Below, one piece after another: positions 1-39,589 of a DNA stretch of 39,589 bases. Under the pieces are notes generated by a model. It made no database searches. It was not told where the DNA came from and saw nothing but the letters and a program-made list of their open reading frames with translations. The number at the start of each line of letters is the position of its first letter. Positions within the stretch are counted from its first letter, which is position 1. This stretch comes from Fidelibacterota bacterium (GTDB lineage: Bacteria > Fidelibacterota > Marinisomatia > Marinisomatales > TCS55): positions 1 through 39,589 of the forward strand of contig PBPT01000080.1 in NCBI GenBank assembly GCA_002724735.1, read 5' to 3'. Position numbers and translations under genes: made by a program.

Positions 1-99
1 ATTTCTAAAAGACGATGCTTTTGTTAGAGGCATAAGGGGGCCAGTGGGGTCTGGCAAATCCGTGAGTTGTTGCATTGAAGTAATGCGCAGGGCTTGTCA
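1..99. repeat. terminal direct repeat, left copy (circular closure)
   Basis: These 99 bases are identical to the last 99 bases of the window (39491-39589). The large terminase reading frame runs without a break from the right end into base 2, so the repeat reads as assembly overlap of a circular or circularly permuted molecule with a unit length of 39,490 bp. A true 99-bp packaged terminal repeat is less likely because it sits inside the terminase ATPase motif. Confidence 0.95.
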
Positions 100-1513
100 A
101 CAAGAACCTGATAAAACAGGCGTAAGAAGATCGCGCTGGGGGATCATACGCAACACAAATCCACAGTTACGCACAACAACAATAAAAACATGGCTAGATT
201 GGTACCCAGAAGATGTTTTTGGGATTTTTAAATGGTCTGTGCCGTATACACATTTAGTTAAGTTTGCCGATGTTGAAATAGAAGTTATTTTTTTAGCATT
301 AGACCGCGACGAAGATGTTAGAAAACTGTTGTCTATTGAATTTACCGGGATATGGATAAATGAGGCGCGAGAAGTGCCTAAATCTATTATTGATGCCTGT
401 ACTATGCGTGTTGGCAGATTTCCAAGCAAAAAAGATGGTGGCCCCACTTGGTATGGCGTTGTTATGGATACTAACGCACCTGACGAAGACCATTGGTGGG
501 CTATTATGTCAGGCGAAGTGCCATTGCCTGAGTATATAACAAGAGAAGAAGCTATGATGTTGGTCTGTCCTGATGATTGGACGTTTTATACGCAACCTAG
601 CGCATTGAAAGAGATCAAAGCGCCTGATGGGGAAGTTCTTGACTATCAGCCAAATAACGACGCTGAAAATAAAGAAAACCTTGTCGATACTTATTACCCA
701 AAACTAATAGCAGGGAAGACAAAATCATGGATAGACGTTTATGTAATGAACAGGATAGGCAACGTAGTAGAAGGCAAGCCTGTATATCCCAACTTTGCAG
801 CCGAAATTCATTTAGCAAAAGAACCCATACCGACATCAGGCCAAGAACTCATTATTGGAATGGATTTCGGTTTGACTCCGGCGGCTGTATTTACCCAACG
901 TCTTCCTACAGGCCGATGGTTGGTATTAGCAGAATTGGTAGCATCAAACATGGGTACAGAAAAATTTGCCCAAGAGGTAAAAAGCGTTATAGCGCGCAAA
1001 TTCCCAGACCATTTCAATAACGCTATAATTTATGGCGATCCAAGCGGTGATTACCGTGCTCAAACAGATGAGCGAACACCGTTTTCGATTCTTAGAGCCG
1101 CAGGATTGAAAGCGTACCCTGCCCCTACTAATGATCCTAGTTTACGGATAGATAGTGTGGATGGGGTTTTGACTCGCGTTGTTCAAGGCAAAGCAGGATT
1201 TTTATTAGATCCTAGCTGTACTGTCTTGAAGCGCGGGTTTGAAGGAGGATATGCTTACAATAGAGTAAGAGCAACAGGAGCAACTGAAAGATTTCATGAT
1301 GCTCCCGATAAAAACAAGTTTTCACACATACATGACGCTTTGCAATACGCTATTACTGGTGGTGGCGAAAGTCGCAAAATGATGGGCCAAAAACAAGGCA
1401 AAATAGCTAACGGTAAATCGTTTTATGATCCGTTTGACAGGCAAAAGCACGTTATGCAAAACAAGAAAAGAGCAAACGATAAATGGGAACAAATATTTCG
1501 ACGTGGTACTTAG
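1..1513 (+). CDS. terL: terminase large subunit (3' part; start lies at 39426 across the circular junction)
   Basis: ATPase/nuclease motor that pumps DNA into the prohead. Joined across the ends, the gene starts at ATG 39426 and encodes 525 residues, a normal TerL length. The Walker A motif GPVGSGKS is at residues 35-42. A Walker B-like hydrophobic strand ends in WINEARE (140-146), with NE in place of the usual DE. C-terminal RNase H-type nuclease acidic residues are visible as MDFGL (D310), GDPSGD (D368) and HDALQYA (D467). An apparent GTG start at 44 is not real because the frame is open back through base 1. The next gene begins inside its last codons. The small subunit lies about 7 kb upstream on the circle, separated by fibre genes. 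Confidence 0.93.
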   Translation, partial: FLKDDAFVRGIRGPVGSGKSVSCCIEVMRRACQQEPDKTGVRRSRWGIIRNTNPQLRTTTIKTWLDWYPEDVFGIFKWSVPYTHLVKFADVEIEVIFLALDRDEDVRKLLSIEFTGIWINEAREVPKSIIDACTMRVGRFPSKKDGGPTWYGVVMDTNAPDEDHWWAIMSGEVPLPEYITREEAMMLVCPDDWTFYTQPSALKEIKAPDGEVLDYQPNNDAENKENLVDTYYPKLIAGKTKSWIDVYVMNRIGNVVEGKPVYPNFAAEIHLAKEPIPTSGQELIIGMDFGLTPAAVFTQRLPTGRWLVLAELVASNMGTEKFAQEVKSVIARKFPDHFNNAIIYGDPSGDYRAQTDERTPFSILRAAGLKAYPAPTNDPSLRIDSVDGVLTRVVQGKAGFLLDPSCTVLKRGFEGGYAYNRVRATGATERFHDAPDKNKFSHIHDALQYAITGGGESRKMMGQKQGKIANGKSFYDPFDRQKHVMQNKKRANDKWEQIFRRGT

Positions 1514-1929
1514 TATTTATAGCAAGACAAAAACAGTATTGGTGGGATTATATTTTTTGTCGAGGTAAATACAAACACGTATGCGCTTTAGGGTACGATG
1601 CGTCTGCTGATCAATGGTATTTATATGATTGGTCGTTTATTGGGGTGCATTTTTATAAATTTAGCGATGATCAATTAGACAATTTTATTATCCACGTTTT
1701 AAGGCGCGGTGGATCTATATTGCGCAAACCGCAAACAAAAGAACCTTATAAAAAACTATGTTTCCCGCTTGCGACTTGTGTAGCGGGTGCTAAACACTTA
1801 GTTAAGTTTAAATCATTAGCTTTTACTCCTACGCAATTGTTTTGTGCGTACACAAAAGCGGGTGCAAAGCGTTCTTTTGTAACTTCGGACACAAATTTAT
1901 CAACAGATGAGGTAGCGTCATGGGATTGA
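1483..1929 (+). CDS. conserved hypothetical protein downstream of terminase
   Basis: A 148-residue protein whose ATG overlaps the terminase end by 31 bases. Its features are a Trp/Tyr-rich N-terminal half (WYLVFIA, YWWDYIF, HVCALGYD, WYLYDW) and a C-terminal stretch with CVAGAKHLVKF followed by FTPTQLFCAYTKAGA. The Cys, His and Asp spacing is vaguely like a papain-like fold, but no catalytic triad can be assigned. I recall this layout directly after TerL in other phages, so it is probably a conserved packaging-neighbourhood protein of unknown role. Its 3' end overlaps the next ATG by 10 bases, consistent with translational coupling. A copy of TTGTGCGTA lies within it at 1842-1850. Confidence 0.75.
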   Translation: MGTNISTWYLVFIARQKQYWWDYIFCRGKYKHVCALGYDASADQWYLYDWSFIGVHFYKFSDDQLDNFIIHVLRRGGSILRKPQTKEPYKKLCFPLATCVAGAKHLVKFKSLAFTPTQLFCAYTKAGAKRSFVTSDTNLSTDEVASWD

Positions 1930-2006
1930 AAATTACAATTACCCCCGGCAAAAAAAAGAAGCCAAAAACTAAATCTAAATCAAAAATGATGAAGAAGAAA
2001 AAATAA
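1920..2006 (+). CDS. lysine-rich micropeptide (28 aa)
   Basis: A 28-codon frame with 13 lysines; its C-terminus ends in MMKKKK. A GAGG ribosome site lies 7 bases before the ATG. The start overlaps the stop of the upstream gene, and the TAA overlaps the next ATG as TAATG, so it fits exactly between two genes in a coupled string. A basic tail like this suggests nucleic-acid binding, possibly packaged with DNA. Function is unknown; reality rests on spacing and the ribosome site. Confidence 0.6.
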   Translation: MGLKITITPGKKKKPKTKSKSKMMKKKK

Positions 2007-2227
2007 TGGGCGCTATTGGTAAAATATTTAGCGGGCCTGAAGAAGATCCTCAACTGAAAGCTGATAGAGATGCGTCTCGACGGATGGCAGAAGAAGAAAA
2101 GCGTAGAGCCGAAGAAAAAGCGGCTAATCTACGTTCTGCACGTTTGAGTGGTAGAGTAGGTTTTTCTAGTTTGTTGGGGGCGGGATTAGGCGGTGAGTCT
2201 AAAAACAAAAAAAGTTTGTTGGGATAA
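2006..2227 (+). CDS. small coiled-coil protein preceding portal
   Basis: 73 residues. The N-terminus MGAIGKIFSGPEEDP is followed by a charged helix rich in E, K, R and A (about residues 20-45), then a Gly/Ser-rich end with LLGAGLGG. Start is fixed by the TAATG overlap with the upstream stop. Short helical proteins of this kind often precede the portal in T7-like heads and may be minor head or assembly proteins. No family is recognised. Confidence 0.7.
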   Translation: MGAIGKIFSGPEEDPQLKADRDASRRMAEEEKRRAEEKAANLRSARLSGRVGFSSLLGAGLGGESKNKKSLLG

Positions 2228-2230
2228 CAT

Positions 2231-3763
2231 ATGACCCCCAAAACACTGAAAGATAAGGCTGAACAAGCCTTTACTAAACGTGATAGATATAAACCCTTGT
2301 TTCAAGACGCATATGACTACACTATGCCAACGAGACAGGGGTTTGATCATAGCGATCAAATAGGTTTATCAAGAACAGATAGAATATTTGATGAAACGGC
2401 TGTAGTCGGTGTTACAGAATTTGCAGCCGAATTGCAAAGTTCATTGATACCACCGTTTGCTAGATGGGCAAATCTCGTAGCTGGCAGTGATATCGAAGAC
2501 AAAGACGAAGCAGAAGAAATTAATGCTGAACTGCAAAGAATTACCGAAAAAGTATTTGATCACATAGCAAATTCTAATTTTGATCAAGAAGTAAATGAGG
2601 CGTTGCATGACCTTGCTGTGGGTACTGGTGTTCTTAACATTCTTCCGGGAGATGCTGTCGATCCTTTGAGATTCCAAGCAATACCCTTAACAGAAATTGC
2701 TATAGAAGATGGCCCTGACGGTTTAATAGATGATGTGCATTACAGAAAGTTTTGTCGCGTAGATCATATTCCTATTATGTTTCCTGACACACCGAAAGAG
2801 GTTTTGGAAACAATACAGCATCGTAATTCAAGCAACGATCAAATAGAAGTTATACAGTCAACAATGCGTGACAGATCAACCGCCAATGTTAGAAATTGGG
2901 ATTATGTTGCGCATATACCTAGTATAGAAACGGAATTGGCGAGAGAGCGATACTCAGGTCGTGGTTCAAATCCGTGGGTGTTGTTCCGTTGGAGCAAAGC
3001 AGCAGGGGAAAGTTATGGTCGTGGCCCTGTTATTAATGCTTTGCCAGCAATAAGAACGTGTAATCTTGTAGTGCAGCTTATACTTGAAAATGCAGATATG
3101 GCTGTTACTGGAATGTGGCAAGCGGATGATGACGGGGTGATAAATCCAGACAGTATTAACTTAAGACCGGGAATCATCATTCCACGCGCCCCCGGATCAC
3201 GAATAGATCCGTTACAGACCCCTGCACGATTTGATGTAGGACAACTTGTGTTAGACGATATGCGTCATAACATAAAAAAAGCATTATATAATCAACAACT
3301 AGGGAGGCCGCATGAAGCTACCCCAATGTCGGCTACTGAGGTCGCGGAGCGTATGGCTCAATTGGCTCAAGAAATTGGCCCGGCTTTTGGGCGATTAATG
3401 AAAGAATTAGTAGAGCCTGTTATTCAACGTGTTGTGTACATTATGAAGAAAAAAGGCCTCATTGAAATACCAACAATAAATGGCAAGGCAATAAAAATAG
3501 TATCACAATCGCCATTAGCAGCCGCGCAACGTATGCAAGACGTTACAAATATGGATCAGTTTATGCAACGCATGGTTGCTATTTTTGGCCCACAAATAAC
3601 ACAAGTATTAGTAGATCAAGATGAAACAGCAAGATGGTATGCAGAAAGACAACAAGTGCCATTTAAGTTGTTGCGTGATCCAGAACAACAAGCGTCATTA
3701 TTGCAAAATACAATTGGTGATTTAGCGCCTGTATTAGATCAACAAAGGGGAGAGCCGCAATAG
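2231..3763 (+). CDS. portal (head-to-tail connector) protein
   Basis: 510 residues, typical of the T7 gp8-like head-tail connector family (Pfam Head-tail_con). The dodecameric portal sits at the capsid vertex, nucleates prohead assembly and is the DNA channel. Family-like features are the N-terminal DAYDYTMPTRQGF, the segment FAAELQSSLIPPFARW, SYGRGPVINALPAIRTCN in the middle, and MSATEVAERMAQLAQEIGP followed by a long helix. Position after TerL and before the scaffold matches the standard order. It starts four bases after the preceding gene and ends immediately before the next ATG. Confidence 0.95.
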   Translation: MTPKTLKDKAEQAFTKRDRYKPLFQDAYDYTMPTRQGFDHSDQIGLSRTDRIFDETAVVGVTEFAAELQSSLIPPFARWANLVAGSDIEDKDEAEEINAELQRITEKVFDHIANSNFDQEVNEALHDLAVGTGVLNILPGDAVDPLRFQAIPLTEIAIEDGPDGLIDDVHYRKFCRVDHIPIMFPDTPKEVLETIQHRNSSNDQIEVIQSTMRDRSTANVRNWDYVAHIPSIETELARERYSGRGSNPWVLFRWSKAAGESYGRGPVINALPAIRTCNLVVQLILENADMAVTGMWQADDDGVINPDSINLRPGIIIPRAPGSRIDPLQTPARFDVGQLVLDDMRHNIKKALYNQQLGRPHEATPMSATEVAERMAQLAQEIGPAFGRLMKELVEPVIQRVVYIMKKKGLIEIPTINGKAIKIVSQSPLAAAQRMQDVTNMDQFMQRMVAIFGPQITQVLVDQDETARWYAERQQVPFKLLRDPEQQASLLQNTIGDLAPVLDQQRGEPQ

Positions 3764-4060
3764 ATGCACTCGAAAGCCACGATTGCGCATAACGCACATA
3801 AGTTTTTTACGAGTCGAGATGGTGAAATTGTTATTGATTATTTACGCAGTATCACTATGAATACGGTTTTACAACCACCGATAGATCCAAACGAAGCGGT
3901 ATACATGGAAGGGAGAAGATCAGTATACGCAGACATAATGCAATTACTAGAAACAGCCGAAAGACTATTAGAAAAACAAGGAGCAGATAAGGATGGAAGA
4001 ACAGTCACAAACCTCTGGAACAGAGCAAACAACCGAATCAACGGAAGCGGTAAGACCTGA
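3764..4060 (+). CDS. Bbp19-like small protein between portal and scaffold
   Basis: 98 residues. The pattern HKFFTSRDGEIVIDYLRSI ... NEAVYMEGRRSVYADIMQLL resembles the short Bbp19-type family found next to portal genes of podoviruses. Its ATG directly follows the portal stop. The last 68 bases overlap the scaffold gene in another frame, so the C-terminal 20 residues may be poorly conserved. Role unknown, probably head assembly. Confidence 0.75.
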   Translation: MHSKATIAHNAHKFFTSRDGEIVIDYLRSITMNTVLQPPIDPNEAVYMEGRRSVYADIMQLLETAERLLEKQGADKDGRTVTNLWNRANNRINGSGKT

Positions 4061-4703
4061 TAACATTCCCGAAAAGTTCTGGGATGCCAGTACAGGCTCA
4101 GTTGCCACAGACCAAATGGCTGAAGCATACACACAGTTGGAAAAAGCGTTTCATCAAAAAACCGAAACGTTACGTGAAGAAATTGCAAACGAAAGGCTGT
4201 CAGATAGACCTGAAAGTTTAGACAAATATACACTGCCAGAGATTGAAGGGTTAGGAAATGATGATTGGCAAGTAAATTTTTGGCGAGAGCAGGCATATGA
4301 ATTAGGTTTAAATGACGAGCAGTTTGGCAAAGTTGTTAATGCGTTTGCCGAAAAAAGTATAGCTGCAATGCCAGATTTTGACGCAGAAAAAGCTAAACTA
4401 GGCGATGATGCAGACACAAGATTAGAAGCAATAACAGCATGGGCTGACACGTTAGATGATAACACGAAAAGCCGTATTTATGATATTGCTATAACAGCAG
4501 ATGGTGTAAATGCCGTAGAAACACTTATGGCTCTTGCGCAAAAAAGTTCTAGCGTTGTTAGTGATCAGCAAACTGCAACGCCAGCAAAAACACAAGAAGA
4601 GTTGCAACAAATGATGAACGATGAACGATATTGGAATCCAGCAATGCGAGACCCACGCCTTGTTGCAGAAATTGAAAAGGGTTTTGCGAAACTTAACCAA
4701 TGA
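3993..4703 (+). CDS. capsid assembly scaffolding protein
   Basis: 236 residues, acidic and Gln/Thr-rich at the N-terminus (MEEQSQTSGTEQTTES), with IPEKFWD near residue 25 and a long helical middle and C-terminus. This matches T7-type capsid assembly scaffolding proteins in composition, length and position between portal and capsid. It would guide prohead assembly and leave before packaging. An AAGGAG ribosome site lies 9 bases before the ATG, supporting this start inside the upstream gene. Confidence 0.85.
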   Translation: MEEQSQTSGTEQTTESTEAVRPDNIPEKFWDASTGSVATDQMAEAYTQLEKAFHQKTETLREEIANERLSDRPESLDKYTLPEIEGLGNDDWQVNFWREQAYELGLNDEQFGKVVNAFAEKSIAAMPDFDAEKAKLGDDADTRLEAITAWADTLDDNTKSRIYDIAITADGVNAVETLMALAQKSSSVVSDQQTATPAKTQEELQQMMNDERYWNPAMRDPRLVAEIEKGFAKLNQ

Positions 4704-4718
4704 TGAAAGGTAAACACA

Positions 4719-4835
4719 ATGCCAGCTCCGAGTAAAACAAAAGGTGGTCGGGTATCTCGTTATCCTAGTCCAACGTCAAGGATCAAAAAGCCAAAGAAAA
4801 AGCCAATGCGACCTATGCGATCAAAAAGGTACTAA
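4719..4835 (+). CDS. basic micropeptide (38 aa)
   Basis: 38 codons starting MPAPSKTKGGRVSRYPSP and ending MRPMRSKRY, very rich in Lys, Arg and Pro. AAAGG lies 8 bases before the ATG, and the gene fills the gap between scaffold and the next gene with only 1 base between stop and next start. It belongs to a series of basic small proteins here (1920, 5311, 5475). Function unknown; nucleic-acid binding is a reasonable guess. Confidence 0.6.
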   Translation: MPAPSKTKGGRVSRYPSPTSRIKKPKKKPMRPMRSKRY

Positions 4836-4836
4836 A

Positions 4837-5139
4837 GTGCGTTGGGCTGAAATAGCGGTGTTGTTAATAGCAGTTATTATATTAGCTGTTTGGTACAACA
4901 CTGCTAATGCCCAAAATAGTTATTTGCCGTGTTTACCGACAAACGAAGTAAAGAAACGGTTAGAAAAGTTAGGTGAAGAACGCATATGGCGCGGATTATC
5001 AGCAAGGGGCCACATAACAGAGATTTGGTTGAATAAAACATCTCTCAAATGGTCGGCAGTTGTGCATTTACCGTCAGGGCATAGTTGTTTACCAGATGGG
5101 GGCGATCATGGGGAAAATATTATTAAACCGGGGGCATAA
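4837..5139 (+). CDS. small exported or membrane-anchored protein
   Basis: 100 residues from a GTG start with AAAGG 7 bases upstream; an upstream in-frame GTG at 4744 lies inside the preceding peptide gene and is unlikely. The N-terminus (RWAEIAVLLIAVIILAVW) is a signal peptide or membrane anchor. The outside part contains CLPTNEVKKRLEKLGEERIW, RGLSARGHITEIW and LPSGHSCLPDGG. The two Cys flank a domain resembling short periplasmic proteins common in alphaproteobacterial phages. The stop overlaps the next start (TAATG). Function unknown. Confidence 0.75.
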   Translation: MRWAEIAVLLIAVIILAVWYNTANAQNSYLPCLPTNEVKKRLEKLGEERIWRGLSARGHITEIWLNKTSLKWSAVVHLPSGHSCLPDGGDHGENIIKPGA

Positions 5140-5309
5140 TGGAAGGATTAGACGCTCTTGACTTGCTGAATACTGCCATTGCCGCTTTCGCGATATTGGG
5201 TGGTATGGTTTATGCTATTATTAAAACAAAAGTTGATGTTGAACATTTAACTAAAAAGGTAGAAACATTATTTAATTTGTTTAACAACATGAGAGATAAG
5301 GATAAGTAA
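5139..5309 (+). CDS. small single-pass membrane protein (56 aa)
   Basis: 56 residues: a short acidic start (MEGLDALDLL), one membrane segment (TAIAAFAILGGMVYAII, about residues 12-28), then a helical tail with KKVETLFNLFNNM. Coupled by TAATG to the upstream exported protein. The layout is compatible with a small holin or a membrane partner of the upstream gene, but nothing decides it. Confidence 0.65.
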   Translation: MEGLDALDLLNTAIAAFAILGGMVYAIIKTKVDVEHLTKKVETLFNLFNNMRDKDK

Positions 5310-5310
5310 C

Positions 5311-5475
5311 ATGGCAAAACGTCCCGGTTTATATGCTAACATTCACGCTAAACGTCGTAGAATTAAGGCGGGAAGCGGAGAAAAAATGAGAAAACCCGGA
5401 ACAAAAGGCGCCCCGACCAAAAAAGCATTTGTAAAATCGGCTAAAACAGCAAAAAAACCTAAAAAGAGGGCATAA
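5311..5475 (+). CDS. GLYANIHAKR-type basic phage protein (54 aa)
   Basis: 54 residues starting MAKRPGLYANIHAKRRR, then AGSGEKMRKPGTKGAPTK and a Lys/Ala tail. I recognise this signature from many marine and alphaproteobacterial phage contigs, where it is annotated as hypothetical. It starts two bases after the previous stop and overlaps the next ATG (TAATG). It is strongly basic, so DNA binding or a minor virion role is possible but unproven. Confidence 0.8.
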   Translation: MAKRPGLYANIHAKRRRIKAGSGEKMRKPGTKGAPTKKAFVKSAKTAKKPKKRA

Positions 5476-5753
5476 TGGCTAAAACTCCTGCATGGCAACG
5501 AAAGGAAGGAAAGAGCAAAAGTGGTGGTTTAAACGCGAAAGGTCGCGCAAGTTATAACAAACGAACAGGCGGTAAACTAAAAGCCCCTGTAACAAAAAAG
5601 CCGTCGGAACTCAAAAAAGGTGGCAAAGCGGCTAAAAGAAGAAAATCGTTTTGCGCTCGCATGAAAGGCATGAAACGTAAATTGACTAGCGCAAAAACTG
5701 CTAGAGATCCTAATAGCAGAATTAATAAATCACTTAGAAAGTGGAATTGTTAG
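5475..5753 (+). CDS. DUF6321-like basic protein
   Basis: 92 residues with the family-like pattern AWQRKEGKSKSGGLNAKGR, LKAPVTKKPSELKKGGKAAK, RRKSFCARMKGMK and RDPNSRINKSLRKWNC. This agrees in order and length with the small DUF6321-type phage family. Very basic; role unknown. Adjacent to another basic peptide and just upstream of the capsid gene, so a head-related or DNA-associated job is plausible. Intergenic sequence with the TTGTGCGTA motif follows its stop immediately. Confidence 0.85.
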   Translation: MAKTPAWQRKEGKSKSGGLNAKGRASYNKRTGGKLKAPVTKKPSELKKGGKAAKRRKSFCARMKGMKRKLTSAKTARDPNSRINKSLRKWNC

Positions 5754-5902
5754 CTTTTGTGCGTAACAATACATTCTTTGCTAAATTACTGGTAATTATC
5801 GGCCCATGCGGTTGTAACTCTGGCCCGTAAGGAACAACCAGATACAGTTACAGACGTTGGAACAACCGTTTAGTGTAATTTTAACTGCAAAGGAATTGTA
5901 AA
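5754..5902 (+). promoter_or_regulatory. capsid gene leader with TTGTGCGTA motif and GGAACAACC repeats
   Basis: 149 bases without a gene. TTGTGCGTA is at 5757-5765, four bases after the upstream stop. A weak sigma70-like pair, TTGTTA then TACATT with a 17-base spacer, would place the motif in the spacer. GGAACAACC occurs twice (5831-5839 and 5859-5867), and GGTTGT at 5810-5815 could pair with either copy, giving alternative hairpins. An AAGGA ribosome site lies 8 bases before the capsid ATG. Probable extra promoter and leader for capsid expression. Confidence 0.5.
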
Positions 5903-6754
5903 ATGGCAGCACCTACCATAGACAATACCTTTATCTCGCAGTTTGAGAGTGAAGTACACGTTGCTTTCCAGCGCATGGGTTCTAAACTCCGAAACACAGT
6001 ACGCGAGAAGAAGGTATCTGCCCAAGACGATACTTTTCCAAAAATTGGTAAAGGCGTTGCAGGGCAAAAAGCTCGTCACGGTAAAGTGCCATTGATGAAC
6101 CTTGATCACTCTAAAGTTAAGGTTTCAATGGATGACTACTACACTGGCGAACTAATTGATAAGCTGGATATGCTAAAGACCAACATCGACGAACGACAAG
6201 TTACTGTGCAAGCAATTGCAGGGGCATTAGGTCGTAAAGTTGACGAGGTTCTTACAACAACTATGGATAGTGCTACAACTGGCACATCAGAAAGCCCACA
6301 AGGGGCTGACAATGTTGTTGTTCATGGCAGCACTGGCTTAACAAAAGCTAAAATCCAAGGTGTTCATCAAAGATTCGGAGACAGAGATGTTCCCGATGAT
6401 GGACAGCGATACTGGCCTGTTAGCCCTGCTGGTTGGGTCGATCTCATCGACATCCAAGAGTTTTCTGACGCTGATTACATCGGCCCAGATCAACTTCCTT
6501 GGCCTACTGGCATCACGGCAAAACGTTGGTTTGGTTTCTTGTGGTGGTCTTTCTCTGGTCTACCTATTTCTGGTAGCACAAGAAAAAGTTTCTGTTACCA
6601 CAGAAGCGCAATTGGCCTTGGCATGAACGCTGAACCACAAATTACACCATCATATGAGAACGAATATGCGGCCTTCTTGTTCGTAGGTTCGTTAGCACTT
6701 GGTAGTGTTATTATCGACCAAGATGGACTTGAAGAAGTCCAGTACACAGAGTAA
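5903..6754 (+). CDS. major capsid protein
   Basis: 283 residues, directly following scaffold and small head genes, with its own leader. The N-terminus MAAPTIDNTFISQFESEVHV, the block DHSKVKVSMDDYYTGELIDK, and the C-terminal YENEYAAFLFVGSLALGSVI agree with the HK97-fold phage capsid family often seen in marine podoviruses. It would form the icosahedral shell. Good AAGGA ribosome site. The stop is followed by a GGGGAGG site for the next gene. Confidence 0.85.
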   Translation: MAAPTIDNTFISQFESEVHVAFQRMGSKLRNTVREKKVSAQDDTFPKIGKGVAGQKARHGKVPLMNLDHSKVKVSMDDYYTGELIDKLDMLKTNIDERQVTVQAIAGALGRKVDEVLTTTMDSATTGTSESPQGADNVVVHGSTGLTKAKIQGVHQRFGDRDVPDDGQRYWPVSPAGWVDLIDIQEFSDADYIGPDQLPWPTGITAKRWFGFLWWSFSGLPISGSTRKSFCYHRSAIGLGMNAEPQITPSYENEYAAFLFVGSLALGSVIIDQDGLEEVQYTE

Positions 6755-6766
6755 GGGGAGGTTATC

Positions 6767-7024
6767 ATGGCTTTTACTTTTAATACACTTTCCCGAGTAG
6801 CCCAAGGTGCAGGATTTACGCAGTATATGTATGCAACTTCTGATGCAAAAAATACTGTTGATGCTGCTGGTTACTTTAATGGTGCAGCCGACTTTCTTAA
6901 TGTCAATGACATTATATTAGTCAAAGCATCAGATGGTGTTGGTCAAGTCATTGTAAACGATGTAACCGCAGGTGCAGTAGACACCGGGGACGTTGACGCA
7001 ATAACTGCAACTGACAGCAGATAG
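6767..7024 (+). CDS. putative capsid decoration or head-associated protein
   Basis: 85 residues starting MAFTFNTLSRVAQGAGF, with TSDAKNTVDAAGYFNGA, VNDIILVKASDG and a Val/Ala/Asp-rich end. Small beta-rich proteins with the motif D-x-x-x-T-V-x-x-x-G-Y-F immediately after a capsid gene are usually decoration or head-fibre stem proteins. GGGGAGG ribosome site 5-6 bases before the ATG suggests strong translation. Assignment is by position and pattern. Confidence 0.7.
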   Translation: MAFTFNTLSRVAQGAGFTQYMYATSDAKNTVDAAGYFNGAADFLNVNDIILVKASDGVGQVIVNDVTAGAVDTGDVDAITATDSR

Positions 7025-7042
7025 ATCCCTTCGGGGTATAGG

Positions 7043-7087
7043 GGGAGGTGTTGGACTGATTTGGCTCTTTCTCAGTCTTGCCCTCCC
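7043..7087 (+). promoter_or_regulatory. long stem-loop between head and tail genes
   Basis: Two stacked inverted repeats: an outer GGGAGG (7043-7048) with CCTCCC (7082-7087), and an inner GACTGA (7054-7059) with TCAGTC (7072-7077). No T-tract follows, so it is not a classic terminator. It could stabilise the highly expressed capsid message or attenuate the tail genes. Confidence 0.55.
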
Positions 7088-7108
7088 TCAACTTTTAAGG
7101 AGTAGATA

Positions 7109-7717
7109 GTGAGCAAAACCAAAATTGATATTGTAAACTCGGCTTTGGTTCTAGTTGGCGATAATCCTATAACTTCTTTGGACGATCAAACTACACAAGC
7201 ATTAGTAGCAAATACATTATTAGACGATATTGTAGAGGCAGAATTATTTGAAACGCGATGGAGGTTTGCGTTAAATACATCTGTATCTACTTTTGTGTCA
7301 AGCAAAACACACCCAACAGGATTAGGTGTTTTCCAAATACCATCAGGAACTATACGCATATGGAACGTGTTAGAACGTGGCAAGTCTGTTCTTGGTGAGT
7401 GGGAAATGGAAGGCGATAAACTGCTTATAGATGCAGATGCAAACTCTGATATAGCTATAGAACGAACTGTCGAACCACACGTTGCATATTGGCCTCCACA
7501 TTTTCGTATGGCAATTATACACGCTCTTGCCGCAGTGTTTTGTATGGGTTTAACTGACAATGACGATAAATCAAAACTGCTATCAGCCGTAGGAGATACA
7601 TACAGACGAAAAGCGAGAGCGCAAGATAGCGGTCAATCAACGCCAAGAGTAGTTAACACATCGCAAATGCTTGCATCACGTAGAGGCGTAAGGTCAGGTA
7701 ATGAAGGTCTTATTTAA
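7109..7717 (+). CDS. tail tubular protein A-like (adaptor/gatekeeper)
   Basis: 202 residues from a GTG start with AAGGAG 6 bases upstream. The N-terminus KIDIVNSALVLVGDNPITSL and the region LFETRWRFALNTSVSTFV match the T7 gp11-like tail tubular A family, which joins the portal to the nozzle. Length is typical. The stop overlaps the next ATG, as usual for the A/B pair. Confidence 0.9.
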   Translation: MSKTKIDIVNSALVLVGDNPITSLDDQTTQALVANTLLDDIVEAELFETRWRFALNTSVSTFVSSKTHPTGLGVFQIPSGTIRIWNVLERGKSVLGEWEMEGDKLLIDADANSDIAIERTVEPHVAYWPPHFRMAIIHALAAVFCMGLTDNDDKSKLLSAVGDTYRRKARAQDSGQSTPRVVNTSQMLASRRGVRSGNEGLI

Positions 7718-9825
7718 TGGCGAGAGCAACAAGTACACTAAGCACATTTTCAAGTGGAGAACTTGATCCACGAATGAGAGGTCGTACAGACCTCAAACAT
7801 TATTTGCAAGGTGCTTTGCGTATGCGTAATTTTCGTCAATTAGCGCAAGGCGGTGTGTCAACACGCCCCGGCACAGACATGATCGCAGAACTTGACGGTA
7901 AAGCGAGAATCATTCCATTCATTTTTTCTGAATCAACATCTTATGTGTTGGCATTTACTGAATATAACTGTGCGGTATTTGCTGGTAGAGATTGGCGTAT
8001 TGTTACTCAATTTGCACACCGATTTTCATTAACTCAAGTGCAGACAATGGACTTTGCGCAATTTGCTGACACTATGATATTGGTGCATGAACAAGTAAGA
8101 CCACAAGTTCTCAAACGTACAGATATGAATACGTTTGAAATTACCGATTTAACTTTCGATGACAACGAAACAGAAACAAGGTTGCATCAACCGTATTTCA
8201 AATTTACTGCACCAGAAGTACATTTAGTATTTGGAAGTAACTCAGGATTTAGTGCTGGCACAACAGTAGCCGTGGGAACTTACAAAAACAATGGACAGCA
8301 AACAGTTAATAATTTTTGGAACGCTGATCACGTTGGCAAACGGTTTCAAATTTTAGATGTTGGCGACAATACATTTAAAGAGTTTGAAGTATTATCATTG
8401 TCTACAGCAAACACTTATGATGCGTCGGTAATATTAAAAGACACATTAACTAGCCAAGCAGCGCAGTTAACGTTGGATTGGGGAGAACCTTTATTTAGTG
8501 ATCTTCGTGGATACCCAAACACAACTTGTTTTAGAGAAGGTAGGTTGTGGTTTGCGGGTAGCCCCGGCAGACCGAGTGGTATTATTGCGTCGAAAGTAGA
8601 ACAATTTTTTAATTTTGACGTAGGCACAGCGTTAGACGATGAAGCGATTGATTTTAGCGCGGCAACGTCAGAAGTTAGAAAAATAGAATATCTTATTCCG
8701 GGGAGAGATTTAACTATATTTACAGACGGAGCAGAAATGTTCACGTCAGTAGATGACGGTGAAGCAATTACACCAACTAACATGAACGTTAAACCACAAA
8801 CTTTTTACGGATGCAAAAGAGTAAAACCGTATGTTTTTGACAGCGCAATACTGTTTGCTCAACGTGGCAATGGACGGAATATAAGAGAGTATTTTTATAA
8901 AGACTTAAACCAATCATATAGCAGTAGCTCTATATCAATATTAGCAGGACATTTGGTTAACAAACCTGTAGATGCAGCTGTTCTCACAAGCGCAGATTTT
9001 GCAGAACAATATGCGTTTTATGTAATGGAAAATGGCTCTATGGCTTGTTTCCATAGTATCCGCGAAGAAGAAACACGCGGATGGTCGTTGTGGTTCCCCG
9101 GTGTAAGTGACGCAGGAGAAAAGTCAGATATTGTTGGTTATGCAAATTCGGATATAACGATGGCTGATCAAAATACATTTATGAGCCAATTAGATGTGTT
9201 TCAATCTTCAAGTACAGGAGATCGTTTTATAAGTGTTTGTGTAGTAAACGATGATTTGTTTATTGTAAGTCAAAGATCAATAGCAGGAACTACTAGATAT
9301 TTTTTAGAGCGTTTTAATATTGATCGTTATTTTGATATGGGAATTACACGAAAATCCTCAACGCCAACGCGAACATTTACTGGCTTTGATGATTTTGCTA
9401 ACCATGAAGTAGCGGTAAGAAGTCGTAAAGCATTTATAGGCACTTATAAAATTACAGGCGCAGGAGAATTAACATTACCAGAATCTATCGAGCCACAAGT
9501 AATGATAGATGTTGGGTTGCCATTTTTAGCCTACTTAAAGCCAATGCCATTTGATGCGCCAACAAGAAGCGGTGATCTTACTGGTCGTAAACGAAGATTA
9601 AACAAACTTATTGTAGAAACGTTTGATACATTAGCATTGTCAGCGCAAAACGAGGTATTGTTAACTAGAGAAGTAACAGAAGATTTAGCGGGGCAACCAA
9701 AAGGAACAAATGGCCCACAAGAATTTAAATTTTTAGGTTACAGTAGAGAACCTACTGTGACATTAACATTAACAGAACCAATGAAAGCAACAATATTATC
9801 AATGCAAGCGGAGTTGTCGTACTAA
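7717..9825 (+). CDS. tail tubular protein B-like (nozzle)
   Basis: 702 residues beginning ATSTLSTFSSGELDPRMRGR then DLKHYLQGALRMRNF and QGGVSTRPGTDMI. This N-terminal pattern (S-x-G-E-x-x-P) is typical of podovirus stabilisation/nozzle proteins of the T7 gp12 type. It would form the lower tail tube. The long beta-rich remainder fits the propeller-type nozzle. ATG overlaps the upstream stop, and the stop overlaps the next ATG. Confidence 0.85.
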   Translation: MARATSTLSTFSSGELDPRMRGRTDLKHYLQGALRMRNFRQLAQGGVSTRPGTDMIAELDGKARIIPFIFSESTSYVLAFTEYNCAVFAGRDWRIVTQFAHRFSLTQVQTMDFAQFADTMILVHEQVRPQVLKRTDMNTFEITDLTFDDNETETRLHQPYFKFTAPEVHLVFGSNSGFSAGTTVAVGTYKNNGQQTVNNFWNADHVGKRFQILDVGDNTFKEFEVLSLSTANTYDASVILKDTLTSQAAQLTLDWGEPLFSDLRGYPNTTCFREGRLWFAGSPGRPSGIIASKVEQFFNFDVGTALDDEAIDFSAATSEVRKIEYLIPGRDLTIFTDGAEMFTSVDDGEAITPTNMNVKPQTFYGCKRVKPYVFDSAILFAQRGNGRNIREYFYKDLNQSYSSSSISILAGHLVNKPVDAAVLTSADFAEQYAFYVMENGSMACFHSIREEETRGWSLWFPGVSDAGEKSDIVGYANSDITMADQNTFMSQLDVFQSSSTGDRFISVCVVNDDLFIVSQRSIAGTTRYFLERFNIDRYFDMGITRKSSTPTRTFTGFDDFANHEVAVRSRKAFIGTYKITGAGELTLPESIEPQVMIDVGLPFLAYLKPMPFDAPTRSGDLTGRKRRLNKLIVETFDTLALSAQNEVLLTREVTEDLAGQPKGTNGPQEFKFLGYSREPTVTLTLTEPMKATILSMQAELSY

Positions 9826-10280
9826 TGGGTGATCCAGTAACAATGTTAGCAATAGCCAGCACTGCTGTTGGAACTGTTGCACAAATAAAAGCAGGAAACG
9901 TAGCCGAAGCGAGAGCGAAAGAAGCGGCTGCACAACGAGAACTTGAAATGCAAAGACAGCAAGCGCAGTTAAAACGCGAAAGCGCAGAACGCAAGGCGCG
10001 TAATAGAGCGTTGCAAGCAGCTTATGGTGGCAGTTCTACAGGACGATCAGCATTAGCGTTAAGTGCGGAAAACTTGCGTAGAGATGCAGATAACCAATTA
10101 GCAGTATCGGTTACTGGCAGAAGCCAAAGCAGAGCGTTTCTATTGCAAGGTAAAGAAGCCAAAATAAGCGCATATGCAGGCGCGGCTGACACAGCTTTTA
10201 GTGGCGGTAGGTCGTTACTCAAAGGTGGTATGAGTGGTCGCAGTTCCTCTTTTAATAGAGGGTATCCAGTGAGGACATAG
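9825..10280 (+). CDS. internal virion protein, T7 gp14-like
   Basis: 151 residues. A hydrophobic start (MLAIASTAVGTVAQIKAGN) is followed by a long Ala/Gln/Arg/Glu helix (EARAKEAAAQRELEMQRQQ) and an Arg/Ser/Gly-rich end. This is the usual look of small internal core/ejection proteins that insert in the outer membrane on infection. Position directly after the nozzle gene supports it. Confidence 0.75.
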   Translation: MGDPVTMLAIASTAVGTVAQIKAGNVAEARAKEAAAQRELEMQRQQAQLKRESAERKARNRALQAAYGGSSTGRSALALSAENLRRDADNQLAVSVTGRSQSRAFLLQGKEAKISAYAGAADTAFSGGRSLLKGGMSGRSSSFNRGYPVRT

Positions 10281-10282
10281 TT

Positions 10283-12889
10283 ATGGCATTGAAACGCGAA
10301 ACTAGAAATGTATCTATTGGGAATATGCCAATCGTACAGCCTGCTTCGCAGGATGCGTTAGCTAATTTTGCACGTAGAGCGCAACAAGATTTTGTCCAAG
10401 AAAAAGAATTAGAAAAACGTGATAACGATGCAATGTATGTGTCGAAACAAAAAAGCGCATTATTCGACCGCATTACACAAATAAAATTAAGTCAAGAGAT
10501 ACCCGACCCTACAGCGTTTGCAAAAGAAATAGGGACGCACGTTAGAACAACATTGCGTAACGCAGAAAATGATGAACAACGTGTGCAAATGCAGTTGGCA
10601 TACGATCCTATAATCAGCGCAACAATGAATGATTTAGCTGAAAAAAGAGCAATATATAATTCAGATGTCACGTTATCCGAAATAGATGACTCTACACAGC
10701 AACTTGTTGATGAGTTTGATGTATTAGGAGAAAACGCACAGCGATTAATATTAAAAAACGGAACAATGGACGGAGAGATTGATCAATGGTTCGACCAAAA
10801 AGTACGCAAATCATTGGGCCGTTATAGTCCTGCACAAGCAAAAATTGATGCAAGAGAAGTTAAAACGCAATTGCGAACAAAGTTAGCGTTTAATGAATAT
10901 ATGACAACATTGCAAACATTGGGAAAAACTGCGGCTGATGAGCAGTTAGCAAAAACGGCTGCAGATTGGTCGAAGACAGCAAAAGGAGAACACAATTTTC
11001 GCCAAGATGTACGGATGCAATTAAGTTCATTAAACGTGCAAAACAAAATTAAAAAACTTTATAACACTGCGCTTAATAAATTTACTGAGGCATCGCACAA
11101 TGAGCGTAAAATGATGTTGTCTAGTCTGGAAGGAAAAATACCAGAAGACATGATGCAACAATTGCGAGAAACAGTAGAAACAGGAAACAAAGTAATTGCA
11201 TCAGCAGATTATGCGGCTGTCGTAGGACTTGAATTAGAGAGCGCCTTAACAGAAAAAGACATCAATGACACAGCATCGAAATTAAGTTTATATGCAAAAA
11301 CACCGAAAGATAGAGCAACGTTAGCAAGATTAGTAGGGCAAGCAAAACAAAATATAATTAGAGATAAAGTCAAAGAACAGGCAGACGAAGCTAAGGATGC
11401 AAATAAACGATTAGATGAAAGTGGGTTAGCCGATGTTTTGGATGTCATCAAATTAAATGGTGTGCCAACAGATCCAAAAGTATTAGGAAGTATTACTAGC
11501 CATTATCCAGATGGGCGACCAATAACAAATCCATCACATATTAAAGCTATTAGAAATGCAATTAGAACAGCTAATACAGAAGGTAAAGCGTTGCGTGATT
11601 GGGTAAGCGCAGGAAGACCCGGAACACCAAACGCTACTATTGTTGCAGGATTAGAAAAAGATTTTGGCAAAAAAGCCGGAGCCGCGTGGCAAGCATATTT
11701 GAGTGGTGATAACACACCGGGGGTTGTTGAAGCTATAGGTGGTTGGATGACAACTAACAAATATATGCCAAAACAAATTGCCGATCATTACAAGTTTGCG
11801 GATATATCGAAAGCACCAACAGCACAAGTACAACAATTAAGTCGTTTTTATGAATTTGTTCGAAGCAATCTTGAGCCAACACAAAACATTACAAAGGTTA
11901 TGGCAAACATAGATCCAACAACTAAAATTATGTTGTCACGGTTTGCACTAATTAAACCAGAAGAACAAGCAAGTTGGTTAGCAAATTGGCAACAAGAGTT
12001 AGCATTAGCACAAAATAATCCTGAGAAAACGCGACAAGCTATTCTTGCGCAAAAAATAACAAAGCCCGCAAAAGATGGTGAACCGCATATGATCGAACAA
12101 GGTGTTGTTGATTATGTACAAACATCAAAAATGTTTGATTGGGGAAAAATGGTACTCAATACTAAAGCGGTAGCAGTAGAAGGATATTTTGATACATGGC
12201 AACACCGTAATAAAATTACACCGTTTTTAGATGAAGCTCGTAGTTTCGATAAAAATTCTTTACTTGGTTATTTGTTTGGTAAAGGAATTGGGGATCAACC
12301 GTTCTACATAAGTCCAAGCGCAGTAAAAGAAATATCAAATGGCGCTGCAGCCGATTTTGTTCAACATTCTGGTATCGGAAGCGAACGAGAGTTTGTCGAA
12401 GGTGGTATAGAAAAAGTTGCTCATAATATTGGTTATAGCAATTTCCTGCGTCCAGAAAGTATGTTTGCTAGCGAGGATGATCATTACAGAACGATACAAG
12501 TGTTTTCGCCAGAACAAACATATCCTGATATAACGCCAGATCGCATGGCTGCAATTTACACTGAATTAGCAGGAGCAGCTTACGACCTAAATCCAAATGT
12601 AGAAGAAATGTTAAACTTTCCACCAACAAGTCAATACCGACAAGCTGACGGTAAATTAAATTTTGGAGAGTTGTTTGATGACGGTCGTTTGATGTTGGCA
12701 AGCCCTCTCAAACTTAGCAATGGAGATGTGTTGTATAAAATAATCGTTAAAGGAGATGATGGAAGGTGGAAAACTATACCTAATTATAGTTCAGCAAATG
12801 TGCCATCTAGCGATTACTTTAATATAAACAATGTAAAGTTATTAGAAAACAGAACAAGACACACTAAAATTTTTGGTGATTTAGATTAA
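10283..12889 (+). CDS. large internal virion protein (gp15-like ejection protein candidate)
   Basis: 868 residues, almost wholly helical and Gln/Lys/Glu-rich in the first 550 (for example RRAQQDFVQEKELEKR), without membrane segments. Size and place between the gp14-like and the 1116-residue protein match the gp15 slot of T7-like virions, which helps build the periplasmic DNA channel. No enzymatic motif is seen. Sequence similarity to T7 gp15 is not evident by eye, so the call rests on position and composition. Stop overlaps next ATG. Confidence 0.65.
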   Translation: MALKRETRNVSIGNMPIVQPASQDALANFARRAQQDFVQEKELEKRDNDAMYVSKQKSALFDRITQIKLSQEIPDPTAFAKEIGTHVRTTLRNAENDEQRVQMQLAYDPIISATMNDLAEKRAIYNSDVTLSEIDDSTQQLVDEFDVLGENAQRLILKNGTMDGEIDQWFDQKVRKSLGRYSPAQAKIDAREVKTQLRTKLAFNEYMTTLQTLGKTAADEQLAKTAADWSKTAKGEHNFRQDVRMQLSSLNVQNKIKKLYNTALNKFTEASHNERKMMLSSLEGKIPEDMMQQLRETVETGNKVIASADYAAVVGLELESALTEKDINDTASKLSLYAKTPKDRATLARLVGQAKQNIIRDKVKEQADEAKDANKRLDESGLADVLDVIKLNGVPTDPKVLGSITSHYPDGRPITNPSHIKAIRNAIRTANTEGKALRDWVSAGRPGTPNATIVAGLEKDFGKKAGAAWQAYLSGDNTPGVVEAIGGWMTTNKYMPKQIADHYKFADISKAPTAQVQQLSRFYEFVRSNLEPTQNITKVMANIDPTTKIMLSRFALIKPEEQASWLANWQQELALAQNNPEKTRQAILAQKITKPAKDGEPHMIEQGVVDYVQTSKMFDWGKMVLNTKAVAVEGYFDTWQHRNKITPFLDEARSFDKNSLLGYLFGKGIGDQPFYISPSAVKEISNGAAADFVQHSGIGSEREFVEGGIEKVAHNIGYSNFLRPESMFASEDDHYRTIQVFSPEQTYPDITPDRMAAIYTELAGAAYDLNPNVEEMLNFPPTSQYRQADGKLNFGELFDDGRLMLASPLKLSNGDVLYKIIVKGDDGRWKTIPNYSSANVPSSDYFNINNVKLLENRTRHTKIFGDLD

Positions 12890-15800
12890 TGGTGCAACTT
12901 ACAGACAAAACTGCACCGCCATCGGAGTTAGATGACGAGGTCGCATTTGCAGGGGCAGAACGTGCCGATCCGTTAGCAGGATTGATTGCAGAGCAACAAC
13001 GTTTGCAAACGGAAAAAAAATACATTGTTAGAGATGTGCCAAATGCAAAAAAGGCTAATGAAACGTTTGACGAATATGCAGAAAGAAGAGGATTAATTAG
13101 AAAGGCTGTTCCTTGGAGAGCAGATGTAAACCCATTAACTCCGGGCCAACAAGCATTTGAAGCACAGTTTGAAGCACAGCAACCAAAAGAAGGGCAACAG
13201 AATCTGCGCGCTTTTTCTGCGGGAATCGGTGATCTGTTTCCAAACCTTCCGCAATATATGGTTGATCAAGCGCTGTATAAAATATCAGAAAATTTAGGCG
13301 ATCCTATACCGGGTTTGCGCACGGAATTTCCTCCTGATCCTAATTTTGATTTAATGGCACAATTAAAAGAAGACAAAAGAGAATTGTTGGCCCCTTTCTA
13401 TGACGGTGTTGATAGCTTTGAAAAATACGCATCAGTTACGCATTATTTAGAACTAGAAGAAGAACGAAAACAAATAATACGAGAAGCCCCTGCGGATTAT
13501 TCATTAGGTGGAATTGTAGGTATAGCGGCATTGCCAGAAGCGTGGGTAGCATTGGGTGTTAGGGGTGGCGCTAAACAAATTATCAAACAATCATTAAAAG
13601 CTGGAATGTATAGCGGGTTGCGGAATTATGGTTTAGAGGTACAAAAACAAACCAACCCTGATTACTCAAGAGCAGCGACAGCAACAACGCAAGAGATAGC
13701 AATGACTATGGCGTTAGGTGGGTTGTTTAGAGTAATTGGTCGCGGTGGATCTGCTATTAAAACACGTTACAACAAAACATTAAATGCAGAAGATGCTTCG
13801 GCTGCACACGCAACAGGAGAAAAAGTTGCTAAAGAACCGGGATTAGCGGCTGAAGACGGAGTTTTAAAAGGTAAAGACATACCAGAACCATCACCAGAAA
13901 GCGTAGGTGCGGCTAGTAATTTTAGTGGCAGAAAGCGTACTTTGGGTGAAGAACTGCAAGGTAATGCTTTTGACAAAACATATGCAGGGCTAGATTTTAT
14001 TACACCTATAGGGCGTATACTTAGTTCCGGTGATGTAAACGCAAAACAGTTAATGTTAGATGTGTTTGAGGTTGTGCCACGACTCGTAAAAAATACAGAG
14101 CGTATGGCGTATCAAGCTACAGAAACAGCAGTAGAGACACTTATACGCACAAAGTATCGTGGCGACATAGGCCGTATGCACCAATCAATTTATAATAACT
14201 ATTGGAAGATGATTGGTAGAGAAGGTGCTGGTGGAGCAAGAAAGCTAATGGGAACATTAGGGTTCCGTCCATCAAGCCGTATGCCTACTGCATTAGAGTT
14301 CAGACAAATGGTAAGCGAGGCTAGACGATCAGGAGTTAAATCCGACATACCAGAAGTAAATCACGCACTTAAAGAAGTTGATATGATCTTCAATAAGTAT
14401 ATGGATGAGATGATTGAGCTAGGTATTCCTTGGGATAATTTAACAAGGCAGATAAAACGATTAAGTCAGCGTGGCGGTAAAAATGCAGCAGAAGAAATAG
14501 CTGATTTACAAAAACAAATAGAAGAAATTAAAAAAGGGATAAGAGCAAACGCAACAACGTTTCTACCTCGTTTGTGGCGTAAAGATAAAATAGAAGCAAA
14601 ATTTGATGAGTTTGTAGAAAAACTTATGCAAGATGGGCAAATCTCAAGGCGTGAAGCGCAAAAGATTGCACATCGTCTTAAAGATTATAAACCTTATATC
14701 GAAGCGACAGACAAAAGCCAAACTGGTGCTGCTAGTAGTTTTCATGCAAGAGAACTTAATTGGATCAAAGACAGTGATTACTCAGAGTTTTTGGAAAACG
14801 ATATACTCAGTATTATGACGCAGTATTCTAGAACAATGGCTCCAGACTTAGAACTTTATAGAAAGTTTGGATCTATCGATTTAGAGATGGATAATGTGTT
14901 TACTGGTGAAAAAGGGCCGTTAGCATTAGTAAAAGCAAATTACGAAGCAAAATTAAAGGCACTTCAAGATGCAGGAGAAAGCACAGCACAACTTGTTAAA
15001 GAACGCGATAGCGTCATCGAAGATCTTCTTGCTATGCGGGATCTTATGCGTGGAACTTATATGGTTCCGGCTGATCCGAACAGCGGAGTATCAAGAGCAA
15101 TACGAGTAGCAAAAAACTTTTCAGCAATGACGTTGCTTACAGGAGCAATGGCGGCTGCACCTGATATTGCAAGAGTAGTAACCGCTAATGGATTACGCAA
15201 ATCTATGGGCAGTTTGTTTGACGCACTTATGAACAATGATGTTTGGAAAAAAGGATTAGCGCAGAACAGGGAAGTAGGGGAAAGTTTTGAGTTTTGGTTA
15301 AATAGTAGAGCTGCGCAAATAGCTGATCTTGGCGATAGTTTTGGTATGCACAATAGGTTTGAGTCAGCAATGTCGGGGTTAGCGTCATTAAACTTTGTTG
15401 TAAACGGCATGTCTTTGTGGAACGATTTTGCCAAAACAGCAACAGGCATTGTTGTAGGTACGAAAATATTACAAGACGTAGAAGCAGTAATGCTTGGAAC
15501 AGCGACAAAAAGTCAGCGTGAAAGATTAGCTGCATCTGGGATTGGTCAGCCAGAAATCGAATCTATATATAAAATGCGCACACATTGGGAGTCTACAGAC
15601 GCTAATGTAATTGCTAACAGTGCAAAGTGGGATAACTTGGTAGCAAAAGAAGCGTTTGATAATGCGTTGGCAAAAGAAATCGGAACAGTTGTTGTCACAC
15701 CGGGGTTAGGTGAAAAACCATTGTTTATGTCAAACGAATATATAAGTTTATTAACACAGTTTAAATCATTTGCAATGTCATCTCATACGAGAGTGCTTGT

Positions 15801-16239
15801 GCCAATGATACAAAACCCAACACGACAGACAGCTACGCAAATTGCGTTGATGACAGCAATAGGGTCGGCAGTAGGTTGGGTGCGTAACGAACAGCTTGGT
15901 GGCCCTGAGATGAGCATTGACGAACTTATATATGAGGGCGTTGTTAGATCAGGATGGACAGGACTAATTATGGATGCTGACAACTACTTACACGAACTAA
16001 GTGGCGGTACGTTTTCTATGGCAAACGCATTAGGCCAAGGACGGTACACAAATGAGAAGAGTCAGCTTCAAATGGTATTAGGGCCGTCAATTTCACAAGG
16101 CATGAACGCTATAAACGTAGCAGGAGATATACTCAATGGTGATATGCCAAATACGAGCAAAGCAACAGGGCTGTTACCTTATTCAAGGATAGCTCATTTT
16201 CAAATGATGTTTGACGCAATAGCGTCAGGTGCAGACTAA
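12889..16239 (+). CDS. very large internal virion protein (gp16-like slot)
   Basis: 1116 residues. The N-terminal 250 include FDEYAERRGLIRKAVPW and an Ala/Gly stretch YSLGGIVGIAALPEAWVALG that could enter membranes. The middle is helical with basic coiled segments. Later hydrophobic patches are FSAMTLLTGAMAAAPDIA and IALMTAIGSAVGWV. No lysozyme or transglycosylase motif (unlike T7 gp16) could be found. Position as last internal protein before the tail fibre argues for the inner-membrane part of the ejection channel. Confidence 0.65.
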   Translation: MVQLTDKTAPPSELDDEVAFAGAERADPLAGLIAEQQRLQTEKKYIVRDVPNAKKANETFDEYAERRGLIRKAVPWRADVNPLTPGQQAFEAQFEAQQPKEGQQNLRAFSAGIGDLFPNLPQYMVDQALYKISENLGDPIPGLRTEFPPDPNFDLMAQLKEDKRELLAPFYDGVDSFEKYASVTHYLELEEERKQIIREAPADYSLGGIVGIAALPEAWVALGVRGGAKQIIKQSLKAGMYSGLRNYGLEVQKQTNPDYSRAATATTQEIAMTMALGGLFRVIGRGGSAIKTRYNKTLNAEDASAAHATGEKVAKEPGLAAEDGVLKGKDIPEPSPESVGAASNFSGRKRTLGEELQGNAFDKTYAGLDFITPIGRILSSGDVNAKQLMLDVFEVVPRLVKNTERMAYQATETAVETLIRTKYRGDIGRMHQSIYNNYWKMIGREGAGGARKLMGTLGFRPSSRMPTALEFRQMVSEARRSGVKSDIPEVNHALKEVDMIFNKYMDEMIELGIPWDNLTRQIKRLSQRGGKNAAEEIADLQKQIEEIKKGIRANATTFLPRLWRKDKIEAKFDEFVEKLMQDGQISRREAQKIAHRLKDYKPYIEATDKSQTGAASSFHARELNWIKDSDYSEFLENDILSIMTQYSRTMAPDLELYRKFGSIDLEMDNVFTGEKGPLALVKANYEAKLKALQDAGESTAQLVKERDSVIEDLLAMRDLMRGTYMVPADPNSGVSRAIRVAKNFSAMTLLTGAMAAAPDIARVVTANGLRKSMGSLFDALMNNDVWKKGLAQNREVGESFEFWLNSRAAQIADLGDSFGMHNRFESAMSGLASLNFVVNGMSLWNDFAKTATGIVVGTKILQDVEAVMLGTATKSQRERLAASGIGQPEIESIYKMRTHWESTDANVIANSAKWDNLVAKEAFDNALAKEIGTVVVTPGLGEKPLFMSNEYISLLTQFKSFAMSSHTRVLVPMIQNPTRQTATQIALMTAIGSAVGWVRNEQLGGPEMSIDELIYEGVVRSGWTGLIMDADNYLHELSGGTFSMANALGQGRYTNEKSQLQMVLGPSISQGMNAINVAGDILNGDMPNTSKATGLLPYSRIAHFQMMFDAIASGAD

Positions 16240-16248
16240 TTGTGCGTA
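16240..16248 (+). promoter_or_regulatory. TTGTGCGTA motif before tail fibre gene
   Basis: The motif begins at the base after the TAA stop of the preceding gene and runs into TATATAAAGG. It lies 45 bases before the tail fibre ATG, in a 53-base gap that also holds a GGAG ribosome site. Same motif and same placement as at 5757 and 32805. Candidate promoter or operator. Confidence 0.45.
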
Positions 16249-16292
16249 TATATAAAGGTTTCTCTTGGGCATTTTCGTAAACGGAGTAGAGA

Positions 16293-19200
16293 ATGGCAAA
16301 TCTAAATATAACAGAACTTGATACAAGAATTGGTTACACGGTTGGTAATACACCGCAAACAACTTTTGCTGTTAATTTTCCGTTTTTTAAAGAACAAGAC
16401 CTTGATGTTTATGTAGACACAACTTTAAAAGGACTTACTACCGATTACACAATAATAACAGTCCCAGCCGATGACGGTGGTTTTATATCGGGTACTGTTG
16501 TTTTTAACACTGGTGTTAGCAACTGCAAAATAACTATTGCTAGAAACATTGAGCAATCGCGCCTAACAGATTTCCCACCTTCTGGCGGGTTTAATATACG
16601 TGAACTAAACAGACAATTAGATCAACTCACAGCTATCACACAAGATTTGGATCGCAAGGTTGACAATAAAATTGGTTTTGGGCCTACAGAATTTGATGCA
16701 AATGTAAGAAACATTACTGATACAGCAACGCAAAGAGCTAATAAATATTTAGCGTTCGACAGTACAGGAAAAATAATTACAACAAAAGAAGGAACAACAA
16801 CAGGTGTTGCAACCACTGTAGACAACACAAAAGTATCAAAAGATTTTAGAATAGAAACGTCAGGCGGTTTAGACGGTGGCCAAGATATGCAGGGTGGGTC
16901 ACTAAATTTATCTATAAAAGATCAGGCAGGCATAACGCCAGACCTCGAATATACTAACGCAAATGTTACAGTTAACCGTAAAGGTATTGTTACAAAAATT
17001 TCATCGGGAACGGCTGGCAGTGGTGGTAGTAGTGGCACTGTTAATGTAGGACAAGGTTTGTCAGGAAGCCAAGGAGCGAATGGTGCGTTAACAATAGAGT
17101 TAAGTCAAATAAGCGAAACAATTGCTAACAATGGTAATGCGTATGCGTATCCGCAAGCAGTTAAATTAAACAAATTTGGTCAAGTTATAGATATAACATC
17201 TACAACAGGCACTCCAGCTTTAACAACAAACACGGTAACTGCTGCTCCAAATGGTGGATTAGAGGTAACTAATCCGCAACTTGGTTCGAATCCCGTTATA
17301 AATATAAAAGAACAAACTGGTCTGCCAGCAGCCGTAACAGGAGGAACGCCAACACAGTATACTAATGCTTCTGTTACAGTTAACAAACACGGTATTATCG
17401 AAGCCATTGCGTCTGGTTCCGCTAGTGGTTTAGGTTGGGTTAACGTCGTAGATCATGGCGCGGTAGGAAATGGTTCACGCGACAATGTTACAGAGATAGC
17501 GGCTGCTATTGCGGCACTTCCAAATGCGGGTGGAGTGTTGTATTTCCCTGACGGTGATTTTGTTACAAGTGGACAGCATACAATTTCTGGTAAGCCAGTG
17601 TGGATAAAAGGCGCTGGTATGGATATAACCAGAGTTAGATTTACTGGTCAGTATGGTGGTTTCATTATCGATTTGTCAGGTGGTGTCAGTACACACATTG
17701 CTGGCATAGCTGACGGCTTTGAATCTACTGTTAGTGATATGACAATACAAACCACCAGAGCAGGAGGTGGCGAAGCTGGACCAATTACAAATAATGTGTA
17801 CCCATCAGAAAATAATGCGTTAGATTTTCGTGGAGAGTTTACAGCAGGAATAGTAGATCCTTCTATCCACGTTGATAGAGTTCATTTCCAAGGACAAACA
17901 CCGCAAGCATATTGGCATCGCTGTATCAAACTAATAGATTGCCCTGCAGCCAAAGTTGAAAACTGTTTAATAAGTGGCGATAACTGGCCTAGTGCCACAC
18001 CAACAAACAGACAAAGAGTTGGTACTCAATCAGGAATATATATTGGAGCAAGTGTTGGGGTAAACAATCCTCCCGGAACACGACCAACCGAATATCATGT
18101 TACGAACTGTAACTTTTTCTTTTGTAAAAACGGTATAGAATTATCTGGTAGATCAAACGCGGGTGAAACGGCAGATAGTTCGGCTGATCCAGAAGGTTTG
18201 TATGTTGTGAACTGCGGTTTAACTGCTTGCGAATTTGGAATAAACAGTCACGCAGAATACAGTATTACAGGCGTTCAAGTAATGAACTGTCATTTTGCTT
18301 GTTCTAAAGGTGGTGTTCACGGATGGTTCGACCAAGCATTTGTTAACAATAACTTAATGTATATTCGTGAGGAATCATATACTGGGGCTTCTTGTATACA
18401 TTTTGATTCCCAAGCTGTTGCATTAGGGCAGGCAGAAAACACAGGCAATATAACTGATACACCAGCGCACGTAGGTGCAGGGCCGGGCTTACATAGATCA
18501 TTTATTGTATCGAATAATATTTTTGTAAATAATTCTAACACTGCAGCTCCTGATTTGGGATCATCAAACCCTGTAGGCGTTATGATCGGAGAAGGGCAAA
18601 GTTCGCCAACAATAGAAGGTGTTATAGTAGCGAACAACCATTGGCAATGGAAAGGCACAGGACCTGCTCTTTGGATACGTCAAAGTTGTTTAGATCATGC
18701 AATCACGGGGAACACATATTCGCATAACACTTCTCAAGGCGCTCCCGGATTATATAAAAACGACAGCAGTAGAAATCCTAAACAAGCAGTTACACGCAGA
18801 GCAATGATGTATTATCCTGCTGGTGCGCAATTATACGACCATAATGCAGGAAACAATCCTTCTACTATACCAAACCCCACAATACATATAGGTGCTAGAT
18901 TTACTACTGCTTATGATACAGATGGGTTCGCAGCGCAACCAACAACAACATGGGGCAGGCTGTATATCCCAGCAAATGGAACAATCAAATGGGTGAGAGT
19001 TGGTTTAAGTTGTGTGTTAAGTAGCGTAACCAGCAATCCGGTTATTGGGCCAGCAAACTGTCGTATTATTCATTTTAATAGTAGTGGTGTGGCGTATCAA
19101 GCAAACACAGATTACGCATCTAGTTGGGGATCATCACTTGGTTACTCGTCTAGTGGGGCATCGTTTGGTGGTTGTGCGATGGCAACAGGAACTATAAACA

Positions 19201-19358
19201 TTGGGCCACATCACGCAGGGGGAATGAACGCAATAAGCGATTTAGTAAGAGTGTATGATGGCGATTACTTCGAAGTACGATTTGGTAACACATCAGGCAA
19301 CGAGGTTACACTTGAGGCAGGAGCGCAATTTTGGATCGAGGTAGTAGAGGGTCTGTAA
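16293..19358 (+). CDS. tail fibre/tailspike with T7-type N-terminus and beta-helix
   Basis: 1021 residues. Residues 1-130 resemble the T7 tail-fibre attachment domain (FAVNFPFFKEQDLDVYVDTT, DFPPSGGFNIRELNRQLDQL). A shaft follows, with repeated motifs ending in K-x-G-x-V/I-x-x-I (VTVNRKGIVTKISSG, AVKLNKFGQVIDITS, VTVNKHGIIEAIASG). From about 385, VNVVDHGAVGNGSRDN and AGGVLYFPDGDF open a pectate-lyase-like right-handed beta-helix running past residue 800. The C-terminal 180 residues are beta-rich. It should bind or digest surface polysaccharide. Preceded by a TTGTGCGTA motif. Confidence 0.88.
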   Translation: MANLNITELDTRIGYTVGNTPQTTFAVNFPFFKEQDLDVYVDTTLKGLTTDYTIITVPADDGGFISGTVVFNTGVSNCKITIARNIEQSRLTDFPPSGGFNIRELNRQLDQLTAITQDLDRKVDNKIGFGPTEFDANVRNITDTATQRANKYLAFDSTGKIITTKEGTTTGVATTVDNTKVSKDFRIETSGGLDGGQDMQGGSLNLSIKDQAGITPDLEYTNANVTVNRKGIVTKISSGTAGSGGSSGTVNVGQGLSGSQGANGALTIELSQISETIANNGNAYAYPQAVKLNKFGQVIDITSTTGTPALTTNTVTAAPNGGLEVTNPQLGSNPVINIKEQTGLPAAVTGGTPTQYTNASVTVNKHGIIEAIASGSASGLGWVNVVDHGAVGNGSRDNVTEIAAAIAALPNAGGVLYFPDGDFVTSGQHTISGKPVWIKGAGMDITRVRFTGQYGGFIIDLSGGVSTHIAGIADGFESTVSDMTIQTTRAGGGEAGPITNNVYPSENNALDFRGEFTAGIVDPSIHVDRVHFQGQTPQAYWHRCIKLIDCPAAKVENCLISGDNWPSATPTNRQRVGTQSGIYIGASVGVNNPPGTRPTEYHVTNCNFFFCKNGIELSGRSNAGETADSSADPEGLYVVNCGLTACEFGINSHAEYSITGVQVMNCHFACSKGGVHGWFDQAFVNNNLMYIREESYTGASCIHFDSQAVALGQAENTGNITDTPAHVGAGPGLHRSFIVSNNIFVNNSNTAAPDLGSSNPVGVMIGEGQSSPTIEGVIVANNHWQWKGTGPALWIRQSCLDHAITGNTYSHNTSQGAPGLYKNDSSRNPKQAVTRRAMMYYPAGAQLYDHNAGNNPSTIPNPTIHIGARFTTAYDTDGFAAQPTTTWGRLYIPANGTIKWVRVGLSCVLSSVTSNPVIGPANCRIIHFNSSGVAYQANTDYASSWGSSLGYSSSGASFGGCAMATGTINIGPHHAGGMNAISDLVRVYDGDYFEVRFGNTSGNEVTLEAGAQFWIEVVEGL

Positions 19359-19519
19359 TCTGTGCGTATTGTTGGGGTACAATAGATCCTAAAAATGATG
19401 CAAAACAAGGTAGATATTTTGTTGCAATGGCAGACGGTAGCTTTTTACATTTAGATTGCTATGAAGCAAAAGAGGCATTGAGAAATGCGCAGAGTAAAAA
19501 CGGTTACGCGGTTTTTTAA
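19331..19519 (+). CDS. small zinc-finger-like protein
   Basis: About 62 residues if started at TTG 19331, which overlaps the fibre gene by 28 bases. The core has a Cys-x2-Cys (CAYC) and His-x2-Cys (HLDC) pair, a zinc-knuckle arrangement. The start is uncertain: AGAGGG lies before an in-frame ATC and no ATG is available before the first Cys pair. A TGTGCGTATT near-copy of the intergenic motif lies where the true start should be. Function unknown. Confidence 0.5.
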   Translation: MDRGSRGSVICAYCWGTIDPKNDAKQGRYFVAMADGSFLHLDCYEAKEALRNAQSKNGYAVF

Positions 19520-19534
19520 GAAAGGCAAAAAATA

Positions 19535-19756
19535 ATGGAAGCATTAATGAGCATATACAACCACCCTAATTTTGGTGCGTATATTGATGGTTTGTGTCAG
19601 ATTGTTACAGCCTGTACAGCTATTACAATGCTAACACCGACTAAGTCAGATGACATGGTGTTTAACACGATACTACGTGTTTTGAATATGTTAAGCGGTA
19701 ACTTTGGTAAAAACAAAAACGCTGACGATATACCAACTGAAAAACCAAAATCCTAA
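19535..19756 (+). CDS. small membrane protein in lysis cassette, holin-like candidate
   Basis: 73 residues with one hydrophobic segment ([18 protein letters not shown], about residues 16-33), then [20 protein letters not shown] and a charged tail with GKNKNADD. Similar proteins sit beside spanin-type genes in alphaproteobacterial phages. Its place directly before the i-spanin-like gene suggests a holin or lysis accessory protein. No sequence motif proves it. Confidence 0.6.
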
Positions 19757-19759
19757 ACA

Positions 19760-19990
19760 ATGAATATACTAGGTTTAGCTTCTGGCATCCTCAAGCTATT
19801 TAATAGCGTTGCAGGAATGTTGCGTGAAAAAAATCTTATGGATGCTGGTGCAGCTAAACAGCAGATAAAAGAAATAGCTAAAACAAAAAAGGTTATGCAA
19901 GATGCACGTAAGCATACTGAAGCTGTCCGTGATGCTATGCGCAAGCGTATTGATCACAAGCTGCTCTCTAAGTGGAGTCGAAAGGATTGA
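19760..19990 (+). CDS. i-spanin (Rz-like) candidate
   Basis: 76 residues: an N-terminal hydrophobic helix (ILGLASGILKLFNSVAGML), then a charged coiled-coil region (KQQIKEIAKTKKVMQDARKH and onward). This is the inner-membrane spanin design: membrane anchor plus periplasmic coiled coil. A lipoprotein gene overlaps its 3' half in another frame, the classic Rz/Rz1 layout. Together they would fuse inner and outer membranes at the end of lysis. Confidence 0.7.
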   Translation: MNILGLASGILKLFNSVAGMLREKNLMDAGAAKQQIKEIAKTKKVMQDARKHTEAVRDAMRKRIDHKLLSKWSRKD

Positions 19991-20111
19991 TGCAGGGTGT
20001 TCTATCTGGCGAGAGAATATCCCCAGGATTTCTGCATTAGACACTGATAAAACAATGCGTAGTGTTATATTGCTAAATGAAGCAATGGAAAAAGCCTGTG
20101 CGTCAAACTAG
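19902..20111 (+). CDS. o-spanin (Rz1-like) lipoprotein
   Basis: 69 residues with a signal sequence and lipobox ending LITSC (Cys at residue 21), then CSIWRENIPRISALDTDKT and an N-x-A-x-x-x-A-C end. An outer-membrane lipoprotein embedded out of frame in the upstream coiled-coil gene (89-base overlap) is the hallmark of o-spanins. The end C-S-x-W-x-x-x-x-P-I is typical of alphaproteobacterial phage Rz1-like proteins. Overlaps the next gene by 35 bases. Confidence 0.78.
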   Translation: MHVSILKLSVMLCASVLITSCSLSGVERIDAGCSIWRENIPRISALDTDKTMRSVILLNEAMEKACASN

Positions 20112-21183
20112 CATTGACGAACAACTGCCTGACATTATCAAGGTATATAGAGAAACAGGATGCAGCGCGAGAGCGACTGCGGAAAAACTAAAAGTATCAA
20201 GACATACAATAATGCGTCGAGTTGCCAGAGCAATAGAGCTTGGCTTGTTGTCTCCCGATGAAAAGTTACAATGGGGAGAGATTGCGCAGATGTCTTACGA
20301 AAAAGAACAAGAACCAATATTCGAACCGCCATCTTTGGTTGAAGAAGATATACCGATTGCGGAGTTAATAGAACGTAGACTGCACGATTTTAAACGTAAA
20401 TCAGAAGCATACGAAAGCAGGAAATTAATATCGATTAAAGTCAAAGAATCTGGCCCTGTTGGATTAATTGTCTTTGGAGACCCCCATGTGGACGACGATG
20501 GTTGTGATTGGCCTAGTCTATTACGTGATGTTGAGATAGCTAAAAACACCCCGGGCATGATGGCGGGGAACGTAGGTGATTTGCAAAATAACTGGGTTGG
20601 CAGATTAAGCAGATTGTATGGTGAGCAGGGAACAAGTAAAAGACAGGCGTGGCAACTTACTGAGTGGTTAGCAACAGAAGTGCCTTGGTTGTTCTTAATC
20701 AAAGGTAATCATGATATGTGGACAGGAACAGGAGATCCACTTGATTACATGAAAATACCGGGGCAAGGAGTATTAGAAGCGTGGTCTGTTCGCATTGCGT
20801 TGCAGTTGCCAAACGGCAGAGAAATACGTGTTAATTGTAGACACGATTTCCCCGGTCATTCGCAATGGAACTTAGTGCATGGCGTAAGTAAAGCAGCGCA
20901 GATGCATTATTCTGATCACATATTGCTGGCAGGACACAAACACGTAAGCGGTTACAATATTGTTATGCAACAGGACGGAATGTTATCTCATTGTATTCGT
21001 GTTGGGGGATACAAAAAATATGATAGTTACGCAAAAGTAGGAGGGTTCGAAGATCATAACTTTGCAAGCAGTTGCGTTTGCGTTATTGATCCTGACGCGA
21101 AAACAGAAACAGGACTTGTGCAAGTGTTTTGGGATGTTGAATATGCAGCTGACTACTTAACATTCTTGAAGCAAAAAGTTTAA
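20077..21183 (+). CDS. HTH-metallophosphoesterase
   Basis: 368 residues. An N-terminal helix-turn-helix (about residues 18-55, with TGCSARATAEKLKVSRHTIM) is joined to a calcineurin-like metallophosphoesterase domain. Metal ligands visible are GDPHVD (D135, H137), GNVGD (D168), GNHD (N211, H212), H255 and GHKH (H287, H289), so the full active site is present. The substrate is unknown; phage relatives are often annotated as phosphoesterases or exonucleases. Last gene of the late strand; its 3' end overlaps a minus-strand gene tail to tail. Confidence 0.9.
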   Translation: MKQWKKPVRQTSIDEQLPDIIKVYRETGCSARATAEKLKVSRHTIMRRVARAIELGLLSPDEKLQWGEIAQMSYEKEQEPIFEPPSLVEEDIPIAELIERRLHDFKRKSEAYESRKLISIKVKESGPVGLIVFGDPHVDDDGCDWPSLLRDVEIAKNTPGMMAGNVGDLQNNWVGRLSRLYGEQGTSKRQAWQLTEWLATEVPWLFLIKGNHDMWTGTGDPLDYMKIPGQGVLEAWSVRIALQLPNGREIRVNCRHDFPGHSQWNLVHGVSKAAQMHYSDHILLAGHKHVSGYNIVMQQDGMLSHCIRVGGYKKYDSYAKVGGFEDHNFASSCVCVIDPDAKTETGLVQVFWDVEYAADYLTFLKQKV

Positions 21184-21318
21184 GAAGTAATCTAACGTTT
21201 CTACATCGTATAGTCGCTCTCCCGCAGAATTAACATCATACGGTATTCCACGTAAATTATGTGGACTCATGTATATTTCTGCTTCGCTTGTTTTTAATGG
21301 TTTAGATTCTTGTTCCAT
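21157..21318 (-). CDS. small hypothetical protein (53 aa)
   Basis: 53 codons starting MEQESKPLKTSEAEIYMSPH and ending in a short hydrophobic tail (LDYFLNFLLQEC). Its ATG lies within the 3' end of the upstream minus-strand gene (25-base overlap), and its own 3' end overlaps the metallophosphoesterase tail to tail by 27 bases. It is the last frame of the minus-strand operon. No family recognised. Confidence 0.5.
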   Translation of the reverse strand: MEQESKPLKTSEAEIYMSPHNLRGIPYDVNSAGERLYDVETLDYFLNFLLQEC

Positions 21319-21524
21319 TTAGGTCTCGGCTTTCCGGGGAATGGCATCCACGTACATTCCATAGCGTGAACACCAACGCCTTTCACAAGTATTTCTTCGG
21401 GTAATTGTGCTAAGTGATATTGCACTCGGTTAATGCAATCAACAGATGTTTGAAAAATGTGAGGTGTGTGAAAATCATACATCCATATACTTGCAATAAT
21501 AACAGTAACTTTTGCCGACCACAT
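21294..21524 (-). CDS. small hypothetical protein, possibly exported
   Basis: 76 residues: a moderately hydrophobic start (MWSAKVTVIIASIWMYDF), then HIFQTSVDCINRVQYHL and VHAMECTWMPFPGKP. Two Cys in the outside part could form a disulfide. GGA lies 5-6 bases before the ATG, and the gene starts 8 bases after the upstream stop. Probably a conserved small phage protein, function unknown. Confidence 0.6.
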   Translation of the reverse strand: MWSAKVTVIIASIWMYDFHTPHIFQTSVDCINRVQYHLAQLPEEILVKGVGVHAMECTWMPFPGKPRPKWNKNLNH

Positions 21525-21532
21525 GGTTTTTC

Positions 21533-21790
21533 CTACTCATATAAAAATTCTTCTCCATCTACGGTTAGCTGTCCAACATCTTCGCCTTGCATAAACTTAC
21601 TTACAGCTACACCAAGCAGTGACAACGCATCATTAAGCTCTCCCGGCTTGCCGCGATTAACTATAAACGTTTCATACGGTTTGCCAGTTTCTGGATGCCA
21701 TGAAAAAGTGATGGAAAACGGCCCAATGTTAATAGTCTCTGACGGTCTTCTGTTAACATTTGCTCCTTTTCCAAATAATTCTTTAGCCAC
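21533..21790 (-). CDS. TSCPD-like small protein
   Basis: 85 residues from GTG 21790 with GGAG 8 bases upstream. The pattern G-x-P-x-E-x-F-I then G-K-P-G-E-L and ALSLLGVAVSKFMQGED resembles the short TSCPD domain found at the end of some ribonucleotide reductases and as stand-alone phage and bacterial proteins. No reductase gene is present, so a direct role in nucleotide reduction is only a guess. It overlaps the 3' part of a second frame by 130 bases. Confidence 0.65.
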   Translation of the reverse strand: MAKELFGKGANVNRRPSETINIGPFSITFSWHPETGKPYETFIVNRGKPGELNDALSLLGVAVSKFMQGEDVGQLTVDGEEFLYE

Positions 21791-22017
21791 GCTTGGTACT
21801 CCGATTGATGTTTTAAAATGTTCACCGCCAAAGAAACGGCTTTCGTCATGGTGTTTATGGGAGATTTAGAGAGCTTTCCACCACAATGAATCCGAATCTC
21901 TGGCGGTGCAACCCCTTCGGAGGGGAAGCTAATTACCGTCTCATGCAAATCCTGCGGTTGAATCGGAACTTGGTTCGCTGTCTCTATCTTTTGAGTGTAC
22001 GACTTGGACTGCGTCAA
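21661..22017 (-). CDS. hypothetical protein filling the SSB to TSCPD gap
   Basis: A frame of up to 118 residues; the region not shared with either neighbour (21791-21940) encodes PSEGVAPPEIRIHCGG and TKAVSLAVNILKHQSEYQAW. The true start is unclear: ATG 22017 lies inside SSB, while TTG near 21947 would overlap the SSB stop. Without it, 150 bases between two coupled genes would be empty. The last 43 codons overlap the TSCPD-like gene in another frame, which is unusually long. Low certainty. Confidence 0.4.
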   Translation of the reverse strand: MTQSKSYTQKIETANQVPIQPQDLHETVISFPSEGVAPPEIRIHCGGKLSKSPINTMTKAVSLAVNILKHQSEYQAWLKNYLEKEQMLTEDRQRLLTLGRFPSLFHGIQKLANRMKRL

Positions 22018-22327
22018 CGTGCAACTCCCATACTTTATATGGTTTGCCGTTTGATAGGGTAACGTCAGTTCTTTCTCTTGATCTAAACGTGCCAGTGACT
22101 ACTAACGTGTTGCCCTTTCGTCCGGCTGGTGTACTTAAATACTTTGTAACACCGGGAATCCAGCATTGGCAATCAAAATATTCTGTTCGTTGCTCTCTTT
22201 CGCCTGTTTGTTTGTTCTTCCATGATTCACTAGCTGCAATAGAAAAGTTTGCTACTGTGCTACCGTTGATGTCTTTAACATCTGCATCGCGTGTTAAACG
22301 ACCTATAATAGTAAGTTTCTGATACAT
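21941..22327 (-). CDS. ssb: single-stranded DNA-binding protein
   Basis: 128 residues of the OB-fold SSB type: MYQKLTIIGRLTRDADVKD, then VANFSIAASESW, TEYFDCQCWIPG and KGNTLVVTGTFRSR. It would coat single-stranded DNA during phage replication and recombination. The usual acidic C-terminal tip that recruits host partners is absent; the protein ends DSTAGFA. It follows the annealing protein in the same operon, with the nuclease upstream, forming a recombination set. Confidence 0.93.
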   Translation of the reverse strand: MYQKLTIIGRLTRDADVKDINGSTVANFSIAASESWKNKQTGEREQRTEYFDCQCWIPGVTKYLSTPAGRKGNTLVVTGTFRSRERTDVTLSNGKPYKVWELHVDAVQVVHSKDRDSEPSSDSTAGFA

Positions 22328-22328
22328 A

Positions 22329-22925
22329 TTAGTTACCTCTTTCTAGTTTGTCTTTTTTATTGTTGAACATAAGTAATACATTGTGCGCTGGCTCACCTTT
22401 GTTGATGCCTATTTTCATAAGTTTATCTTTGTGTAGATCACGTAACGCATCTAGTTCTTCAATTGTTTTTGCTTTGTTAATGCCAGCTTCGAAGTCTTCG
22501 AGGACTGGATATTCTTTTTTGTTTTGAACAGCTACATATTTATTAGCGTCAAACTGATTAAGAAACACGTCTGCATTAAAGCCTAGATAACTCAAACATT
22601 TTGTTAAGCCATCTGTGGTTGCTTTTTTGAGACAATCATCATCTGGTTTGTTGTTGAAATCAACTAGCGATGCACCACCGTACTGACATACTGTCTGTGT
22701 TTTGTTGCCATGCCATAGTGTGATTTTAACCATGATTGTTTTGCCGTCAGGAAAAAATAACGGTTCTCCTATGTCCCAGCCCCAGCCTGTGCCTGCTGGG
22801 CCGAACTGTTCTGTTGCAGCTTTCACTTGCGACATTGCGTCGATTGCGCTAAAGCGACCAGCTTTTTTGACAACGTCAGGGCTTGATATACAAACCTTAT
22901 TCCATAATTCCATATTTTTATTCAT
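22329..22925 (-). CDS. Erf/Rad52-like single-strand annealing protein
   Basis: 198 residues from ATG 22925, which overlaps the upstream stop as ATGA with GGAG 6 bases before. The pattern KKATTDGLTKCLSYLGFNAD then NQFDANKYV is the signature of a widespread phage recombinase-like family, placed by me near Erf/Rad52-type annealing proteins. WGWDIGEPLFF and YGGASLVDF are also family-like. Context with SSB and a PD-(D/E)XK nuclease fits a Red-like annealing system. The exact family needs a profile search. Confidence 0.72.
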   Translation of the reverse strand: MNKNMELWNKVCISSPDVVKKAGRFSAIDAMSQVKAATEQFGPAGTGWGWDIGEPLFFPDGKTIMVKITLWHGNKTQTVCQYGGASLVDFNNKPDDDCLKKATTDGLTKCLSYLGFNADVFLNQFDANKYVAVQNKKEYPVLEDFEAGINKAKTIEELDALRDLHKDKLMKIGINKGEPAHNVLLMFNNKKDKLERGN

Positions 22926-23242
22926 GTGGCTCTCCATATTGTTTCAGTGCATTTATCTGTTCTACTAAAAGGCCTTCGTCGTTTGTTTGTGTTGTAAACA
23001 AGTCCAGCGTCTTTAAGTTCTGTTATGCGTGGTCTTAATGACCCCTTCTCCCTTTCTGCTAGTATGCAAATTTCTGTGCTTGTTAATCCTATACTGTGTT
23101 CTTTCAGTATGTTTAAAACCAACATTCTATCAGTTGTTGGGTTGTTTTTGACAACCGTTTCTGCAGCCATTGCTGATGTTATTGTTTTGCCGGGAGAAAC
23201 GTTTATTGAATTTAAAAGCTCTAATAAATCTTGTCGTGCCAT
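22922..23242 (-). CDS. winged helix-turn-helix protein
   Basis: 106 residues. From about 38, MLVLNILKEHSIGLTSTEIC followed by RPRITELKDAGLVYNT is a clear winged helix, and the end KCTETIWRA is common in phage wHTH proteins. GGAG lies before the ATG. Sitting between the nuclease and the annealing protein, it may regulate or act on recombination; equally it may be a replication accessory protein. Confidence 0.75.
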   Translation of the reverse strand: MARQDLLELLNSINVSPGKTITSAMAAETVVKNNPTTDRMLVLNILKEHSIGLTSTEICILAEREKGSLRPRITELKDAGLVYNTNKRRRPFSRTDKCTETIWRAT

Positions 23243-23245
23243 TTG

Positions 23246-24184
23246 TTACTCCAAAAATGCTTTGATTGGATTGTTATTGTTTTGTTCGCAAACAGAAGCA
23301 GCAGAACAGAAGTGCATACATTTGACGTAAGCACCTTGTTCATACTCAATGTAAAATTTATTTTTTTCAGATTTTGCATAGGGCCGACCAGCAGGGTTGA
23401 TTGGCGCTTCTAAAAACTTTTCTGCATCATCTTTTGTTTCAAAAACTCTAACTGCGTTAACTCTACCTTCTTTCTTTACTTTCCACTTTTGATCACGCAA
23501 CCAACGTTCCTCATCGCTACATAACGGAAGCTGTGTTTTAGCCGCTATGTGTTTCGCAAACCGTTGCTCGATGTAATCATGCGTGTCAGGTATTGACCAA
23601 GCTGGTACACGTAAACGCTCTATGGGTGCTTCGGGGTAATTTTGACGTTTGGCTGTTTTAGCTTCGTGTATTGCTACGCTCCAATCCTTATACCAAACAG
23701 ACACTTCTAACTCGTCAACCTCTATACCGTGATGGTGCATGAGATAACGATAGATATTTAGTTGTGCCTCGTTTTCAAACGGAACACCTTTACTGTAACG
23801 TGCCACCTTACCTGATTTGAAGTCAGTAAGTATGCCTTGATAAAACACATCTATTTTGCCTGTAAGCTTTACAGAACGGCCCTCTGATGTTCCAAACGAC
23901 ATAGAGTACCGTTTTTCTGTTAACGCTCCTTGTGGGGCGCATTTCGCAAGATGTGCGTGTATAGCTGTGCCTATTAACAAATCTATTTGATTGGACACAT
24001 CTGTATTTATTTTGTCATGGTGTTGTTGTGCTAATTGCAACTCTCGCGGTGGACGCAACAAATCTGTAGCAGAAAAAACATCTACTTCTGCAAAATCTTT
24101 GAGTTCACGTTCACGGTCTTTTTGTGAATAAAGCGCAAGATTTTCCCAACACGCATGAAGATTGTGTTTATTGGACAGAGTCAT
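23246..24184 (-). CDS. PD-(D/E)XK nuclease, Cas4/RecB-like exonuclease
   Basis: 312 residues. Nuclease motifs in order: GTAIHAHL (H76 or H78), KLTGKIDVF (D112), LTDFKSGK (D121, K123) and EAQLNIYRY (Q141, Y145). Three Cys near the end (289, 293, 299) plus Cys12 resemble the iron-sulfur clamp of Cas4/AddB nucleases, although the first spacing is 3 rather than 2. It probably makes single-stranded ends for the annealing protein in the same operon. AGAGG ribosome site; the start overlaps the upstream gene by 17 bases. Confidence 0.85.
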   Translation of the reverse strand: MTLSNKHNLHACWENLALYSQKDRERELKDFAEVDVFSATDLLRPPRELQLAQQHHDKINTDVSNQIDLLIGTAIHAHLAKCAPQGALTEKRYSMSFGTSEGRSVKLTGKIDVFYQGILTDFKSGKVARYSKGVPFENEAQLNIYRYLMHHHGIEVDELEVSVWYKDWSVAIHEAKTAKRQNYPEAPIERLRVPAWSIPDTHDYIEQRFAKHIAAKTQLPLCSDEERWLRDQKWKVKKEGRVNAVRVFETKDDAEKFLEAPINPAGRPYAKSEKNKFYIEYEQGAYVKCMHFCSAASVCEQNNNNPIKAFLE

Positions 24185-24413
24185 CTATAAAAACCTCTTT
24201 GGAATTGATTACATTGTCAAATTTGGTTTTTGCAGCGTGACTGAGCAAAGTAATACATTGCGCAAGATCATCTTTGATGTCCGCGCCTGCAGCCACATAT
24301 GCTTTGGAAGTATATTCTAATGCTGACGCAACAAGTTCTGCTTGATCAATGTGTGTTTTGACAAGTTCAGGACTTGGAACGTAAGTGTTCTTGAAAAAAT
24401 TAGGTATATTCAT
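24168..24413 (-). CDS. hypothetical protein, first gene of recombination operon
   Basis: 81 residues, mostly helical: VPSPELVKTHIDQAELVASA then TSKAYVAAGADIKDDLAQC. It sits 21 bases below a near-consensus promoter and is the first gene of the nuclease/annealing/SSB operon. A purine-rich GAGAGAG stretch serves as ribosome site. No family recognised. Confidence 0.7.
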   Translation of the reverse strand: MNIPNFFKNTYVPSPELVKTHIDQAELVASALEYTSKAYVAAGADIKDDLAQCITLLSHAAKTKFDNVINSKEVFIDDSVQ

Positions 24414-24433
24414 TTTAGCTCTCTCTATTGTTG

Positions 24434-24462
24434 ATTATAAAATAAAGGGTTCGACTCTTCAA
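24434..24462 (-). promoter_or_regulatory. sigma70-type promoter for the recombination operon
   Basis: On the minus strand TTGAAG (24462-24457) and a perfect TATAAT (24439-24434) are separated by exactly 17 bases, about 20 bases before the ATG at 24413. This is the best host-type promoter in the window. It lies in a 177-base gap (24414-24590) that also holds the inverted pair AGAGTCGA (24516-24523, and on the other strand next to the -35) and a CGGTCACCG near-palindrome, which may be operators. Confidence 0.75.
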
Positions 24463-24590
24463 GCATTTTAATGCGGGGATAACTCAGCCCCTCTCCCCCA
24501 CTTGTTAACGAAAACTACCAATCGCAGAGTCGATTTCTGTTTTACGGTCACCGCGCCCCTTTAAAGCGTTCCGGGATTAGGGGGAAAATA

Positions 24591-25313
24591 TTATAAAAGC
24601 AGTGTCTTCATGATTTCTGCATTAGACATTGTTTTGAGTGCGTTTACGTGTGTAATTCTTTTAATTAATGTTTGCACTGCACGTAATGGCCCTCGACTGT
24701 GAGTGAGATCGATAGCATTTAAGCAGTCAATCCATTCTGCAATGCGAGGAAAAGATGCGTACTTATGTTGTTTCTCTAATCGTTTTGTTGCTTCAATAAT
24801 AAACGCAATTGGGAAACCTTCTAATGCTTCGTAATAAGCTGTCATGCCATCTTTGGTTGGCATTTCTTTAATCATCAAACTTTGTCGCAATTGATCAAAA
24901 CATCTTCCTATTTTAGCACGATGTTGTAATTGTGTGTCTTTGCATCGGTATGGTTCGTTTCTTTGTTCCCATTGTTTTATTTTTTCTTTCATTGTTTCAG
25001 CTATAGAAAGTACTTTGTCGCGTTTTTCTTGAGGCCATTGCTCTATGCTCTTAACTGAAACGTCTTGATCCATAAGCACCGTCAATGATGCTTGATCTAC
25101 TTCTTTCAGTGGTGTCTGAAAACTCTGATCGTCGAGATAATTTGGTTTTTGCCTCGATATACTTCGTCCGTCTTTTGCAATGGTTAAGGAATGTCCTGTG
25201 CCAGTCTTTTTTGGAAGCACCGTAGGTTGTCCAGAAATCTCTGAACTCGGTAAGTTCGACTTCGATATCAAGTCGGTCGTAAGTTTGGACAATTTCTGCG
25301 TATTGTTTGTCAT
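24591..25313 (-). CDS. replication protein, helicase-loader-like C-terminal domain
   Basis: Up to 240 residues from ATG 25313 (GGAGG just upstream, ATGA overlap with the resolvase stop); an alternative start at 25073 gives 160 residues. The convincing part is the C-terminal 155: YYEALEGFPIAFIIEATKRL and YASFPRIAEWIDCL, a helical pattern like G39P-type helicase loaders and related phage replication proteins. The first 80 residues lie opposite a better domain in another frame (25051-25353) and may be untranslated or the result of a frameshift. No helicase gene is seen, so it may act on the host helicase. Confidence 0.65.
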   Translation of the reverse strand: MTNNTQKLSKLTTDLISKSNLPSSEISGQPTVLPKKTGTGHSLTIAKDGRSISRQKPNYLDDQSFQTPLKEVDQASLTVLMDQDVSVKSIEQWPQEKRDKVLSIAETMKEKIKQWEQRNEPYRCKDTQLQHRAKIGRCFDQLRQSLMIKEMPTKDGMTAYYEALEGFPIAFIIEATKRLEKQHKYASFPRIAEWIDCLNAIDLTHSRGPLRAVQTLIKRITHVNALKTMSNAEIMKTLLL

Positions 25314-25353
25314 TTGGCCTCCATCCATGCGGTATCTTGTGGGAATTGGTCAT
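25051..25353 (-). CDS. DnaT-like primosomal domain protein (overlapping frame)
   Basis: 100 residues, GGAG 5 bases before the ATG. Residues 1-66 read as a compact domain: IPHGWRPNDKQYAEIV, then ELTEFRDFWTTYGASKKDWH and RTFLNHCKRRTKY. This W-x-P ... F-x-D-x-W ... D-W-x-x-T-F pattern is typical of DnaT-like C-terminal domains in phage replication proteins that contact DNA or helicase. After about residue 70 the frame looks less protein-like, while the +1 frame becomes better, suggesting a fusion by frameshift or two overlapping genes. Confidence 0.65.
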   Translation of the reverse strand: MTNSHKIPHGWRPNDKQYAEIVQTYDRLDIEVELTEFRDFWTTYGASKKDWHRTFLNHCKRRTKYIEAKTKLSRRSEFSDTTERSRSSIIDGAYGSRRFS

Positions 25354-25804
25354 ATTTTCTCCTTATGAGTCCATACAAAGCAATCAATGTAGCTTCTGCC
25401 CTCCCATCGTGTTTTTTAAGAGGCCATTGTGTGCTTGTTTTGAACAACGCAGTAGCTAGATTTCTGCTTTGGTCTTTTTGTTTTGATAGTTGGTAATAAG
25501 ATTTCCATTTTTTTGCAGTCACCCATTCTATTTGTTTGTTTTGTGCTGCTAATACACCTTCAACCAACCCTTTGCTACGTCCAAATTTAAACATAGATAC
25601 AACGCCTTGATTTGGCATTGCGTGTACATTTTCTATAATAATGTGATCGCTTTTGTGTTGTTTAATTATCGATTTGAGTTGATACGCACATATAGAGTTA
25701 TCTACTACTGGCATATCTGTTACGTTTACCAGCGTAAGTGGATAAAGACTAACAGTCGCAATTGCTCCTTTTAGCCCCAAGTCTATGCCTGTGACACTTT
25801 GCAT
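25310..25804 (-). CDS. RuvC-like Holliday junction resolvase
   Basis: 164 residues with an RNase H-type core: GIDLGLKGAIA (D8), HIIIENVHAMPNQG (E58), and the C-terminal KKHDGRAEATLIALYG (D133, E137). Spacing and length fit the phage RuvC/poxvirus-like resolvase family. It would cut branched DNA before packaging. Its start is inside the upstream HTH gene (56-base overlap), but D8 fixes the start near here. It is coupled to the downstream replication gene by ATGA. Confidence 0.85.
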   Translation of the reverse strand: MQSVTGIDLGLKGAIATVSLYPLTLVNVTDMPVVDNSICAYQLKSIIKQHKSDHIIIENVHAMPNQGVVSMFKFGRSKGLVEGVLAAQNKQIEWVTAKKWKSYYQLSKQKDQSRNLATALFKTSTQWPLKKHDGRAEATLIALYGLIRRKYDQFPQDTAWMEAK

Positions 25805-26048
25805 ATTCGTAACTTTCTTTGATTACTTGCTCTTTGGAAGGTAGTCCCAGCGTTTGAAACCAGACTTCAAAACTGAAACACGAAGGGTCACGGTCTCCGC
25901 ACTCCCATTTACTTACTAAACGGTCTGCGAAACCGAGCATATGGTTAAGGTCATCCTGCGTTAACCCTAAAGCCATTCTTTTAAATGCCAAAAATGGCCT
26001 TATTAATGTCAGATGAGCCTTAGTATCTGCATCTAACCGCGCCCCCAT
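25749..26048 (-). CDS. Cro/CI-type helix-turn-helix protein
   Basis: 99 residues. The helix-turn-helix spans about 24-60 (LAFKRMALGLTQDDLNHMLG followed by ADRLVSKWECGDRDPSCFSF), the standard HTH_3/XRE pattern with the conserved W-E-x-G. A motif TTGTGCGTA lies just upstream of its ATG, between weak -35 and -10 hexamers, so self-regulation is plausible. No integrase is present, so it need not be a lysogeny repressor. The 3' end overlaps the resolvase start. Confidence 0.82.
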   Translation of the reverse strand: MGARLDADTKAHLTLIRPFLAFKRMALGLTQDDLNHMLGFADRLVSKWECGDRDPSCFSFEVWFQTLGLPSKEQVIKESYEYAKCHRHRLGAKRSNCDC

Positions 26049-26068
26049 ACACTACTAATACGTTAAAA

Positions 26069-26077
26069 TACGCACAA
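26069..26077 (-). promoter_or_regulatory. TTGTGCGTA motif before the HTH gene
   Basis: On the minus strand the motif lies 10 bases after the endolysin stop and 20 bases before the HTH start. TTGATT and TATTAG, separated by 16 bases, flank most of it, so it would sit in a promoter spacer. A related TAGTGCGTA reads on the plus strand at 26089-26097. This is the only minus-strand intergenic copy and the one nearest a candidate binding protein. Confidence 0.45.
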
Positions 26078-26087
26078 ATCAAGTTTT

Positions 26088-26726
26088 TTAGTGCGTAGTA
26101 GGTTCTTCTTCCTTTATTTGTTCGTTTCTTTTAGTAATTTCTTCACGATATAAAGCCATCCACTCTAATTCTAACTGATACGCAAAGAAAGCTATGTCCA
26201 TTAATCGGTTAGACCAGCCTTGTGCGAATGTATCGCTACCAAAACAATATCTTGTCATTCTATTTGCTAAATACTGCGTTAGTAACTTGCGAAAATGATA
26301 TGTGTGTATGTTATTGTTTGTGTATTTAAGCAATGCACCTTCTGTTTTTGATCCAAAGATACCGTCTACTTTTAATTCCTCACCAGCAACAGTGTTGATT
26401 GTTCTTTGCAAAACGGAAACGGCTGCTCCCGGCCCTTGATTTATTGAACAGTCGTAAAAAGCTAACGCAAGTCCGGGCGACCAATTCCAAATCCTAAAAG
26501 GTTTGCCGTATTTATTGTAGAGTATCAGATCAATTTCATCGTTTGAGAAGTTCATCAAATCTTCTTTTGTGTACTCTGGATTATACCTCAACGATACGCC
26601 ACGTCTGGTAAAACCACCGGGATCTTCGGGATGGTTGCTGACATCACCTTCCCATTTAGCAATTAAGTTCTTAAAGTTTTGAAATATTGATGCAAGAAAA
26701 AACTCTTCGGTTTTGATGTCAGTCAT
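26088..26726 (-). CDS. endolysin, GH108-type N-acetylmuramidase
   Basis: 212 residues from ATG 26726, chosen because GGAAGGA lies 6 bases upstream and ATGACTGA overlaps the upstream stop; an earlier in-frame ATG at 26756 is less likely. LIAKWEGDVSNHPEDPGG (catalytic E26) then FTRRGVS is the glycosyl hydrolase 108 signature. DCSINQGPGAAVSVLQR and DGIFGSKTEGAL match the attached peptidoglycan-binding type 3 domain. It would cut the cell-wall glycan. No signal peptide, so it needs a holin; two membrane proteins sit directly upstream. Unusually, it is on the early strand, far from the spanin genes. Confidence 0.9.
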   Translation of the reverse strand: MTDIKTEEFFLASIFQNFKNLIAKWEGDVSNHPEDPGGFTRRGVSLRYNPEYTKEDLMNFSNDEIDLILYNKYGKPFRIWNWSPGLALAFYDCSINQGPGAAVSVLQRTINTVAGEELKVDGIFGSKTEGALLKYTNNNIHTYHFRKLLTQYLANRMTRYCFGSDTFAQGWSNRLMDIAFFAYQLELEWMALYREEITKRNEQIKEEEPTTH

Positions 26727-26955
26727 TTGTATTCCTTCCATACACAATTTTAGCAATGTGTTTTGATAGTTCTAGGTTCATTGTAATAAGCAATAACCAG
26801 AACGGTGTAATTACAAAACTAATAACAACGCCTGCAACAAGCGTAGGGTTGATATTAAGGCCAAGCATAAGCCAGAAAATTACGAAAGTAGTAAGCATAT
26901 GCAACACACAAAACACACCTACACGCGCAGTAAACAATTTAGCAATGTATGACAT
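26719..26955 (-). CDS. membrane protein next to endolysin, holin candidate
   Basis: 78 residues with two membrane segments: VGVFCVLHMLTTFVIFWLML and LVAGVVISFVITPFWLLLI, separated by a short turn, with a charged tail (LSKHIAKIVYGRNTND). Start directly abuts the upstream stop, and the stop overlaps the endolysin ATG by 8 bases. Two-segment topology and coupling to the endolysin fit a class II holin, but early-strand membrane proteins can have other roles. Confidence 0.65.
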   Translation of the reverse strand: MSYIAKLFTARVGVFCVLHMLTTFVIFWLMLGLNINPTLVAGVVISFVITPFWLLLITMNLELSKHIAKIVYGRNTND

Positions 26956-27249
26956 TTATGCGCTCCCTTTGGGTGGTACATTTACCCACGTAAACCAGTA
27001 ACGATTCCACACTGGTTTTTCGTAACCGAACAAACGTTTCGTCATGTACAAAAATATTGAAATAATTGCACCGCCAAGCAATGCAGCCATCATGCCTGCA
27101 AAAGTGCCTGCAAGCAGAACAGTTAGCCCAAGCGTTACAACAATGTCTACAACAACGTCAAAACACAAAACGCGTTTGATGTTGAGTTTGGCAAGCAAAA
27201 AAATGATGCCGATAGCGGCTATAACGCCTGAGAAAACTGTGACTGCCAT
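26956..27249 (-). CDS. multi-pass membrane protein
   Basis: 97 residues with three hydrophobic stretches: VFSGVIAAIGIIFLLAKL, VVVDIVVTLGLTVLLAGTF and GMMAALLGGAIISIFLYM, then an aromatic cytoplasmic tail (VWNRYWFTWVNVPPKG). One-base TAATG overlap with the upstream gene. Small proteins of this shape are frequent in marine phages. It could be a holin partner of the next gene. No family proven. Confidence 0.7.
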   Translation of the reverse strand: MAVTVFSGVIAAIGIIFLLAKLNIKRVLCFDVVVDIVVTLGLTVLLAGTFAGMMAALLGGAIISIFLYMTKRLFGYEKPVWNRYWFTWVNVPPKGSA

Positions 27250-27467
27250 TATGCTGCTTCCTCTTCCTCGTTGTGTTTTTCTAAAGCGGTTACAAGCTGA
27301 CCAGCGAGGTTACGCACTTCGTCCATTGTCATGTAAACGTGAGTGTTAGCACCTACAAACTTGAGTAATACACAAGCAGGGGAAAACTCGTCTGAATTAC
27401 CTTTTGTTTGGTATTCCACGAATGTAGATACACGGTCGTATTGGTGATTAGTGTAAATGTCAATCAT
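27249..27467 (-). CDS. hypothetical protein (72 aa)
   Basis: 72 residues with a short beta-like start (MIDIYTNHQYDRVSTFVEYQ) and FVGANTHVYMTMDEVRNLAG, ending in acidic EEEEAA. Both ends couple by TAATG to the neighbours. It looks like a small cytosolic conserved phage protein. No function can be assigned. Confidence 0.7.
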   Translation of the reverse strand: MIDIYTNHQYDRVSTFVEYQTKGNSDEFSPACVLLKFVGANTHVYMTMDEVRNLAGQLVTALEKHNEEEEAA

Positions 27468-27670
27468 TAGAAATCCTCTTCTAGTCTTATTACTTGAAAC
27501 TCTTGATCGATGTCATCACCATATAGTAGTTTGTCTTTGATGATGTCTTTGATGTCAGAGAGCTGTAAATCATCTACCTCGTATTGTGCGTGTAGATAAT
27601 CTTTAGCAAACATTTGAAACGTAAACGTTGTTGTTAAGTCAACTGTAACTGTGAATGATGGTGGTTGCAT
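27467..27670 (-). CDS. hypothetical protein (67 aa)
   Basis: 67 residues from ATG 27670 with AGGAG 6 bases upstream; an earlier in-frame ATG at 27691 lies inside the tRNA 3' end and is rejected. Beta-rich start (FTVTVDLTTTFTFQMFA), then an acidic helix (DDLQLSDIKDIIKDKL). It starts 15 bases after the tRNA CCA end, so its message is probably freed by tRNA processing. No family recognised. Confidence 0.7.
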   Translation of the reverse strand: MQPPSFTVTVDLTTTFTFQMFAKDYLHAQYEVDDLQLSDIKDIIKDKLLYGDDIDQEFQVIRLEEDF

Positions 27671-27685
27671 GATTTGCTCCTTTGT

Positions 27686-27777
27686 TGGCAAGGGTGGGGG
27701 GATTCGAACCCCCTGATTAGCGCAAACTAATCCTAGTTTTGGAGACTAGTGTGCCACTCCTTCTGCACCGCACCCTT
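27686..27777 (-). tRNA. tRNA-Trp(CCA) with long variable arm
   Basis: A 92-base cloverleaf with encoded CCA. Acceptor AAGGGTG pairs with CACCCTT, discriminator G. D stem GTGC/GCAC with a 10-base loop; anticodon stem CTAGT/ACTAG with loop CTCCAAA (anticodon CCA); T arm GGGGG-TTCGAAT-CCCCC. The variable region is 19 bases and folds as GATTAG/CTAATC with a 6-base loop, so it is class II in shape although Trp tRNAs are class I. Position 8 is C rather than U. Anticodon loop and discriminator agree with Trp. It lies inside the early operon; its first two bases are the end of the upstream stop codon. Confidence 0.88.
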
Positions 27778-27985
27778 ATTCTTTTATGTACTGTTCCAGA
27801 TCAGTGTATGCGCAGTTGTATGCGATTTCTTCTGGACAATAATTACCCATCGCAACTAATTCATCTGCAGCATCATGTATTGCCATGAATTGGTTATCCA
27901 TAAGCGTTTTGTGGTGTTGATCTTCTGCTTTTATTCTACTGAAACGATCAGAGAGTTCTTGCCAAGCGTTATAACTAATTATCAT
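27776..27985 (-). CDS. hypothetical protein (69 aa)
   Basis: 69 residues: YNAWQELSDRFSRIKAEDQH, then IHDAADELVAMGNYCPEEIA and a final LEQYIKE. Predicted helical and acidic. The ATG overlaps the DUF932 stop (TAATG), with AGGG before it. Its TAA overlaps the tRNA 5' end by two bases, so tRNA processing would cut its message at the stop codon. Unknown role. Confidence 0.7.
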   Translation of the reverse strand: MIISYNAWQELSDRFSRIKAEDQHHKTLMDNQFMAIHDAADELVAMGNYCPEEIAYNCAYTDLEQYIKE

Positions 27986-28923
27986 TATACTACCCTTAAG
28001 TTAGTTGTTTCGTTTACCATGTCTTTCCACATTGGATGACGTAACACTTTAGCAACTTCTGCGTTGCGTTTACGTTCCATCATGTGTGCTTGACCGCGTG
28101 TTTTGGCGTGTGTAGCCCATTCAGTCATAGCGTTGTAAGCAGCCCAACAATTTTGACCTAATGTGTTAGAGTTAGAATCCCAACACTCGTTGAGTTGTTC
28201 CATACGCATTTTGCTGATTGCAGGGCGTTTATCGTCGTACTCATGCTCTTTGTTGTATGCAATGGTTTTGAGCATAAGATCAGCAAACTTGTTGTAACTG
28301 CATGGTTGTTTGTAGTAACGCTGGTATTTGTCATTTGATTCTTTGAACTTTTCAATACCTTCGCGTAGTTGTTCAGCATACTCACGCACATTGAGTACAG
28401 CGTTCGTTGTGTGTCGTGTGTATGCACGAACATAGTAGTCAGGTTGTGTCATGCCGTTGAGACATACAAGGCGTTGACCGCTGGCATTTAGTTGCAAAGC
28501 CCACTTGCCGTTGTAACTGTCAAAGTGGTCGATCTGAAAGCAAACAACGTCGCCAACAACAGGCTCGATTGTTATGTTGGGAAAAGTGATTTGTCTACGC
28601 ATTGTAGAGCCATTGTCAAACACCTTTGTATTAGATGTGTAACGCAAGCCAGCATCGTCTAACACATAGTCAGTAGCTTCCATTGTACGAGCATATGGTA
28701 TCGGCATAGTACGAGGGCCGACAATGCCTAAGTGTTCGTTAGTGTCAGTGCGTACAACTACTCTTGCATGACGAGCATCGAGTTCGTTTTCTATGCCAGT
28801 GTCAATAGCACGACTATATAGCGGTAGTACATCGATTGGGAAGTCAGCACAGTTGCCTGATGCGTCACTTGCAATAGCATAGTTATCGTGTTTGGTTGGT
28901 AAGTCTGCGTGTAAATAATTCAT
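27985..28923 (-). CDS. DUF932 phage/plasmid-like protein
   Basis: 312 residues. The blocks VVVRTDTNEHLGIVGPRTMP, FDNGSTMRRQITFPN, FDSYNGKWALQLNASGQRLV and CLNGM match the DUF932 / phage-plasmid TIGR03299 family seen in many phages and plasmids. Molecular role is not established; such proteins are often among the first expressed. Follows the RTX-like gene by 8 bases and is coupled to the next gene. Confidence 0.85.
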   Translation of the reverse strand: MNYLHADLPTKHDNYAIASDASGNCADFPIDVLPLYSRAIDTGIENELDARHARVVVRTDTNEHLGIVGPRTMPIPYARTMEATDYVLDDAGLRYTSNTKVFDNGSTMRRQITFPNITIEPVVGDVVCFQIDHFDSYNGKWALQLNASGQRLVCLNGMTQPDYYVRAYTRHTTNAVLNVREYAEQLREGIEKFKESNDKYQRYYKQPCSYNKFADLMLKTIAYNKEHEYDDKRPAISKMRMEQLNECWDSNSNTLGQNCWAAYNAMTEWATHAKTRGQAHMMERKRNAEVAKVLRHPMWKDMVNETTNLRVV

Positions 28924-28931
28924 AGTGGCTC

Positions 28932-29891
28932 CTATATTGGGAATAAATCAAATTCACTTGGTTTGTCGATTGATGAGCTAAACACGTTTGCGTCAACGCC
29001 TAACAGTGTTATCTCTCCGTGAACATTGTCATAGTCAATTACTATTCTAGTGTCTTCTCCTTCCGAAGTTATTGATACAAAAGAACTTTCTAGGTCGAGC
29101 GTAACGTCATGATTCGGTATACGCACATTAAGAAGGTCATTCTCAGGGTCGAAATCAATAATCGTGCTGTTACCGTAATGAGGGCGAAAGTCCATCGCAA
29201 AACTAGATGAGCCGTTTGCATAAAAATTAAAAATATCTTTACCATTGCCTCCCGATAAGAGTGTCTCTCCACTCTCGCTATTTGTCTTTGTGGTATTAAT
29301 AATGTCATTGCCATCTCCCGCATACACTTCGATATGGTCTGTTGTTACATTGATTGTGTCATTGCCTTCCCACGTAAAAATGTCTTGTGAGTTGATTGTT
29401 ACAATGTCGTTCGCTTTGTCACCTTGAAAGTTTTCGTGTGGTGCAGCCGCTTTAAATGCAATGCCCTCGTATATAAGATGTGGTAAGTTGTTGTTTATAA
29501 ACGCAAATTCGTCTACATCGTTTGTGTAGAAGTACGATCCTTCTGTGTCGTGTCTAAAGCGATGTACGTCGGGTAATCCGTGATCATCTGATGTTGTAAA
29601 CGCAACACCCTCGTATCTGTAATGGGGCAGTTGATTGTTAATATAGGCGAACTCGTTGGCGTCAGCTGTAAGTATATGATGTCCTTTCTCTGTGTGGAAA
29701 AAGCGATGCACTTCTGTATCGCCTGTTACAGTCATAAACTTTGGTTCTTCGTACTGCCATGCTCCTGTGTTACGCAGTACACCAGCTTCGTTAACGTCTG
29801 TAGTGTACAAATGCGTTGTTGTGTCAGTGTTGTACAGCCGATGCACAGTCGTTGTTTCGACGGCTGCAAAGTTAAGAAAACGATCAACCAT
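28932..29891 (-). CDS. DUF5648-repeat and RTX-like calcium-binding protein
   Basis: 319 residues in two parts. Three repeats of about 45 residues (roughly 14-54, 60-100, 108-147) share V-H-R-F-x-x-x-x-x-x-x-x-Y-T-x-D-x-x-E and end in Y-E-G-x-A-F, the DUF5648 lipase-like repeat pattern. Then RTX-type Gly/Asp turns follow (WEGNDTINV, YAGDGNDII, LLSGGNGKDIF, about 174-221) and an acidic tail. RTX repeats fold only with external calcium, so the protein is likely to work outside the cell or on the virion. No signal peptide; the C-terminus could act as a type I secretion signal. Unusual for an early-strand phage gene. Confidence 0.8.
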   Translation of the reverse strand: MVDRFLNFAAVETTTVHRLYNTDTTTHLYTTDVNEAGVLRNTGAWQYEEPKFMTVTGDTEVHRFFHTEKGHHILTADANEFAYINNQLPHYRYEGVAFTTSDDHGLPDVHRFRHDTEGSYFYTNDVDEFAFINNNLPHLIYEGIAFKAAAPHENFQGDKANDIVTINSQDIFTWEGNDTINVTTDHIEVYAGDGNDIINTTKTNSESGETLLSGGNGKDIFNFYANGSSSFAMDFRPHYGNSTIIDFDPENDLLNVRIPNHDVTLDLESSFVSITSEGEDTRIVIDYDNVHGEITLLGVDANVFSSSIDKPSEFDLFPI

Positions 29892-29917
29892 TTGATTGTT
29901 CCAATCCTGTTGCTGGT

Positions 29918-29955
29918 AAAAAAGGAGAGACCAAGCTGAAAGCCTGTGTCTCTCC
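29918..29955 (-). terminator. rho-independent terminator
   Basis: On the minus strand a perfect 8-bp stem GGAGAGAC (29955-29948) and GTCTCTCC (29931-29924), with a 16-base loop, is followed directly by six T (29923-29918). It lies between the GC-rich gene and the RTX-like gene, so it would end or thin early transcription before the RTX/DUF932/tRNA block. Confidence 0.88.
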
Positions 29956-29965
29956 GATAGGGATG

Positions 29966-30478
29966 TTATTCGAACTGTGCGAAGAACGACTCGGCTGAGT
30001 CACGCTGACGTTCCATCATCACCTTGCGTTTCTTCCAAGGTGTGTATGTGTTACCTGTCAACTCTTCGTGTGCCTCCTGCATTGACTTCCATACAGTGTC
30101 AATAAGGTCAGCCTTGAGGCTGTAAGCCTGCTTGCCCGCAAGGGCAGCATTGAACTTATTAAACTGTATCTCCGTAGCAGGCTGGCCCTCGGCCTTTACA
30201 GCCTCCCATCTGTTGCTAACGATGGTCTCGTCTTTGGGCAAGTTAGTGTCGAGAAGCCAGTGGGCTTTCTCAAGCAAGCCTGAGATCAAGACCGAAACGA
30301 CGTAGTCGAGAGGGCGACGAGGCGGGCCGTCCTGTGTCTCGACCATGTAAGCGTGGTCGCAGTTAGTCTTAGCGAGTGCAACGAGGCCATCTGCAATCTG
30401 TTTGACTGCGTCACGGTTAGCAGTTTTGGCATTGTTGTCAGTTTGAGCAAAGTTAGCTTTGTAATCTGTAATATTCAT
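29966..30478 (-). CDS. hypothetical protein, GC-rich gene
   Basis: 170 residues, mostly helical: RDAVKQIADGLVALAKTNCD, YVVSVLISGLLEKAHWLL and DLIDTVWKSMQEAHEEL. No family recognised. The gene stands out in base composition: two 60-base lines within it count 58% and 65% GC (30181-30240, 30301-30360), while many lines elsewhere are 30-47%. It is followed at once by a strong terminator, so gene and terminator may have arrived together as a moron-like cassette or be under heavy expression. Confidence 0.75.
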   Translation of the reverse strand: MNITDYKANFAQTDNNAKTANRDAVKQIADGLVALAKTNCDHAYMVETQDGPPRRPLDYVVSVLISGLLEKAHWLLDTNLPKDETIVSNRWEAVKAEGQPATEIQFNKFNAALAGKQAYSLKADLIDTVWKSMQEAHEELTGNTYTPWKKRKVMMERQRDSAESFFAQFE

Positions 30479-30506
30479 GTCAAATAATCCTTAGTTAAAG
30501 TTAAAG

Positions 30507-30680
30507 TTATGTTAAACCATTGAGATGTTTTTCTACATACTCAGTTTCTATTGCATCTTCAGTCTTACTCAAGTTGTAACCAATCTGATGCAGTATAGAT
30601 TCTGTGCTACTCAGTAAATCATAGGGAGGTCTTGTCTCTTCCCTATGAAGTTGCAGTATTTCTTTTACAGTAAATGGCAT
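30507..30680 (-). CDS. small soluble hypothetical protein (57 aa)
   Basis: 57 residues from ATG 30680, with AAGGAGA 8 bases upstream; an earlier in-frame start at 30755 lies within the preceding membrane peptide gene. MPFTVKEILQLHREETRPPY then STESILHQIGYNLSKTEDAI is helical and charged. Start shares its first base with the stop of the upstream peptide (TAATG). Function unknown. Confidence 0.65.
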   Translation of the reverse strand: MPFTVKEILQLHREETRPPYDLLSSTESILHQIGYNLSKTEDAIETEYVEKHLNGLT

Positions 30681-30817
30681 TACAGTTTCTCCTTTATGTA
30701 TTTTACAATCATTTTCCAGTTTACTTTTCGTACAGTGGAGATTGTACAACCCCATACTAACGCAAAGGCCAGCACAGCTAAACCATGTGCTAGCCCATAT
30801 ATCAAAGCATCACTCAT
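30680..30817 (-). CDS. tiny membrane peptide (45 aa), early cluster 3
   Basis: 45 residues with a single hydrophobic span (LIYGLAHGLAVLAFALVWGC) and a basic tail (RKVNWKMIVKYIKEKL). An ideal AGGAGG site lies 6 bases before the ATG. The start overlaps the upstream stop as ATGA, and the stop overlaps the next ATG. Third of three consecutive single-span peptides at the head of the early strand. Confidence 0.7.
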   Translation of the reverse strand: MSDALIYGLAHGLAVLAFALVWGCTISTVRKVNWKMIVKYIKEKL

Positions 30818-30936
30818 ATGTTACCTCCTATGTCATACTTCCTAAGTTTGTAAGCTATGATCGCAACCATAGCTAAAGCGATTAACGTTGGTACAGCAAG
30901 TACAGTTAAGATTGCGATTACAAATGCAGTCAGCAT
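30814..30936 (-). CDS. tiny membrane peptide (40 aa), early cluster 2
   Basis: 40 residues, nearly all membrane span: MLTAFVIAILTVLAVPTLIA then LAMVAIIAYKLRKYDIGGNI. TAGGAGA lies 7 bases before ATG 30936, which decides against the longer frame starting at 31050. ATGA overlap with the next gene. It resembles small phage membrane peptides that act on host membrane processes, but no function is known. Confidence 0.7.
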   Translation of the reverse strand: MLTAFVIAILTVLAVPTLIALAMVAIIAYKLRKYDIGGNI

Positions 30937-30947
30937 TAGTGTTTCTC

Positions 30948-31082
30948 CTAAAGTAAGTTGGTGATAGTTTGAGCGATATAAGTAAAGGTTCCCATATCGA
31001 CATGATGTTTTACACTCATAAGCACAAGTGCCGTACTCAGTACAACACAACTACCTATCAGAACTTTTGCGAATATTTCCAT
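30948..31082 (-). CDS. tiny membrane peptide (44 aa), early cluster 1
   Basis: 44 residues: MEIFAKVLIGSCVVLSTALV forms a membrane span, then VKHHVDMGTFTYIAQTITNL. AGGAG lies 8 bases before the ATG. First gene downstream of the 657-bp control region on the minus strand, so probably among the earliest made. Its stop codon lies within the ribosome site of the next gene. Confidence 0.65.
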   Translation of the reverse strand: MEIFAKVLIGSCVVLSTALVLMSVKHHVDMGTFTYIAQTITNLL

Positions 31083-31739
31083 TTTATTAACTCCTACGTT
31101 TACTATGAGTACAACACATACTCACTTCTATTTTTGCCCATTCAATCGGGTCTGCACACGCCTCACTTCAAGGGGTAAACTGCGTTTAGGCATTATTCAG
31201 CGCTTAGAGTACCTTAGTAGCGCAAGTCTCTTAGGGACTCTTAGTGATTAAAAATCGCCGACCCCTTTAAGTGTGTGTGGGTAGAACTGATCGCCAATAA
31301 TCTAGGGCTGGCCCGTCTGTAAGGTTAGTAAGGAGCCTGAAGTTATGATTTCCTGCGGGAAATTATGACTGCAGCCCGACGAACTTACCGTCAGTGATTA
31401 TTGCGTGGAGCAAGAAGTGTGTGTGTGTGTTTCCCCAAGCGGTACAGCGTGAGGCTTTCGTACGACGCGATTGCTAACGCCCAATGGCTGACTGTAGCCG
31501 GAACGGAGAGCGCCAGCGCGTAGTGTAGCAACAGTTAGACAGTGGAGAAGCGTTAGTGATTGCCAAAGGGAGAAACAAGGCCGAGAGGCGTCCGTGTAAC
31601 TAAAGACACTCCCGACTTGAGGCCTTAACCATTCCACCGCATAAGTGCTTGATATTACGCTGTAATAAAAAGTGATTTGACAAGCTTTTCAGCCTATGTA
31701 TCTATTAGTTAAACACAATCAGACAGTGTAAGAGCTATC
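31083..31739. other. non-coding divergent control region, candidate origin
   Basis: 657 bases with no convincing gene; an antisense frame at 31398-31637 reads as spurious. Seen here: CTTAG four times at 31203, 31213, 31230 and 31240 (spacing 10, 17, 10); a GCGCT/AGCGC inverted repeat around the first two (31200-31223); AGTGATT four times (31243, 31393, 31555, 31671); hairpin ATTTCC-TGCG-GGAAAT (31348-31363); a GT run near 31419; and a long hairpin AAGGCC/GGCCTT (31577-31626) with inner GTGT/ACAC. It separates early minus-strand from late plus-strand genes, so it should hold both start signals and perhaps the replication origin or a structured RNA. Confidence 0.7.
31677..31704 (+). promoter_or_regulatory. 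sigma70-like promoter before small terminase
   Basis: A perfect TTGACA (31677-31682) is followed after 16 bases by TATCTA (31699-31704), a weak -10. It lies 36 bases before the terS ATG. The fourth AGTGATT repeat ends at the first base of the -35, so a protein bound there could control it. Confidence 0.5.
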
Positions 31740-32165
31740 ATGAACAACGAAACCTTCCAAGCACCTACAGTCCAAGCCGAAAAGGAACTAGACAAGCTAG
31801 CTAGTAAACTAACGCCTTTTCAAAGAAGATTCGCAGATGTCATGGCTATCGGTAACGTACGCAGTCGAGCAGAAGCTGTGAGACAAGCAGGAAGTAAGGC
31901 TAAAAGACCTTCGAGCGTAGCTCACAAGCTTATGCAAAACCCTGTCATTTTAGAGTACATCAGGCACGCAGTAACCAGTCGTTTAGGAACTGACATGGTT
32001 GCTTCAGCAGTACATACCATGTCTCAACTCATCCACGAAGCGGACGAAGACAAGGTAAGGTTTGCAGCAGCCAAAGACACCCTAGATCGTATGGGCATGA
32101 GAGCGCCAGAGAGGAAACAAGTTCACCACTCAGGCCAAGTCAGTGTCCATATAGACCTAGGGTAA
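31740..32165 (+). CDS. terS: terminase small subunit
   Basis: 141 residues. LTPFQRRFADVMAIGNVRSR then AEAVRQAGSKAKRPSSVAHK is the N-terminal helix-turn-helix of Terminase_2-like small subunits, followed by NPVILEYIRHAVTSRL. The end VRFAAAKDTLDRMGMRAPER is also typical. It should recognise the packaging site and load TerL. First gene of the late strand; the next 150 bases hold strong inverted repeats that could be its recognition site. Confidence 0.8.
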   Translation: MNNETFQAPTVQAEKELDKLASKLTPFQRRFADVMAIGNVRSRAEAVRQAGSKAKRPSSVAHKLMQNPVILEYIRHAVTSRLGTDMVASAVHTMSQLIHEADEDKVRFAAAKDTLDRMGMRAPERKQVHHSGQVSVHIDLG

Positions 32166-32315
32166 CTTTTAGTCAGTCGGATTGACGGACGGTATATTTA
32201 AAGGGGGGGTTTAAAAAACAGGCCGAATCAATCCTGACTTCACTAATACACACACAATTTAAGTTTTTCTAAAGGGCCAAAAAAAAATTTTTTTTAAAAC
32301 CTTTAGGGCTTCTTT
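32166..32315. repeat. inverted-repeat region after small terminase, candidate packaging site
   Basis: 150 bases without a gene. A 12-bp inverted repeat with a two-base insertion (left arm 32171-32185, right arm TCAATCCTGACT at 32228-32239) encloses TTTAAA-G7-TTTAAA (32197-32215). Next to it CTAAAGG and CCTTTAG (32269-32275, 32300-32306) flank a run of nine A then eight T. Such symmetric, bent, AT-rich DNA beside terS fits a pac/cos or other protein-binding site. The second palindrome might also weaken transcription both ways. Confidence 0.55.
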
Positions 32316-32669
32316 ATGGAACTGTCTGCGTTGAACCAGATTTCTTTTGATATAGCGACATTAGCTACGCCTTTGATTGGTATAAGCATTGCTATGTTGT
32401 TTGGTTTTGCTCTTAAGGATTTTATAAACAATACGATATATGGCATAAAGTTTATCTGTGCCGAGCATTGGGCTGCGGGACAAGAAGTAATCCTTGAAGG
32501 AAAAAGAGCAAGAATAATAAAAGTGGGTTTCTACGAAACCGTATTTCAAGTAGAGTGTCCAAATGGTCGTGTTCTGTGGAGATACATTGCAAACACGAAC
32601 CTAGTTAATCTTGATATAAGCCGTGTTATTAGAGAGGGGGATAATAATGGGCATACAGGACAATGTTGA
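32316..32669 (+). CDS. mini MscS-like membrane protein
   Basis: 117 residues. The order matches the core of MscS channels: a Gly/Ala-rich pore-like helix (GISIAMLFGFALKDFINNT, about 22-40), YGIKF, a beta domain beginning W-A-A-G-Q-E-V-I-L-E-G (52-62), ARIIKVGFYETVFQVE, then the IANTNL block (91-96) at the place of the MscS I-P-N-x-x-L motif. MscS itself is about 286 residues with three membrane helices; this has one clear span and no C-terminal vestibule. It may gate or perturb the host membrane, or modify host MscS heptamers. Assignment by pattern only. Confidence 0.65.
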   Translation: MELSALNQISFDIATLATPLIGISIAMLFGFALKDFINNTIYGIKFICAEHWAAGQEVILEGKRARIIKVGFYETVFQVECPNGRVLWRYIANTNLVNLDISRVIREGDNNGHTGQC

Positions 32670-32802
32670 AGTGTGTGAAAAATGCGGGTGCGAACTTGAT
32701 CCTCGCGGAAATCATTATGTGAATGGGCATTTGCAGTGTGCTTGTGGCAAGAACATAGAAGAGTGTTGCCAAGGCGAAACAGCTAATGAGTTATTAGATT
32801 AG
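32647..32802 (+). CDS. small zinc-ribbon-like protein (51 aa)
   Basis: 51 codons. Seven Cys in CEKCGC, CAC and ECC groups plus two His give a zinc-ribbon look: C-x2-C-x-C, then H-x-x-x-x-x-H, C-x-C, C-C. GAGGGGG lies just before the ATG. It overlaps the MscS-like gene by 23 bases in another frame. Stop is followed within two bases by the TTGTGCGTA motif. Probably a small DNA- or RNA-contacting protein. Confidence 0.65.
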   Translation: MGIQDNVEVCEKCGCELDPRGNHYVNGHLQCACGKNIEECCQGETANELLD

Positions 32803-32804
32803 TT

Positions 32805-32813
32805 TTGTGCGTA
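32805..32813 (+). promoter_or_regulatory. TTGTGCGTA motif before the fibre cluster
   Basis: Begins two bases after the upstream stop and continues TTAATTAAGG, similar to the AT-rich sequence after the copy at 16240. It precedes the first fibre gene by 48 bases. No good -35 is seen at the right distance, so it acts either as a promoter of its own class or as an operator. Confidence 0.45.
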
Positions 32814-32861
32814 TTAATTAAGGATTGCCTGTTCAATTGTCTCTAATTATCGGAGGCCGAT

Positions 32862-34517
32862 TTGACAAAACAAATTATTGACAATTTACAACCGGGTACG
32901 CTCGACGGTGACAGCCTTTACATTGCGGCTGAAAAGATCAACGCAAACTTCAACGAGATATTTACGCATTTTGGTGATGGTTCTACCTTAGATGGCGGTT
33001 ACGTCGGTCTTAAAAATCTCAACGCTGGCTTTATTGTAAGTGAAGGCGCTAACTCTTATACAAGCCGTACGCTCCGCGCAAATATGGGTAGCGGTATTAC
33101 TATTACAAATGGTAACGGTGCAGGCGGTGATCCAACGATTGACATACAAGACAGTGGCGTTTTGCCTGTTAACTCCGACCCAGTGTTTTATCCAAACTCA
33201 GGCATAACCGTAGATGTAAAAGGTCGAATAACAAGAATACAAGATCCTAGTTTATTAACAAATACGCAAAGTGCTGCTAGCACAGCTACACAACAAGCAT
33301 CAAGCGCAACAAATTCGGCTGCAGATGCACAAAAACTCGCTATTAATGCAGAAGATTCACAATTTACATTATCGGACGGTACAACTACTGGGTTTTCTGC
33401 CTTGCATTATTCGGCAAAAGCTGCGGCTGACGTTGCGACGATTGGAACAAGTCTTTCTGATGCACAAACTGCAGCTACTACAGCGACTACACAAGCTGGA
33501 ATTGCTACAACGCAAGCATCAAATGCAAGTACAAGTGCAAGCAATGCGTCAACGAGCGAGTCTAATGCGGCAACAAGTGAGAGCAATGCGTCAGCTAGTG
33601 CGAGTACAGCGGCTGGTCACGTAGCAACGGCATTAAGTCACGCAAATACAGCATCAGGTCATGCAACAACGGCAACAAATGCCGCTAATAGCATAGGAAC
33701 AGCAGTATCAGATGCGCAAACAGCCGCTAATGCAGCCGCAACATCATATGACAGTTTTGATGATCGTTATCTAGGTGCAAAAAGTAGCGCACCTACGGTA
33801 GATAATGATGGTGATGCGCTTGTAACAGGTGCGTTATACTTTAATAGCTCGTCTGACAAGATGTTTGTTCGTACATCTAGTGGTGGTTGGACGGCTGCGG
33901 GAAGCGCGGTTAACGGAACAACAAACAGAAACAGCTACACAGCTACAGCAAACCAGACAAGTTTTGCGTCAGTATATGATGTTGGATATGTAGACGTATA
34001 TCTTAATGGTTTGAAGCTAATGCCTGCTGACTTTACAGCAACAGATGGTGCTAATATTGTGCTAGCATCAGGTGCGGCTGCTGGTGATACAGTGGATATT
34101 GTTGGCTATGGCGCTTTTAGCTTGTCTAACTTTTACACTAAAACTGAGTCAGATGGACGTTATTATCTAAAAGCTACTGCTGACAGCAATTTCCTCGATG
34201 CCGCACTAAATTTGAGTGATCTTGCAAATGCGGCTACCGCAAGAACCAATTTAGGTTTACACGCAGTTGCATCTAGCGGTGATTACAACGACCTTACAAA
34301 CAAGCCTACAATATCTACCACTGCTAGCAATGTTGCTGGCGGTACGGCAAATGGTATTTTGTACCAGAGTGCGACAGATACAACGGCTCATTTGGCGGCT
34401 GGCGTATCTGGTTACATATTACAAACTAACGGAACGGGATCTGCACCTACATGGGTTCCGAAATCATCTGTTGCCACGCCCACAGGTGTTGCGTCGGTAA
34501 TGAAGCTGTCAATATAG
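32862..34517 (+). CDS. tail fibre-like structural protein with Ala/Ser coiled region
   Basis: 551 residues from a TTG start, supported by GGAGG 6 bases upstream. N-terminal EKINANFNEIFTHFGDGSTL is typical of fibre attachment domains. A shaft motif G-I-T-V-D-V-K-G-R-I-T-R-I resembles those of the fibre at 16293. Residues about 140-310 are a repetitive Ala/Ser/Thr/Asn trimeric-coil region (TQASNASTSASNASTSESNA). Later come NSYTATANQTSFA, a short YVDVYLNGLKL domain and the N-L-x-D-L-x-N-x-x-x-A-R-x-N-L-G motif common in fibres. Part of the adsorption apparatus. Confidence 0.85.
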   Translation: MTKQIIDNLQPGTLDGDSLYIAAEKINANFNEIFTHFGDGSTLDGGYVGLKNLNAGFIVSEGANSYTSRTLRANMGSGITITNGNGAGGDPTIDIQDSGVLPVNSDPVFYPNSGITVDVKGRITRIQDPSLLTNTQSAASTATQQASSATNSAADAQKLAINAEDSQFTLSDGTTTGFSALHYSAKAAADVATIGTSLSDAQTAATTATTQAGIATTQASNASTSASNASTSESNAATSESNASASASTAAGHVATALSHANTASGHATTATNAANSIGTAVSDAQTAANAAATSYDSFDDRYLGAKSSAPTVDNDGDALVTGALYFNSSSDKMFVRTSSGGWTAAGSAVNGTTNRNSYTATANQTSFASVYDVGYVDVYLNGLKLMPADFTATDGANIVLASGAAAGDTVDIVGYGAFSLSNFYTKTESDGRYYLKATADSNFLDAALNLSDLANAATARTNLGLHAVASSGDYNDLTNKPTISTTASNVAGGTANGILYQSATDTTAHLAAGVSGYILQTNGTGSAPTWVPKSSVATPTGVASVMKLSI

Positions 34518-34527
34518 AGAGGTACAC

Positions 34528-36297
34528 ATGGCAGATACACTAGAAAAAATAGCTTTTAAAAACTGGTCAACAAGTGAGGTTGCGGCTGGGACGGCATTTG
34601 ACATTACTACTAACGCAAATACAGCCTTTGTTGTAAAGGATATACTTTGTGAGCAATTTAACACTGCAAATCCAGTAGAGTTAAAAGCAACTCTAGCGGC
34701 AACTTCTGATATAGGCACTTATCCTACAAGTATAGGAACTGTGGCTAGTTCTGCAGTGTCGGGCATGAGTGGCAGTTTAATTATTCCGCCAAGCCACACA
34801 TTGAGGGTAACACCTACTGTAAAAACAGCCGCTTATTGGGATATACAATTTGCAACGTGGAATCATTACCAATATGGCTATTTTAACAATAATGCCAGAA
34901 ACTTTAACCAAAGCAGTTATAACAGAACAACCGTTCCTACTTTTGGCGGTACGTTAGAAAAAACAATAAAAACGACTCATTATGATAATTTTGCTTGGTC
35001 TACTGCTCTTGGCAGTCCTTGGACTGATAATTTCGGTATGGGGTCGTATACTTCTACTTATTATAGTGGCAACTACCAATGGCAAGAAGATTATGGTTTC
35101 CAATGGATGTTATTCACAACGCCAACAGTAAACACAAACGGAACGGCTGGCCCCAATGGTGGTAATAACATGATTGTTGGGATGGGTAATTCTAGTTATT
35201 ACAATACGAGTTCCTTTGGCGTAGCTTCAGACAACAGTACTAACAAACTAGGTCAGCAAGGTTGGATTAACCAATATTACAATATTCCTAGTTGGGATGG
35301 TGAGCAGTTAGTTTTTACAGGCAACTACAATAATCTTTATTGGTTCAATCTCGCAGAAGGCAAACATTTAGGTTATCAAAACGCAACAGGAAGTCAAACC
35401 TATGGAATTGTTCAAACAAATGGCGCTGACTCAGGGCAAGGAACTCGTTATTTAACGTCATACGCTAGGACGCATTTTTGTAATTCATCCCCGACTCATG
35501 GCTACTATGTTACTGTCTCAGGCCATTCAAACACTAATATAAAAATTACGGCATCTAAAATAGATAAATCAGCAATTATTGCGCTTGGTGCGAACACACA
35601 AACATACACAATGGCTGCAGGGGATTTCTGGACAATTACTGATGGCTCAACAAATGCCAATAGCGGAAACCCAAAAACAGTAGGTAACACTTATTCAAAT
35701 GGTCAATCATATCAAAAGTGGATGACTGCAGATTGGCACTCACAAGCGTCAAAACTTGTAATTGTTATTGCTGACGAAAATGGCAACCAGATGAATTTCT
35801 TAGTAGTAGATCACGGTCAAAGAGCGCCAAACAACGCAAGATATGCGACCAAAGCACAGCTAGAAGAATGGTTTGGGTGGAAATCTCCAATTCTTGAAAC
35901 AACTAATGGTGTTGCTAGAATAACGTTAGGTAGCGGTGGTAGCAGTTCGCTTGTTAATAATTGTACGCCATCGTTACCAGAAGGTCTTGTGCCAACAATT
36001 CATGCTAGACAAACGTTTTATTTAGTAGAAAATCATTTGTATCTTTATTGTACAGCGAACTATGGACGTATCCTTAGATTTGACTTAACGGATGCAGACG
36101 GAGCAGTAGAAGTTATAGCGTCAAAAACTAAAAGTGCGGCTGGCACAAACGATGTTGTAGGCATGGATGGACAAGATCAGAGAGAAACGTTCCATGCAAT
36201 TAAAACATACCCAACAACATCAGTCATCAATTCTCGATCATACACACAAGGCTTTTCCGCCCATATGTCAGTGTATGGCATAAAAGAAACGCGATAG
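34528..36297 (+). CDS. putative receptor-binding/fibre protein, aromatic-rich
   Basis: 589 residues, beta-rich, with many Tyr, Asn, Trp and Ser (YQYGYFNNNARNFNQSSYN). No signal peptide or enzymatic motif. GAGG lies 5-6 bases before the ATG. Flanked by fibre-like genes on both sides, it is probably a fibre tip, baseplate-like or receptor-binding subunit. Family not recognised. Confidence 0.7.
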   Translation: MADTLEKIAFKNWSTSEVAAGTAFDITTNANTAFVVKDILCEQFNTANPVELKATLAATSDIGTYPTSIGTVASSAVSGMSGSLIIPPSHTLRVTPTVKTAAYWDIQFATWNHYQYGYFNNNARNFNQSSYNRTTVPTFGGTLEKTIKTTHYDNFAWSTALGSPWTDNFGMGSYTSTYYSGNYQWQEDYGFQWMLFTTPTVNTNGTAGPNGGNNMIVGMGNSSYYNTSSFGVASDNSTNKLGQQGWINQYYNIPSWDGEQLVFTGNYNNLYWFNLAEGKHLGYQNATGSQTYGIVQTNGADSGQGTRYLTSYARTHFCNSSPTHGYYVTVSGHSNTNIKITASKIDKSAIIALGANTQTYTMAAGDFWTITDGSTNANSGNPKTVGNTYSNGQSYQKWMTADWHSQASKLVIVIADENGNQMNFLVVDHGQRAPNNARYATKAQLEEWFGWKSPILETTNGVARITLGSGGSSSLVNNCTPSLPEGLVPTIHARQTFYLVENHLYLYCTANYGRILRFDLTDADGAVEVIASKTKSAAGTNDVVGMDGQDQRETFHAIKTYPTTSVINSRSYTQGFSAHMSVYGIKETR

Positions 36298-36307
36298 GAG
36301 AGTAATT

Positions 36308-36691
36308 ATGGGCCTTACTTCAACGCCAATATCTAGCGGGACAACAGCCGCAGCTACACCCGATAAAACAATTTCAATTAGACAATATGGAAGTGCTAAT
36401 AATGTTTTGCTTTATACAGTTCCAGCAGGAAGAAAATTTAATGGTCGCTGTGGCACAGATACAGTTAGTGGCGGTTCTTATGGTTTTATTATAACAAAAG
36501 CTGGCGGTGTATATAACAGCGCAAATGATCCTGTTTACATGACAAGTTATTATTTTCACGGTGCCAACTATCAAAACAGACACCCAGCAAGTGAGGGAAC
36601 CTTAACGCTGCAGGCTGGTGACACTATTCACAACCTTAACAATAGTTCTAATTTAAGTTGGTATATCTTAGGAGTTGAAAGCGATGCTTGA
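36308..36691 (+). CDS. small beta-rich virion protein
   Basis: 127 residues. TISIRQYGSANNVLLYTVPA then GRKFNGRC, later EGTLTLQAGDTIHNLN and SWYILGVESDA. A jelly-roll-like small fibre domain is likely (the A-G-D-T-I near the end is common in C1q/TNF-like phage domains). GGAGA lies 7 bases upstream. Its last codons overlap the next gene's ATG. Confidence 0.65.
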   Translation: MGLTSTPISSGTTAAATPDKTISIRQYGSANNVLLYTVPAGRKFNGRCGTDTVSGGSYGFIITKAGGVYNSANDPVYMTSYYFHGANYQNRHPASEGTLTLQAGDTIHNLNNSSNLSWYILGVESDA

Positions 36692-37004
36692 TACAAGACT
36701 GATAGATGGTGTTATGTATGACATTGAAACGACTATTGACAAGGATTTGTCATCATCAACGATAGCAAAACCTCGCCCGCCAATAACAGAAACAGAAAAT
36801 GAAGATGGCGGTATTGACGTAACAGTGGACTATGAAGGTTTTACGCCAGAAACTAAATTTTTTATTAATCTTCCCAATTACAATCCTCTTTCCGTAGAGC
36901 CTTGGGTGAATGACGCTCAACGTCATAAATTTGCCGTTAAATGCGATGAAGGGCTGTGGAATGAATGGCCCCCACACGTTTCTGATAGTGAGGAAAGTGA
37001 ATAA
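36684..37004 (+). CDS. hypothetical protein in fibre cluster (106 aa)
   Basis: 106 residues from ATG 36684; AGGAG lies 9 bases upstream, preferred over an in-frame TTG at 36675. Acidic: TETENEDGGIDVTVDYEGF, then FFINLPNYNPLSVEPWVND and a DSEESE tail. Overlaps the upstream gene by 8 bases and the downstream ATG by 1 (TAATG). Could be a fibre-assembly chaperone by size and position; not recognised. Confidence 0.65.
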   Translation: MLDTRLIDGVMYDIETTIDKDLSSSTIAKPRPPITETENEDGGIDVTVDYEGFTPETKFFINLPNYNPLSVEPWVNDAQRHKFAVKCDEGLWNEWPPHVSDSEESE

Positions 37005-38917
37005 TGACAAGGGCAAGAGATGTAGCTGACAAGAACTTAGCAGTTATATCTGCGGGTAATAGCGGTCAAATATTAACCTCTGATGGTAACAACTGGTCAG
37101 CACAAGATGCTGGCATAACGGAATTATCGGAAGATACGACGCCCGCTTTAGGCGGTGATCTAAGTATGGGATCGCACTCTATAGCTGATGGTGTTTTAGG
37201 CATCAAAAATACTGGCACGCAATCAGAGCTACGAATGTATTGTGAGGTAAATAATGCTCATTATGTTGCGTTAAAAGCCCCGGCTCACGCAAATTACAGT
37301 GGAAACCCAACATTTACTTTGCCTCCAAATACAGGATCATCAGGACAGCTTTTGCAAACAGACGGTGCAGGAGCGATGTCATGGGGAGATGCGGCTGCAG
37401 GAGGAAATACGTTTCAAGCAACGGCAAATGGCTCTATTGCGGATGGAAAACCAGTGATTTTAGAAAACACTGGAACTGTGGCACAAGTGGCGCTTACAGG
37501 AACATCACTTGCGTCTGTGGAGCAAAATAATGGTGCGTTTAGGCCTGATCGCACAAGCAATCCATTTTCCTATGGTCAGTCGTTTTACAATCCAGTAGAA
37601 AATATGGTTTTTGTTGTGTATAGAGACGAGCAAACTGCTTATCCTACAGTTGTAGTAGGCGAAGTCTCAAACACTACTGCAAATGGTATAACGTGGGGAA
37701 CTCCTGTAATTCTTGATACGGTTAATTCATATTGGGTTGCTGGCGGGTGTCAAGAGTCAAATGGCAGAATGGCTGCTTTTTGGCAAGACAATCAGCTTGT
37801 GGGAAAGTGCATAGGATTTATTAGATCAGGAACATTAAGTGTTACGTTAGGTTCTTCGGTACAAACATATGACTCTACCGCAGTACAGTATAATACTTGT
37901 TGTTATGACTCGGTTAATGACGCGATTGTTATAGGTTGGAGACAATTTCCTAGTAATGGTGGGGCAACGTACACGCCAATGATGCGTTATTGTAATGTGC
38001 TTGCCAACACTTCAATTAATTTTTTAACGAGCGCACACCAAATAAATGGTCAGCAAACGTATGCTAATAGAGTTGCTTACTCGCCTGATCATCAACGAGT
38101 TATGATGGTGTTTTCTAACAATATTGGCAGTGATTGGAAATATTCGACTGTTAGCTATAGTGGTGGCACGTTATACACAGGAGCTAATGGTACTATTAAC
38201 ACAGGTAACTGTGGCACTGGCACAATAGCCTATGATACGACAGCCGATAAATTTGTTACGTTTTACAATGACGGAACTGCATCGCGGGGTCAGGCTAATG
38301 TTCTTACGCTAACAGCAGGGGGAACAAATGCGGCTCCTAGTGACTCAGTTAGTGTAGGGCCAGTCCAGAATATGTTAGCGGCTGGTCAAGAACCAAATTT
38401 TGGCAACACCACAAACAATGCCGTCTATTGGCCCGCACAAGATAAAACAGTCGTTGTTTTTAGTCATGTGCAAAACGCGGCAAAAGCGTCTTTTGTCACA
38501 GCAACCGTATCAGGAACAACAATAACATTCACCTCACCAGAAGTTTTGACTAATTCAAACTATACTCAAGGTGCGGATATTTCTTGTGTATATGATGACA
38601 ACGCTGACACGGTTGTTATCACGTTTTGGGCTTATCGAACACCTAGCACCCGCTATTATGTTCGCACAAATCTTTTAACTGAAATAAGCATAACAAATCT
38701 CACAGCAAGCAACTTTTTAGGTATTGCTAGTGGATCTGTCACCAACGGACAAACAGCAACAATACAACTCACGGGCAACGTAGACGATGCTCAAACAGGA
38801 ATGACGGTTAATGACACAATGTATGTGCAAGACAACGGCACTCTTGCAAATTCGGCGGGTTCTGTAAGTGTTGTTGCGGGTCGCGCATTGTCTGCAACTC
38901 ATTTAAAAATAGCGTGA
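37004..38917 (+). CDS. fibre protein with seven-bladed beta-propeller
   Basis: 637 residues. N-terminal fibre segment (SAGNSGQILTSDGNNWSA, GITELSEDTTPALGGDL) and a repeat-like LLQTDGAGAMSWGDA. Residues about 190-560 hold seven repeats with Y-x-x-x-x-x-x-x-V-x-x-x-x-x, for example YNPVENMVFVVYRD, YDSVNDAIVIGWRQ, YSPDHQRVMMVFSN, YDTTADKFVTFYND, YWPAQDKTVVVFSH and YDDNADTVVITFWA, as expected of a seven-bladed propeller. The end (NFLGIASGSVTNGQTATIQL onward) is a domain common in marine phage fibres. Likely receptor binding. Confidence 0.8.
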   Translation: MTRARDVADKNLAVISAGNSGQILTSDGNNWSAQDAGITELSEDTTPALGGDLSMGSHSIADGVLGIKNTGTQSELRMYCEVNNAHYVALKAPAHANYSGNPTFTLPPNTGSSGQLLQTDGAGAMSWGDAAAGGNTFQATANGSIADGKPVILENTGTVAQVALTGTSLASVEQNNGAFRPDRTSNPFSYGQSFYNPVENMVFVVYRDEQTAYPTVVVGEVSNTTANGITWGTPVILDTVNSYWVAGGCQESNGRMAAFWQDNQLVGKCIGFIRSGTLSVTLGSSVQTYDSTAVQYNTCCYDSVNDAIVIGWRQFPSNGGATYTPMMRYCNVLANTSINFLTSAHQINGQQTYANRVAYSPDHQRVMMVFSNNIGSDWKYSTVSYSGGTLYTGANGTINTGNCGTGTIAYDTTADKFVTFYNDGTASRGQANVLTLTAGGTNAAPSDSVSVGPVQNMLAAGQEPNFGNTTNNAVYWPAQDKTVVVFSHVQNAAKASFVTATVSGTTITFTSPEVLTNSNYTQGADISCVYDDNADTVVITFWAYRTPSTRYYVRTNLLTEISITNLTASNFLGIASGSVTNGQTATIQLTGNVDDAQTGMTVNDTMYVQDNGTLANSAGSVSVVAGRALSATHLKIA

Positions 38918-38923
38918 GGAATT

Positions 38924-39205
38924 ATGAAAATAATTGTTGAAAAAGAAACTAAGTTGGTAAAGTTTTTACTAGATGATCTTGTAGAAATACATCCAACACC
39001 AGATCATATTATGCTCAACAAAAATGGTAAAGATATTGCAAAAATTGCTTGCCATAATGAGGATGACTGCACCGTTTTTCGCAACATAGAAAATGCACCC
39101 GAAGACTATATGGGTAATAAATATACTTATGAGGATGGGGAATTTACACTTGTTGATGGATGGACAGACCCTCTTAACGAAGAACAACAGATAGCGAATC
39201 AATAA
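38924..39205 (+). CDS. hypothetical protein, possible fibre chaperone
   Basis: 93 residues. LVKFLLDDLVEIHPTPDHIM, then HNEDDCTVFRNIENAPEDYM and NKYTYEDGEFTLVDGW. The final Y-x-Y-x-D-G-x-F-T/x-x-x-x-x-W resembles small proteins encoded after fibre genes, which often assist fibre folding. GAGG lies before the ATG. Tentative. Confidence 0.65.
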   Translation: MKIIVEKETKLVKFLLDDLVEIHPTPDHIMLNKNGKDIAKIACHNEDDCTVFRNIENAPEDYMGNKYTYEDGEFTLVDGWTDPLNEEQQIANQ

Positions 39206-39445
39206 ATGGTAGAAAAGAGCATAGACTACAGCAAAATAGAGCCGTATCACTATTCAGATTGGTTAGGTAGCTTATCATTTGATGACTTGCAAAGATTACG
39301 CAAAGTTGTACGATTGGTGCATATGAAAAATTACCCGAAGCGTCAAATCACTAACAGGGAAATGGATCGTATAATTGAAGCTATTGGCCCAAGGGTAGCA
39401 GAGCAACAATTGAAAGCACTAATTGATGCAGGAAAACTTAACTAA
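39206..39445 (+). CDS. small protein preceding large terminase
   Basis: 79 residues. YHYSDWLGSLSFDDLQRLRK, then HMKNYPKRQITNREMDRIIE and a helical end. The ATG follows the previous stop directly. It overlaps the terminase start by 20 bases, so the two are translationally coupled. It might assist packaging; no family recognised. Confidence 0.7.
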   Translation: MVEKSIDYSKIEPYHYSDWLGSLSFDDLQRLRKVVRLVHMKNYPKRQITNREMDRIIEAIGPRVAEQQLKALIDAGKLN

Positions 39446-39589
39446 CGGCTATAAATTTGAATACAAGCCGGGTGGTGATGTTCTCAAAAAATTTCTAAAA
39501 GACGATGCTTTTGTTAGAGGCATAAGGGGGCCAGTGGGGTCTGGCAAATCCGTGAGTTGTTGCATTGAAGTAATGCGCAGGGCTTGTCA
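39426..39589 (+). CDS. terL: terminase large subunit (5' part, continues at base 1)
   Basis: The true start: ATG 39426, within the end of the upstream gene, with MQENLTNGYKFEYKPGGD before the part seen at base 2. The frame passes the junction at 39490/1 unbroken and the final 99 bases repeat 1-99, ending after the Walker A motif. See the entry at 1-1513 for the enzyme. Confidence 0.9.
   Translation, partial: MQENLTNGYKFEYKPGGDVLKKFLKDDAFVRGIRGPVGSGKSVSCCIEVMRRAC
39491..39589. repeat. terminal direct repeat, right copy
   Basis: Exact copy of 1-99. It carries the codons for the terminase Walker A region, so the window shows a circular genome opened within terL. Confidence 0.95.

Follow-up and report, generated by a model that had tools for sequence, protein, structure and literature searches.

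The window analysed here, the whole stretch of 39,589 nucleotides of contig PBPT01000080.1, carries an open reading frame for a minimal core protein resembling the mechanosensitive channel MscS (hereafter MscSL). It lies directly after the gene for the terminase small subunit (terS) and is followed by fibre-type genes (Table 1). Its position, its length of 117 residues and its terS neighbour are exactly those given in the initial annotation of this DNA, which had been made from the letters alone. The inverted repeat in the gap between terS and MscSL looks like a terminator but folds no better than its shuffled versions, and it was rejected as one. The small frame that overlaps the 3′ end of MscSL has homologues in three related loci (L004, L006 and L118), where it lies elsewhere and on the opposite strand. 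The phage has lysis genes of its own, and MscSL does not adjoin them.

Table 1. Features of the window that bear on MscSL (positions are those of the window; aa, amino acids; TM, transmembrane)
Feature	Position	Strand	Remarks
MscSL open reading frame, 117 aa	32316..32669	+	TM3-like TM helix and MscS-type beta domain
MscSL codons 16-48	32361..32459	+	TM helix and cytoplasmic extension; GxxxAxxxG (G22, A26, G30); invariant K34-D35, equivalent to KD at MscS 112-113
MscSL codons 56-103	32481..32624	+	Beta domain; IAN block (residues 91-93), equivalent to MscS IPN
Terminase small subunit (terS), upstream neighbour of MscSL	31740..32165	+	PHROG 51, E 2e-10; Pfam Terminase_2 at cut-off
A/T-rich inverted repeat in the terS-MscSL gap	32268..32308	+	Terminator-like look; folding against shuffles z -0.81
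Small CxxC-type (zinc-ribbon-like) frame overlapping the MscSL 3′ end	32647..32802	+	
GH108 endolysin of the window phage	26088..26756	-	Away from MscSL
Rz1-like o-spanin of the window phage	19902..20111	+	Away from MscSL; PHROG 1275, E 1.3e-5

The two ends of the window are an exact repeat of 99 bp (1-99 and 39491-39589) and the terminase large subunit gene (terL) is in frame across them; the contig is therefore circular, and it is probably a complete circular phage genome. The phage is of the podovirus type, with a PF12236 head-tail connector and a PF19821 capsid protein. The contig was binned (as C75) in a bacterial metagenome-assembled genome (MAG) of 2.36 Mb, and when the rest of this MAG was searched as well, another MscSL copy, 33% identical to that of the window, turned up on contig C57 (335231 bp; loci L108 and L109). 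The stretches of C57 that were inspected read as those of a large T4-like phage and encode a clamp loader, PhoH, ThyX and GroES-like, DnaJ and ClpA-like proteins. Both phages look mis-binned, and the MAG is thus no proof of the host. Among the minus-strand genes of the window, 27985-28923 encodes a DUF932 protein (PF06067, E 3.7e-19), of a family frequent in phages and plasmids, and 28932-29891 encodes a protein of 319 residues in which DUF5648 repeats (PF18885, E 1.3e-22) are followed by RTX-like GGxGxD repeats of the calcium-binding type, which is unusual for a phage.

Homologues of the window type were found in seven IMG/VR loci (L001-L007) and in one contig of a Halobacteriovorax MAG (L118), all of them in the terS and fibre context. 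Because these homologues keep the position of the gene, and because pairwise dN/dS is 0 to about 0.07 (dN is about 0.16 or less, and most pairs approach saturation at synonymous sites), the window frame is a real gene under strong purifying selection. A family search seeded from the C57 copy yielded 66 loci and later 140, of which 80 were kept. The resulting viral family comprises at least 66 distinct full-length sequences of 110-150 residues, 37 of them at less than 92% identity, and its members are all similarly short. Sixteen columns are invariant, including P21, D37, G45, F48, G57, V60, A67, I69, K71, G73, W94-R95-Y96 and N99 (numbered as in P0003, the member at L009:1474-1893). Across the family the beta domain is much better conserved than the helix, and of all groups the clade of the window protein diverges most.

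The initial annotation had described this protein as a phage-encoded minimal MscS-like core, made of a pore-like Gly/Ala helix and an MscS-type beta domain with an IPN-like block. When the window protein alone was compared with Pfam and NCBIfam, no MscS similarity was detected; such single-sequence scans are blind here, so that the similarity needs a family profile or a fold in order to be seen. A phmmer search of PDB with the same protein nevertheless returned 15 matches at E ≤ 10, all of them to MscS (best E 0.007), with alignments that stay in register across both pore helix and beta domain. With the family profile the relationship became evident, as hhalign matched it to an alignment of E. 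coli MscS and 29 MscS proteins from the MAG and its relatives with 96% probability, E 2-3e-9 and a score of 60-62, while 20 column-shuffled and two reversed profiles scored 25.6 or less. Conversely, an MscS HMM recovered 32/37 family members at E < 0.01 in a search space of 20,000 sequences, with the window protein itself at 0.015. The Pfam family MS_channel_2nd gave weak matches, below its cut-off, in 8 of 22 members (E 0.02-0.1).

The sequence match to MscS spans TM3 and the TM3a/3b junction (KD, G121), and both the KD (112-113) and the PN (166-167) of MscS align with invariant or near-invariant residues of the family. The window protein reads IAN where the annotation had seen something like IPN, yet 33 of the 37 members have the proline at this position, which confirms the assignment of the block. 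The Gly/Ala helix has stood only in part. The window protein does have the spaced residues G22-x3-A26-x3-G30, but of these only the one equivalent to G108 of MscS is small in all 37 relatives. The positions equivalent to G101 and G104 are mostly large, and the Gly/Ala packing pattern of MscS TM3a (G101, G104, G108 and alanines) is not a property of the family.

The predicted structures agree with the profile comparison and with the order of one hydrophobic helix and then beta strands that had been read from the window sequence. AlphaFold2 models the window protein as a helix (residues 2-48) and four strands (57-60, 63-70, 74-80 and 86-92), with a pLDDT of 71 and a pTM of 0.50, and P0003 as one long helix followed by a small beta domain (pLDDT 82, pTM 0.53). 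When these monomer models were compared with PDB by Foldseek, MscS-family channels made up all of the top 50 matches for the window protein and 49 of 50 for P0003, as the annotation's MscS-like fold would have it. With E-values near 1e-3 and TM-scores near 0.5 the matches are modest, which is to be expected of such small models, but no rival fold competed. The annotation's MscS-like core thus withstood both of the checks that could have refuted it, by profile and by modelled fold. Chance similarity is ruled out by the shuffled and reversed controls together with the two fold searches, and we hold with high confidence that MscSL is a core of the MscS superfamily.

What this core retains is a short N-terminus, a single TM helix, the equivalent of TM3, and the cytoplasmic beta domain with its PN block. 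TM1 and TM2 are absent, since the open frame around the window gene has only 120 codons, and the C-terminal alpha/beta cage is missing, the protein ending just past the beta domain. A full-length MscS that had been clipped, or given the wrong start, is ruled out by the length of this frame and by the similar length of all relatives.

The genes around MscSL differ between phage groups. In large T4-like phages (approximately 17 contigs and 12 distinct sequences, C57 included) the genes for two spanins, an Rz-like i-spanin and an Rz1-like o-spanin, lie some 0.7-3.5 kb upstream of it and are preceded, where this could be resolved, by a GH108 or GH19 endolysin. The order of this cassette is endolysin, i-spanin, o-spanin, TM protein, MscSL and 2-TM protein; a one-TM protein (TM94) often precedes MscSL, and the 2-TM protein and DnaJ and ClpA-like genes come after it. 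In one such gap between o-spanin and MscSL (L150:3823-4996) the gene for a protein of the MotA/TolQ/ExbB type (PF01618, E 1.9e-9) is accompanied by that for a membrane protein which could be its partner, possibly a proton-channel pair in the lysis region. Some 40 other T4-like loci have a DNA end protector, tail tube, baseplate hub, MscSL, the 2-TM protein and a large unknown protein, and in one of these genomes a spanin lies about 37 kb from MscSL. Elsewhere MscSL is found between the genes for a gp23-type capsid protein and the tail tube (L148) or just ahead of that for the major head protein (L147). The holin-like setting beside endolysin and spanins thus belongs to the large-phage group and not to the window phage or to most T4-like loci; late genes are the feature common to all contexts. 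The lysis linkage may represent one ancestral arrangement, as the approximately 17 contigs also share the order of PhoH, DnaJ and ClpA.

Of 93 eligible loci, 67 have the gene for the small 2-TM protein (PHROG 10198; L047:3311-3607, KVP40.0094) directly after MscSL (42 of 62 when distinct sequences are counted), and the two genes mostly overlap by 1-41 nt, whereas one MscSL subclade has a different 2-TM frame in that place and a search of the window phage for this partner found none (E ≥ 0.3). The 2-TM protein occurs in 360 records of isolated phages, mostly of Vibrio, and is 'hypothetical' wherever annotated; MscSL is absent from the three of these that were checked (KVP40, C48C1 and Vibrio D2), though the 2-TM protein is present. 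Its second helix is of an invariant VGAGAA.FGLY type, and the protein is a candidate holin-like protein; roseophage CRP-13 encodes a distant relative three genes from a putative endolysin. We also considered a 'split MscS', in which the 2-TM protein would provide TM1 and TM2 or a second pore helix. By eye the second helix of this protein (QSAFVSVIVGAGAAWFGLY) resembles TM3a, but its hhalign comparison with MscS stayed at noise (score 13, with shuffles at 10-16), and the idea was abandoned.

The homology is shown, whereas oligomerisation, conductance, sensing of tension or potential and a role in lysis are inferred. By analogy with MscS and with TcMscS, a miniature MscS of Trypanosoma cruzi, the beta domains would hold the subunits together as a ring, probably a heptameric one, while the helices would bundle through the inner membrane as a pore. 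Made among the late genes, MscSL would then either form a small pore in the inner membrane or regulate one built with the co-encoded 2-TM protein, and might help to set or trigger the permeabilisation of the membrane at lysis, timed with the endolysin and the spanins. We give a probability of roughly 40% to this reading of MscSL as a minimal oligomer of the MscS type that forms or regulates an inner-membrane pore at lysis. It is preferred because of the recurrent linkage to endolysin and spanins and the coupled small membrane protein, so that the lysis role proposed in the initial annotation has gained circumstantial support from the large T4-like phages. It has to contend with the approximately 40 T4-like loci where MscSL accompanies baseplate genes, with the window phage, where it stands away from the lysis genes and no 2-TM partner was found, and with a helix that retains little of the Gly/Ala pattern of the MscS pore. 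A narrower form of the same reading, which we regard as doubtful, is that MscSL and the translationally coupled 2-TM protein are a holin or holin timer of marine phages, membrane tension or potential in late infection setting the moment of lysis. If true, this would be a new kind of phage lysis pore, made from one helix and a beta ring.

The late-gene position in all contexts would also suit an osmotic safety valve, akin to the role in osmotic stress that the annotation had put forward: a minimal mechanosensitive pore supplied by the phage so that a swollen cell with a weakened envelope does not burst before the progeny are ready. Such a valve would have its direct functional analogy in MscS and TcMscS; however, MscSL lacks TM1-TM2, the tension-sensing paddle of MscS, and the MAG, whose standing as host is unproven, already has three full MscS genes. 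We consider this unlikely. Slightly less probable still is a membrane-anchored oligomer without a pore, whose MscS-type beta ring would organise the 2-TM protein, the spanins or the DnaJ and ClpA of the cassette. The far better conservation of the beta domain than of the helix, the repeated adjacency of the 2-TM protein, DnaJ and ClpA, and the absence of most of the pore pattern all speak for such a scaffold, whereas the invariant KD and the small residue at the G108 position are what would be expected of a helix that keeps the geometry of TM3.

The head, tail tube, baseplate hub and tape-measure-like neighbours in several phage types could instead point to a small ring in the particle or in the channel for DNA entry, but other phages have lysis genes around MscSL, and we know of no virion protein that combines a single TM with the beta domain of MscS; we think it improbable that MscSL is a part of the virion or of the ejection machinery. 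We think it just as improbable that MscSL interferes, either by co-assembling with the host MscS and poisoning it, as the annotation had also proposed, or in superinfection exclusion. It does have in common with MscS a ring-forming domain, and 11 of 22 members gave weak Pfam matches to SieB (best E 0.015). Those matches cover only a stretch of approximately 31 residues around the hydrophobic helix and, among the ones listed, reach at most 15 bits against a cut-off of 26, and membership of the SieB family (PF14163) was rejected. With about 20% identity to the MscS proteins tested, no close match to a host MscS, nothing to suggest that it was recently captured from a host and a late rather than early gene context, the poisoning of host MscS found no specific support. 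Among these alternatives the lysis pore or pore regulator remains the reading that we prefer.

MscSL was absent from isolated phages (50,697 records, three queries), and a peptide-pattern scan of 84,980 species genomes for cellular homologues found only L118, a MAG contig of the window phage type. No PHROG or Pfam family matched the MscSL family above threshold and no description of it was found in the literature. The analysis supplies a hypothesis of function for a family absent from Pfam, PHROGs and the isolated phage records searched, and makes MscSL a candidate lysis membrane protein for uncultured marine phages, whether T4-like, very large or podovirus-like.

Phage holins are also small inner-membrane proteins, and in one phage group MscSL lies beside endolysin and spanins; to our knowledge, none of the known holins is an MscS homologue. 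Virus-encoded channels are not without parallel, since giant viruses are reported to carry mechanosensitive channels (PMC6163359) and Caudoviricetes metagenomes to contain MscL-type genes (PMC13288924), and relative to both the reduced MscS core of phages appears to be new. The MscS-like proteins of the Aureococcus anophagefferens virus and of Sylvanvirus (PMC6163359) have the MscS-type fold, as a Foldseek match in BFVD indicates, but they are longer (261 and 651 residues, the protein of the Aureococcus virus having three predicted TMs), belong to viruses of eukaryotes and fall outside the MscSL family.

Compared with MscS of E. coli (PF00924), MscSL has the TM3-type helix, the KD at the TM3a/TM3b junction, the small residue at G108, the same order of the beta domain and the PN block; unlike it, MscSL has neither TM1 and TM2 nor the cage that in MscS holds the side portals, and the two are only about 20% identical. 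It is therefore a member of the MscS superfamily by its beta domain and TM3, and not a classical MscS channel. Short MscS proteins (the PDB 9sdg group, 171 residues, and L102, 177 residues) are among the nearest precedents, with a C-terminal beta domain, no cage and a weak sequence match, but they retain TM helices N-terminal to the pore helix. L102 (G020:C41) is a bacterial cage-less mini-MscS from a genome of the MAG's order, and its pore motif, GFALKD, is like that of the window protein. The other near precedent is TcMscS (PDB 9bgq and 9bgt), matched by both MscSL models in Foldseek, which likewise consists of a pore helix and a beta domain without a cage. This eukaryotic protein is a proven heptameric mechanosensitive channel that has two membrane helices and an N helix and lacks the cage and TM1 (PMC12334622), in contrast to the one helix of MscSL, and by analogy it may serve as the precedent for a working channel without either. 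MscSL would rank among the smallest natural MscS folds, below TcMscS, and would allow a direct test of how little suffices to make a pore of the MscS type and to sense tension.
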